Below are positions 1 to 64,000 of a stretch of 64,000 nt of DNA, piece by piece. The first letter of the stretch is position 1, and each line of letters opens with the position of its first letter. A program made the position numbers and the translations under genes. Source of the DNA: Udeniomyces pyricola (taxonomy: Eukaryota; Basidiomycota; Tremellomycetes; Cystofilobasidiales; Mrakiaceae); assembly GCA_039545295.1 (NCBI GenBank), contig BCIK01000011.1:662853-726852 (forward strand), in the 5' to 3' direction. The notes below the pieces were generated by a model, which saw only the letters and a list, made by a program, of their open reading frames with translations, was not told where the DNA came from and searched no databases.

Positions 1-546
1 GCCGAAGTCGAAGCCGAAGTCGAAGCCGAAGTCGAAGCCGAAGTCGACGCATCGCCTGCTCCTCGCCCTGCCTCTTCCATCCCGGACCCATCGATGCCTG
101 CGCCCTCTGTTACGCCATCGACCGTCGGCACGGGAGCCACCTCTTTTACCTCTTCGACCTCTTTGACCCCTTCGACCTCTTCGACCGCTCACTCTGTCGC
201 TGTCGACGCTGAGACGCCTTTGCTTGCCCCGGCTGTGGTTTCCTTCCCTGCCACGCGGACGTCTGCCCCGTCATCTGCCCCGTCATATGCTCCGTCATCC
301 TCCTCAACTTCATCTTTCGATGACGACAACAATGACGACAACAATGACGACAACGACCACGACGCCGACCACGACGAAGACGAAGACGATGGGGCCATCT
401 CCGACGCCTCGAGCGTTGTCTCCCACTCGAGCACGGCGCGCAGCCACCGATCTACGTCGTCTGGCTCGACGACGACGTCTCGACGCTCGATCAAGCCTAC
501 GGTGCGCGACTTTGAAGCGGATGAGGCCGAGTACGAGGTCATCTAA
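1..546 (+). CDS. 3' end of a BAG-domain-like gene (partial, inverted duplicate)
   Basis: This is an open frame running in from the left edge and ending in TAA at 544-546. It encodes a short Ala-Glu-Val-Glu repeat, then a Ser/Thr/Pro-rich stretch, an Asp/Asn acidic tract, a Ser-rich segment and the C-terminus EYEVI. It matches, base for base as far as I can read, the reverse complement of 27714-28263, the last part of the large minus-strand BAG gene. Identity holds to position 550, four bases past the stop, and then breaks off. The rest of this copy lies outside the window, so I cannot tell whether it is a complete second gene, a fragment or an assembly artefact. The apparent start at 94 is only an internal Met. 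Confidence 0.7.
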   Translation, partial: AEVEAEVEAEVEAEVDASPAPRPASSIPDPSMPAPSVTPSTVGTGATSFTSSTSLTPSTSSTAHSVAVDAETPLLAPAVVSFPATRTSAPSSAPSYAPSSSSTSSFDDDNNDDNNDDNDHDADHDEDEDDGAISDASSVVSHSSTARSHRSTSSGSTTTSRRSIKPTVRDFEADEAEYEVI

Positions 547-550
547 GATC

Positions 551-2145
551 TTGCACCTTGTTTTGTTCCTTTCGTACATCTCTCGACTCGCATAGCTCTT
601 GCCCCTCGTCACGTTCACTGTATATCCTGTTCCGGCTGTCATATCATATCATCCTCGGCTTTGTGTTTTTCCTTTATTTTTGATCTAGCTATCCATTCTC
701 GCTTTGTATGCCCCCGGATGTAGAAATATTCATGGAGTTTCCCTCAAACTTTATTTCACGGTCAGACCATATCAATGCAAAGGGGTGAAGAAGAAGGTCA
801 AGGAATAAAGATGCCATGCATGAGGAAAAGGGGCGAAGGAGATTTCGGGGATCGATTCCTGCGGCCTACATACGCGCGGACCGCACATCCGAGGCCAGAT
901 CGTATTTCAGGTTTCACAGGTCTTGAAAACTTGAGAGCTTGAGCAGCTCGGCCCAAACTTGGTCTGCGTATCACGAGATCGTCATTGATCGTTGCCATCA
1001 TGTGCCAGTCTGGCTTATGTCGATGTTATCTGGTTGTACGTGCAATTTGTCGACGTTGAAGTCACCTAACGTCATTGCCTGAATGGGCACCGCGCCCGTG
1101 ACACATGACATACGTTTGATGATTTGATTGAAGTTGCTCATGTGCATACGCTGAAACATGAACTCGAGAACCAAATCGCATCACGGATGGTACGGTCATA
1201 CATCCATAAGTATTCAAAGCCGTTACATATGTACAACACCGTTATAATCATGCCTTCATTTGTTGAATCTTTCACGCGCAAGTTACGCCATTGGTTCCGA
1301 GGGGGCCTGGGCCTCTCGGCGTGGGCTGTGTAATTGCCCGTGTGCCTGAACTGCATGCTTTGTCGCCCCTCTAATTCTCTAATTCTCCAAAGCATGGTAG
1401 ATCTCGGTTTGGCCTCCTCGGCCTTTCTCAGCTCTCTCCCTTCGAACTGCTTCCTTCTACCCCTAGCCGGGACGTTGGAACGGCTCGCTCGTCGATCGAA
1501 CCAACCCAGAATGTGCTGATAGACCAAACAATCCTTGCCTGGTCCTGACCTGTCCCAGGATCGAATATGCTTCCTTCCCTTCCTTGTCTCAACGACCACC
1601 ATCGTCTAGCTACTGCAACCCATCCTTCCTTGCCTATCGCCCCTTCATTTGACGAACTCAATCTCGCACCATTTCCTGCATTTTTGCGTTGACAGTCTCC
1701 CGGATCACGGCTTTCTCATCATCATTTGTGCCCCGAAGGCCTTGCCCCAAAACCATACGCAGCACCAATACTGCAGCAGTACACGTTGACGACCCGTCTG
1801 ACGACTCAAATACTCGGCTCGCACTTTCCTTGAATCGAACGATCAATCACTATACTGTCTGCCTTACCACGCTCAATCTCACGAACATTCAAGCTTAGAG
1901 GTCAGTCCTGGTCTACGTTGCTTCCAAGTTCATATCGATCACTGAGGTGTTATCAATCGAGCAGGAACGCTTGACGAACTCGTTGTCGGTGTCTGTGGAG
2001 CCCGACGATTAATGCGCGACGCCTGGACCCCACCAGATGATCCGTCTCACGTTGATCGCCGGCTGCGCATTCCCCCAAATTGATCTGTTGCTGATGCTCA
2101 ATATATGGTGTCCACCCTTGTCCTACCAAAAGTTTTCACATTACC
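551..2145. other. Intergenic, no convincing gene
   Basis: This 1.6-kb stretch follows the partial BAG copy and precedes the alpha/beta hydrolase. The first 200 bp look like a T-rich 3' region. The open frames here are short, overlap on both strands and show no recognisable domain or plausible splice continuation. It presumably holds the 3' UTR of the left gene and the promoter of the hydrolase. Confidence 0.6.
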
Positions 2146-4075
2146 ATGCCTTCGCTCTTCTCCTCTCTCCGATCCAAGTCGACTCCCGCGGCCGGCTCGT
2201 CTCCCTCAGCCCGGCTCATCAAGATCTCGAAATCACTTTCCATCAACTACTACATCTCTACCCCAACCAAAGAATGTTGCTCGGCGAGCGAGATTGACAA
2301 ATCGATCCCGACGATCGTTTTCATTCATCCCGTGTTCATCGCGTCCGAGATCTGGCATCGTGAGTTTGCGGAAAATAAGGAGGCGGGGCGAGAACATCGA
2401 TCTCTGTCTCTGTTACATGGCTTAGTCATTCTAGATATGTTGACCGGCTGAAACAGTCCTGCCTGACGAGTTGCATCGACCATCACTGACATCAAACTCT
2501 CTTCCGGCCCTCCATGCAGAACAATTCACCGACCCAGAACTTCGCAAGTTTAATCTCGTTGGTACGTACTGGACACCGAGAGGACCCCTCGCTTGTCCGC
2601 AAGACTACGAGTTTGGAATTCTTTGAGAGATATTGACTTTGTGCCCTCATATATCTGCGTGCATATTTTGCCTATAGCTATCGATGCTCGCTCACACGGA
2701 GGCACTATTGGAGACGTTCCAAATGGGTATTCGTTTAAGGTAGGGAGCGAGCGTTTCTGTTCTTGAACGGCACGGTGTTATGTGAAGCATGATGCGTTAT
2801 TGTACTTATATCGTGTGAACGCGTCACATGCCTTCGAATTCATAGGACGCAGCAGACGACGTGGCCAAGTTTATGGTGTGTACCTTGAAAGAACGAAGCG
2901 AGTAAATCCGTCAGCGTGACCCTTTGTAACCGACGCGTCTTCTCATCTTGTGGTTGATGAATGGGATCAGGATCTGCTCAAACTTCCTCCATCCCACTTT
3001 GTCGGCGTGTCCATGGGTTCATCGATCTCCATTCACCTCGCCACATTTCACTCTCACCTCGTCCGATCACTCTTCCTCATCTCACCTCTCTCGGCGTACG
3101 AGCCGGAGGAAGTTGGGCAGGGTAGAGCGGAAATTTGGGAGGTTTGGCAGGAAGGAAAGGAGGTGAACACGCGTTTACTTTCCCTCGATAAGCCCTTCCC
3201 AACCAAAATAAACCACACTAACCTTTGCTTGGTTTGCTCCCATTCACTTGATGAGCAGAGGAAAGACGATGAGGTTGTGCGACAAGCTGCGATTGGAGCA
3301 TTGCAACTTGGCTTCAACAACGTCCATGGCGACTTTATTGATCGGTGTGTGAGCTTTCACCCTGCTGAGTTTTTCTTTTTTTACCCATGGCTAGGCTGAT
3401 GTGCTGCATCGAATCATGAACTTCGGATGTACAGCTTGACAGACGTTGCTCTGACTGCTTGCAACAAGCATTGGTCGACCAAAGAAGGGGTAAGCTTATC
3501 AAAACTCTTCCGTCTCCTTGATTTCTCCTCTTGATCAACTTCAACGTCTCAACATTGACCGTTTGTTGGGTTCACGACTCTGTCGCCTATGGTTTATTTT
3601 CTCCCATCTGACTGATCAGATTGAAGCTATGCGACGCATGACAGTCGCTCTCTTCCTCGATCGAACACCCCTTCCCGTCTCTGACCTCGCCCGTATCAAC
3701 CCATCACCACTGACCATGATTCACGCCATGGCTGATGTTGCCTACACCGACACGCATTTGCTGGAAAAGAAGAAGGATTTTGATGCCGCCGGATTGCAGG
3801 TCGAATTTTTGAGCATCAAGGGTGCACCGCACGTGAGTATCTCTCGGAAAATGAGCTTGTATAGGTTTTCCCTTATGAGGGCTTCGCATTGATTTTCTTT
3901 TTATTCGTTTCTTTCCTCCCTTTCCTAGTTTGCCAACGTCACCCACTCTGCTCAAATCAACCCACTACTCCTTCGCTTCATTCTCGCCAATTCAGATCCT
4001 TCAGCCGCCTCCCTGAAACCTGCGACTTGCCTGGTCTCGCCATTCGAAGAGGTTCTTTACCAGGGCGCCGATTGA
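2146..4075 (+). CDS. alpha/beta hydrolase-fold protein, 9 exons
   Basis: My model has exons 2146-2359, 2520-2561, 2678-2739, 2846-2875, 2971-3162, 3259-3344, 3435-3489, 3620-3832 and 3929-4075. It totals 1041 nt (346 aa), with all junctions GT..AG and in phase. Fold hallmarks in order are IVFIHPVF (oxyanion-hole region), a DARSHGGT strand-turn, the nucleophile elbow GVSMGSS (catalytic Ser in GxSxG), LFLISPLS after it, and a late histidine in KGAPHFANVTH. A candidate catalytic acid lies in the LFLDRTPLP segment. The family includes esterases, lipases and C-C hydrolases, and the sequence does not show the substrate. There is no signal peptide or membrane segment, so it is probably cytosolic. 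The Met at 2146 is the only start in frame with the fold. Exon 4 is only 30 nt. Confidence 0.85.
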
Positions 4076-5449
4076 TCTCTCGACGGCCCTCTTTCCTGCC
4101 CCCCCCCCCTCCCTCAAGCTTGAAGCCACGGTCGAGAACGTCCGAGTCGTCTTCTCATTGCTGTCTTGCTCTATATTCTTTTCTCTCGTGGTACGATCGG
4201 CGGTAGCTGATCGATGGTCAAGGCACTATACTCTGCTGTATTCCGCTTTACGTTTCATGATATCTCGCGATCCTCCCATCATTTTTTTTTTCTTCTCCTT
4301 CCTTGTTATACTTAAATTTTCACCTTGACTGTACAGGTGTGGATATTTGGTCTATCCCTCGACATACACGATCTGCTCGTTCAGCGCTCCGTCAGCTCTG
4401 ATATATCCCTCATCACCGACGTGCTTTCAAGTTTCACCTCTTATAATATATAGCTATTATAATTAGTGCAGTCGTCCATCTTCATTATTTTGTACTACTT
4501 CACTATTCGTTCGATCAGCTCTCTGCGCTGGTCGACGTCCAGCTTCCGGGCATATATGTTTCTTTGGTTCGTTCAATTATTCATGATTGGTGGAAGCTTC
4601 CAAGTCTGCACGCACGGCATGGCCGATAACGTATTACATACATACATATATATAGTTGTATCCGTGTAGGAGATCTAGTATACGTATGTGTCAACTTGAA
4701 TCATGTGGTACATACGGTATTGTAGGTGTTCCACATGGCGTGCAGTACAGGTGGATCACCGGCCGAGAGGGAAGAAAGAAACGTTTCGAAGAATATAGGA
4801 TGTGTATGTTCTATTGAATCATGCGCATTCGGGTCCGAGTCACAAGCGGATCTCAAGGTCTCATGATAAGTCTGATGCATGATGATCTGCAGCGATGTTG
4901 ACGGGATAAGAGCTGATGCAGATGATGAACATCTTGCAAGCTAGCTCTAGAAGATCATTCATCATTTCCATGCGCTCTTCACGCGCACGCGCGCGGGTCA
5001 AGCTATGCAGTAGCATGCGTGTGATGCTATTATATATAATTCCCATTCATGCGCATGCCACGTACGGGGCGGATGAGAATCGCGGAGGGAAGCGCTGCCG
5101 GTCGGATCGACGGGTGCCGAGCGCCGACTTGACTAGCAACCGTCTGTAGAAGATAAGAGCGAGTCGACCCGTATTGCATCGACCGGCCGAGGTCGCCGGC
5201 GACCACATGATACAGCTGCTGCATGATATGGTGCGATCCAATACCCCTTCCCTCCTTCACCTGCACGCATGCATACATGAAAGGATATTTGTGTGACTTT
5301 CTTTGTTAGTGTCGCTTTTCGTACTCATCGACCCACATTGTCACCACCTCTTGAACGACCTCCTTCTTACTCGACCATCGTCGTATAGCTACCGCCCGCC
5401 CTCATCTTTCCCCTTTCGATCCAAGCTAATTGACGACCAACGAACAAAC
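4076..5449. other. Intergenic, AT-rich in places
   Basis: No coding frame is supported. The stretch contains poly-T and poly-C runs near 4100-4300 and several short TATA/ATAT tracts (4450-4460, 4640-4650, 5030-5040). The CT-rich segment at 5340-5440 probably is the leader of the next gene. Confidence 0.55.
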
Positions 5450-6746
5450 ATGACATCCACCGCTATCCCATCCGTCGTTGACACGGGTATTGGTCTCGAC
5501 GATGCTCGTACCCGGCCATCTCCGCCCCCTTCAACTATTGGACCCAGCACGACCAACGATGTCGACTCCATGTCCGTCCAGCAACCTCATGCTAATAACC
5601 TCTCTCGAGCGCCTTCCTACTCGACGTACCGGACCGGTCAAAGTGGTGGACAGCACCTCCTGAGTTCCAAGGAGCGAACAAAGGGAATTGACGCCAGGTT
5701 GAAGGCAAAGCAGAAAAAGGTGATTATTTGATGATCACCATCTCTCAGACGACTTGTACATCTATGGCGCATCACCGCGGGAGGAGTATACGGGATGTTG
5801 GATGTTGGACGTCGGACCGCGATATGTCGGTCCGGGCATGCATGCTCTGGAAGGTCGTCGACCGAGATAGTTCAACTCGTTGGCGGAGGTATGTATGATT
5901 TCTCCAGCAGTAAGGGATCGGCCGCTGACCCAGACTTGATGTTATGGATCCATATGTGGGTGGGAACGATCTGGATGGATCTCAGGAACCCGCACCGTCC
6001 GTCATTGACTTTGGGCGGAGTGAATAGTGAGTTGATTGATACCTGCGAGCGGACGATAGATAGCCTGCAGTCTGCAGGCATCGTTCATAGTTTCTCTCTT
6101 ACCCTTCCTCCCCCTGCATCCTATACACTTGTGTGGAATACAATGACTGATCCCCTGGTTGTTTCTCCCAGTCCTGGCCAACGGGGTGTATACATTGCCA
6201 GCTATCTCGCAGGATGGTGCATCGGTTCACCAGAGACCGGGATGCGGATCGTTCATGTAAGCTGTTCCTTCATCCATCTTGCTTGCACAGCTTCCTGGAG
6301 AATCTCCCTCTTCCTGCCTCCCCCCCCCCCTCCCTCCTCTTCCCCCCCCCCTCCTTTGCTTTCCTCAACTACCTACCGTTTTGATCCTAAATGAGCAAAG
6401 GCTGAAAGAAGACGATGTTCTTTTATAATCCCCCCCTCCCTCTCTTTCTTTTGCTGATATGTCTTCATATCAGGGTCTCGAACGAGGTGTCTCCAAAGTG
6501 ACGGGCGTTGCGATCGATCGAAACGGGGTTAGTAAGGAGCGCAAGGAAGCCGATGCGAGGCTGAAGGACCTGGAAGAGGAAGGTAGTAGGAGCACGATTG
6601 GGTTGGACGCCATGTTGGCGGATGAAACGGGTCATCAGGATGGAACGACTCATACTACCGCTACTAGTACTAGGGCCGCCGACGTAGAGGAGGAAGGGGT
6701 TGTCGATGTTCGATCGGAGCGGGGCAAGATTGCGGAGAGGGTTTGA
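5450..6746 (+). CDS. Hypothetical multi-exon protein with a repeated SKER..DARLK motif
   Basis: I do not recognise this gene. The first exon (5450-5717) starts with ATG in good context and encodes a Pro/Ser-rich region ending in SSKERTKGIDARLKAKQKK. The last exon (about 6474-6746) contains SKERKEADARLKDLEEE and ends at TGA 6744-6746. A phase-consistent chain joins them: an 18-nt microexon (about 5872-5889, FNSLAE), an exon from about 5993 (EPAPSVIDFGRSE), and an exon from about 6173 (RGVYIASYLAGWCIGSPETG) to the acceptor at 6473. The middle is uncertain because other splice choices are possible. The related SKER..DARLK motif near both ends suggests an internal duplication or a conserved helical motif. 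No signal peptide is visible. Confidence 0.5.
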
Positions 6747-8198
6747 AGAGGGCACCTTTTTGGACGGTGCATGGGGATGATTCAGTGTGGGTCGAGTCGG
6801 AAAAGAAGGAAATTTCTCTTTGAACAGCATGTGTGTGACCAGATTGTTGTATAAAGTATTGGCTATTGATCGTATATGCGCTGTGATCAGGGACATGGTG
6901 CATGGCTACGCAAGTTGAGATTAAAGTTTGATCATGATTCGACATCTTAACTGAATGAGGACCAGATTGGCTGAAAAGGCTCAAGTTTGCGATCCCTATG
7001 AGATGAGATTCAAGAATGCATGACATAGCAGAATGAGACACTAGCAAGAGACAAAGGATGAACGTCTGCGCGACAGCCAGAACAAAAGTAAAGGACGAGT
7101 CAGCATCGGGTTTTTTCGGTGCAAGAAGACAAGGTCGAGACCGTAGATTGATGAGGGGGTGAATCAGAAATCGAGTTGAATACAGTGAGTACCGGTCGCT
7201 ATACCAAGCCCGGTTAAGGACTGGACGACCAGCATTCTTCCAATAAGAGGTACCAGATATGTGCGGCGCAAAGGCCATGCTCGTCATGCATAAGGCAAGG
7301 GAGGGAAGAGAAAGAACAGAGAAGGAGGACGATGGAATGCTTACCTGTTGAGTGGCCGAGGGATCAAGAGGAAGAGAAGATGGAAAGAGGCAGGAAGGGG
7401 GGGGGGGGGGGGGGGGGGAGGAAAGAGGTTGGTGAACAGGAAACATGTCGAGGCGGTCAGGCTTTTTTTGAGGGCCAATTGGGGGCTGCAGAACGTGACC
7501 TTGGCGCCTCCTCGCGACGGCGTGAGCGCGTGAGTTGAGAGTCGATCATCGGTAACCACCGCGCACGCACGCACTAATGGCGATAATCATGATCTATGAA
7601 ATCATGATCTATTGGTAGCGTCAACATATATGGGCAGACGTCCATGCTATTAGCTAAATAGGCGTTCAACGTTCTGTCTTGAGTCCATCTGACCAAGACG
7701 ACATCTTGCTGATAATATCAAACTCCTGATTAACCTGACAGCTGCTCGACGACTCCGCTCGGTCACTAATCACATGTTCATTGTCATCACATCCATCTCC
7801 GTCATGACCGCCTTTCAGCCCCTCTTATGATTTCCCCCCTGCGCGCCCCCTTTCGACGATGAATCCAGCCGCGTAGCAGCATCTCTCCTTACCATCATCG
7901 CTGGCCTTTCACGCTCATCATTGCTTCTAGGCCTCAAAACTAGATCCTCACGCTCACACTCCTCATACTGACCCACCCCGCCACCCCCTATCGGTTCCAG
8001 TTCTTTTTTTCTTTCCTTCTTCACGCGCGCACCGATAAGGATGGAAGGATCTTTAATCCGGGAACATGAAACGCCTCCCCTCTTTCTCGCTCTATCCTCC
8101 ACACCATCGACATCCCTCTCGACCACCTCTCTCGACCACCTCTCTCACCAGACCCACCCAATTCCATCCGACTCAGCCCTCTTCGCTCATACTTGCAC
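6747..8198. other. Intergenic with a 22-nt poly-G run
   Basis: Nothing convincing is encoded. The most visible element is an uninterrupted G run at 7397-7418 inside a purine-rich strand. A CT-rich segment at 8050-8180 precedes the secreted-protein gene and resembles a pyrimidine-rich fungal promoter or leader. Confidence 0.55.
7397..7418 (+). repeat. Poly-G run, 22 nt
   Basis: This is a mononucleotide G tract between genes. Similar tracts occur at 11276-11296, 11696-11711, 18056-18068, 17135-17158 (with an N) and 62187-62204. They lie in introns or intergenic DNA. Confidence 0.85.
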
Positions 8199-9432
8199 AT
8201 GCTCAATCGCCCCTCATCGTCCACGTTCCTGCCCATCCTTACCCTTCTCGCTCTTCTCGCGAGTGGAACGTTCGCTGCTCCATCCCATCACAGCAGCATC
8301 GCTAATAACCACCACAACGATAGCGGAGGCCAACGTGACACGGCTCATCCGGGCGATCGCGAGAGTACGCTCGCCAAACGCGACGGAAGGTAGGTCGTCG
8401 TCATGTGTCCATTTGTTCACCTCTTTTGATGCGGCAAGTGGGGGTTCGCTATTCAGCTGGAAAATTTCTGCCAAGAGCCGGTCGTGGTGATCCGAAGGAC
8501 ATAACTTTGAGCTCACAGTTTCGTTTCGTTCTCTCTGTCTTTCTGGGGTACAGGTGTACGTATTATTACACCGATTCTTCTCCAGGCGCATGCGGCTCGA
8601 CGCATGGGAATGACGAGTGGACGATTGCCGTCGCTTCTTCTCGTACGTATCAATTCCACCTGACAAGAATCGAGGAAGCAATGCTGGAGTCATGTGACCC
8701 TCGGGCTTGGAACCATGTTCGGCGCTGCAGAGATGGTCGTATAAGCCAGAACTCCACTGCCTACCAACCGAAATGATCATTGCCTGACCAACAGAATTAT
8801 GGAATGGCTGACTTTGAATCGTTCTCTACTATCTCCCTGGGCTTTCTGGCTTGTTCTCATAGAATTTAACGGTGGGCAAGCGTGTGGCTCAAAGATCACA
8901 ATCACCTATCAGTGCGTTTCTCATTCATCTGTCTAATCCACCCTCTCCCCCCCCCCTTTCTTCCCTTCCCATGCGCAAAATGCAGCCACGTACTTGGTAT
9001 CTGTCATTTTCCCATGAGCAACACAGACCTGACTTTGAGTTCTATCGACTATCTTCTTTTGTGACACGTGCTGTCGAACAGAGGCAAGACTGGCACGGGC
9101 ATCATTGCGGACGAATGCCCGACGTGTTCGTCGGAAGAATTAGATCTCTCACCGGGCCTTTTTCAGTACGTTCGACCGTCTCTTTGTATCACTGTAGGAT
9201 CTTCCATACTACGACGGCATGGGTGTCCTTTTTCTCTCTCGTGCATGCTGGCAGACATGGATCTTGCATCCGTCGTTCCATGTTGTTAGATCGTTTTACT
9301 TTCAGCGTGATAGATACTGATGACCAGCCTTCCATTACCTTTGTCTCCTCCTATCCTTGTTGATCATTATGCAGGCACTTTGCTGACGAATCTTCGGGAG
9401 AGTTCTACGGAAGTTGGTCCCGTGGTGATTGA
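8199..9432 (+). CDS. Secreted RlpA/expansin-like double-psi beta-barrel protein
   Basis: Exons 8199-8389, 8554-8642, 8863-8911, 9082-9165 and 9375-9432 total 471 nt (156 aa) and are all in phase. The N-terminus has a hydrophobic core, FLPILTLLALLASG, followed by a likely cleavage site near TFAAP, so the protein should be secreted. The mature part shows the double-psi barrel pattern: YYYTDSSPGACG, ACGSKITITYQ, GTGIIADECPTC (conserved Asp in D-x-CP-x-C) and LDLSPGLF. Cysteines are placed as in RlpA-like, barwin-like and expansin-like fungal proteins. There is no second (carbohydrate-binding) expansin domain. The family's fungal members are usually small secreted wall-associated proteins, often without proven enzyme activity. 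The Met at 8199 is the first ATG in frame before the signal peptide. A second member lies at 34.1-35.3 kb. Confidence 0.85.
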
Positions 9433-10316
9433 AGCCGTCGCACCATTGCCTCCCATTTCCCTCCCATCTTTTTAAACCTTGGCCCACTTTGCCTTCCCTT
9501 TTGCTCGAGATCACAATGCGTGGTTATCCAGATCCTATTGTTCCCATCTTGTGTCTATATCTATATAAGTCGAGGTTTTTCGCTACTATCCTCTCTACCC
9601 TACATCTCTTCCTCCTCTCCAGCTCATTCCAATGATCCCCACTTCCATCCGCTACTTCATCATACATGTGCATAATCTCTCCTGAAATCGTCCCTCCTTC
9701 CAGTCCCACCCATCGTCCACTGCTGAGGTCTTTGGAAGCAACTCCCATCTCATCTATGTATATATACTTATATCTCGATCCACCAACGCCGTCTGATACA
9801 TACATACCTTTCATGTAGCTCCTGCCTTTCGTCGACTCGATCATCCTGCCAGTTATATATCCTTGTCATTACCCTAGCAGTCATCCTTTCTCTCTCTTGA
9901 TATAGATCTCTAGACTTTCTTTCGTTCTTGTCATGCACGTGTTCGTCACCGCTCAGGTGTATCGTCAGACCCACATCACTGTGACAGGACCTGTGCTCTT
10001 GATTGGCTTGTTCGATCGGCGACCGACAACTCATGAGGAACACTTTCATTCCCTCAGTGTATTCATTCTCCTTTTCTGTCCTTTTCTGGCGGTCATTTAG
10101 TAGACAACGCACGATATGTCAGCAGTGATACAGGAAAGACAAAAAAAGAAGAAAAAAAATCATCCTAGATATCGATTGATTGATTGATTAATTGATCCGA
10201 TAATGCTTTCGATCCTATCCTTCTTCTCCCCCGATCGATCTCCCCCTTGACCGTCCTTAGCCATCCCCCCATACCTCTCCCACTCGTCTTCTTCCTCTCA
10301 CTGGCCTCCGCCTCTC
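9433..10316. other. Intergenic between convergent genes
   Basis: No coding frame is supported. It holds poly-A near 10140-10160, a short GATT repeat near 10176-10195 and several ATATAT tracts. It lies between the 3' ends of the secreted-protein gene and the RRM-like gene, so it should contain both 3' UTRs. Confidence 0.5.
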
Positions 10317-12724
10317 TCAAGAAGAAGAAGACGTCGACGACGGCGATGATAATGACGACGACGACGATGACGAAGCCAAACCCCCTTGAACCTCAGCTTT
10401 CCTCTGCAAAGCCTGCCGGAAATCCGGGACGCCCCCTCTCATCGTCGCCTTACGTTGTCGATCGTTCTTCTCATTCAGCAAAGACTCTTCTAAGCTAGAA
10501 CCACTCCTACCACTCTCCTTGATGATCTTCCATGAACTCGGTTCTGAACCTCCTCCGATGGCTGCCAACCCTTCACGCTCAGCAGCCGCAGCGTCAGCGG
10601 CTGCGGCTGCGGCGGCAGCTTTGCGATCTTTGGCTCGACGGATCTTGGCTTTTTGAGCGGCTTTGCGATGGAGTCGTTGACGTTCGAGGATTTCAAATTC
10701 GGCTTTGGAGATGAGGCGGGGCTAAGGAGTGGAATGGATGGATGGATGGATGGATGGGTTTGTTGGATGGATGGAAAGAAATGGGAAAGCAGAAATCATC
10801 GAGGAAGGATTGGTTTAAGACAGGATGTATGAATTCAGGGGTTTTTTTGTGTGTGTGTATTTGCGTGTTTTTGTTGTTGATTTTTGTTTGAAAGGAGAAA
10901 GGAAAGGGAGTGATGTGGGTGGGGAGAAGAGAGAAGAATGGAAAGAAGGAGGAGGGGGTTATCAGGTTAGTTTCTATTTATGTATCTATTGTGAAATCGG
11001 ATATCTCGGCCTTGTCGTTAGACGAGAACTACTTCTACAGTTGGTTGGACCATACAAACTCCGACACACATAAAATGAAGAAGAAGAAAAAAGGGAAAGA
11101 AAGAAAGAAAGCAAAAAACTGGAGTCGGGCTTACGACGGGTACGACTCGGTTCTGTATTATTGTCATTTTTGAAAGGGGAGTTTGATTTGTGTGCAAGAA
11201 ACAAACGAGATGGAATTTCGCACGGAGTACGTCAGGAGTGATTCATCATGGTCATTTTGCTTCTTTGGAGGGAGAGGGGGGGGGGGGGGGGGGGGGCAGC
11301 TTCTTTGGCTTTTGTATCGTTTTGTTTCCCAAGCCCTTCGCTCATCTTGGGATCACCTTCAACCATCATCTCCGATCCCCCTCCTTCCTCCTTCCTCCGA
11401 GAGTCAACAAAAAATGATAGAAAAATGAACCAATCCGACTCACCCCTTCGACAAGATTCTTCTCGAACCACCGAGTCATTAACCCATCCGGACCCAAGCC
11501 GGCTTTCGCATCTCGTTCGTTGGCGAAATGGACGTACCCAATGTCGGGCCGTCGGGGATCGACGTTGATACCGTTGTGCTGGTAGTACTCTTCCGGAGGT
11601 CCGCCGGCGTCGGTGAGGGTCTTGAGCATCTTGGGTCCGCTGAACTTGTCTGGCAGGTTGAGGAGCTGTTTGAGAAGGGAAGGGGAAGAAGGGGAGGGGG
11701 GGGGGGGGGGGAGAATGAAAACCCAAAGGGAGTTTTGTTAGCGGTCATGATTGAGAAAGGTAGATTGATTAGGGTTATACGACTCACTACAAACGCATTC
11801 GTCTTATGTCTCTACATAACTCAATATCATAGGTCAAACCCCGTTGAATAATCAATGTGGCATGCAGGGGGACGGTTGAGAAATCAAAGGTAATTTGTTT
11901 CATTGAAGCAGATCAGTTTGGTCAGCACCTACTGAATTCTCCTTCACTCAGTTACATTCTTTGACCTCTTGCCAGCCAAAAGTCGACGTTCGTAAGGTAA
12001 GAACACGAATGAGAAGAAACATGTTAGAACAAGAAAAGGTAGACTGACAAAGGCGACGTTGGAATACGCGTCGACGACATAAGTGAGCCTCTGATGCGGA
12101 CGGATCTAAGCCACCAATTTCGACATGCAAATCAAGAGACCAAGAACCGTTGCCCATAGTGATTTCAGTTTGGAAGCTTTCGGGGTTGGACGCGTTCAAA
12201 GGAAAAGGATAGGGAATGTCCGGTCGCCTCCGGGGGACTGACGTGGTCATTTTTGGAGGTTTCATTCTTGATGTACGCGTAGAGGTTTGCGAGAACGTCG
12301 CTCTTGTCACGAACGATCAAGGTCGCACTCTTGCTGGAGGCGTTACCGCCTGAAGGCAGTTGAGTGGTCGCGAGAACAAAGAGGCCGGGTTGGTCGGTGA
12401 GCATGGCGGTGATGGTGTCGTCTGTGGAGTTTTGGGGAAGATTGCCGACCTGTGTTGCGAGAGAGTCGGTGGGAAAGCGGGGGTTTTATGTGAGCAAGGA
12501 CGGATGTGTGTGTATGTGGATATGTTTTGAAGAGGATGGGCGGAGGTACGTTGTGGACGAACGTAAAGCATGGCTTGGGTATCCCGTAGAGTTTGGGAAG
12601 TCGAGAAGCATCGGAACGGTAGGATGGTGGTAAGGACTCGTTTGGCTGTTGGCGTCGGGACGGAGAACGTTGTTGAGGCGAGGAGAGCGGAAACGGGCCG
12701 AGAGATGAGTCTTGGGGTGAACAT
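10317..12724 (-). CDS. Mitochondria-targeted RRM-like RNA-binding protein
   Basis: This minus-strand gene starts at ATG 12724. The N-terminus (MFTPRLISRPVSALL, then RVLTTILPFRCFST) is Arg/Ser-rich without acidic residues, as in a mitochondrial presequence. Exon 1 ends after AMLY at about 12563 and exon 2 resumes at 12449 with VGNLPQNSTDDTITAML. The join restores an RNP2-like LYVGNLP motif. Later exons give RLTYVVDAYSNVAF (near 12054-12095) and, at about 11480-11660, LLNLPDKFSGPK and an RNP1-like RRPDIGYVHFANERDAKAG. The last exon (about 10317-10720) encodes a basic helix (RLHRKAAQKAKIRRAKDRK), an Ala-rich run and a Ser-rich tail. I infer RNA binding in mitochondria. Exon edges between 12230 and 11660 are not fully resolved. 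Confidence 0.6.
10735..10770 (+). repeat. Short GGAT tandem repeat
   Basis: About five GGAT units followed by imperfect copies, just upstream (in the minus sense) of the last exon of the RRM-like gene and therefore probably intronic. Confidence 0.6.
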
Positions 12725-13216
12725 GGCGGATGGTGATGTGAGAGCAAGGGATGGAAGAATTGACAAGGGAAGAAATGAAGAGAGAATGGATGGAAGAAGA
12801 CTAAGAAAGTGCGAAAGTGTGTATGGGTTGATGAGTATGACTTGATCAGTGGATTCAACATGAGATCATCCAAGAGGCGATCATCATGAGTATATATATA
12901 TATATTGGCTTAATAACTGAGCATTCATTCATTGTTGACTGTGATAATTTGTTAATCGATTATTAAGATCATCGTGAGTATATACTTATATATATGTATA
13001 TTGGTGCAATAACTCATGTATCTATCATTTAATGTAATAACTCATTAATCATTTATTTACTACTCTATTAGATCCATCCAACCGACGCGTCCACCTTTGG
13101 TCTTCAATTGTTCCCCTGTCCGTCCTCAACCTCATCATCCATCAAGATAGCACACAGATCTATCTATCCATCCATCTCCATCCTTTGTCCTTTCCACCCT
13201 TACCGCCACTTCTCCC
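12725..13216. promoter_or_regulatory. Divergent intergenic region, AT-rich
   Basis: This 490-bp gap separates the starts of two divergent genes (the RRM-like protein to the left, the Ser-rich membrane protein to the right). It includes an ATATAT tract at 12890-12906 and an AT-rich block to about 13070, unlike the surrounding roughly 50% GC DNA. It should carry both promoters. I see no specific factor site I can name. Confidence 0.5.
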
Positions 13217-14454
13217 ATGTCATCCTCATCTGCATCCGCCTCTGCTTCAGCTTCCTCCTCAGCCTCCTCTGCCGCTTCATCCACCGCCAGCTCCACCGTC
13301 TCCATGTCGGTTACTCTCTCTCTTTCTCCTCCTTCCCTATAGCATAGCCATCCCACTGCCCCGTCCAATCGTCATGGCTCATCGACCCCCTCTCTTGCTT
13401 GCCTTGGTCACCCAATTCTAGTCCTCAGACAGCTGCCAACGGAGGTATCACTATCACGGTTTGTTGTCTTCCTCTACCCTTCCTACTCCTCTCGCCTCGA
13501 TCGGACGTTCTGTCGGTCGTGACCAACCAACCCTCCCTCCTTGTTTCTTCTGCCCCCCTTTCCCCTTGCACACTCTTCTCGTCCTCCTCTCCCATCCCAC
13601 TTGATCTCATCCACAGCAACCTGCCCAGACGGCCGCGGCAAGCTATTACAAGATTGCCACCAACAATTATGTGACGTTTGGTTGGAACTTTACCTCGCTT
13701 TACGTGAGTATACCGACCGAAAGCGCTGCTTGGACCTCTCGGCACCCCCCTCTTGACCTCGGCCCTTTCCCTCCCCCACTATACTTGGCAATCGTCCCAA
13801 GAGAGTCACCTGCGTCTCTCCTTGATCCCCTCTTCAATAGTCACCACTTACCGGATTTATTCCATTGTCCTATCTATGGCATGTACTCACGTCCTGCCGA
13901 TGCCTTCTCTGCGTCCCTATCTCTCCTCACCTGGATGACTTAGGTCCAACCCGAATCTCTCACGCTCGTCGCCTCGGCCTCGGGTGGCAACACCTACCCC
14001 ATCACGAGCCTTCCAGGCACCGCCACCGGGATCGTTTGGTCACCATACGACGTCGAGGCTACAGGGACGATTCCTCTCGCCGTCGCGACCTACACACTCA
14101 GCATTTGGGATGAAAGGGGAAGCAAGGCGTCTGCTACGGGAGGCCGCATGAGCATCAACACGGGCTTGACGTTTGCGCTGTATCGACCGCAAAACTATAC
14201 GCCGCTCAGTTGTGAGTTTCGAAGCCGCTTGGAGTTTGAAAAGCAAGGCTGACATATTCCAGGGGATGGGGTTTAGATCGTTATGCTGACCGTGTGTTCC
14301 TTTGGAATCACAAGCCTGGACCTGCACCGGTTGCTCCTCCGCCAACGAGCTCCTCTCACACCCTGGCATCCTTCTCACCCTTCTCACGGGGCTTGCCATG
14401 CTCCTCGGTGGCTGGAACCTCTTGCGTACTCACGGCCGTCGGACGACGTTGTAG
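13217..14454 (+). CDS. Ser/Ala-rich single-pass membrane protein, DUF7137-like
   Basis: The first exon starts at ATG 13217 with a Ser/Ala tract (MSSSSASASASASSSASSAA). Later exons, each beginning after a good acceptor, encode TAANGGITIT, QPAQTAAASYYKIATNNYVTF, a beta-rich domain (VQPESLTLVASAS, PITSLPGTATGIVWSPYDVE, YTLSIWDERG, GLTFALYRPQNYTPLS) and WTCTGCSSANE. One transmembrane helix (GILLTLLTGLAMLLGGWNLL) and a short basic tail (RTHGRRTTL) end at TAG 14452-14454. The layout of extracellular beta domain, YTP..W.C..C element and C-terminal helix resembles fungal DUF7137 proteins of unknown function. That family call is from memory and moderate. A signal peptide is not obvious, so an upstream exon may be missing. 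Confidence 0.65.
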
Positions 14455-15763
14455 GGAAGGGAAATGTCGCATGCATCGGGAAGGAGTTGGAAATGCACCG
14501 AAAAGGGAGGGAATGGGTCGTCTATTCTTCTTTCTTTCTTTTGCCCTTTTTCGAGTTGTCCAGGTCTATCCCTTGTTCTCTTCTCACGAACGTCACTTCC
14601 TCTTTTTCAGTAGTTTTCTTCTTTTTCTTCCTCTATTTCTCCTCTCTCTTTCGGCCTTTCTGCTTTCCTTGGTATCAATCTCATAATGGACGTCTCCACA
14701 CACCACCTCACACGCCCCCAATCAATACATACACTCTAACGACATACAACATCCAACCCTATTTTCACTCTACATCATCTTCCACTATGCTTCTCCTCTC
14801 TCTCTCTCTCTTCATCCACCTCGTCTCTTCCATTGACTCCTCTCAATCTCCCCAGCTTCTCGCTCAATTCAATTAGCTCTCCTTTCGAACCAGTCATCTC
14901 CGTTACGGCTTGGATCCTTGGTTGTTATCATCATCCTCCATGTCATTTCTTCTTCGCATCCGGACGTTTCCTAGTTTCCTTTCTTTCCTTTTTTTCCTCC
15001 TTTCTCTCGTCATCCTTTATCGTCTTGCTTTTCTTTCTTTTTCTCTTTCTTTTCTTTCTGTTTTGCTGCCACGACCCGCCTTAACAACTCTCTTTAATGA
15101 CAGTCTCTTTTGCTCTGCTTTTTTTCTTCTTCTTTTCTTTTCTTTACCTTTTCAGAACGTCGCTTGGCTTCTCGACTTTTCCCCTGCGCTGTTTCGGTTT
15201 TTGAAGACCGAGTGATAGAAAGAACTCCCATCACGAACCAGACCATCTGATATGATCCATATATAAAAAGAGAAAAAGAATTTTTTTGTTAATATTCCCC
15301 CCCTTTGCTCTTACTTCTCCTAGCTACCCTCCCTCCGTCCACCCACCGCATCTCCCCCCCCCCCTATGCCCCGTTTTTTATTCGTTCCCTTCCCTTCAAC
15401 CCAAGATGAGAAATTCCCCCTCGATATCTTGATGTCTGAAATGCATGTGTGTGTACGGGTTCGATTTTATCATCTCTCCTTCTTCTTCACCCTCCTTTTT
15501 CTTCGGTAAGCGTTTGCCAACTTTGCCCGTGCAAAGGTCACGTGTAGAGAGAGAGAGAGATAAAAAAAAAAGGTTTTGGCCCGAACAAAGATCGGATCGC
15601 ACATCAAATACCCTTAAATATCCTTGCCCTTGCTTCCTTTCTTCCTTCCCTCGACCTTCGTGACCAACCCCCCCCCCCTTCTCCCCCCCCACCCCCGTCG
15701 TTCCCCGCCTTTGGTTCATCTGTTTGTATGTGTGTGTGGACAGGTCTTTTTTTTTCTTCAAAT
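14455..15763. other. Intergenic, pyrimidine-rich
   Basis: This stretch lies between the convergent 3' ends of the DUF7137-like and TMEM115 genes. Long CT-rich tracts (14520-15200) and poly-C runs (15296-15303, 15355-15364, 15668-15695) give spurious open frames. No gene is supported. Confidence 0.55.
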
Positions 15764-18187
15764 TTATTCTCCGGTACCATCCAACTTTGCCGGTCCAGGT
15801 TTACTCAACGCTTCACCTGCAGCCGCCGCGACCGCCGCCGCGGCCGGTGAGCCCGATGCGTTGAACGAAGAAGGACCCGGTCCCGCGGAAGCGGAAGATG
15901 ATGAGGACGAGGTAGTGGTGGTGGTGGTGGTGAGATTGGGGTTCGTAGGAGGGGTCGAAGCTATACGAGCGTCGAGAGCTTTCAGGGCGAGTGCTCTGAG
16001 AAGAATGATAGAAGACGAAAGAAGAAGAGAGGAGGGAGAAGAAAAAGAGACACCGCGAGGAAAGTCGAATGGGGCAAGGGAGTGAAGATGGGTAAGTATA
16101 AGAAGGGATTTGGTTAGGATACGATACGATACAGACACAAGATTTTTCTGTGATTGTTTGATTCAAGGAAGAAGGAAAAGCAAAGAGATAGGACGAACCT
16201 TCGTCGTTCGGCTTCGGCTCTAGGTCCTCCGGGTCCTGGCAGGAGTGAGTACGCTCCTCCCGAAGCGTCCTCGCTACCCCAAGGTCGAACAAGCCGGAGC
16301 TTGACGCAGAGGTTGAAGACGGCGTTGGAGAGGATTGAAATGGGTTTGCTGTAGGGAGTTAAAAAAAAGCAAAGACAATGACGAAAGGACAAGAAAAAAA
16401 GAAAAAAAGAGGAATGAGAGATGAGACAGACAGAATCTCTTCCCTGTATGGACCTCCGAGGAAAGCACAGGAGAAGCGGATTTATCCCCCCCCCGGAACG
16501 ACGCAGACGTTTGGCGGAACAAAACGGAGTGTTGAGACAAGGGTGAGAGTCCTTGTGAGAGGGGACAGGGAAAGATATCGGATCGTTCTCCTTTTTCTCT
16601 TCTGCCCTCTTCCCCCTCTTATCGTCTCTTCCAATCCGTGCCTATCCCAGACTCAGAGACAGAATATAACCTCTGAAGTTTCCTCATACAGAAGCACCTC
16701 TCAAGACCCAGAGAAAAAGAGATACCAGCAACCAATCCAAAAAAAAAAGAAAGAAAAAAGAAAGAACGTACTGGGCGATAGGCGGGAACCAACTCGTAAA
16801 CGCAAACGTCTCGCTTCGATCGCCCCTAATCTCACCCCCGCTCCCTTCCTGCACCTTGACGAACCTCAAGTAAACCCAACCGGAAAAGAAGCCAAACTGA
16901 ATGATGATGTACGGGTTCTGGTTGACGGCGAGGGTAAGAACGTTGGAGATCAAGAGGTAGATCCCCGGCAAGTTCTTCACCCGCGTTTTCAGCAGACCGT
17001 TGAAGACTTGGACTTGGTGTTCCGGGATGAGTTGGGTAAAAGCGACGAGGAAGGCGGTCTGAAGGGCCGAGAGCCCATGTATGGTGCTACCGTAACTGTT
17101 TTGCCGAACGAGACAGCAGAAGAGTATTTTTTTTGGGGGGGGGNGGGGGGGGGGGGGGAATAGCATTTCGTTTGGCAGTATGAGCAATCTGAATCCGGAT
17201 GGATGGATCGTCGTTGGGCATCTGGGTACATATATCAAGGAGAAGGGAGTGACACGAACAGGAAGAGATCCGTATTGCCCAGCACAAACGAGAGAATCCA
17301 CGAGAGACCGACAGCGATGATGTTGGAAGCCACAATGACGACTAGGCAGAATTTGATGAGTTCTTTGGCTCCCCAGACCCTCTCGAGGTATCGAGCGCAA
17401 AGCGGGACCGAGATGAGAGAGACGATGAACTGCGAGATTGCGAAAGAGGCGGACAGGAAAGATGGTCAGCCAACAACTCAGTAGGGCGTCGTTGCAAGGA
17501 TCCGGAGGCCATTGACTGAGAAGTCGACCCCTCGGATGATCCCGTAAACAACGTTGAGCTCTTTGGTATCGGCTGAACCTCTGGACGTGTCAAGCGCTAA
17601 ATAGTCGCGGTCGAAACGGAGCCGCGAGCAAAGGCACCCGATGATTGTACGACTGACCTCGATAAGATTACCCTCTGCAAAGGCCGCGAGCAGGATCGTC
17701 CATGGTCGATAGAACACTTCTCCAGGGACGAGGAAGAGCCATGGATACAGTTGCCTCGGTGCGGGGTTGAAGAGTCCGTACTCGGTTCGAGACGTGGTGA
17801 GGCCCGAGGGGAAAGAAGAGGGAGAGTTGGAGATGGACGAGGGTGTGGTGACGCGAAGGAAGAAGCCGAGCGTGGAGACGACGACGAGAGTGAGCGTTAG
17901 ATAGCGCGTCGCGGGGGGGATCGAGCTGGATGGACGTGGAAGCAAGTGTAAAAGGATGAGATTGCGAACAGACAGAGAAAGCAAGGGGGAGGGGACAACA
18001 TATATCGGAAGAGTGGACGAGTTGAGGAATGCGCAGATATGCGAAAGGGAGAGAAGGGGGGGGGGGGGTCAGTCAATCAACTTGGTTTGGGCCAGACCAA
18101 CGGAACGTCCTGTGGGCAGGCGCGAGTCAAAGGTGGATATATGAGAGATGCTCACGCGAGCGCTGGAAGTATGTTGATGACGGGCAT
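15764..18187 (-). CDS. TMEM115: TMEM115/DUF1751 rhomboid-like Golgi membrane protein
   Basis: Exon 1 is 32 nt (18187-18156, MPVINILPALA). Exon 2 begins at 17925 with SIPPATRYLTLTLVVVSTLG, the first transmembrane helix. Later exons give LYPWLFLVPGEVFYRPWTILLAAFAEGNLIEV (read in parts), ERVWGAKELIKFC, ASNIIAVGLSWILSFVLGN, LSALQTAFLVAFTQLIPEH, NLPGIYLLISNVLTLAVNQN, IQFGFFSGWVYLRFVK and, near 16210-16270, LVRPWGSEDASGG. These are the features of the TMEM115 family (Pfam DUF1751), multi-pass Golgi proteins related to rhomboids but without protease residues and linked to retrograde Golgi transport. The tail has RALALKALDARIAS, then Thr/Ser and Ala low complexity. A poly-G tract with an N (17144) lies in an intron. 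The usual ORF start at 17984 would be TTG; the spliced ATG is better. Confidence 0.85.
17135..17158 (+). repeat. Poly-G run containing an undetermined base
   Basis: G homopolymer with N at 17144 inside an intron of the TMEM115 gene. The true length is unknown. It does not fall in coding sequence in my model. Confidence 0.8.
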
Positions 18188-18810
18188 GATGAAGAGCTTA
18201 GAAACGAGCCGAGCAGAAGCACAGCAGGCAGCTGAGACGAAAAGGTGAGAACGGGTCGAAACGGGGGTGGCTGTTGGTGTTGTAAGCAATGAGAAGCCGA
18301 TTGATTGTCTAGAGTGCTGTTGGCCGCGCGTGATGAGGATTGTCTGGGTTCGGTTCGTTTCGGTGTGGTGGATTCGGTGGGATTAGAGGGATGCTGTGAG
18401 TGAGCAGGCGAGGTACGAGATAGGTACGGATGGTTGATGTTGTGGATATATATGGGGGGGTCACTGCATGAAGAGCAGGTGTGTGTGAGTGGATCGTGTG
18501 TAGGCCGGCCGTAGGAACAGCATGGAGCAGCAACAAGAAGCGTGCAACAGCACACACATATAAGCACACAACCGATTATTGGCAACTGCGTTGTGATGGA
18601 TCGCTTGATCGCTTCATCGCTTCATCACCTTCTCCTCAACTCAGTACTCAATCGTCTCCTCCAGCCTGCACGTACCAGCTACTCATCGCCTACCTCATCA
18701 ACCCCGCTTCCGCATATACCCTCTTCCTTGCTCTCTCCTCCCTCCTCCCATTTCACTAGACAGTTCCTTCCCCTCTCTATCTCTCTTTCTTATCCATCCC
18801 CCCCTTCCCA
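18188..18810. promoter_or_regulatory. Divergent region between TMEM115 and gamma-COP
   Basis: About 620 bp separate the two start codons, which point away from each other. The right half (18600-18810) is strongly CT-rich, as expected for the leader of a highly expressed fungal gene. Both flanking products work in Golgi trafficking. No named binding site can be assigned by eye. Confidence 0.5.
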
Positions 18811-21800
18811 ATGGCTTCCATCTCCCTCTCCCTCGGGAAGCGGGACGACGACGCTGGTCCCATTCGTGCGTCCCCTAGCCTCACTCTGGCCTCTCCCTTT
18901 CCTTTCACCTCCTTTGTCCAATCTGAATCCCAATCTGACATTGTTTGCTCTGGCCCCCCTTCGCTTATCACCCTTGGTTTTATCTCTCCATCCTGCTCCC
19001 AATCCGAACCACCCATTCTCCACCATAACCCTGTTCTCCACCCTAGTGCACGACAAGTCAACCGTCATCCAAGAGGCACGAGTCTTCAACGAGTCGCCCA
19101 TCTCGCCCCGGAAATGTCGCTCGCTTCTCGCGAGGATCGTCTACCTCCTCTACTGTGGCGAGACCTTCACGGTCCAAGAGGCCACTCAGCTCTTCTTTGG
19201 CGTCACCAAGCTCTTCCAGCACAAAGACGTACGTCCCCCGTTCGGCGCGCGAACCATCTGCCCGCTTCGTTCTCCGCCTGTTGGCATCGCTAGCTACATC
19301 CTCTCCTTCGCTCTGCGTAGTGTTTGTCCCTGTTTGCACTTCTACTTGCCTGCTGACAACGTTCATGCCGCGTTTTTGCCTTGATCTCAACAGCCAGCTC
19401 TCCGTCAGATGATGTACCTCGTCATCAAGGAGCTTTCGCCCATTGCCGAGGATGTTATCATGGTCACCTCGTCCATCATGAAGGACATGCAATCTAACGC
19501 CGAGGTCATCTACCGCGCCAACGCTATCCGAGCTCTGTGCCGCATCACCGACGTGCGTGCTTGCTTTCTGGCTTGTTGTTATGGTTCATGTCGTCGTCTG
19601 ACCGTACTAATGCTAACGCGAACGCGACGCGTTCAATCTGACCTCTGACTGTGCCTCGGTAAACATCTATCAGGCCCAAGCCGTTCAGTCCGTCGAGCGA
19701 TTCCTCAAGTCGGCCATCGTCGATCGTTCGACCTCCATCGCATCCGCCTCGCTTGTTTCGGCCTACCATCTCCATCCCATGGCCAAGGAGATCATCAAGC
19801 GATGGTCCAATGAAGCTTCCGAAGCCCTCACTCCTAAATCTAACTCGCACAACTCGTCATCGTCCTACCTCGGCTTTGGAGGGTCCTCTTCTGGGAGCCG
19901 GGACCCGGCCGCGCAGGCAATCCAGAGCACGAGCTACATCACCCAATACCATGCCCTCGGTTTGCTTCACCTCATTCGACAGGGAGACAGGATGGCCATC
20001 ACGAAAATGATCCAGCAGCTCAGTGGAGGCAAGGGTGGAAGCGTTGCGAGCCTGTTGAGGAACCCGATGGCACTCTGCATGCTTGTTCGTTACGCCGGCA
20101 AGGTCATGGACGAGGACCCCAAGTGAGCGGATCCGTCTTTTTCATTCTTATCTTTTGTACTGCCGGACATACGGGTAGAATGGTCTACAAGAGGTGATAG
20201 TGTCAAGGAGACTCTTATGCTGATCATGTGGCTCTATGCTCTGCCCCTCCCTACTCTTCTCCTCGATTATCACCTACAGCGTTCAACTCCAAATGTTTGA
20301 GCTCTGCGAAAACTTCCTTAAACACAAGTCAGACATGGTCAACATTGAAGCTGCCCGTGTCATGTGCTCGATGAGGGGTGTCACCAACCAGCAGCTTGCC
20401 CGGCCTGTTCAGGGTTCGTCCCCATTCGCCCAAGCGTTTTCGTGCTTGTCACCTTTTGTTTCGCCACGCCATGGCTGACATTTCTCTTTCCCATCCTTGT
20501 CGTCCTCTCTTTCCAGTCCTCCAGCTGTTCATGTCCTCTAACCGATCAATCCTCAAGTTCGCCGCCATCCGAACCCTCAACCAGCTCGCGCAGACGCACC
20601 CGTCTGCCGTTGCCGTGTGCAACACCGAGCTCGAGTCGATGATCACCGACCAGAACCGATCGATGGCAACTATGGCCATCACCACCTTACTCAAGGTGGG
20701 CTCTAATTACTCTTTTGTTGCCTAAATCTTCTCGCTGTGTTAAAAACATCCTCCCAGAGGAGACGCGCAGATGACTGATGTGGTTTGTCCCTTGCTCGCA
20801 CACCCTTTTGCTTTCTGTGTCAATTGAATCTGTCCAGACCGGAACCGAGATCTCGGTCGATCGACTGATGAAGCAAATCGGAAGCTTCATGTCGGAATTG
20901 ACCGACGAGTTCAAGACGATTGTCGTCGAAGCTATTCGCTCGCTCTCGCTCAAGTTCCCCCAAAAGCAGGCCGGCATGCTCGTCTTCCTATCCAACATGC
21001 TCCGAGACGAAGGAGGGTACGAGTTCAAGCGAAGCATCGTTGAGGCCATCTTTGACATGATCAGATTCATCAAGGATTGCAAGGAGTCGGGTGGGTTAAC
21101 TTGATTTACTCGTGGCTGCATCCGCTTGGTCCTCATGCATCGTGCCATCTGACCTGTTGCCTTGATTCACTGTCTTTTTTCGTGTCCTCAGCCCTTGCCC
21201 ATCTCTGCGAGTTCATCGAGGACTGCGAATTCACCAAGCTCTCCGTTCGCATCCTTCACTTGCTTGGCATTGAGGGTCCCAAGACCCCCAACCCTACCAA
21301 GTACATTCGTTACATCTACAACAGGGTCGTCCTCGAGAACGCCGTCGTCCGAGCGGCCGCTGTTGCCTCGCTCGGCAAGTTTGGCGTCCAAGTTGGCGAC
21401 AAGGATGGAGGAAATGTCGGGAGAAGTGTGAGGGTACTCTTGAACCGATGCCTTGATGACGCCGATGATGAGGTCAGGGATCGAGCTGCCATGTACCTCA
21501 AGGTCCTCGAGGAGAAGAGCCTTGCCGAGGTTTACGTTCGAGAGGGTTCGTTGAATGCCTTTCATCCTTTCTTCCAAGAGCACATGTAGTGAGGGAGGGG
21601 GTGCGGACGACTGGAAGCTTACCATCGTTGCCTTCCAATTCTGCTTTACGTATTCTGCTTCGTACAGAGGCAACCTTCTCCCTTGCCGCACTCGAAGCCA
21701 AGCTGGTGTCTTATGTCAATGACCCCGAAGCCTCGGCCGTCGCCTTTGATGCTTCGTCGATACCCAAGATCAGCAGGGAGCAAGCCGCATTGGAGGTCGC

Positions 21801-23068
21801 CCGTAAGTCGGCGACTCAGTGGTTCTCTCTAGCGTGTCTGATACTGCCTTGGGAGTGATCTCGGCCGCTGACTTGGCATGGCCTTCTTGCTTGACTCATG
21901 ATCGCTGATAGGACCTTCAACGCTCGAGACGATGAACATTGGCATCAAGCCTCAGCAAGAAGTCGAGTCTGGCCCTGCCCCGACGGCCGCCGAAGCCCAA
22001 TCTGCCTATGCTGAGCAGCTTGCTGCTGTACCCGAGTTCGCCGATTACGGACCCGTTCACAAGAGCAGCCCGAAGCCCGTCGAACTCACCGAGAGCGAAA
22101 TGGAGTATGTCGTTACGGCTGTCAAGCACGTCTTCCAGGAGCACGTCGTCTTCCAGGTGAGAGAGATATCGGGGATTTTGTTTTGGTCCAACGGAGTTTG
22201 CCATGTCATCTAGACTGTGCGAACAAGGAGAAGAAGAAAGAACATTCGTGCTCACCCAGCGATGTGCTTTCTTTGATCATCAGTTCAACATTGCCAACAC
22301 CATTCCCGATACGGTCCTCGAGCAAGTCTCCGTCCTCATGCAACCGTCGGAAGACTGCGAGCTCGTCGAAGACTTCATCATTCCTATTCCCTCCCTTCCT
22401 TCTTCCGTTACTTCGACCGTCTACGTTTCCTTCACCCGCACTTCTGGCTCGTCCTCCTACCCCGTTGGCTCCTTCCCTTGCACGCTCAAGTTCGTGTCGA
22501 AGGAGGTTGACCCGGCTTCGGGCGAGCCCGAGGAAGATGGTTACGCTGATGAATACCAGATTGAAGAGCTGGAATTGGGAGCGGCCGACTACGTCATTCC
22601 GAGTTACGCGACCTTTACGAGCGAATGGGAGAGACTCGCCAAGGGTCAGACGGCCACGGAGGTGTTTGCGCTGAGCTCATCGGCGAGCTTGAAGGCGGCG
22701 TGTGATTCGTTGATCGAAGGTTGGTCTTTCCGCTCCTTCATTCTGTCTCCTTCTCCCTCTTTGTTACCTTTTCCTTGCCTCGATCATGCGTCTTTTGTAA
22801 CGAGTTGAGACTGACCCTGATGCTATCTGTGACCCTTTTGACTTTTCTTCTAATACCAGTCCTCGGTCTTGAGCCTCTAGGTGGAACGGAGCTGCCAACG
22901 TCGACCACAGTCCATACGCTCAACCTTTCGGGTATCGTCGCCGGCGGAGGCGGCAAGGTCCTCGCTCGCTCGAGGATGACCTTTTCCTCGGGCCAGGGCG
23001 TCACCTTGGAGTTGTCAGTTAGGGCGGAGAAGGAGGCGTCGGTGAACCTCATCATGTCGGCTATCTAG
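18811..23068 (+). CDS. SEC21: Coatomer subunit gamma (COPI coat)
   Basis: Exon 1 (from ATG 18811) encodes [18 protein letters not shown]. Exon 2 (from about 19046) continues with [20 protein letters not shown] and the N-terminal adaptin-like helical repeats ([36 protein letters not shown]). Following exons give [36 protein letters not shown], the trunk repeats ([52 protein letters not shown]), an acidic hinge, and the C-terminal appendage from about 22080 to the end ([35 protein letters not shown]). Stop TAG is at 23066-23068. Gamma-COP is part of the F-subcomplex that binds Arf1 and cargo on Golgi membranes for retrograde transport to the ER. The match is full length. There are about a dozen exons; one junction (20122/20281) makes an Asn codon in DPNVQLQMFE. 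Confidence 0.95.
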
Positions 23069-23847
23069 ATATGGGTTCGCGAGAATGGGACGGGAACATG
23101 ACGAAGGAGGGGACAGCTTCCCTGATCGTCATGTCCGTGGGCGTATGAAGTTGTTTGGAAGGCGGAAGGGGCGTGTCGAGGGGGGTTTCATCGGTTCTTT
23201 CTGTTTATGTTTCCTTTTGTTTTGTTTTGATGACGTTTTTCTCTCTCTGTCTCTTTGATCATGTTCTTGTTGGACGATGGGAGGAAAGTGCGAGTTGGGG
23301 AAGGGGGAGCGGGGTACTAAATTCGTATTGTAAGCTGAGCATAAAGAGCAGTTATCAGCTGCTGATGCAACAAATGGAAGCCAAAGTTGAGTTGAGTTGT
23401 GGCCGGAGCAGCGGGTTTAAGGCAAATCAAGGGCAAACCAAAGGCAAACCAAGGGCGAACGAAAGGCAAACCATCCCGAGCGGAGGAACCCATCTGCCTC
23501 CTGCAATCGCTCGCCCATTCCCTTCCGTCGCCTTAGCTCCCCACGCGCTTCACTTTAACTCTTCTCAGCAGTAGCTAGCAACAGCTTCGCCTCGCCTCTT
23601 CACTCCCTTCTTCCCAATGTACGTTGAATTGTTCTCCGACACTCAACTACTCATATCAAACCATCGTCCCCACGCTCACGTCTCTTGATCCTCGACTCTC
23701 TGTTGCTATCCGTCCTTTCGCCTCATCCGCACGCGCCGTCCCTCGCTCCATTCCCTCCTTCTCCTCTCTTTCACGCCTCGCAGCTCCTTCAGTCAGCACC
23801 CCCCAACGCCTCCCCCTTCACAAGAACAAAACATTCCAGTCTAAACT
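23069..23847. other. Intergenic with a short decamer-like repeat
   Basis: It contains the gamma-COP 3' region and the Rac1 leader. At about 23418-23475 an imperfect AAGGCAAACC-type unit recurs about five times. The segment 23560-23840 is pyrimidine-rich (likely leader). No gene is supported. Confidence 0.55.
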
Positions 23848-26521
23848 ATGGCTAGCAAGAGCATTAAGTGTACGTTCACTCGACGGGTTCCTTTGCAGCG
23901 AAGAGGGAGAGAAAGGGGGAAGGGGGAAAGGCGCGGGAACGTACGGGCTCGAGCGTTGTTCTGCGGGGTGAACTGAGGGGACCACAGTTGAAGCTGACGC
24001 AAAGGACTTCCTTCCCCTTTTGCTTTCGTCTTTCGGATCTCATGAACCACTTATGGAAACTTCAGGTGTCGTTGGTAAGATATTCAGTTTCACTTCTCGT
24101 TCTTGCTGGGTCTCTCACGGCATGGCGATGTTAATCCACACGATTCAGAGAAGGAAGAGGGGGTTGAAGGGAGGGGGGGCATCTTTCTGTTTACAGTTTG
24201 AGGAATGTATGCGTTGAGATGCTGATTTCCTCCTTCTCTTACCGCACATGTTCGCCCACTTGCTTCCTCTACCTCGGTCCCTCTCGGGTCATGTCCCTTT
24301 GGTATGGTTCGCAATGCATAGTCGGAGATGGAGCGGTTGGCAAGGTGAGTTTGATGGCCCCTGTCTTGGGGAAGGAGGCCGCGGAGCGAGAGGCACGAGC
24401 GACCTTTGCCGTTGGCTCTCCCACGCTTGTCTCTGTCTTTCCCCTCTCTCTGTCGCCCAGACTCCGGGATTCTTGCCTGCCCCAAGACAACTCAATCTCA
24501 TATTAAAACGTCATCTTAAACCTCTTGTCGTCATTTCCTGCTTCATTCAGACCTGCCTCTTGATCTCGTATACGACCAATGTAAGTCTTTCCCTCTTCCC
24601 TGGACTTCCCCCCATCACTCGACGCGTACAACGTCGCAAAGCACTAACGCTTCCCATGGCTCCTGTTGCGTTGCACGAATCACTTTGGTCTCAACCATAG
24701 GCTTTCCCCGTGCGTCAACTGTCCTTCTCGTTGCAGTGTCAAACCCCAAGTTGTTGGACTCGATCTATCGTGGATCTCCGACTCTGCGCTAAAACGTCCC
24801 AATCCCCCCTTCTTCATCTCTTCTCATCTCTTCTCCCCGTCTCTCTCGTTCTGCCTTCCCGAATCAAAGGGAGAGTACATTCCGACCGTCTTTGACAATT
24901 ACTCGGCCAACATTCAAGTCGACGGGAACCCCGTTTCGCTCTCGCTCTGGGACACGGCGGGCCAAGAGGATTACGATCGCTTGAGGCCGTTGAGTTACCC
25001 ACAAACCGACGTGTTTTTGGTCTGCTTCAGCTTGGTCTCGGTGAGTGTTTGCTTTCTTTCGAGTGGATCTGTAGGGCTTCTCTTGAGTGAAGAGGGGAGA
25101 GTAGATATTGCTCCATCGAATAGAGGAGGGAAGTAAGAGATGAGGGAAATAGGAGAGGGAAAGCTGTGGGCTGTGGCGGTAGGAAGACGTTTGGGAACTG
25201 CAACCATGCCCGTAATGTCTCCACACAGTGAAGACGTTGAAAGGACGGGGGAGGCAGGGGTTCCGAACATGGAGACGAACATAACTGACCCGAAATCCAT
25301 ACCTCCTTTATCGATTCGCTTATTTTCTGTGTCGGACATCTCAAACCGCTCACCCACCCTCTGTCCTTCTGCGTGGTTATGTGCAACGTTCTTTACTGGA
25401 ACTTGATTGCATCTGCAGCCCCCGAGTTTCGAGAATGTCAAGACCAAGGTTCGTTTGCCTGTTTCTTCTGTTTCTGCTTGCTGTTCTCTTCTATTCCCAG
25501 TCTTTCTCTTTCTTGCCTCCTGTCGTTTTTCCATCTCTGGAATCTGCTTGTCCATCCTTTTCCTCTCGTTATACATTTCGCGAAAGTCACCCGCCTACAC
25601 GAACTTACTCATCTATTCGTTTGAATTCTCCCTCCGACCCCTCTTGCCGACGTCGCCTTTCTGTACGCACAAATCAACACAAAAAAAAAAACAGTGGATC
25701 CCCGAGATAGGTCATCACTCTCCGGGTACGCCTCTGGTGCTTGTCGGGACTAAGCTTGGTGAGTTTATCTTTTCGTCTGCCATCCCTCTCTCACCTTTCT
25801 TACACACTCGACATCGTGCTGTTCTATGGCATCTGTCGTCTTTCCACAAACTGGAACACCCCCTGATCCCTCGAAACGGATTTGTTTTTTCTCTTCTTTT
25901 TTTTCGATGGGGTTGTTGGTCTGCGATTTGATCTCTTAGATTTGCGCGAGGACCCGGCCCAAGTGCGCAAGCTGGCTGAGCGGAGACAACAACCCATCTC
26001 GTACTCGCAGGTTCGTTGTACCCCCTTCTTTTCCACTGGGTAGCCGAAAGTGTATCTTCCGTGTCGGTTTTTGGGGATGGTATCATCAGTAAAAGAACGT
26101 TGATGTCTAGTTAAAGTTTGAAACTGACTTTCTTCATGCTCTGGTTTCGTCCCGCACTTTCTGCTGGCGGTTTGTGCTGTTGCTGCGTTCGTGATAGGCT
26201 TCATCGATGGCCAAGGAAATCGGTGCCGTCCGCTATCTCGAATGCAGTGCTTTGACCCAGAAGGGTCTCAAGACGGTCTTGTTCGTGGCTTCTTTCTCTT
26301 TTTTTACGCTCTTGCCTGCGACCCCTTTGTTGCCCATGACGTGCCTCATTTTGCTTCTTTGATCCGGTTTGTTTGTTCCGAGGTGTGACTGACATCATGA
26401 CCGAGGGCCTCTTGTTTATCGATGTATTTCTGTGGCTGCTCACAGTGACGAAGCGATCCGAGCGGTCCTGAACCCATCTTCGAAGCCTTCCAAGAAGAAG
26501 GGAGGATGCATCCTTATGTAG
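23848..26521 (+). CDS. RAC1: Rho-family small GTPase Rac1, 11 exons with two 9-nt microexons
   Basis: Exons 23848-23869, 24066-24074, 24322-24344, 24551-24580, 24701-24709, 24870-25040, 25419-25448, 25695-25758, 25940-26010, 26198-26280 and 26446-26521 sum to 588 nt (195 aa) with every junction in phase. The product has the P-loop GDGAVGKT, switch [14 protein letters not shown], switch [51 protein letters not shown], a basic KPSKKK and the CAAX box CILM. These identify Rac rather than Cdc42 or Rho1. Rac1 acts at the plasma membrane in polarised growth, through PAK kinases and NADPH oxidase in fungi. Exons 2 (completing CVVVG) and 5 (Ala-Phe-Pro before GEYIPT) are only 9 nt, and without them the conserved core would be broken. 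The terminal Met of CILM favours farnesylation by the usual CAAX rule. Confidence 0.95.
24066..24074 (+). other. RAC1: 9-nt microexon 2 of RAC1
   Basis: Flanked by TTCAG before and GTAAGA after. It supplies the bases that complete Cys-Val-Val-Val just before the P-loop. Intron phases on both sides match. Confidence 0.85.
24701..24709 (+). other. RAC1: 9-nt microexon 5 of RAC1
   Basis: Flanked by CCATAG and GTGCGT. It encodes Ala-Phe-Pro, which fits exactly between SYTTN and GEYIPT, an invariant stretch of Rac/Cdc42 switch I. Confidence 0.9.
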
Positions 26522-27713
26522 CTTCCAACCTTGTGCTATTGAACGAGGGAGAAACCTTTGGTCTTCCTCTTTCTCGATCCCTTTCTGTTTTTTTTTTTTT
26601 CTCCTTTCCTTTGAATTTGATATAACCTACCATCATGACCCAACTTTAGCATGTGGATCAATTCCAGTCAGGCGGCCCTCCCCCCTTTCGTCTACTTGCT
26701 TCTCGCTCTGCTCTCACTCACTCTCACTCACTCTCACCTTTTCCTATTTCTCCTCTTTAATTTTCCTTCTTCCCCTTTGATTTTCTTTTCTTTATCGATT
26801 TTTGACCCGATTCGGTGTCTACATCTTCCCGAACCATCCATCCCAACTCTCTCTTTCTCTCTCTCTCTACCGCTCCATGCGTTCATTTTTCTGTGTCTTT
26901 CTGGTTTCCTCCTCTTGTCACGCGCAATTTGCATCTCACGCACGCTACATGCATCCCCTTTCCCCCNTCCCCCCCCCCCCCTCTTATCAACTAGCCCAAT
27001 CCACCCTCAACATTTTCGAACCCAACAAACTAGCCATCGCGATTCGATCGATCCATTCTACATCCTCTTCTTTTTTTTCTTCTTTTTCTTGGTGTGTGTG
27101 TGTCTACTTTCCGTTTTCTATTTTGACTGTTTTTTTTTCTGTCTCTGTTTCATTGTCTTTTTTTTCTTTCGGCGGTATCTCCTTTTTTTTTTTGTTGCTT
27201 TCCTTACTTTTCTTCGTCTTTTTTTTGTTCTTTTTCTGATTCTTTCCTTTTCATCTATACAGTTTTTTTTTTATTCCAATGGGAAAAAAAGAAGTACAAG
27301 AAAAAAAAACGCAGGACCCTTTGCGTTTTCTGACCTTTTGCTTCTGCTTCTCCTCTTTCTCTCTCTCTCTTTCTCTTTCTCGGCGCGAGCGTGGCCTTGG
27401 CAATTCAGCTACTTGAAGCTTCTCAAAGGGTGCATAGAGAGAGAGAGCGAAAAGCCGTTCCATGCTTAATTAGGTATATATAACGGGCCAGGGGGGGGGG
27501 GNGGGGGGAGCTAGAAGACGTCGGGAAAGGGGCGCAAGGAAGGATACAGTGAAGGAAACACACGAGACGGAAGGAGGTAGGAAGGTTGCCAGAAAAACAA
27601 CAAGAAAAAAAAGAAAAGGCAGGAGGAGAGTTGGAAAAATAAAACAAGTAGGGAAAGAAAAAAAGACATGCAAGTGTATATGTGTATATGAGAGAGAGAG
27701 AGAAACCAAGTCT
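26522..27713. other. Low-complexity region between RAC1 and the BAG gene, with two Ns
   Basis: No gene is supported. The region is a pyrimidine-rich tract (26580-27400) with poly-T and a poly-C run holding an N (26967), then a purine-rich tract with a poly-G run holding an N (27502). Apparent open frames come from base composition. It lies between convergent genes. The Ns near the end of a duplicated gene make the join between the two flanks suspect. Confidence 0.6.
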
Positions 27714-27717
27714 GATC

Positions 27718-30700
27718 TTAGATGACCTCGTACTCGGCCTCATCCGCTTCAAAGTCGCGCACCGTAGGCTTGATCGAGCGTCGAGACGTCGTCGTCGAGC
27801 CAGACGACGTAGATCGGTGGCTGCGCGCCGTGCTCGAGTGGGAGACAACGCTCGAGGCGTCGGAGATGGCCCCATCGTCTTCGTCTTCGTCGTGGTCGGC
27901 GTCGTGGTCGTTGTCGTCATTGTTGTCGTCATTGTTGTCGTCATCGAAAGATGAAGTTGAGGAGGATGACGGAGCATATGACGGGGCAGATGACGGGGCA
28001 GACGTCCGCGTGGCAGGGAAGGAAACCACAGCCGGGGCAAGCAAAGGCGTCTCAGCGTCGACAGCGACAGAGTGAGCGGTCGAAGAGGTCGAAGGGGTCA
28101 AAGAGGTCGAAGAGGTAAAAGAGGTGGCTCCCGTGCCGACGGTCGATGGCGTAACAGAGGGCGCAGGCATCGATGGGTCCGGGATGGAAGAGGCAGGGCG
28201 AGGAGCAGGCGATGCGTCGACTTCGGCTTCGACTTCGGCTTCGACTTCGGCTTCGACTTCGGCCTCGACTTCGGCCTCGACTTCGGCCTCGACCTTGACC
28301 TCGACCGCGACTGGTGAGGGGGTGTAGTCGGAGGCGGCAGCAGGCGAGGGTGTAGGAGCGGGCGAGGTTGCGGAAGTAGGCAAGGGTGCAGGAGTAGCGG
28401 CAGGCGTAGGGGTAGAAGTGGCGGCAGGCGTAGGGGTAGAAGTGGCGGCAGGCGTAGGGGCAGAAGTGGCGGCAGGCGTCGACGCCCGGTCCAGGTCCTC
28501 GAGCGCGTCCTCGAGCCGACGGACAAGCTTCTTGCGCTCACGTCGGACGAGATCCTCGCCATCGCTCTCCACAGCGTCGACCTCGAGCAGCAGCTTCTCC
28601 AGGACAAACGTCAGCTCGCGCGTCGAGAAGGAAGTGGGCGAAGTGGGCGTGGGCGTGGGAGTGGGAGTGGGCGTGTTGGTGGCCGAAGCCGGAGTGGGAG
28701 TGACCGAAGCCGGAGTGGGAGTGACCGAAGCCGGAGTGGGAGTGACCGAAGCCGGAGTGGGAGTGACCGAAGCCGGAGTGGGAGTGACCGAAGCCGGAGT
28801 GGGAGTGACCGAAGCCGGAGTGGGAGTGACCGAAGCCGGAGTGGGAGTGACCGAAGCCGGAGTGGGAGTGACCGAAGCCGGAGTGGGAGTGACCGAAGCC
28901 GGAGTGGGAGTGACCGAAGCCGGAGTGGGAGTGACCGAAGCCGGAGTGGGAGTGACCGAAGCCGGAGTGGGAGTGACCGAAGCCGGAGTGGGAGTGACCG
29001 AAGCCGGAGTGGGAGTGACCGAAGCCGGAGTGGGAGTGACCGAAGCCGGAGTGGGAGTGACCGAAGCCGGAGTGGGAGTGACCGAAGCCGGAGTGGGAGT
29101 GACCGAAGCCGGAGTGGGAGTGACCGAAGCCGGAGTGGGAGTGACCGAAGCCGGAGTGGGAGTGACCGAAGCCGGAGTGGGAGTGACCGAAGCCGGAGTG
29201 GGAGTGACCGAAGCCGGAGTGGGAGTGACCGAAGCCGGAGTGGGAGTGACCGAAGCCGGAGTGGGAGTGACCGAAGCCGGAGTGGGAGTGACCGAAGCCG
29301 GAGTGGGAGTGACCGAAGCCGGAGTGGGAGTGACCGAAGCCGGAGTGGGAGTGACCGAAGCCGGAGTGGGAGTGACCGAAGCCGGAGTGGGAGTGACCGA
29401 AGCCGGAGTGGGAGTGACCGAAGCCGGAGTGGGAGTGACCGAAGCCGGAGTGGGAGTGACCGAAGCCGGAGTGGGAGTGACCGAAGCCGGAGTGGGAGTG
29501 ACCGAAGCCGGAGTGGGAGTGACCGAAGCCGGAGTGGGAGTGACCGAAGCCGGAGTGGGAGTGACCGAAGCCGGAGTGGGAGTGACCGAAGCCGGAGTGG
29601 GAGTGACCGAAGCCGGAGTGGGAGTGACCGAAGCCGGAGTGGGAGTGACCGAAGCCGGAGTGGGAGTGACCGAAGCCGGAGTGGGAGTGACCGAAGCCGG
29701 AGTGGGAGTGACCGAAGCCGGAGTGGGAGTGACCGAAGCCGGAGTGGGAGTGACCGAAGCCGGAGTGGGAGTGACCGAAGCCGGAGTGGGAGTGACCGAA
29801 GCCGGAGTGGGAGTGACCGAAGCCGGAGTGGGAGTGACCGAAGCCGGAGTGGGAGTGACCGAAGCCGGAGTGGGAGTGACCGAAGCCGGAGTGGGAGTGA
29901 CCGAAGCCGGAGTGGGAGTGACCGAAGCCGGAGTGGGAGTGACCGAAGCCGGAGTGGGAGTGACCGAAGCCGGAGTGGGAGTGACCGAAGCCGGAGTGGG
30001 AGTGACCGAAGCCGGAGTGGGAGTGACCGAAGCCGGAGTGGGAGTGACCGAAGCCGGAGTGGGAGTGACCGAAGCCGGAGTGGGAGTGACCGAAGCCGGA
30101 GTGGGAGTGACCGAAGCCGGAGTGGGAGTGACCGAAGCCGGAGTGGGAGTGACCGAAGCCGGAGTGGGAGTGACCGAAGCCGGAGTGGGAGTGACCGAAG
30201 CCGGAGTGGGAGTGACCGAAGCCGGAGTGGGGGTGGGCGAAGCCGGAGTGGAAGTGGACGAAGTGGGAGTGGGAGTGGGAGTGGGCGAAAGAGGTCGAGA
30301 GAGCGCCTCGTTCAGCCGGCTCTCGAGCCGGCGCAGTCGAGTGAGCGAGGAAGGCGGCGTCGGCGCTTTGGCAGGCGGGCAAGAGTCGGGTCGAGAAGCA
30401 CCTGGAGAAGAAGCTCGGCTGGATGATGGGCCTCGGTTGGATGATGGACCTCGGCTGGATGACGGGCCTCGACTGGACGATGGCCGGGACGCAGGCAGAG
30501 GGACCGATGAGGGGACATCAGGGGCGTTGGCATTGGTGTTGGCATTGGTGTTGACATTGGTGTTGGTGTTGGTCTCGGTGTTGGTGTTGGTATTGGTGTT
30601 GGTGTTGGCTTCGGCACTGGCAGCGGTGGTCGCTTTTCGGGTCTGCATATAGGATGAAGCGGGGAAGCAGTGGACGGATAGGGGAACCACAAACGAATGG

Positions 30701-32729
30701 ATGGGAAGATGATGGAAGACAAACAGAGACAAACAAAGGCAAACAAAGGCAAACAAAGGCAAACAAAGACAAAGCACAAGGCGTCAGCATACAGCATCCA
30801 GATCGATCGCAACTTTGACGCAAACAGACAAAAAAAAAACAGGCACCGGCGAGAAAAAGAAAGAGAAAGAGAACAAGGGATAGTGGGAGGGATAGTGGGA
30901 GAGAAAGAGGGAGAGAAAGAGGGAAGGAAAGAGGGAAGGAAAGAGGAAGAGAAAGAGTGAAAGGATCAAACTGAACGAACCTGCAATCGGCCCACAAGCT
31001 GACGCTCTACCCGGGCAGCAAGCTCGGCAAGCGCACGCTCGAGAGAAGAGCGGCGCTCCAGCTGGGCGGGATGGCAACGCGATGAGGAGGTGGGGGCAGA
31101 TGCCTCAGTGGGCGTAGGGACAGGGACAGGGACAGGGGCAAGGGCAGGGGCGAGTGCAGGTGCAGGCGCGGGTGCAGATGTAAGAGTAGGTGCAGATGTA
31201 AGAGTGGGTGTGGGCGTAGGTGTGGGCGTAGTGTTCGTCTTGGTGACGGCATGGGGAACCTGAGCACGAGTTCGGTTCGGCGTCGGGCTCGGCGTCGGGC
31301 TCGGGGCCTGGGTCGGAGTCCGGGTCGGAGTCCGGGTCGAAGCCGCAGCCTTCGTCTGAGCAGGCGGCGCCTGGACACCGAGCAGAGCAAAGAACTCGAC
31401 AAGTGGGTCCGACGGCGCGCAAGCTCGCTCATGGTCGGCGCAGGGCAAGTCGATGGCGAGCTGATGTGGCCGATAGAGAGTGGCCGATAGAGAGTGGCCG
31501 ATAGAGAGTGGCAAGTGGCGAGGAAACGAAAGACGAGGGGAAGCAAAGCGGAGAAGGCGCAGAGGAGAGATGGCAAAGCGAGGATGCAAGGCGGCCGACA
31601 AAAGCAGAGAACGAGGGCAGTGTGGCAACAAAGGAAGACAGTGGAGGAAAGAAAGAAGGGAACGCAGACGTGAGTCAGTATCGGGCTGGATGGCTCGAGA
31701 CAGGACGCGGCAAGAGATCACCAGAGCAGGAGAACGAGATGGTGTGTAAAGAGAGCAGATCGAGGAGAGCAGATCGAAGAGAGCAGATCGAGGAGAGCAG
31801 ATCGAACGTACCTCGTGCTGTGGCTGTCGCGGCTGTCGCTGCTGTCGCTGCTGGCTCTGTCGCTCCCGCAACGCAGTCATCACCATCCTCTCCTCCTCGA
31901 CCTCCTCCCGTCGCTGGCGTTCGGCAAGCTCAGCCCGGACCCGGCGTGCATACTCGGCCGCCATCGCTTGTCGTTGCTGGTGCTGGTGCTGAAGCTGAAG
32001 TCGGAGCTGGAGCTGATGCTGATGCTGGAGCTCGGCCTGTTCCCTGGCGGCGGCAGCAACAGCGACGGCCGCGGCGTGCTCTCTCGCCTCGACCATCTGA
32101 GCCTCGAGCGCGAGCTGGCGATGACAATGGCGATGTCGATGGAGCCCATGCCGGTGAGGGTAGTCGTCTTGGTCATGCTGAGGGACGTAGTGCTGGACGT
32201 GGTGGCCGTGAGAGTGCTGACCGTGTTGGCCGTGCTGACCGTGGTGGCCGTGCTGACCGTGCTGATGGCAGGCGTGGCGGGCGTGGTGGGCGTGGTGGGC
32301 GTGGGGACCAGAGAGAACATGGTCTCGGTCGTGGTCTAGGTCATCGTCGCCGTCAAGGTAGTAGTGCTCGGACAGGTCGGCCAAGTGGTGGCGAGAGTCG
32401 AGATGACGAGGGTCGAGATGACGATGACGGTGGTAAGGGTGCTCGGCGTGCTCGGCGTGACCGGGGTGGACCGAAAGGGAGTAGGCCGCAAGGAGGTCGT
32501 CCGGCAGGTGGGCTCGCCGTTGCTGATAAGGGTGGCCCGCAGCGAGGAGTGGATGATGCCGGGCGGCGACCGGAGTGGCGACCAGACTGGCGAGCGGACT
32601 GGCGAGCGGCTGTTGGTGCTGGTGCTGGGGCTGGGGCTGGTCGTGGCGAAGGCGAAGACGATGGTGGTGGCGATGGGAGGAGAGCTCGTGGGCCGGCACG
32701 GTGTAGAGGGTGTCGAAAAGGCAGGACAT
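27718..32729 (-). CDS. BAG-domain-like protein with a giant intradomain TPTPASV repeat
   Basis: Exons 32729-31812, 31460-30981 and 30642-27718 give 4323 nt (1440 aa); all joins are phase 0. Exon 1 is His/Gln-rich (for example HGQHGHHGQHGQHGQHSHGHH in parts) and ends in a charged coiled-coil-like stretch (YARRVRAELAERQRREE). Exon 2 has EFFALLGVQA and a Thr/Pro-rich linker, ending LERALAELAARVERQLVGRL. Exon 3 has an Asn/Thr repeat, then the helix LTRLRRLESRLNEAL, then the 7-residue repeat array, then FVLEKLLLEVDAVESDGEDL and VRRERKKLVRRLEDALEDLD. The LDAVESDG..VRR..KKLVRR pattern is that of fungal BAG domains (Hsp70 nucleotide-exchange co-chaperones). I infer that the array lies between BAG helices. 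The C-terminus has Val-Glu-Ala-Glu repeats and an Asp/Asn tract. The BAG assignment is by eye; another helical bundle is possible. Confidence 0.7.
28211..28310 (-). repeat. 12-bp repeat coding for Val-Glu-Ala-Glu
   Basis: About eight tandem 12-bp units in the last exon of the BAG gene, differing only at the Glu codon third position (GAA/GAG). The inverted copy at the left edge of the window begins inside this tract. Confidence 0.85.
28681..30234 (-). repeat. 21-bp minisatellite, 74 units, in frame
   Basis: On the plus strand the unit begins GACCGAAGCC and ends GGAGTGGGAGT. Exact periodicity runs from 28702 to 30234 (73 units). I see 72 identical copies, then a last unit with one A-to-G change. 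One further variant unit, differing in one base, precedes it at 28681-28701. On the coding (minus) strand it reads TPTPASV. Because 21 is a multiple of three and no phase holds a stop, several frames on both strands stay open and give long shadow frames. The array makes about 36% of the predicted protein. Confidence 0.95.
30725..30772 (+). repeat. Short AGGCAAACAA tandem repeat in intron 2 of the BAG gene
   Basis: About four 11-12-bp units in the intron between exons 2 and 3, followed at 30890-30960 by an imperfect GAGAAAGAGG-type purine repeat. Confidence 0.7.
31465..31512 (+). repeat. 15-bp tandem repeat at the 3' end of BAG intron 1
   Basis: About three copies of a GTGGCCGATAGAGA-type unit lie directly upstream (minus sense) of the exon 2 acceptor. 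Confidence 0.85.
31752..31806 (+). repeat. 15-bp tandem repeat at the 5' end of BAG intron 1
   Basis: Four copies of a GAGAGCAGATCGA-type unit immediately follow (minus sense) the exon 1 donor. The intron thus has a different 15-bp repeat at each end. Confidence 0.85.
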
Positions 32730-34111
32730 GTTGATGTGTTGATGTGTGGATGTGGTGGGGTGTGGTGGGTTGTAGTAGGTTGTAGTAGGTTGTAGTAGGT
32801 CGTGGGTGTGGATGTGAGAGTGTGGATGTGAGTAGTAAGCGAGGTTAGGTTAGGCTAGGTGGGCAAGATGGAAGATGGACGTCAGTCGGATGGGAACGAG
32901 CAGTCAGCTTTTATTGGCAGAACGAATGGGGGTGCGTGTGCGTGTGCTGGCAAGGGTCTATATGTCAGCATGAGATGAAGACGTGGAAGGCATGAGGAAG
33001 TGATGACTCTTGGTGGAAGGATCGATGGAAGGATCCATCGGGTTCGAGAACCAATGCACTCGGCAAGGGACCCAACTGCAGGTCGACGTCGAAGGTTCCA
33101 TTCAAATGGACGTCGAACGACTTCGCCGAGCCGCGATTTTGTTTTCATGCGCGCTTCGACTTTTCGGCTAAGCCCGACGACGTCAGTGACACCTTGGTCA
33201 TCATCACATGGGTCATCACAGTTCAAAATGTACATGTACTGTACACGCCAATTCCTGGATCGTGCGTCACTAAATATCACCCTTGGGAGCGGCATGGTCC
33301 AAAGTCGGACCGTATATGTACAATCACCGCATAGTGAAGAATTGGACGTGTACTTATATACAGCCTAGAGGGTCTATATAGTTGCGTCTGGCTTCGAGCG
33401 CGCGTCGTCAAGCGTCGATAACACGAGCGGCACTACGTCGTATATACACAAATCAAACTTGCCGTTCCTGTAGGAGGTTGCGATCGAGATCAAGCTCACG
33501 TAGCAGTCTGATTTTGGCATTTACAACTAAATCAGAAGACCCTAAGAGAAATCGACATGCATATCAAATGTGCCGCAAACTCGAGCGATGATAAATCAGA
33601 CACACTGATAATGGGAGTTGATCTTTAGCTAGTAACACCAGAGGAAGATAGCCAAAATCAGATATACATATATAACATGATGGGTGATGTGCGTAGCTGA
33701 TGGAGCTGCAACGTGGGATCATATTAAATGACAGGCAATAGAAGACGGATCAACCAGCTTCATGGTCCTAAAGGAAAGGGATAATTATAGTTTACAGTGG
33801 CCGGTACGAAAGAGGTCAGGAGGGATAGTGAGGACGGTTGATGAAGAAAGGTCCTGCCTGTCTTGTCTTGTGTCCCACCATGTCGATGCACAGCATGGAC
33901 ATCTGTACCAAAAAAAAAAACGAAAAGAAAAAAACGTGACGATCGTAGCGAAACCAACGCAGTTGACCAACGTGTCGTACATAGCGAGTAAGAAAGTCAG
34001 CCAGGTTAAGCTTGACAAAATACCAACATATAGATGATGCTGCCACAAAAGCGCTCATCTTACCAGATGTTCTCGGTACTGACAATGGGATCACAACACC
34101 TGAGTATGACC
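32730..34111. other. Intergenic, BAG promoter with a GGTTGTAGTA repeat
   Basis: At 32764-32803 a 12-bp GGTTGTAGTA-type unit repeats three to four times, 35-75 bp upstream of the BAG start codon. The rest, to the 3' end of the second secreted-protein gene, has no supported gene. A poly-A run lies at 33910-33919. Confidence 0.55.
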
Positions 34112-35279
34112 TTACTCGATTGTCCAGTCGATGTCATAGATGCCCTTGGTTGTGTAGTCGGTCGAGCCAGCGAGGGCCGAAACAGCTCCGATAGATAGGT
34201 CCAACTTCGATGAGAAGTGACCGATCAAGAATCAGAAGCCGGAGACACCGTCATCAACATGAACCTATCTCAGCTCCTCATCGAATTTCCTCAAGTTCGT
34301 GAAAGCAATCAAACTTACCGAATTATCGCCTTGACATCCAGGGCAGAGGTCGGCGACGGTGGCTTTGATGGTCTTGCCTGTATCGGGAGAGCTGATGCTG
34401 ACAGTCTTACCGCAATATGGAGAGACGCCTCCTGTGTTCCCCCAAACCCCAGGCGGTATAGCGACGACGGAATCCGAGTCGGAATGAACTTGACCGCAAG
34501 CTAAGTCGTCCGAGCGCCGTGGTAAAACAACGATCGCAATAGTCAGAGAGTTGAGAGATAGGGGTAGTTGTGGGATCAGACATCGGTGAAGAGACGACGA
34601 ACCACCGGCAGCACCTCCTTGACTGTAGTAAGAACCTCTTCCGTTCGACCCAGATGGACTCGATCCAGAGGCGGAGACAGGGGTAAGAGATGAGCTAGTA
34701 GACGAGGGGGCTGAAGACGGAGGGGATGTGGTAGTTACAGCAGCGACATTGACCGATGAAAGATTTGAAGGGTCGTTGATGGAAATACTTTCAACAGGAG
34801 CTGAGCTGTTTGACGATGGAAATGTGGGAAGAGCATCATCTGTCGAGTTGCCGCCCATGGGTAATAGGGTCGAGTTCGAGGCCGGAGCGACGGGAGATGT
34901 CACGTTGTAAGCTGGCGGTGTGCCGTAACCGCCTCGGTGTCGCTCGGGGCGGGATTTGTGACCTAAGGATCAGAATGTGTGATTCAGAGTAAGAAAAAAT
35001 AAGAAGGAACATAGTTGGGTGAGTTCAAATCAAAGACAAATGAACGAGCTAGCCAGACGAAGTTCTGGATCCAGGCAGTCGTGATCGAGGTTGAAGGCTT
35101 GCTGAGCTATCACCAACAAAAGTGGAGACTCACACCAAAGCAGAACTTCACGACTTACGATGTTTTGACTCCTGTCTGACAGCTGGAGAGTGTCGCCGAG
35201 CCGCCGAGACGTCGGCGACAAACAGGCAAAGGCATACAGCGAATGTCACCAGCACGAAGGATGATTTGAGAGCAAACAT
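34112..35279 (-). CDS. Secreted RlpA-like double-psi beta-barrel protein with a Ser/Thr-rich linker
   Basis: Exons 35279-35159, 34962-34606, 34500-34319 and 34204-34112 total 753 nt (250 aa), in phase. The N-terminus MFALKSSFVLVTFAVCLCLF, ending near DVSAARR, is a classic signal peptide. A basic stretch (KHRHKSRPERHRGGYG) and about 90 residues rich in Ser/Thr/Asn/Pro, with several N-x-S/T sequons, follow. The C-terminal domain has GRGSYYSQGGAAACGQVHSD, VVAIPPGVWGN, PYCGKTVSI, ATVADLCPGC, LDLSIGAVSALAG and GIYDIDWTIE, the usual RlpA-like/expansin-like core with the Asp of D-LCPGC. It is probably a secreted wall protein. It is longer than the 156-aa member at 8.2 kb because of the linker, and the two are divergent, not a tandem duplication. 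Confidence 0.88.
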
Positions 35280-36296
35280 TGAAGTGGACCGGCCAGCGGT
35301 GAGAGCAGATGAATGAGAGAGAAGGAGCTGTTGTGAAGATACTGGATGATCGAGAGATGAATGCAGATGATCCGTCAAGTGAGCAGGAGGGGGGGGGGGG
35401 AGAGAGAGGGAGGAAGAGCTGGCAAAGGAAGGTGAAGGTTGGGGTCAGAGCATAGGCATCATCCTCGAACACTCTTCAAGTAAGCTTTTTTTTCTCTCCT
35501 TCCAGAAGTTTTCAACGGCGCTAACGGCTAAGGTCAACTGTGCCTGATGAGAGGGGCTAACAAGTCAATGCAAGTCAAGATGACGATAGAGAATGGACCC
35601 CTTTCGACGACCCGTTTTGATCTGGCCCGTAGGTCCCCTGATGCTGGACTGATGAGAAGGTGCGGCGGATATTCGTGCGATCGGTCATGATTGCTTTGAT
35701 AAAGTAGAGAAAAGAGGGTTCAGCAGTATAGGTAGCCAGGTCGATGTGCGGCGAGGTCGCGTTGAAGCGTTCGACGAGCGGATACGATGAGTCGGGATGT
35801 CGAGGTAGTACTATGTACTAAAGTCGTCGCCTGAGGGATACAAAGGAGAAAAGTCTTGGATGAAAGCGACCAACAACCATCTGCCAATCGTGATGGTGCA
35901 CTACTCCGTGACGTGGTCATCAAGCATGTCGTAGCGGTTTATGATGCACGACAGTTGGGCGCCCTGCATGAGGACGTACGAGAGGACCGGTTCTTTCATG
36001 CCGTGAAGCAGCGTCGAACACCCCTTCTCGATCCGAGACTTTTCGTCTGATTAGGTCAAGTGTAAGAAACACAAACATACACATACACGAACTAAACAAG
36101 ATCGCATGTAATATAATAACATAAAAAGCAATAGGATAGAAAAGAACAGGATAGAAAATGCATAAAAGGACAAGACTGCTGTGATGTAAGATACCAATCC
36201 TATCTCCCGTCCTACTGATTAAGAGCCCCTTCCCCTCTCGATCCATCGACCCTCGCTTCGACCTACCAATATCTTACCATACGGATGTTCCATCAT
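35280..36296. other. Intergenic, no gene seen
   Basis: This stretch covers the promoter of the secreted protein and the 3' region of the UBE2O gene. There is a G run near 35390-35400 and a short poly-T at 35486-35494. Open frames are short and unconvincing. Confidence 0.55.
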
Positions 36297-39200
36297 TCAT
36301 CCACTCATCGCCTTGGCTCCTTCGTCCTCTTCTTTCCATGCCGCCCAAATCTTTCTCAGCGCCGTCATGGTCCTTTCCAAAGGCAACTTGCCACCCATCG
36401 TTAACCGATCGACGCCATCCCCTGCGTTCCACGCGACCGCTTCCCCTCGCTCAGACCCACTTGCAGCTATGAGCTTATCGGCACCTTCGAGTACGCGGTC
36501 GAGAACACCCCGATGGCGGTAATGATAAAGAAGTTCGGAGGAGACTGAAGAGACAGGATAGGTCAGGGCATGCAGGATGAAAGCTCGCGAGAGAACGAAG
36601 GCCTTTTCACTGTATTGACGCTAAAGATTCACGAAGAACGAGAAGGAATATGTTCAGCATCATCGAGCCACTCAAAACCTCTGATATGATAAAACCAACA
36701 TGTTAGATCGACGTACAGAGTTGACTTCAGCCTCCTGGCTTCCTCGGAGCTTTTCAAATGCCGGTTCGCAATAGTATGGCTCTCGGACGAGAACAAGTGA
36801 CTGGATTGAGACAAAGATCTGTAGAAGGGATGATTTGTGCGAACTGCACAAAGCAACGTGAGTGCACACAACGATTTGTCAGAGGTTATCGACTAACGAA
36901 GCAAGACATGCATGTTGGTTTAGCTTCTTGTGAGATGAAAAAGATGAAATATCCCAAACGTACTTCCAGCTTTCGCTTTGTTCGCCCGCCCAAGTGCCCA
37001 AGATTGACAGGCAGACCTTGCCTATAAACAAAAGAAGGCAGGGAACAAGCTATCAGACTGAGAGTTTTCGGCGTCACCGACATGACGAAGACATGTAACC
37101 ACGAAAAAGAAGATCAAACGTACCTTCTTCGTAGAGATTTGGGTTGATTCTTCCTCGCCCAGACGTCCAAGAGAAGAAAAAGGCCTTTGGGGGCTCGAAC
37201 GGGAATTTCTGCGGATCGAGGTAAAAGTCGATGACATATCTGGGAAGGAATGCAGGAACGCAAGTGACTAGGTGAGCTCAGGACAGGGTTGCGGTCGAGA
37301 ACACAGATGCATCACTTACGGGGCATCGATGTAGGGTGTACCCGCAGGACCGAGAATCACGCAACGCAGTAGATCCATGCGATCCTCGTATGTCCTGACA
37401 AGGATGGTGTCTATGTTGCCGAACGGGTTGAGGGACAGACGACGAGTCAAAAATTGTTCGAAGTGGGCAAAGAAGGAAACAAGAGAGGAGAGAGAAAGTC
37501 CTTACCCGGCAAGCTTGATGCGAGGACTTTGAACTCTTTTTGCAGTCGCGAGAAGAAGGCCGAGTTAGGCTTGCCGACAGGCTCCGAGTAAAAGTGGTGA
37601 TCTTCAGGCGCGTCGTCAAGAACGGCGAAACGTTCCCAAGATGGGTCATCCGGTTTGGGCTTGGTACGTGGTCGGGAGGTGGCGGTTGATGGGACGGATG
37701 TTAGGGTCGACGACGTCGATGAGGTTGCGGTGGCGACCGTGATGGGAAGGGTAGCGACAGACTCGTCGAGAGCAGTGACGGTAACATCGCCAGTATGCTC
37801 TGGAGCCTTTGATAGGGATATCTCCTCTGTTGAATGGGTGGCAGACGACAAAGAAACAGCAGATGACGAGACTGACGGCACAGCAGTCGAATCCGGGTTG
37901 GTGTTGGCTCGCTTCCGCTTCAGACCTCCTTCCTCCGATCCAACCCCTTCAGATCCAACCTCCTCAACATCCATCGAGCCCTCCCGCCCGTTCTCTTCCT
38001 CGTCCTCCACCTCCCAATCGTCCTTCTCCTCGACATAGTCTTCCTCCCCCTCAGTTCCGGCCCGAAGGTCATCGTCTCCGGCGACATCTTCCCACTCGCC
38101 GTCATCCTCTTCAAGGGGTTGCCCATCCGTTCCGACCGAGGCACCGTCATCCATGGCATGAGGGTCGGCCTCATCGTTGAGAATGCTGAGTTTGCCGAGC
38201 TCGACCTCCACGATGCGTCCGCTAGGAAGCATGACTTCCACCACTCCATCAAGCCTCAAATCTTTGACTTCCCCGTACCAGTCGATCTCTTCGAGCTCTC
38301 GGCTCATCTCCCAATGTCGTGCCGCTGACATAGAAGAGGAAAGAGAAGACGCTGGCGAGGTGATACCGTCATTGCTGGGCACGCTGTTGCCAAAGCCAAG
38401 GCTTGAAGCGAGACCGACGAAGGCAGAACGCATTTGGGTCGAAAGGGCAAGCCGAGACATGGTCTGTCGAGCCTCTTCTTCTGGCACGTTGGGCGAAAGC
38501 TCGCCGATGCGAGGCACGCGTGGTGGCTCGCAACCGTTAGAGGACGCGCCAATTAAGACAAGGTCACCTCGTGAGACGCCGAACGTGTCTGTTGAAGAAA
38601 TATATGCGGAGAGTATAAAACCGAAGATGGTCAGAGGGTTCGCATAAGATAACCAAGTATCGGTTCGCCCTCCGTCTCAGGTGTCATAAGGTGTTGGGAC
38701 TGACCAGGTGGCTGACCATGGGGGTCGAGTTCGAGTACCGAAACCAAGATAGTCTCCCGTGTGCTGGGGTCCTCTCCCTACGCGAAGAATGAGTGAGATG
38801 ATGCATCAGAACCTGATATGCTCAGAAGGAGGTCCTACGATGGACGTTGCATGTGAACGTACTTGAGGTCCAATCAGCTGGATCTGCGCAGTACGGTCCG
38901 TTGAGACTTGCTGAACGACGGCGACAGTTTCCTTTTCCATGGACTCTTTGAAAACGACATGATCTCCTGGCCAACACGAGTATTCATCTGTGACACACAG
39001 ATTGTCGATGACAGCCTCAGAAAGTATGTCAGCACCCCTTGAGGCGTAGATGCACGATGCGATATGCAGCACACTGCTTGATATCAAAGACAACGCGGAC
39101 TCACCGATGTTGATGAACAAGATCAGATCCACAGTAGGCTCCACAGTGATTGTGCCGTCCTGCCAAAGAACAGTGACTACGGTCTGGGTTTCCGTCACGG

Positions 39201-40586
39201 TCATGGCGTGCAATGAGATCGTTCCGCCGGCATGCTCCGTCGGAACGAGGCCATGCTTCTTCTCGAGCTCGGATGTCCTGAAGCAAACCTGAGTAAAGAC
39301 ACAGCCAGTAGTGGCGTCAGTGTCCGAGTCACCCTCGTACGAGTATATAAGTCTGTTGACACATGCCTACCTTGGTGTTGGTCTGCGGCAAATGATCGGA
39401 TGGGCTCGTGACGTGCTTGAGATTGTTGAGCTCGCTGCCTGCAAAGAACCGCTTGGGTTTCGGCCTTGCATCATGTAGATGGATAGGCAGCTGTGAAAAT
39501 AGGAGGCCTAGCGTATCAGCCATTGTCTGCTATCGATGACTTCTGCCCCCAATCACAGTGAACACGAGANNNATTTGCGAAAAAAAAAAAAAAAAAAAAA
39601 AAAAAACGACCTTTTGGTTGATAGCCATCCATCCGATGCTGACGACTGTTGCCTTGACCTCAACGACAATTTCCTTGGACGGGTCTCTCGGGGCCGAACT
39701 GGAGAACCAGCCCGTTTGGGGCAGCGGTGGAAGGGTTGACACATCCGGGTAGAGCTCATCGGCCCTTCGACCGTGATCGAGCATGGCACCCATGTCTGCG
39801 ACTTTCCAGGTCTGACCCGTGGCTAAGAAATCAGAAAACATGATCAATATCAGCACACGAATATATGTAGTCCTGCTAGGGCTGATAGCCGATGACAATG
39901 AAGCAAAGAACAGACCTTGAACCTCGAGTGTGCCCTCCTCAAAGATCTCCTCGACGACACCGAGCCAGTCTTGATAGATGACCCGATCTCCGACCTCAGT
40001 CTGGAACATGAGAGCAAAAATAGCCAGTCAGCCCATATCTATCTAGCTATCGAGAAGACCCGTATGCCAACTGCCGACGGGCTCGGGTTGCTGCTTTCCT
40101 ATTTCGCCACACTTGGTGCTGGTCCCGATAACTTCCTTGGACCATCTCTACTTGGAACATTTCTGAAACACTCACTTTAAGTGCACCTTCAAGCTCATTG
40201 GATGAGACAAAACCCTCAAGTTGTTGACCACTGAGAACATGCTTGAGCCGGCAGCCGACCTCCACGCTCTTGACGATACCAGAAGCCTCGGACGCGTAGT
40301 CGCGTTTAACGACGTCACCCGGCTGCATGAGGCGGTCGATGAGCTCGACGTCCTCAGAGTTGATGATGTTGAGATTGCTCGCATCAGCAGCGGCGTCGGG
40401 AGCCCGAACAAGCGTCGAGATGCCGATCTCGCCAGGAAGCAAAGGTCGGTCGAGAGGATGGGGGGCCTGACCGGCTGGTGGATGAAGGGGGTTGAATTGC
40501 TCCTCGGCGGCAGTACGGAGGATCATGGCGACTTCAGAATTGGGACGCCTGATGATGTCGCCCTGAAAGAGCGCACGAGGGGCCAT
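36297..40586 (-). CDS. UBE2O: UBE2O-type ubiquitin-conjugating enzyme (E2/E3 hybrid)
   Basis: The gene starts at ATG 40586 ([20 protein letters not shown]) and ends at TGA 36297. The N-terminal half has SH3-like, conserved-region-type segments: [59 protein letters not shown] and [20 protein letters not shown] long acidic, Ser/Thr-rich linker follows (37700-38160). The UBC core begins with [19 protein letters not shown] and [20 protein letters not shown], then [45 protein letters not shown] and [18 protein letters not shown], where the Cys is catalytic. It continues [20 protein letters not shown] and ends [16 protein letters not shown]2O acts as a combined E2/E3, in animals on unassembled ribosomal and other proteins. 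The three Ns at 39570-39572 and a poly-A run are intronic. Confidence 0.9.
39570..39606. other. Three undetermined bases and a poly-A run in a UBE2O intron
   Basis: NNN at 39570-39572, then a run of about 26 A (39581-39606). In the minus-strand gene this is a poly-T tract inside an intron, so coding is not affected. Confidence 0.75.
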
Positions 40587-41082
40587 GTAGGGCGAGAAGT
40601 AAGGAGGTGTGGGGTGGATAGAGAAAAGGACGGGTCGCGTGAGAGACGAGGTGAAAGTCAGACGTCGGCAATCGAAGGCAGAGCAACAAAGAGGAAAGGG
40701 GTCAGGTCGGTTACTCGCTCGATCTATCTGACCCTTGTTTGCTTTCTTTCTTCTTGCTAGATCATCAGATAGTTGTGCCTTGGCCAGGTACGTTGGATGC
40801 CTATGGAGTGATCAGCAGGAACCATGTAATGGAACGGAAGCCACCCACCCATAACATCATCTCAAGATCATTCGTAAGCAGCTACCATCGACGTGCCTGC
40901 ATGGTCAGTACATGATGAGTCTTGTACAATCGCCAACGCGCGAATCTCGACGATCCGGCAGTGTCACATGTCAACGTGTCAACGCGCGCGTCAACGCCGA
41001 CTTTTCAACTCAAGCCCCCGCAGGTTGAGTGTTGACGTGTTTAACCGTTGCCTAGCAAGCGGTAACCTACGTCTCCAGTCAT
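40587..41082. promoter_or_regulatory. Divergent region between UBE2O and the PPR-like gene
   Basis: About 500 bp separate the start of UBE2O (minus) from the likely first exon of the next gene (plus). It holds CAACGTGTCAACGCGCG-type short repeats near 40970-40990, with a direct GTCAACG motif three times. This could be a regulatory cluster, but I cannot name the factor. Confidence 0.4.
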
Positions 41083-43867
41083 CATGCTTAGACCAATGTC
41101 TCACCGTGAGCAATCAGAGATGCTCGATGCAGAGCAGAAACTACCGCGAAGTACCAGGAAAGCTGATGAGCGAACATTCGATGTCGGACGGTCCCGCGAT
41201 CAGGTCTGATTTCTTCCTCTTCACTGGTCAATCAAACAAGACGCTCGACTCGCCTACTCTTTGCCATCCCCACGGCACGACGACATCACCATGAACGACA
41301 TGTCTATAATGCCAAGCTCCCATCCATCTCCACGTCTTACGTCTCATCAAAATCCAGTCCATCTACGCGCTTCTTTTCACAACCATCAGTCGGCCCAGCA
41401 TCACTGACTCCACCTCGCGCGAAGTCTCCTTCATGGAAGCCTCATTTGGAAGCATTCCTCATCTCCACAGCTCAACTTGACAAGGCGCAAGTAGAAGAAA
41501 AGAGCCGTGAACTAGCATCGTCCATCGCGGGCGCCCGCGACGCCAAATCGAGACCGTACGATCTAATAGAAGCCGGCCAGCAAATTCATCGTAGGATGCT
41601 TGAGGCATGGGGCGGAGACCCCTCCGACCCATATGACGATCTCTACGACAAGGCGTGTAATGTTGTCAAGCCAATTGCACAGGCCCTCAGCCGGCTCGAC
41701 TGGCCTCATCCAACGCCTACGAATGCTGACGACCGCATTCTAGATGTCTCTTCCTTCGACCTCTTTTGGCCCACAAAACGACTTCGCGACTTGTCCCGGT
41801 TTCTAAATACGCTCGACCGATTTGACCTGGCCCAGGGGAAGGCGCCTCGAGTGCGTAAATTGTGACATACAAAATCATTCGCATGGAGTCTAGCGAGGTC
41901 GTCGTCGTGTTAGACGAGCATTCGCTAATAGAAACGTATCAAAATATTGCCCCTTGATTCCACTCAACCATGCATACATCTTCCATACGTCCTCCTTGCA
42001 GCTTGAAGAAGTAGCCAACAAGATCGCCTCAAACCTATCATTTTGTCGCATGCTGCCTCCATCTGTTTGGCATACGTATTTCGACCGCTTCCTTCAACTC
42101 TTATCCATCGTATATCACCACCCGGATTCGTCTTGTCATGCAGCCTACAAAGCGCTTGAGAAAGTTGGCCATGCGGGGCTTCCGCGAGCCCAACTTGAGC
42201 CGGAGGCTATCCGAGACTGGGTTGTTCAGCACCCACCTGTTGGTGTCGAATCAAAGTGTGTAGGAGGGATTTGCAAGGCGTTTCTTCCCATGTTGACAGT
42301 CCGACAAGTCGAGGAAATGTGTGATCAGCTTGGAACTCGCTTTTCGAAGGAAAACTGTGTCGATACCGAGGTAAGCGGCAATGTTCTTCATTCATCGTCT
42401 TCCAATCCAGCATATCAGCTAATGAGATCAAACGAAACCACGTGCCAGCTCTTGTCTATCTCCGTCTTATACTCCCAGCTCTTTCATCTTCTCGCCTTTC
42501 CTCTACCATCATCTTGCATCAGTTCTGTGCTTTTACACCTTATTTCTCTCGCGGAATCTCAGCCACGCAGATTCAGGACCCAACTTGATGAATTCCTCCA
42601 CCACGTTACCCAGCCTTTCCCAACTAAAGATGTATCCTCAGTAAGGACGAGAAATCGAGCGGTGTCGGATTTCCTCTGCGAGCTTTTTGAACAACAAGGT
42701 GGGATGGACGACCCCCAGATCTTCCTGAAACGAGTAAAGCTCGCGACGCTGTGCCGGGATCGGACGGATTCCGTGACACGGCAGCAGTCAATCCAGGCTC
42801 TACAAACCATGTCAGATTCCAAGGTGAGCAAATCATAGAGAAAACCGCAAAAGGTAAACCCGGTGAGGTCAGTGTCTGACACCTGATTGTTCACATCATG
42901 TTCATGCCCTTTTTTTTCTTCTTCTCTGTGGTGTATCAGGTCTGGAACTCACTTCCCCAGTTCGTCGGCTATATGGAGACGACTCAGACGCCCTATATCC
43001 ATCCTGCTAGCAACATTATTTCCATGCTTGCCCTTATTCATCCCTCGTTCCCCATGACTGCCCGCACTGGTCTGCTCAAATTCACCACGCTTTATCGCAA
43101 CCGACTTCGTGCGCTCGCCCACTCAACTGCCCCCTCTTTTGTCACTGCCTCTACGCCCAACGAGTTCCATTACAAGTCCGCCAGACTCGGTCTCGCTCAG
43201 ATCACAGCCTTCGTCGATGACAGAAAGGACCTTCAGACCGAAGACGTCCTCTGTATGCTCATGGACGCACATTCGTTCTCGCGCGACTACGAGGCGGCCA
43301 AACGGGTTTGGGTGAGCATGATGGCGGAAGGTGGTTGTGGTCTGAGTGCCCGAGCGACATCAATCGTGAGTGTTTGAGCAGTCGCGCGTATCCCATACTT
43401 GCCCGATCGAAAACAAGGCACTCGTGAACTAAGATGCCAGTTACACGGGTGTAATGTCTGTAGCATGGGTGGATACGGACTGATTGTTTGACACTTCTCC
43501 TTTGCCATATGAGATCTTGGACGTCTGCACGTTCTCTGATGATCCGCTACTGGCCGACGAAGTTTGGAAAACTGCCCGCCCGCACAGAAAGACGCACGCG
43601 AACGCATATGACGCCCGACTTGATGGTCTGATCCGCGGTGGACGATGTGACTTGGCTTGCGCCCTTCTTGAGGAGATGTACACCCGATCTGGCACCCCCC
43701 CTGCGCCCCCTCCGACGCCGCTTACCGTGACTAGAATCTATAAACGGTTCCGTGGTGGACGCCAAGAAACAATCAAGCGTCTCGTTGCCATCATCAAGAC
43801 CAGGGACCCGTCCCTTTGGGCCTTTTTAGAAGAAGGAAAACGCCCTTCAAAGGTCCAGAAAAGGTGA
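41083..43867 (+). CDS. Helical PPR-like protein, start uncertain
   Basis: Exons after the start are well supported: one ending at about 41850 (LISTAQLDKAQVEEKSRELA to QGKAPR), then LEEVANKIASNLSFCRMLPP to ENCVDTE (to about 42370), PRRFRTQLDEFLHHVTQPFP (from about 42563) to SDSK, VWNSLPQFVGYMETTQTPYI to SARATSI, and ILDVCTFSDDPLLADEVWK to the end. Repeats such as YEAAKRVWVSMMAEGG and NAYDARLDGLIRGGRCDLAC resemble PPR helix pairs, so an organellar RNA role is a reasonable inference. The frame has no ATG in the stretch before 41446. A candidate first exon starts at ATG 41083, but its donor is not convincing. The end is also open to choice: TGA at 43865, or splicing at AAAAG/GTGAGC to an exon near 43973. 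Confidence 0.6.
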
Positions 43868-44700
43868 GCACGTACAGCTGGGGTTTGTTCTTTTCTTTTT
43901 CGTCCAGACGCGTCCCTTAGACTGAAGAGCCTTGTCTTTATCCTTTCGGTGGCATTGTGCTCCGTCTCCTTAGCTTCAAAACCCAGGTGATCATATAGAC
44001 ATGGTTTTTTACGACCAAAAGCGTTAGATATATCAACAGGTCCGTGGTGCCGTCGTCGATACTAATTGGTCTCACCGTATCTCCATTCGATGGTGCTTAT
44101 AGAATGCGTTTTTCCTTATATATATATCTAACAGGTAGTGAGTTGGAAAGGAGTTGGTAGTGCGATGGATCAGGACAAGACGTTGACCTTCCCTAGTGGT
44201 AGTAGTACTTGATGCAGTTTTTGCGTGCGCCCATATATCTTTGTGATGCACAGGCTTGTACCGTTGATACCGTAACAAAACATAGGCCACTGAAATCAGC
44301 TAGTAGCTGTCTTTTCCGATCCTGAACAAGCTAAACTCGTCACGAACCAAAGTTAGTCAAAGGCCGTCGGCCAGTATCGACCAAACTTCGATTTTTGCCA
44401 ATGAGACCAAGAATGCATCGTTCCTGACGACATGAAGTAGTGCGAGCACGCATGATGAAGGTCACGGTTCAATGTTGAATGACTGCGTTCAGAACTTTTA
44501 TGTCGGCCCAGGTTTGACGTTCGACTTGAGTATTGAAATATTGGTTTGATCTGCATTAAGGCGTGTCGACGTTGGAGATGTCGATGCGAACAATCCTCTT
44601 CGAACTCCTCTCGGCTTCTGCCGTCTTGGATCTTGGCGCGGGAGGCAGCAACCAACCACTTTCCCTTGACGTAACACGACAGCCATCTAGATTATACGCC
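43868..44700. other. Intergenic, no gene seen
   Basis: AT-rich patches (44115-44135) and no convincing coding frame. The last 100 bp should be the GNL1 promoter or leader. If the PPR-like gene has the alternative last exon, its 3' end extends to about 44000. Confidence 0.5.
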
Positions 44701-47700
44701 ATGCCCCGCAAGAAGCCTCAATCGTCAAAGTCAGTCAATCGACCATACCGCTTGCTCCTGATCTGTGATCATTGTTCTTTAGCTGATCACTTCCGATCGC
44801 ATCACCAGACAACACAAACGTGAGCACTCGTTGATCCATCCGACCTTTCCTCCACGAAACCGCACGACGTCATCAGTCCCCAAGTCTGATGTGTTCCCCA
44901 CTTACTACTTTCCTCCCTCGCCTTTCTTTCCCTTTCAGTCCAACTCCAGGCCAAGCGAGCCGTCAAAAGAGGAGATGAGATCCCTCCCAATGCGCTGGCC
45001 TCGCTCAAGACGATTAACAATGAGAGTAAGAAGATGACTCATCGACCTCGGTTCGCCACAACGGGCATCAAGGAATCCGATCCAACAAGCAAGAAACTTG
45101 CATCGCGCTTCTTAGCTTTGACGCCCGAGGTAAGTCAAGTTGGCTGTATCGCATACATGTGTGAATGGACCGAACCTATGACTGAGGTCCCGATCATCTG
45201 CTGCTGGTCATGCCGACGAAATTCTCCTCTCTTCCCTCTCTCTTGTACCCCCTTCTTCCTTCCTTCCTTCTTTCTTTACCATCCATGTCTTCGATTGTAT
45301 CACCCGCCATCACTACCCGTAGTATATTGCTCAAGCCAGGACCACTGCACTGTCACTGCCCTTGCCTAGACCTTTACCCTCTTCAACCTCTGTGTTCCCC
45401 GTCCACCTCATCTCAGAAGCCGCCTCGCACGAGTCCCTCGCCATCCCCCGCAGGCCGAAATGGCGGTACGAAATGACTAAGAAAGAAGTCGAAGCCAACG
45501 AAGAAGGCTTGTTTCGCAAGTGGCTTCAACGGGTTGATACTGCCGTCGAGGCTTGGCGGGAGGAAGGCCGGCTCATCGAGGCAGAGCTCGCAGTGGGAGA
45601 ACAGGAACGTCATCACGAGGGGCTCGACGAACCCGAGAGGGAGATTTGGCCTCGGTCGACCGTCTTCTTCGAGAGGAACTTGTTGGTGTGGAGACAACTT
45701 TGGAGGACGACGGAGATGAGCTCGATCCTACTTATCCTCATCGATGTGAGGTGTCCGCCCCTCCATTTGCCACCATCCATGATAGAATACGTCCTCAACC
45801 TCCAGCCCAAGAAGGAGGTCATCCTGGTCCTGACCAAGTGCGATCTGGTCAGTTCGTCCTCCGATCCCCTTATACTCCCAATGGAGTTTTCACTCAGCAT
45901 GATCTGTGTCTTACATGACACGACATCGTCTGGACATCTTCTGATTTCTCTATTTTGCTTGCGTTTTGTCTGCTGCCTCCTTTCATCTTTCTGACGATGG
46001 TATCCTCAGGTCTCGAAGGATATCCGAGATGGATGGGAGGCTTGGTGCCGGCGTGAGTGGGGCGAAAAGTACGGTTGGGATATCGTTCCCGTCGAGAGCT
46101 ACAAGCGGGAAGCCAGAAAGCAAGGTATGTCTTTCGTCCTCCCAATCACCGAGTTAGCCCGTTGCCACGTGCACAACCAACTCTTCCCTGACCATGTTTC
46201 TTTGAATTTTAGGCACTCGATCCGTTCTCAAGTCATACCTTCCGCCAGCAGAACTTTCCAATCTTCTTACCGCGCTGCAGAAAGCCCACCAACGTTTGCT
46301 GACTCCACCACCAGCCGTTGCTGAGGATCCCGAAAGACTCAAGAAGTGGCACCCGAGAGTCCGGACCGATGTAGACTGGGAGGGACTCAAACGAGGCGAG
46401 GCCAAGGAGGTGACGAAGGAGCAGGTCGAAAGAGTAGAGAAGAAAGATGAAGATGAGCTCCTTGCGCCTAAGGAGGGAGAGGAAAATGGTCCAGACGGGG
46501 AATTTGAGGACTTCTTGACCGTGGGTCTGATTGGGTAAGTCATTTGTGGCATATCACGCACGAGGAGATGACTGGTTACATCGTCATTCCTCTATACTGG
46601 TTACATCGTCACCATTCTCACACATCACGGTGTTGGCGGCCACGGCTTGCCGGTTTATTCATCTATATAGACAACCGAACGTCGGCAAAAGCTCTCTACT
46701 CAACGCTTTAGTTGGAGCATCAAAAGTTCGAGCGTCCAAAACGCCGGGCAAGACCAAACATTTCCGTTCGTTTTCTCTCTCTCTCTCGCCTGTGACTTGG
46801 TTCCACATCTTTTCGGATACAAATTAAGAAGCTGACATCCGATGATGGCCGTGGCGACTTGACTTTCAGAGACCATCTTTTGGTCCTCTACTCTTCGATT
46901 GGCCGATAGTGCGTTTCGTCTTTGTCATTCATTTATTTTGGTCCTCGATGTTTGCTCCATCTCGCTCAGTCATACGGTGCACATAGATCGATTGGGACTG
47001 ACATCTTCCTTTCGCTTTTGTTCACCTCAGCACCCGGCCTGGTCCTACCTTCTTTGACTCCATACGAGCTCCAATCCATCAGCTCTATCCTTCCCATCTC
47101 ACACATTCCTGCCCTTCCAGCCGTGCTGCGTCTGGCTGCCTCGCTCATGCCTCTCGAACGCGTGCTCGGACTCAAGTACGAAGAAGACGTTGAAACCAAA
47201 GCTCGCGAGGCCCGTAAGACCTACCGAAAGGGCATGGAACCCGCCGCGAGCATTGCGCCTAAAGAAGTTTGGACGACTGGAGATATAATGGAAGGATGGG
47301 CGTTGGAGAGGGGCTTTTTGACGGCTAAAGCGGGAAGACCAGATCAGAACCGAGCAGGAGTGAGTTTGGCCCGATTTCATCGGGAGTGGTGAGCGTTGGT
47401 CCGGGGGGTTTTCAATCTTTACTGATCCAATTGCTTATGTGTTGTCTTGGTTGGGATCTTTTGATGCATGATTGATTAGAACCATATCCTTCGAGCCATT
47501 GCCGAAGGTCGAATCCCTTGGTCTTTTACGGTTCCGGCACTCTCTCAACCAGCAGAGGTCGATTCAACCGCTTCCATCGCCACGACTGACACGACCGAGC
47601 CGGCTGCTTCGGACTCTCTATCGGCAGCTGAGTCTCGGGCTGCAAGCGGTATGGGTATCTGGCTGGGGGAGCGTGCGGCGTTGGTGTATCAGTCAGATGA

Positions 47701-47983
47701 GGAGGAAGACGAAGATGACGAGAGCAGTCAGTACGACGAGAGCGAAAGCGGGACGGAAGATGAGGAGGATGAGGAGCAGAAGGCTGATGAGCAGGTTGGA
47801 GCGAGTGGAGAGAATGGGGAAGAGGAAGAAGAACGAGAAGAAGAAGAAGATGAAGAAGATGAAGAGCCTGCGTCTAGAAAGATGGGTGGCATGTTTGGAG
47901 GATTGGAGATTGAGGATGCGGGGGAGGAGAGCGAGGAAGGGGAGGATCCAGAAGACTTCTGGCAAGCCAAGACGGATGGTTGA
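44701..47983 (+). CDS. GNL1: Circularly permuted GTPase GNL1 (HSR1/MMR1 family)
   Basis: Exon 1 is 44701-44729 (MPRKKPQSSK). An 11-nt microexon, 44809-44819, then joins the exon starting LQLQAKRAVKRGDEIPPNAL. This gives the basic N-terminus typical of GNL1. Next come IPRRPKWRYEMTKKEVEANE, FFERNLLVWRQLWRTTEMSS, LILIDVRCPPLHLPPSMIEY and then the permuted motifs in order G4 (LTKCDL), G1 (GQPNVGKSS), G2-region (KTPGKTKHF) and G3 (DTPGL). This G4-G1-G3 order defines the YlqF/YawG circularly permuted GTPases, which act in ribosome assembly or nucleocytoplasmic shuttling. The C-terminus has EGWALERGFLTAKAGRPDQN and a long Glu/Asp tail ending EDFWQAKTDG. Helix IRDGWEAWCRREWGEKYGWD follows G4. The model is good except for minor exon edges near 45100-45330. 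Confidence 0.9.
44809..44819 (+). other. GNL1: 11-nt microexon 2 of GNL1
   Basis: Lies between ATCACCAG and GTGAGC. Joining it to exon 1 (donor GTCAGT) and exon 3 (acceptor TTTCAG) restores frame and yields KKPQSSKQHKLQLQAKRAVK, which matches the basic start of GNL1 proteins. Confidence 0.7.
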
Positions 47984-48762
47984 GATGAGATAAGATGAGA
48001 CGATGGCTTGACTGTGACTGATGAGAAGCGGCGTGATATGAACTCAGAGTCAACAATTTGACTGAGACGGAAAAGAAGTGAAAGCATTGTTTATGTATAC
48101 CCATTAACACGGGGTTGCTTCAAGACAGGCTAATAGACGTCAGATCGTCAGAAGCTGCGCCGGTTTCCGTTTCTCCCGCAAGGCCGGGCCGAGCACTTGC
48201 GCCAACGAGCTACGAGAGCCGATCGCCCTATGATGGTGCCCGCAAACGTCGAACACTGACCTGTCTTGTTCTCTCAACGTCCCTTGGCCCTCGCTCATCT
48301 CGCCTATCACTGCACATCACCATCACATACGCTTTCGCCCGTCTCCCCGGTTGAAGTCGCCCCTCTGCACCTCAGAGCCAACCGATCTTGCGAGGGACAC
48401 TCCAATCTCCACTTTGACCCACATCTCAGGTGAGATCAATTCACCTTCATGACCCACTCATTCGAACTCCTTCTCGTTCAAAGATCCATCCTTGTATCAA
48501 TATGGACATACGTCAGAGAGGTACAATACTCAAGCAATGTGCTTCATACACTGTTCCCACAGCTACTGTCCTAACATATAGTAGGACCGCATCCTTGACG
48601 GTCTTCTCGCGGACATCTCCTTCCTCGTTCCCCTACTCGCCCTCGCTCCTACCCACCCTGCAATCGATTCTCCAATAATCATCGCCTGATCACCTTCCAC
48701 CCGTTCCTCAAGCAAGTCTTCAACTCGTTGATAGTCTGAAACCAATCTGCTCTGCAGCCTCC
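47984..48762. other. Intergenic, no gene seen
   Basis: Contains the GNL1 3' region and a CT-rich stretch from about 48570, likely the leader of the PPR gene. Short frames only. Confidence 0.5.
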
Positions 48763-51700
48763 ATGCTACTCCACTTTTCCACCATTCGTCACCTTTCTCA
48801 AGTCGCGTGCCGGTCGTCGGCACGTCGTCCCGGCCATGATCTCTCATCATCAATCGCTCGAGTCGCGCCCTGCTCGCCAGTTGCCACCTCTGACCCCTTC
48901 TCATCGAATCACCCAACCTTGAGCCTTGTCCGATATCGGTCGAGCGTTCCTGCACGTCCACCCATCGTAATCCATCGCAAGCAATTCAAACAAACCAAGC
49001 TATCGGACAATCGAGTCGTCCAGACCGCCGCCAAAGTCGCCCCCCATCTCACCCGACTCATCACCAAGGGAGAAGTCTCCTCCGCCTTCACTGATCCACC
49101 CAAGCAGATCGGTATTAACACTACTCTGCTGATTAAACCTGAGAAACGATTCCGTGATTCGCTGGTGGCGGGTAAGATACACGCCCTAGCGGATCCTTAC
49201 CGAGACATCATCGAAATGGTCGAGGAGACGGGCGATATCCCGCCCATCACTGTCGACGAGGTTCGGCAGGCGATCCAACTCGTCAGTCAGTCCAAAGACG
49301 AACACTCGTGGTCCTTCCTAGAGAGCATGTTCGAAGACCTTCAACGCGTATTTCACACCATTCCCACTGGGGCCGACCATCGCGCCCTCATTCACTTCCT
49401 GGCTCGCTCGCCTACACCCCGGGCGGCGTTCCCACGGTTGGAGACCATTCCAATCGATATCGACATCAATATTGAGGACTTCAACGTCGTGATGGAAGGG
49501 CTCGCACGGGTCGGAGATCGCGAAGCCCTCATCTCAGCCATGGGCCAACTCGAGTCGCTTGACCTCAAGCCAGACATCCAGACGTTTCATCTCCTCCTCG
49601 ATGGATCGCTCGCCTTCCACACCCAGGAAGGATCTGACCTCTACCATCACTCGACAGCGAGCCACCTAGCACAAGAGACATCGTCTGATTCATCATCCAG
49701 TCCTCTGGAGAATCCTACCCAACCTTTTTCACCGACATCTTCTACTACATCTAATCCGTCCATCTCCTTAACGCCCACGTCGACGTCCATCTCAGCCTCT
49801 GCTTTCCCCACCAATCTATCTTTAAGTCTGACGCATGAAGTGGAATCGACGCTGGCTGATCTCACCAAAAATGGCCTTCGACCATCGTCTCGCACCTATG
49901 CCATTCTAGTGCGTGGGTTTGAGCGTCTCGGAGATGGTGCAAATCTTGAAAGATACCTTTCGCTCCTCGAATCATCTCTGGCGACCGAAGGCTCGGCCAA
50001 CACCGACACGCTCCCTTGGAATGTTCTGGTCTCTCTCGCCGCGTCCTCGTCGGCAACCGTCACCTCGATCCCTTCTTCATTTCCATCCTCCAGCTTAGAC
50101 TCCCGACGTTCTTCGCCCCTCGATGCCGCCCTCGCCGTTGTCAACCGCATGCGGACCTCTGGTCTTGAGGCCGATCATGCAACGGCCACTTCTATCCTTA
50201 GCTCGCCCTATATTCATGTCAACACCTACTCCGAAGCGAGGGCCCTGATCGACACAGTAGAGAGCCATCTCGATATGGACCTAGAATCAAGTCATTACGG
50301 CCTCCTTATTGACCAAGTCCTTCACCCAATGGACAGCCCTTCAACCGAGACCTCGCGTAACGACGCATTCCGAGTCTATCAGTACGCGTTGAGTCAGAAG
50401 GTTGGAGCCGAAGTCGAGGCGATCTTACCTCTACTGAGAAGCTACGCTTTACCGGAGAGTGGGTCGGCCAACTCGCGAAAAGCCCTCGATCTCTACAGCG
50501 ATTTACTCCGAACCGAGGCAAAGCATCACGCTGCCAATCTGGGAACGACCGTTTCAAGCTCATCGGCAGTATCAGCATCGTCTTCTTCCGGCAGTCCCTC
50601 ATCATCCATCAGTGCGCCTCTTCCATCGATGCCGAACCCAGCTTCTTCCTCAACCTCTCTGACGGCAACCGCTCCCTCTCAGTCATCACTCCCACCCGCA
50701 TATCCAACTCTACCGACGTTCCACACCGGTCCGACGGCCGAAGTCTACGACCTCCTCTTGATCGCTCTGACCTCTGATCCGAACGTTGAGAACCACGCTC
50801 AAGCCTGGCCGCTTCTCGCCGATATGACCATGCGAGGGGTCCGATTCGACGCCCCAACCACATCGTTCCACATCCGTCGTTTCATGAACTTCTCACGCGA
50901 CCACGCCGAAGCGTTCGATATTTACAACCGGTTTTATCAGAACGACCCGAGGTCGTTGGCAGAGAGCGAGAACGATTGGTTGACGGTCGTGAAGCACATG
51001 ATGTACTCGGATTATCCTAAATCCATCGCGCCACGACCGGACTACCTCTTCCACATGATTACCGATATGCGTCGGGCGGGGTTCGAGCCTAGTCAGAGGA
51101 TCATCGTCACGCTTCTCACACATTACGGTCGCATCAGTTATAGCTCAGTGAGTCATTTTTATTTTTGTTTTCCTTTCATGTCTTCTCGACGAGCCGGAGT
51201 TGCTGTCACATCGTTTTGTCGAGTCGAGAGACTGACTGACACACATTTTCTGTTGCGTCAATCTGATATCGTCTCGCTGGATGCTTACTTTGGTCCATCG
51301 TAGGCAGCCCAAATGGATCGCGAAAACAACGATGTCATCATGCAGAAGATGGAAGCCTACATCGCGCGAACCATTGCATGGGCTCGGATCGACCCATTCA
51401 TTCCCGTAAGCAATAACTCAGACCTTCGAAAATCTTCTTCTTTTCCCTCTTTCTCTTCTTCTTCCTTAAGCTTATAGTTGGCTTCATTGCGTCGGACCGT
51501 GAACCTCATGCCCCTCCTACTTGCTTTCTTTTTTGTTGGGTACGTTCCTGGCTCTTGGTCTTCTTCTAGCACGACGTCCTGACTCTCAACTCGTTCATGA
51601 ACGCCGAGACGCGTATCGGCAACTTCAAGGGCGCCTATGCCAACTGGCTCATCGTCTCCGAAAGTCAAGACCCAAACGTCGCCATGAACAACGCCTCTGT

Positions 51701-52663
51701 ATCCATCGTAATTATTCGCTTTCTTATTTCCGTCCGGACTTAGGGGGGGGGGGAGAGAGGGAGGAAGGGCGGATCTGGAAGAGTGCAGTTTCGAAACACG
51801 AGCTGATGTTTGCGGTTCGTATTTTGATTTTCCTTGATGGACGCCTCTAACCTCACATGGATCATCTTTTTTTTTGTTTGCTTTTTTTTTCTCTTCTCGG
51901 TTTCCCTTTTCTCACGCTTTAGATTCTCGACGCTTTTGGCGTCCACGGCAATTCCATGTCGATTGCCTGGCTCTGGAAATGGCTTCGAGCCGGTTCGTTC
52001 CCCCTCACCCTCGAAAACTGGCACTCATACCTCGAGAACCTCCTCCGGTCCGGATGGCCCGAAAAGGCATTGACGGATTGCCTGAACGACATGCTCTATG
52101 GGACGGGTTCTCCCCCGGCACCGTTCCCGACGGCCGATACGATGCGGGTGTTTCGGAGATGGCAGAAAGTGTGGGAAGCGGATGAGTTTGAGGATGGGAA
52201 AGGGTTGGCGAAACGAATCCGGACGATGTTGAGTGGGGCGTTGCCGGATGTCTGGGCGGAAGTTGAAGGGGAAGATGAAGGGAATGGGGATATGCCGCCT
52301 TGGTTAGTGGCGGAGACGGAAGGGAGAACTGGAGAGGATGGGCATGGTCGGATAGGGAGGTTGACGTTGCAGTTGATGGAACGCATGCCGTTCCCGGATC
52401 ATACGAGGGAAATGGTGGATCTGTTGGGACCTCCAGAGCATCCGGAGAGGCTCGAGGTTGAGGTCAGGGACGATGAGGAGAGGGAAGCGAGGAGGATCAG
52501 AGAGCAATGGAAGGAGTTGGACGTCAAGGCGAAGAAGAAGTATCGGTCACCACTTGTCAAACCACAAGCCGGGACCGATGGTTGGTCGGCCGAGGCGAGT
52601 AGAGAGGATCAGGAGGTTATGGAGGAGCCTTGGAAGAAGTCTGCTTCGGGTGGAACTCGATGA
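48763..52663 (+). CDS. Large mitochondrial PPR-domain protein
   Basis: Exons 48763-51147, 51304-51405, 51570-51698 and 51923-52663 total 1119 codons, all phase 0 (1118 aa). The N-terminus (MLLHFSTIRHLSQVACRSSA, Arg- and Ser-rich, no early acid) looks like a mitochondrial presequence. Helical repeats of PPR type follow, for example INIEDFNVVMEGLARVGDRE, LKPDIQTFHLLLDGSLAF, LRPSSRTYAILVRGFERLGD and TAEVYDLLLIALTSDPNVEN. Two Ser/Thr/Pro-rich inserts (around residues 300-345 and 605-650) split the repeats. The C-terminal exon has MSIAWLWKWLRAGSFPLTLE and a charged tail. Fungal proteins of this type usually act in mitochondrial RNA processing or translation, but the target cannot be read from sequence. 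Confidence 0.8.
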
Positions 52664-52983
52664 TATCGATGGTAACTGAATGATTGCCGTCTGTAACTGC
52701 ATATCTATATAGTTTCTCATTCTCAGATGTTTAACGTCTTGTGTGGGGAAAAAAGGTGACGATGTCTCGAGAGCTGCGGTATCTATATGGCTAGAGAGCC
52801 AAGCTAAAGCAAACATGTATTGAATCTACCCAGGTTCCACCGGCTGTCATTGATGATCATCGAACGAAGTGTCCATCACACACGCAGAGTGTAGTTACAA
52901 CGCTTCTATATATACGGGCAGCTTCCCAGCCTAATCCAATAGACTCATCCTTCCTAACCAAAAGGGCCCCTGGCCTGCTCATC
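52664..52983. other. Short gap between convergent genes
   Basis: About 320 bp between the ends of the PPR gene and the MFS transporter. It presumably holds both 3' UTRs. No gene seen. Confidence 0.6.
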
Positions 52984-55900
52984 TCAGTGTCCCACCAGTT
53001 GCAAGATCTTGGCCTTTACCTGACGCTTTGGCTGGCCTGCAGCGGATGTCGGGTTCGCACCATCAGACTCGATCGGATCGTCTTCTGGATCGTCCGTAGG
53101 GAGGCGTTCGTTTCGGATGCACAACGAAAAGGGAATGGCGAGTATGGCGGAAACCATGGCAAAGAGATAGACAGGTTGAATAGCTTGGCGGTAACTGGGA
53201 GGTTCGAGAGTGTGAAGGAGAAGGGGAACAAGTAGGGGGGGGGGGAGAAGACATTCAGTTGGGGAAGAATAAGACGGGTTTACAGCCCTCATTCCATAAA
53301 CGATACCTGAGAAGCCATGAGGAGTGGTAGTAGAAGACACAGAAATGGATGCTTACGCTTCGATGACGCCTGGGATGATGTCTTTGGGAACGACTTCCCG
53401 GATGGCCGTGACGGAATCCCGTACGATGGTGACAAGGTCGGGTGTGAGAGTTGGGGCTTCGTGGGAGAGTTTAGAAGGAAGAAGACCGTTGACGATGTTG
53501 GTCGCGATGGAGATACCAAGGATGCGACCAACATACTGGAGAAATATCGAAAAATGGAGTGTAGGGTGGTCAGATTTGATAGAAATTGAAATTTGGTAGT
53601 CCGACCGTCAAAATAGATTATCGAGGTGACGAGACGAAGGAACGTCGCTGCTACGTTTTGCATGTAGACGACCATGGACGTACCCCGAAAAAGTTGAGCG
53701 CACCAACAGCACGGGCGATGAGCTCTGGTTGCAAGCGAAGGTCGTTCTGGATGGCGATCTGGGGTCGGAAATTCACCACAAAGAGAATCAGAAAGAGGGA
53801 AGAATGAGATGGCAGATGACAACGAGGTTTCGCCAGCAAGCTTCTTCCCTCCCACAACTCGTTTTCCTTCGCATTCTACAAGCTCAAGCGTCAAGAAGAC
53901 GTCGTATATCGGAATCGGGACGAACCAAGACAACTTGAGCCCAGCATCCAGATCCCACACCAATGAAGATCTGGAACCCCAGATAGGCTGTCGGCCGTGT
54001 GAGCATGTTGAACCCATACAGGAGGCCACAGCCGATAGCCATTAACGGAGGTCCAAGCTGCATAATGCGAGCATAGCGGCGAGTCCGTTGAATGAGGAGG
54101 CGACTGATGATTGGAATGGTAACAACGAAGGAGATGATGATGGCTACATTGGTCATGACCAAGAAATGAGGCGAAAATAATAAAAAGATACGTTGACCAG
54201 TTCAGAGAGGTACAAGGGGCGTCATGGACGAGTTGTCAGTCATATGAGAAATGCACCAATGAACTGGTGTGTTCGCAAATATTTGATGAGGTATAGCTTA
54301 CGCAGAAGATTCCCCCCAGCCGATGTTGCATCTGTGCCTTTCACGGCCTGATATTGAATCGAGAGGTAGTAGATTACCGTATAGAAACACCTACGAAAAG
54401 ATCGAACGGTCGCCATATTAGTACGCTCTGCATCCAACCATGCCTAAGAACTGTTCGCACAGGGCAACGAAAGGATGTTGCTCACATGTATCCGGTCCCC
54501 GACAAGCCAAAGATACCTACGCAACTCGGGCGGGTGAGCATCGAAAGCGGTAACAACGCTCTTTTGGGTCCCAGCCAAAGCGTCCACCCAGTGAGCAGAG
54601 CGATCGTCACAGGCAAAAGCACAAGCAGCGCGATTACGACGGGACTGTTCCAGGCTTTTTGAACGCCGGCGTATTGAAGAACGAGGCAGAGGATGGTGCA
54701 GAAAGAGAGGATAATGAGAGTAGAGACCCAATCGATCTGGAGGATCTTGCGTGAGAGTGAGCGAGAGTCTTGCGAAGATGCTTTAGGGCGTTGGGCTTGG
54801 TGAAAGCTAGGATGAAACCCGAATAAGCAAAGAAACTCGATAAGTATATATGCCGAAGACGCATGTTGTGGACATCAAGTGGTCACAGAGATTACGCACC
54901 AGATAAGGAGTATGCCAGCAAATCCTCCTATGGGCAGGTTGATCCAATAGATCCATCGCCATCCCTGTTGAGTCAAGACAATGAGCAGAAGGAAACGACA
55001 GGTATTGCGTCTGGTATGAGCCGGCTGATTTAACAAAGTTGCGTAGTCGATTTGTTCGTCACTTACCACGCCGTCTGTAAGATGTCCACCGATGATGGGA
55101 CCGATGACCGTTGAGCATCCAAAGCAGACCCCAAAAAGCAAGATCCACCAGACCTGCTGAGACAGGGTCGTGATTTGACATGTGATGTATATGCAGGCGG
55201 AATAGATGCCAGCTCCTCCGACGCCGGAAACTGCCCGGCCAAAGATGCAGAGCTCCATCGAGTTGGCAACTGCGCTGAGTAAGGACCCGACTTCGAAGAT
55301 GAAAAGTGCGACGAGGAGGACCCATTTTGACTAGTAGAAAGAGAAATGATGCGGTATCCGTTCCAGGTATTCAATGGGCAACGTGTGAACATGTAGTCCT
55401 GCGGTATAACAATCTAGCTATTCCGGCCCCAGAAATCTAGGTCGGAAAACTCACCGACCACAGGTCAAGGTACTGTCCCCAGGATAGACTGAAGCCGGCT
55501 AAGCCAATGTAATAACCAGATGAAAGCCATCCGGTTTGTTGCAGCGCGTTGAATTCGGAGACGATCGCAGGAATTGCAGGAGCGACGATGAGCTGGAAGC
55601 GAACATATTGAAAGGGTATCAGTAAATTGATACGGTCGCGCGCAGATATATGGACGAAGGCTCACCTGATCCAATGAGAAGCAAAAGACGCAGAGCATCA
55701 TAGACCAGTAGATCTGTACGAGAAGAAGTGAACCTGGTCAACGAACAAGAAGGCACTAAGCAAGATCCGACGAGAACATAAGAATCACATACGAGATGAA
55801 ATCGAAGCCGGCCCGGTAAGCTTTGCTTCAGAGAAGTATCGTCAGGGGATGGTTCAGAGGGCTTTGTACAGCTTCGGTTAGTACAACATGACGTTGTTCG

Positions 55901-56070
55901 TTCATCGCAAAGCATCACTTGAGCAATCTTACCCCTATCTCTTCATCCCTGTCGGATGGCTTCTGGGGCTCGGAATCCTTGAGCTGGATGGCTTCCTTCG
56001 ACGCCTGAGCAGACTGAAGATAGTAGGCGACACTGTTATCGTGCTGATGCGAGACTGGTTGAGATGACAT
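52984..56070 (-). CDS. MFS drug:H+ antiporter, DHA2-like (14-TM type)
   Basis: The gene starts at ATG 56070 with a hydrophilic N-terminus (MSSQPVSHQHDNSVAYYLQS) and ends LVGH at 52984, with about ten exons. Motifs in order are LIVAPAIPAIVSEFNALQQT and GWLSSGYYIGLAGFSLSWGQ (TM1-2), SKWVLLVALFIFEVGSLLSA, GRAVSGVGGAGIYSACIYI (TM4, typical of fungal drug transporters), STVIGPIIGGHLTDG (antiporter motif C) and GWRWIYWINLPIGGFAG. Later segments include LQIDWVSTLIILSFCTILCL, the Pro/Leu-rich helix around 54600, NVAIIISFVVTIPIIS, GLLYGFNMLTRPTAYLGFQI and YVGRILGISIATNIVNGLL. The family exports toxic compounds or siderophores across the plasma membrane. The substrate is unknown. No biosynthetic cluster surrounds it. 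Confidence 0.88.
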
Positions 56071-56963
56071 GTGTAGGAGCTGAAGACGTTGTCGATGAAG
56101 GTATTGGGTAAGAGAGGAACTATGATGGCAAACGGTTTACCGTTTGCTATTAAGTGAAGAAAATGGGCAGAGCCGGAAGCGAGCTCGCAAGCGATCGCGA
56201 GTGCGATCTGACTGGGTCTAAATATGGTGAGTTACTGTGCAGTAGATTGCGTTAGTACTAAACGTACTGAGCTGCAGTATAGTGCGGTACCCGTGAAACC
56301 TCATGTGACATGTAAGTTAATATACTGCCAAGTTGATGGAAAGTTGGCTGCCGGGGATACGGTACATGATGAAGATGATTACGGTAAGGACGCGCGCCGC
56401 GCGCGACGGCCAGTCAACGTTAGACCGTCTGCACAAGATCTGCATCGATCATGATTACGCGCGTATTGAAACTGAAAGAAGCTGTGCGCTGACGCGATGG
56501 CGAATTAGTTCAATATATATAAAAATATATATGTTCCACTATCATATCTATATTCGGCGAGGGTGAATTTGTGTGAGTGAGCTGTAAGTTGTAGACTAAC
56601 GAGATCATGCAGGTCCATACACCATGGTTCACACGTATATATATGTCTAGGTTGATGATGGTGTGCAGTGAGGACAAGATATGTCTACAAGAGAACGGAG
56701 GAGTCGAGGTTGTTGATATGATCATAGAACGAGTTGAAATTTGATTACAACTCTCGTGAAGGGGAGATAGAATGATGGCAGAGCAGATCGCAAAGAACGC
56801 CGCTGGAAAAGTACCCCAGCGTTCATCAAGACTTCCCCACCTCCCCCCGCGTTCGTCTCTATCCCCCCTCCTTCTCCGCTCCGCCCCCACCTGTTTTGAC
56901 CGCTTGACCTCCGACCAACCGCATCCGTAGATCCGAACATCCATCCACACTCCTTCCTCAGCC
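56071..56963. promoter_or_regulatory. Divergent region between the MFS transporter and glycogenin
   Basis: About 890 bp between head-to-head starts. It includes AT-rich TATATA tracts (56512-56532, 56636-56646). No ORF is convincing. Confidence 0.45.
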
Positions 56964-59900
56964 ATGGCTGCTGCTGCCCCTACCGATGCGCCGTCCTATG
57001 CGTTTGCGACGCTGATATCCTCGCCCGAATACCTGTACGTTGACCAATCTCATCCTCACCTGGGCAAATCGATAATCGCCGATACCCAGTCAACCGGTTC
57101 CATTGCACAACTCGCTCCAGATGCTTCCCCTCCCCTTTTTCCGACTTTACTTTTCTTCTTGGCTTCGTGTTTCCCATCGCTCTCGTTGCCGAGCTCATCA
57201 GATCAACTTCGTGCTCTCCTATGCGTCTGCTTCTTCGCTCCAATACGCCCCTCTTTTTTTTTTGCCCAGCCCCGGTGCCCTCGTCCTAGCGGCGGCCTTG
57301 CGCGCTCTTCACCCCAAGAGATCGTCCCCCGTGCCGTTCAAGCTCGTTTGCCTTGTCACGCCCGAAACGGTCGACGCCGGTTCGATCGGCAAGCTGAGGG
57401 AAGCCTTCGACCTTGTCGTCGGGGTCGAAATGCTCGAGCATGAGGGTCAAGCCGATGGTCTCAAGTTGCTCGGTGAGTACAGAAGTTGTTTATTGCGAAA
57501 CGGTATTCAAAGCCAAGAACGACGCGAACAAAGGAAAGACAAAAGATGGGGGGGAGAACGAGATGAGAAACCCCGGGCGGTTCCCGTCCGTCCGGTCCGG
57601 CTAGGCTTCGTGGAGAGTGGAGAGAAAAGGCCTGGATGGGGAAACCTTCTTCTCGTGACACTTGGATGGGTGTGGGCTGGCTTAGTGATGGGATCAAGAA
57701 AATTATGCTGACTACGGTGGGATTGCTCTCTTGCTCGATACGTGCCATCACATTCCTCTAGGTCGGCCCGACCTGTATTCCGTCCTTTCCAAGCTGCACG
57801 TCTTCCGTCTCACGCCCTTCACAAAGATTGTCTTTCTCGATGCCGATGTCTTGCCTCTCAAGTCTCTATCCCATCTTTTCGCTATCCCACATCCGTAAGT
57901 CGTCTTTCTTTCCATCATACACGCTGGTAAATCGCATGACCCGCAACAGACGGCATCAGCGATTGGTGTACTCAGCTCCCCCAATCCTTGGGCTCACTTC
58001 CTTCGTCCCTTCCTTCATCTCGCTCAGCTTCTCTGCCTCGCCCGACACCGGATGGCCAGACTGCTTCAACTCGGGTGTCATGGTCTTGGAACCGAGCGAG
58101 ACGACGTTCGCGGGCATGGTCCAATTACTGAACGAGGGAGATGGCGAAGGCACTTTCGACGGAGGCGACCAAGGGTAAGTTCAGCGTCCTCGCTTTCGCT
58201 GGCACCTCCCAATCGCTGCCAGATCATGCTCATAGCTCAACCCTCCCTTTATGTGCACTCTTAGTATCCTAAACCAGTACTTCAACGGCGAGCAAGGCCG
58301 GCCAGAGTGGAATCGCATCAGCTTCACGTGGGTCGCATCTCCGCTAGGTTCAGCGTAGATGTCAGCGTACATCAAGCACTGTAGCTGATGCGCCTTTGTG
58401 TTCACCCTCGTTTGATTCGATCACTTATCATTACTGCCTTAGCTACAACACTACACCAACCGCAGCTTATACCTACGCTCCGGCATACAAGCACTACGGC
58501 CCCTCGATCCACTGCGTTCATTTCATTGGCGCCCAGAAGCCTTGGGCCTCCATCTCCTACCGCTCTTCACGCAGCTCACCTTCCCCAAGCCTTCCCTACG
58601 ACTACAACTCACTGGTCGACCGGTGGTTTGGCGTCTTTGACAAGTATGTCCGGCCGACGCTGAGCTTATCGGCTGGATCGTTCGCTGTGCCCAAGACGGT
58701 CGCTGCTTGGAACTCAAACGACAACAACGCGACCTCTCAACGATTGGACCTCGAGGAGCTCAAGCAGGTTGCCGAAGAAGGTTGGTGGAAGCGGATCGAT
58801 AGGACCAATGTCGCATCTGGGGGGACCTATCTCGCGTTGCCGCTCGAGGGACGAATCGATCTTATGCGACGCAAACGAGAGCAGCACCAGCAGCAGATCT
58901 CGCATCAACAGGATCACCACCATCAGCAAGCAACTCAACCCCCTCCTATCCCGCCCCCGCCAGTTATTATCTCACCCGAACCAATCCATGCGGGCCAGCG
59001 CTACCTTGCTGTTTGGGACCCGGCTCGCTCGTCTCCGCCCAAAGTTTCAGGTGCTGAGCATCATCAGATGAGAGAACCCATCGAAGGCAGGTACGAGAAC
59101 CAATGGGACGAGCAGGAAGCCCGAAAGCAGAAGGAAGATGACCGTCGCTGGCGTGAAGGTGGTGGAGGTCGTGCTATCTGGGATGTGCCAGCTGAGATGA
59201 GGGACGGCAGGTAAGTGATATCTGCTTTTGATGACTGCGGTGTCTAGTGGTCCATGACGCGGATACTGATTTGGCATGCGGTAACTTTTCATTTGCCTGT
59301 TTTTGTTCCCACCCCTTTCTGGAACAGATACAACATCACGACTGAGCAATGGGCTCCTCCCGCGGCTGCTGGCCAAGTGTTCCCCTGGGAAAGCCGTGTC
59401 CGCCATATGCCTGCCCGTGTCTTCCCTCGAGGTGATACTCCCCCTCCCTCTTTCGGTCCGGCCGAGCACACTTCCACTGGTTCAACTCAAGTCCAAGCTT
59501 CACTAGCCATCGTTTCACCGCCTATCTCCATTCCGCCGCCTCCGCCTCGATCGTTCGATCAGGCGATGCGAGGTTACACCAATGCTTGGGACGACGATCC
59601 TCGGATCGCCGACTACGTCCAACGGCTTGCTGGCGTCGCTCGACCTGGGCCACCTCCTTCTGCCGGCTCCTACAGCTCCAACATTGGTTACGACGAGGAG
59701 AGTGGTGCGACTGGCAACTCCAGGGGTCGAAAGGACGACAGGGGCGACGGCCGGCGACGGGTAGAAAGAAGTCGGGATGGAGGTGAGGAAGGTGACGACG
59801 AAGATGAAGAGGACGAGAGCGAGGAGAGCATCGCGGCCATTCCGTTGCCGAAGAAACGCGACGGGCGAGGTGGAGGAGGAGGTACGGGGTCAGGTGGTAA

Positions 59901-60749
59901 CGGAAGCGGAGCAGGAGGACGATCCAGCACCGGTCGAGCACCTCGTAGTACAGGCTCAGCCGGGGGAGATGGCCACCATGCTTATACTGGCAGCCGAGGT
60001 CAATCTCACAACACCATGTCTCGTGCTGCGCAAACTACGCCCCCTTTGCTCCAGGATATGGCTGTCCAAGCTTCGCCCGCCGACTCGAGTGCTTCGCCGA
60101 CGCCTGGATCGACAACCCCACTCCACCCACCGTCTTACCCTCAAACGGAAATCCCTCCTTCGCTCCCTTACTCGCCAACGCACCATACTGCCGCTTCTCA
60201 GTCTCTTCCTCAACATCACCATCTTCAGAACGCCTCTCATCACCAGCCAGAAGAAGGTCTTCAAGGTCTTAAGCGATACTCTTTCGCGTCCGAGCCATCG
60301 TACTCGAGGGAGTTGGATCCCCGGATGCGAACGGGGTCAAACGACAGCGTGACGAGCCATGGCACGAGTACGGCCGGTGAGGTCATCGTTACCCCGACAG
60401 CGGAGAGGAGGGATTATCATGACATGCATCACACTGGGCTCGAACACCGTTCGCAGACCCGGATCGGCATAGAAAGTGGTGGAAGAGTGAAAGGCCGATC
60501 TTGGGGTAAGCGACCTTTGCAATCTCTTCTGCTTCCTTGTTTGTTTTTTTTTTTCTCCTTTTTTTCCTGTCGCGGTGAGGAATTTTTGGAGTCTGACAGT
60601 GTCGTTCGTTTGATTTTCTTCCCTTATTCTTTCGACCTCTACTTGCTCCATGTGCACATTTTCTCACAGACCCTGCCCGGAACGTCGAGCAGCTAAAGGA
60701 TCAGACTTTGAGCACGCTCGAGCGATACCTGCGTGGAGGAGAGGCATAA
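56964..60749 (+). CDS. GLG1: Glycogenin (self-glucosylating glycogen primer), long C-terminal extension
   Basis: Exon 1 (56964-57034) encodes MAAAAPTDAPSYAFATLISS; exon 2 (57270-57472) starts PGALVLAAALRALHPKRSSP. The GT8 catalytic core follows: RPDLYSVLSKLHVFRLTPFT, KIVFLDADVLPLKSLSHLF (metal-binding DxD), PDTGWPDCFNSGVMVLEPSE, GGDQGILNQYFNGEQGRPEW and HFIGAQKPW. A long low-complexity region then has Gln/His, acidic, Gly and Ser/Pro segments. Two Y-x-N-x-W-D sites (YENQWD, YTNAWD) are candidate C-terminal glucosylation or conserved fungal sites. The last exon ends DPARNVEQLKDQTLSTLERY and LRGGEA; in family terms this terminal helix is the usual place of glycogen synthase binding. Glycogenin transfers glucose from UDP-glucose to its own tyrosine in the cytosol. 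The protein is long for the family. Confidence 0.9.
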
Positions 60750-62494
60750 AAAATGCTTTCCAGAACGCATCGAAGCAAACGCCACCATTTAACCATTCTG
60801 TCTCATTTCCATCATATAGATCATTTTTGCTTTCTCGAATCCATCCTCCATCACGTCCTTCTTTCGACTGAATCTCTCTTTCGATTCTGATCGTTGATCG
60901 CTCCGCTTCGTCTCCTCCGGCGCGTGCGGCGTCCCGCACATAGACACGTATTATACACCGCCCCACTCATTCCACCCAACCCACAAACTCAACCATGTCT
61001 CTTGTTCCTATCCTCTTCTATCCTCGTCTCGTCCGTCTGGGTGAGCCTTTGAGCTCTATGGTTATCCCCAGTCATAGCTACTGTCACTCGGGCTCGACCG
61101 TCATCATCCTCATCCTTCTCAACTTCTTTTTTTTTTTTTTTTTTTTCATCGTTCTCTCGTAAGCGTCTTCTCATATAAACTTCCTACACCCGAACGCCTT
61201 TCTTATCTCTTTTTTCTTTTCGTTTGTTGATTCTAGGTTCGGTTCTTCTTTTTTTTTCTTTACAAATTTCCTCGTCTCTGCATTGCAGACGTTACCTGCG
61301 CGCGCGGGGTTCAAGCTAGCTAGCACTGCTGCATACAAGTCCTAAAAGTCTGTCTACGCTTATTACATACATTTTTCTCTTTTTTTCTTTTCTTTCTTCC
61401 CGCCAATGACTACTAGTATATATTACATCGCTTTCAACCCTTCAATATGTTCCATTTCAGCTTCACTTCTTCCTTTCTTGACTTTTCATTCCGGGTATGC
61501 TTCTTCTTTTTTTTCTTTTACCTTTCTCTCTCTCTCTCTCTCTTTTTTTTTTTTTCTTTCTTCGGTTTCTTTTTCAAAGTCGTCAAATCAATTAAAAATG
61601 AAGAAGAGGATAGATATGAGCATGGATTTTATCAGTTGAGAACTTGCATACTTTTTGTAAGCCAAGCGCGGATCGGACCGGATGTCATACATACCGTACA
61701 CATATATATATATATATATACTGTATATACATATGAGGTGGACGTTAGTACGGCTGCAGGAAAATGTTTTATACAGCTTAGGGCATGCACGTGCACCGGG
61801 TCTAAAAGAAAAAAAAAAAGGAAATGAAAAATAAAATAAAAATGGGTAGTGGAGGTAGACGTGGTACGTTGGGGGTTTGGGTTGATTTGCAAATTTTCTT
61901 TTCTTTCGTTCGTCGGACGCTTGATCGAAGATCTACCATAGTGCTTTGTTCTCTCCCTCCCCCCCCCCCCCTCTGTTTATTTGAAGGGCTTTCGGATCGG
62001 TTACCGTCCCAAGTGACCTGTGAACGTTCGAGTGGAGACTTTGGATACGTACGGATGTCAGGATCGAGCGAGATGAGCCAGAGGGAACGTGTTGTTGTTG
62101 GCTGTGTTGGAACGAGGACTTTCAGATGAGGCAAAACGGCGGCATATTTTGCTTGCTTACATGGCCATATGAAAAATAAAGGGGGAGGGGGGGGGGGGGG
62201 GGGGAGCTAGTGTAGCTGCCAGAAATGGCAGGAAGGTGGATTGGATCGCGCGAGGGGCGTAGGAAAAACATTCATGAAGATATCGAAAGAAAGCAAAAGA
62301 AAGGGGAAAAAGGGAAAGGAAAGAGGGGGAAAAAAGGCGAAGGAGAAGATAAGGGGTAGGTAGGTTCGAGAAAAAAAGGAAAGAAAGATGGAAAGAACAA
62401 GGAACAAAACGAAACATAGACGAACGACATGACAAGAGACCAAAAAAAAAAAAGGAAGAAGAGAAAGAAATGACGAGAAAACTTTTTTCACGAA
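60750..62494. other. Intergenic, poly-T/poly-G-rich
   Basis: This 1.7-kb gap between the convergent glycogenin and WDR75 genes has poly-T (61130-61146, 61500-61560), a (TA)n tract at 61703-61722, a poly-C run at 61958-61971, a poly-G run at 62187-62204 and purine-rich sequence to 62490. No gene is supported. Confidence 0.6.
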
Positions 62495-64000
62495 TCAGTC
62501 TTTCGACTTGCGTTTCCTACCTCCTCCTGACGCACCCACGCCGGGAGAATCCTGATCCATCGCGGCGCTTCCAGCAACAACTTTCGAAGTGGGCGTGGCC
62601 GTGTTCTTCTTAGCGGACGAAGAGGAAGGAATCGTTCCGCTGCCGTTGAGGGATCGACGAGGCGTGGCAGAGGAAGACGAAGGGGGTTTGAGAGAGCCGT
62701 TGTTAGATTTGGTACTAGAAGGGAGACCGTTGGGTTTAGAAGCGGCTGCTTGTTGAGGGGAAGGAGCGGGAGGTGGTGGGTGGGTGGAGTCGATGGAACT
62801 CGCTGTGAATCGTGAATATATCAGAGTCGGGAATGATTTGACAGAAGAGGAAGATTTAGTCAGCAAGAGCATTGGTGCAGACTTGAGACGCAACAACAAC
62901 AAAAAAGAGAATACAGAGGAAGATGATTGTTGCAAAGACGTACCAAAGAGATCCCGGAAGAGACTAGCGAGTCCCGCAACGTGCTCATCGTCAACCGATC
63001 GAACACCCCGAGCAGCGGCTTCTGCGGCTGCGATTCGAGCCGCTTCGGTTCCTTCGTCCACTTCCATTCCATCACCCTCCTCTTCCTCTTGAACGTCTTC
63101 CTCCTCATCTCCATCCTTCCTCAAGTCAAGCACACCCTCCAAAACTTCCTCGTAGATCATGCCCATGTCTGGAAGAACCATGGCAGAACCTTCAAAGAGG
63201 TCCACAAGCGACTTGTAGGCCTTGGGTGCCGTGATGGGACGCGCGCCGACAGCAGCAGTAGCAGCAACCATCGTGGGGGTACCAAAGATTTCATCGAACA
63301 ACGACCGACCGGAAGTCGTTCCATCAGCCGGCGCGCTCGCCGTCGCAAGAGACTGAGTCGAATCGGATGAAGCTTCGAGGTTAGGAAGCGTCTTTTTGTC
63401 GCCGACAAGGAGAACGTCCCACGTGTTGGTGATGACGAGGAGAGCGATCGAAGTCTCTTCGACGGAGAGCGTCGAGGAGGTCGAAGGTGTCGTCGAAGGT
63501 GGGATGGGGTACGCGGCGAGGGACCGAACGAGTTGAGGAACCACTCGTTGACGAACGGGCAGTGGGGATTGAGCGGAAAAGACGGAAAAGGCCGTCGAGG
63601 AGGATGTCGATTGCTCAGAAATGGTGAAGGAAGCGCTGCAAGGATGGCTAACGAGGTGCTCGATAGGCTGGTTGGGCAACGACCAAAGAACTATAGAAAG
63701 GGAATGTAAGGATGAAAGTCAGCAGTGACTCTCATCAAAGCTCACTTAGTAGGTCAAATCCTTGACATGCGTCCATCGAACTACTCACCTGAACCGTTGA
63801 CAAGATCCCAAGTGACCAATCCCTTCTTAGCTCCCGCGCCGACGATCCATCGACCGTCCTTACCAGAGAAAACAACCTTCTTGATCTCGGTCTTGCCAAA
63901 CTCGGAGCAAGCGAGCGTGCCTCGGAGGGTCGAGCTGATAGGGTCCCAAAGGGTCACGACAGAACCCTGGGCGAGCGCAAGGATCGCCCCGTCAGGTGAC
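62495..64000 (-). CDS. WDR75: WDR75/Utp17 (Nan1)-like U3 snoRNP WD40 protein, 3' part only
   Basis: The gene runs off the right edge (5' end outside). The first visible exon (64000 to about 63790) encodes SPDGAILALAQGSVVTLWDP, SSTLRGTLACSEFGKTEIKK and SGKDGRWIVGAGAKKGLVTW, typical WD40 blades. The next exon (about 63690-62945) has WSLPNQPIEHLVSHPCSASF, then a segment with RSLFDEIFGTPTM, KSLVDLFEGSAMVLPDMGMI and an acidic stretch, ending DDEHVAGLASLFRDLFG. The last exon is Ser/Pro/Lys-rich (GGGRKRKSKD, nuclear-localisation-like) and stops at 62495. This C-terminal layout matches WDR75 (yeast Nan1/Utp17), a t-UTP component of the small-subunit processome in the nucleolus. The identification rests on the C-terminal half and on the WD pattern, so it is moderately sure. 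Confidence 0.75.

Follow-up and report, generated by a model that had tools for sequence, protein, structure and literature searches.

A tandem array of about 530 residues beside a BAG domain raises the questions of how it arose, whether it divides the domain and how far its assembled length can be trusted. In the window, the whole stretch of 64,000 nucleotides of Udeniomyces pyricola analysed here, TRF reports the array as single, with a period of 21 bp, 76.1 copies, 99% matches, 0% indels and a score of 3135; the unit number of 76 is a figure of the assembly. An exact string count gives 72 letter-perfect copies of GTGACCGAAGCCGGAGTGGGA, always spaced by 21 bp, with first bases from 28700 to 30191, and the units become degenerate at either edge. 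In the spliced minus-strand gene model the array is read in frame as 73 perfect TPTPASV heptads (residues 603-1113 of 1441). The initial annotation had described 74 units, 72 of them identical, as an in-frame TPTPASV array and had taken the homogeneity to imply very recent expansion, strong conversion or computed filling of the assembly. The counts and the frame agree with that description, and the high homogeneity fits a recent expansion.

A probe of nearly two units was searched with up to 3 mismatches against the 25.0-Mb genome (25,008,836 bases in 38 contigs), with counts of repeats being lower bounds. It gave at least 77 matches, 74 forward and 3 reverse, and every one of the 77 listed falls on contig C11, at the array and at an inverted sister. 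The reversed pattern of the probe, used as a control over the whole genome, gave 0 forward and 0 reverse matches, and a chance origin of the array is ruled out. Single-strand folding of the unit DNA is not unusual (z -0.53 and -0.98), so that no structural cause of array instability was found.

The 21-bp unit is open in five of six frames, so that an uninterrupted frame across the array does not by itself argue for coding; the same property accounts for the long spurious frames on either strand. What supports coding is the BAG match that follows in the same frame, together with differences between gene copies that keep the frame. The hand-made gene model, predicted from sequence alone, has three exons, GT..AG introns in phase 0 and a product of 1441 residues (Table 1). 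Within a predicted exon, a tandem in-frame array with a unit divisible by three constitutes an intragenic coding minisatellite, and such an array was found here. Tandem repeats also make up 906 of the other 2,724 coding bases of the gene (33%) versus 461 of 58,111 bases (0.8%) in the rest of the window, so the gene is repeat-prone in general. Pfam at E 1 gave no ubiquitin family in exon 3 or in the open frame that covers exons 1 and 2 and runs through intron 1.

Table 1. Features of the array-bearing gene and its sister copy, with positions in the window
Feature	Position	Strand	Evidence
21-bp coding minisatellite	28679..30277	-	TRF, exact string count, translation
Copy B of the inverted duplication	27714..33054	-	Self-BLAST, alignment, genome searches
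3' end of copy A, identical to the reverse complement of 27714-28263 (550/550)	1..550	+	Self-BLAST
Predicted exons 1 (32729-31812) and 2 (31460-30981) with intron 1 of 351 bp; His/Gln-rich, Pro/Thr-rich	30981..32729	-	Hand-made model
Predicted exon 3 with array, BAG hairpin and acidic tail; preceded by intron 2 of 338 bp	27718..30642	-	Open frame, model
N-terminal flank with short predicted helix SSLTRLRRLESRLNEALS, proposed as BAG helix 1	30277..30399	-	No Pfam family; join/scramble test; AF2 residues 20-32
BAG alpha2-alpha3 hairpin, C-terminal of the array	28480..28641	-	PF02179 (E 3e-9); BAG4 1m62 (E 2.7e-5); AF2 model
Second coding array, unit 12 bp (EAEV), 7.4 copies	28217..28305	-	TRF

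The alpha2-alpha3 hairpin of BAG proteins bears the Hsp70-binding residues. The segment that follows the array had been proposed to be BAG-like, and this is borne out by a match to PF02179 (37.7 bits, E 3e-9, profile positions 35-78 of 78, cut-off 23.4) and by a PDB search that retrieves human BAG4 (1m62) at E 2.7e-5. Both genomic copies score 37.4 bits against PF02179. An AF2 single-sequence model of 62 residues (28480-28665) shows two helices with a mean pLDDT of 70.9, and a Foldseek search with the hairpin model gave no PDB match at E 10.

Read by position off the BAG4 alignment, the residues equivalent to Asp222 and Arg237 of BAG1 are retained, and those at the positions of Glu212 and Gln245 are Phe and Glu, the same in both copies. 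According to the part of PMC6467101 that was available, Glu212, Asp222, Arg237 and Gln245 are the residues with which BAG-1 binds Hsc70, and the BAG protein of Botrytis likewise has not conserved Glu212. In yeast Snl1, the accessible text of PMC3962485 states that replacement of E112 or R141 by alanine abolishes the interaction with Hsp70, and a table there pairs R141 with R237 of BAG-1; by its numbering, E112 would be the equivalent of Glu212. Binding of Hsp70 by the present protein is plausible but not certain, because two of the contact equivalents are retained and two changed, while in Snl1 E112 and R141 are both required.

Another BAG locus is present in a different gene at C7:1006657-1006788, where the contact Asp, Arg and Gln appear by eye to be retained. 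Protein searches with the hairpin region rendered no homologues among the 7,986 top word-sharing candidates or among the 443 and 77 that followed (thresholds 0.01 and 10); the query of the search with 7,986 candidates extended into Pro/Ala repeats, and these are likely to have taken up the word list. In the limited literature collection covered, no reports were found of BAG domains with intragenic tandem repeats in fungi or of proline-rich BAG domain proteins of Basidiomycota.

It had also been suggested that a helix before the array and the hairpin after it form one BAG domain split by the array. The BAG assignment holds for the C-terminal flank, but the splitting is unproven and the N-terminal helix is not supported as BAG helix 1. 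The possibility raised in the initial annotation that the repeat is surface-exposed is not supported either. The N-terminal flank alone matches no Pfam family. Joined to the hairpin with the array omitted, the helix gives 37.7 bits against PF02179, compared with 36.9 and 37.7 bits for the hairpin alone in pieces of 52 and 54 residues, a gain of at most 0.8 bit. Four hand-made scrambles of the helix, joined in the same way, score 37.4, 37.4, 34.7 and 37.1 bits, corresponding to changes of -2.2 to +0.5. The match of the joined piece begins at profile position 28, in residues past the helix, and the protein of the sister copy with its naturally short array matches profile positions 33-77 only. 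Against BAG4 in the PDB the joined piece reaches 27.0 bits and the hairpin alone 27.6, and the alignment of the joined piece extends into the helix without a gain in score. Since the helix adds neither profile nor PDB score over the hairpin alone, a position of the array inside the domain is unproven; it lies just N-terminal of the putative Hsp70-binding half.

A three-helix domain that is truly interrupted, with helix 1 before the array, helices 2 and 3 after it and about 550 residues looped out, is unlikely on this evidence. The AF2 model of 640 residues with the array does place helices in the right relative order (20-32, 593-611 and 616-639), and in the sister copy the two elements are only about 60 residues apart. 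Some BAG proteins of basidiomycetes may have a naturally occurring linker that separates helices 1 and 2, but none came up in the searches made here. However, the 640-residue model was made without an alignment and has low confidence (mean pLDDT 51.1, and 32-37 near the first helix), with the packing not resolved. The gain from the helix is also no larger than that from scrambles or from a slightly different cut of the hairpin, and a helix-like stretch at the end of exon 2 could, by eye, serve equally well.

The best evidence on the timing and manner of array growth comes from the sister copy. A 200-bp probe from beside the array matches twice in the genome, in the window and inverted at C11:658607-658806, and two further probes, one from exon 2/intron 1 and one from the promoter, likewise match twice, so that by these three probes the gene has two copies. 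Copy A (approximately C11:655890-663402, its last 550 bases being the first 550 of the window) and copy B are convergent and inverted, with about 27.2 kb of other sequence in between. Beside the array difference they are identical at 1,547 of 1,547 positions on one side and 476 of 476 on the other, and with the 3' end included at all 2,573 positions compared; the similarity ends 4 bp beyond the stop codon. The array itself has about 5.2 units (approximately 109 bp) in copy A and 76.1 in copy B. The length difference between these two paralogues of one genome is 1,491 bp in the assembly, exactly 71 x 21. Within the 2,573-position stretch the copies differ solely by the 71 units and by an assembly gap in the 12-bp array.

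Further towards the 5' end the copies are less alike. The part of copy A at positions 3192-4167 of the adjoining stretch L004, comprising exon 1, the start of intron 1 and 158 bp upstream, differs from copy B by three single substitutions, one N, a cluster of seven substitutions and four indels of 30, 93, 12 and 28 bp. By their TRF units three of the indels are whole local tandem units (30 = 3 x 10, 28 = 2 x 14, 12 = 1 x 12), and the 93-bp indel is not. Near the start codon copy A lacks the 93 and 12 bp (window 32717-32598 versus L004 3361-3376), an in-frame exon 1 deficit of 105 bp or 35 codons, and the frame is open in both copies. The seven substitutions all fall within 17 bp that belong to a 9-bp repeat (window 31861-31845 versus L004 4113-4129), a pattern that resembles the boundary of a conversion tract or a rearranged repeat. 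Past the 28-bp indel near this cluster, 1.5 kb is identical between the copies.

At the outer 5' end the identity is 88% over 230 bp and 82% over a wider stretch, and the flanks beyond are unrelated. Because this outer end has diverged and yet the copies agree letter for letter over the greater part of the gene, with intron 2 and the bulk of intron 1 included, the near-identity is best read as recent homogenisation by gene conversion, or as the result of polishing both copies with the same reads. The array difference would then have to be younger than the homogenisation. Misplaced alleles of a single locus were also considered and are disfavoured; the unrelated flanks beyond the duplicated segment point to two loci.

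Eighteen pieces from the spacer between the copies, out of 81 open frames of at least 110 amino acids, were scanned with Pfam. At E 0.1, seven of the 18 have a family, namely coatomer gamma appendage (one), Adaptin_N (four), Ras-type GTPase (one) and alpha/beta-hydrolase (one, just below the cut-off), and 11 have none. The Adaptin_N pieces and the appendage probably belong to one coatomer gamma subunit gene, which lies between the inverted copies at 18515-22805 and apparently has several introns. A pentatricopeptide repeat protein is encoded at 48763-51303 (PF13041, E 3.5e-13). A mating-type origin of the inverted repeats was dropped; the six STE3 matches are on contigs C16 and C27 and none is on C11.

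The quality of the assembly bears directly on the number of units. Copy A contains a gap of 3,810 Ns (L004 6191-10000, C11:659043-662852) that begins and ends inside its 12-bp EAEV array (window 1-47), with one base missing compared with copy B, and a large EAEV expansion may be present in copy A. In the window, one to three Ns occur at 17144, 26967, 27502 and 39570-39572, at three of the four places in or beside G or C homopolymers. Near-identical segments with STE3 are found at C16:611374-614917 and C27:25833-29376 (2 mismatches in 3,544 bp); the one on C27 starts 52 bases past a gap of at least 5.78 kb of Ns, and the start of the one on C16 is the edge of the stretch compared. Ns in homopolymers together with long N gaps are a signature of short-read assembly, and the pattern suggests an assembly of this kind that was unable to span 1.6 kb of identical units. 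The array of copy A is trustworthy and that of copy B less so, because approximately 109 bp fits within one read and 1.6 kb does not.

It is possible, although doubtful, that the array exists and its length is a product of the assembly, gap filling having rolled out the 21-bp cycle to an estimated distance. In its favour are the 72 letter-perfect units among about 76 and the contrast between one array that fits a single read and one that does not. The Ns in homopolymers, the 3,810-N gap inside the other tandem array of the sister and the further near-identical duplicate segment near a gap on C27 point the same way. On the other hand, the degenerate edge units on both sides resemble those of natural arrays, and arrays of unequal length in the two copies would be hard for a purely k-mer-based fill to assign. 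Instead of being an artefact of length, copy B could be decaying or dispensable, with copy A and the BAG gene on C7 doing the work, which would leave its array unconstrained in growth and perhaps detrimental to the protein. The two copies plus a third BAG locus, and the two of four Hsp70-contact positions that are non-consensus, are compatible with this, but the reading is improbable: both copies are open in the exon parts compared and identical over their 2,573 shared positions, and the non-consensus residues are common to both and thus no mark of decay in copy B.

The preferred explanation, to which a probability of about 0.6 is given, is that the array is a recent in-frame expansion by slippage or recombination that is tolerated as a disordered spacer in one of two homogenised BAG paralogues. 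The starting point would be about five 21-bp units, a state still seen in copy A, and replication slippage or recombinational exchange in copy B would then have added approximately 71 units; the direction, a gain in B and not a loss in A, is presumed. With a unit length of 21, divisible by three, the added units leave the frame unbroken. The expansion would be later than the last event that made both copies identical. In the protein the array forms an uncharged Thr/Pro spacer of about 530 residues, presumably disordered, just before the alpha2-alpha3 hairpin. Because this hairpin carries the Hsp70-binding residues in BAG proteins, a tolerated spacer is the simplest reading, and if the gene is expressed and active, Hsp70 binding may persist with only the tether lengthened.

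In a further reading, which is quite speculative, the arrays are paired: copy B has expanded the 21-bp TPTPASV array, copy A has expanded the 12-bp EAEV array hidden in its 3,810-N gap, and gene conversion keeps the remainder identical, so that the pair would act as a continuing source of BAG co-chaperones that carry one or another long disordered segment. Very unlikely is a function of array length as a tunable Thr-Pro tether under proline-directed kinases, on the principle of the RNA polymerase II tail heptads; the evidence that favours it is the composition (146 TP motifs in 73 perfect heptads) and the approximately 15-fold difference from the sister.

Compared with BAG-domain Hsp70 exchange factors such as BAG4/SODD, BcBAG1 and Snl1, the protein shares the alpha2-alpha3 signature and the Asp222/Arg237 equivalents. 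It differs from them in that helix 1 has no profile signal, the Glu212/Gln245 equivalents are changed, a heptad array of about 530 residues precedes the hairpin and tandem repeats occupy one third of the remaining coding bases. Unlike the UBL-BAG proteins of the BAG1/BcBAG1 type, it gave no match to a ubiquitin-like family in any piece that was scanned.

In fungi, cell-surface proteins are the best-known hosts of coding minisatellites. The minisatellites of yeast FLO1 and HPF1 are similar to the present one in being in-frame tandem arrays that differ in length by whole units, for which slippage or recombination is expected. They are in cell-wall or surface proteins according to the available excerpts of the sources, whereas here the array is in a BAG-domain gene. 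The heptads of the RNA polymerase II C-terminal domain are rich in proline and hydroxyl residues and share with the array a seven-residue, 21-bp unit and expansion and contraction at the DNA level; the heptad is different and homology is not claimed. In yeast the array that encodes this tail expands and contracts, with RAD52 required for expansion, 36 isolates have 24-26 repeats and the DNA is reported to be G-quadruplex-like, as described in the accessible portion of PMC4882425.

The locus is thus another intragenic coding minisatellite in an unusual host gene. Its array adjoins the putative Hsp70-binding half of a BAG gene, and the same genome offers a natural control that is nearly identical and has about five units. 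The pair of copies allows direct tests of whether a helical co-chaperone can accommodate some 500 residues of spacer, and of the rate at which coding arrays grow in copies that are alike elsewhere.
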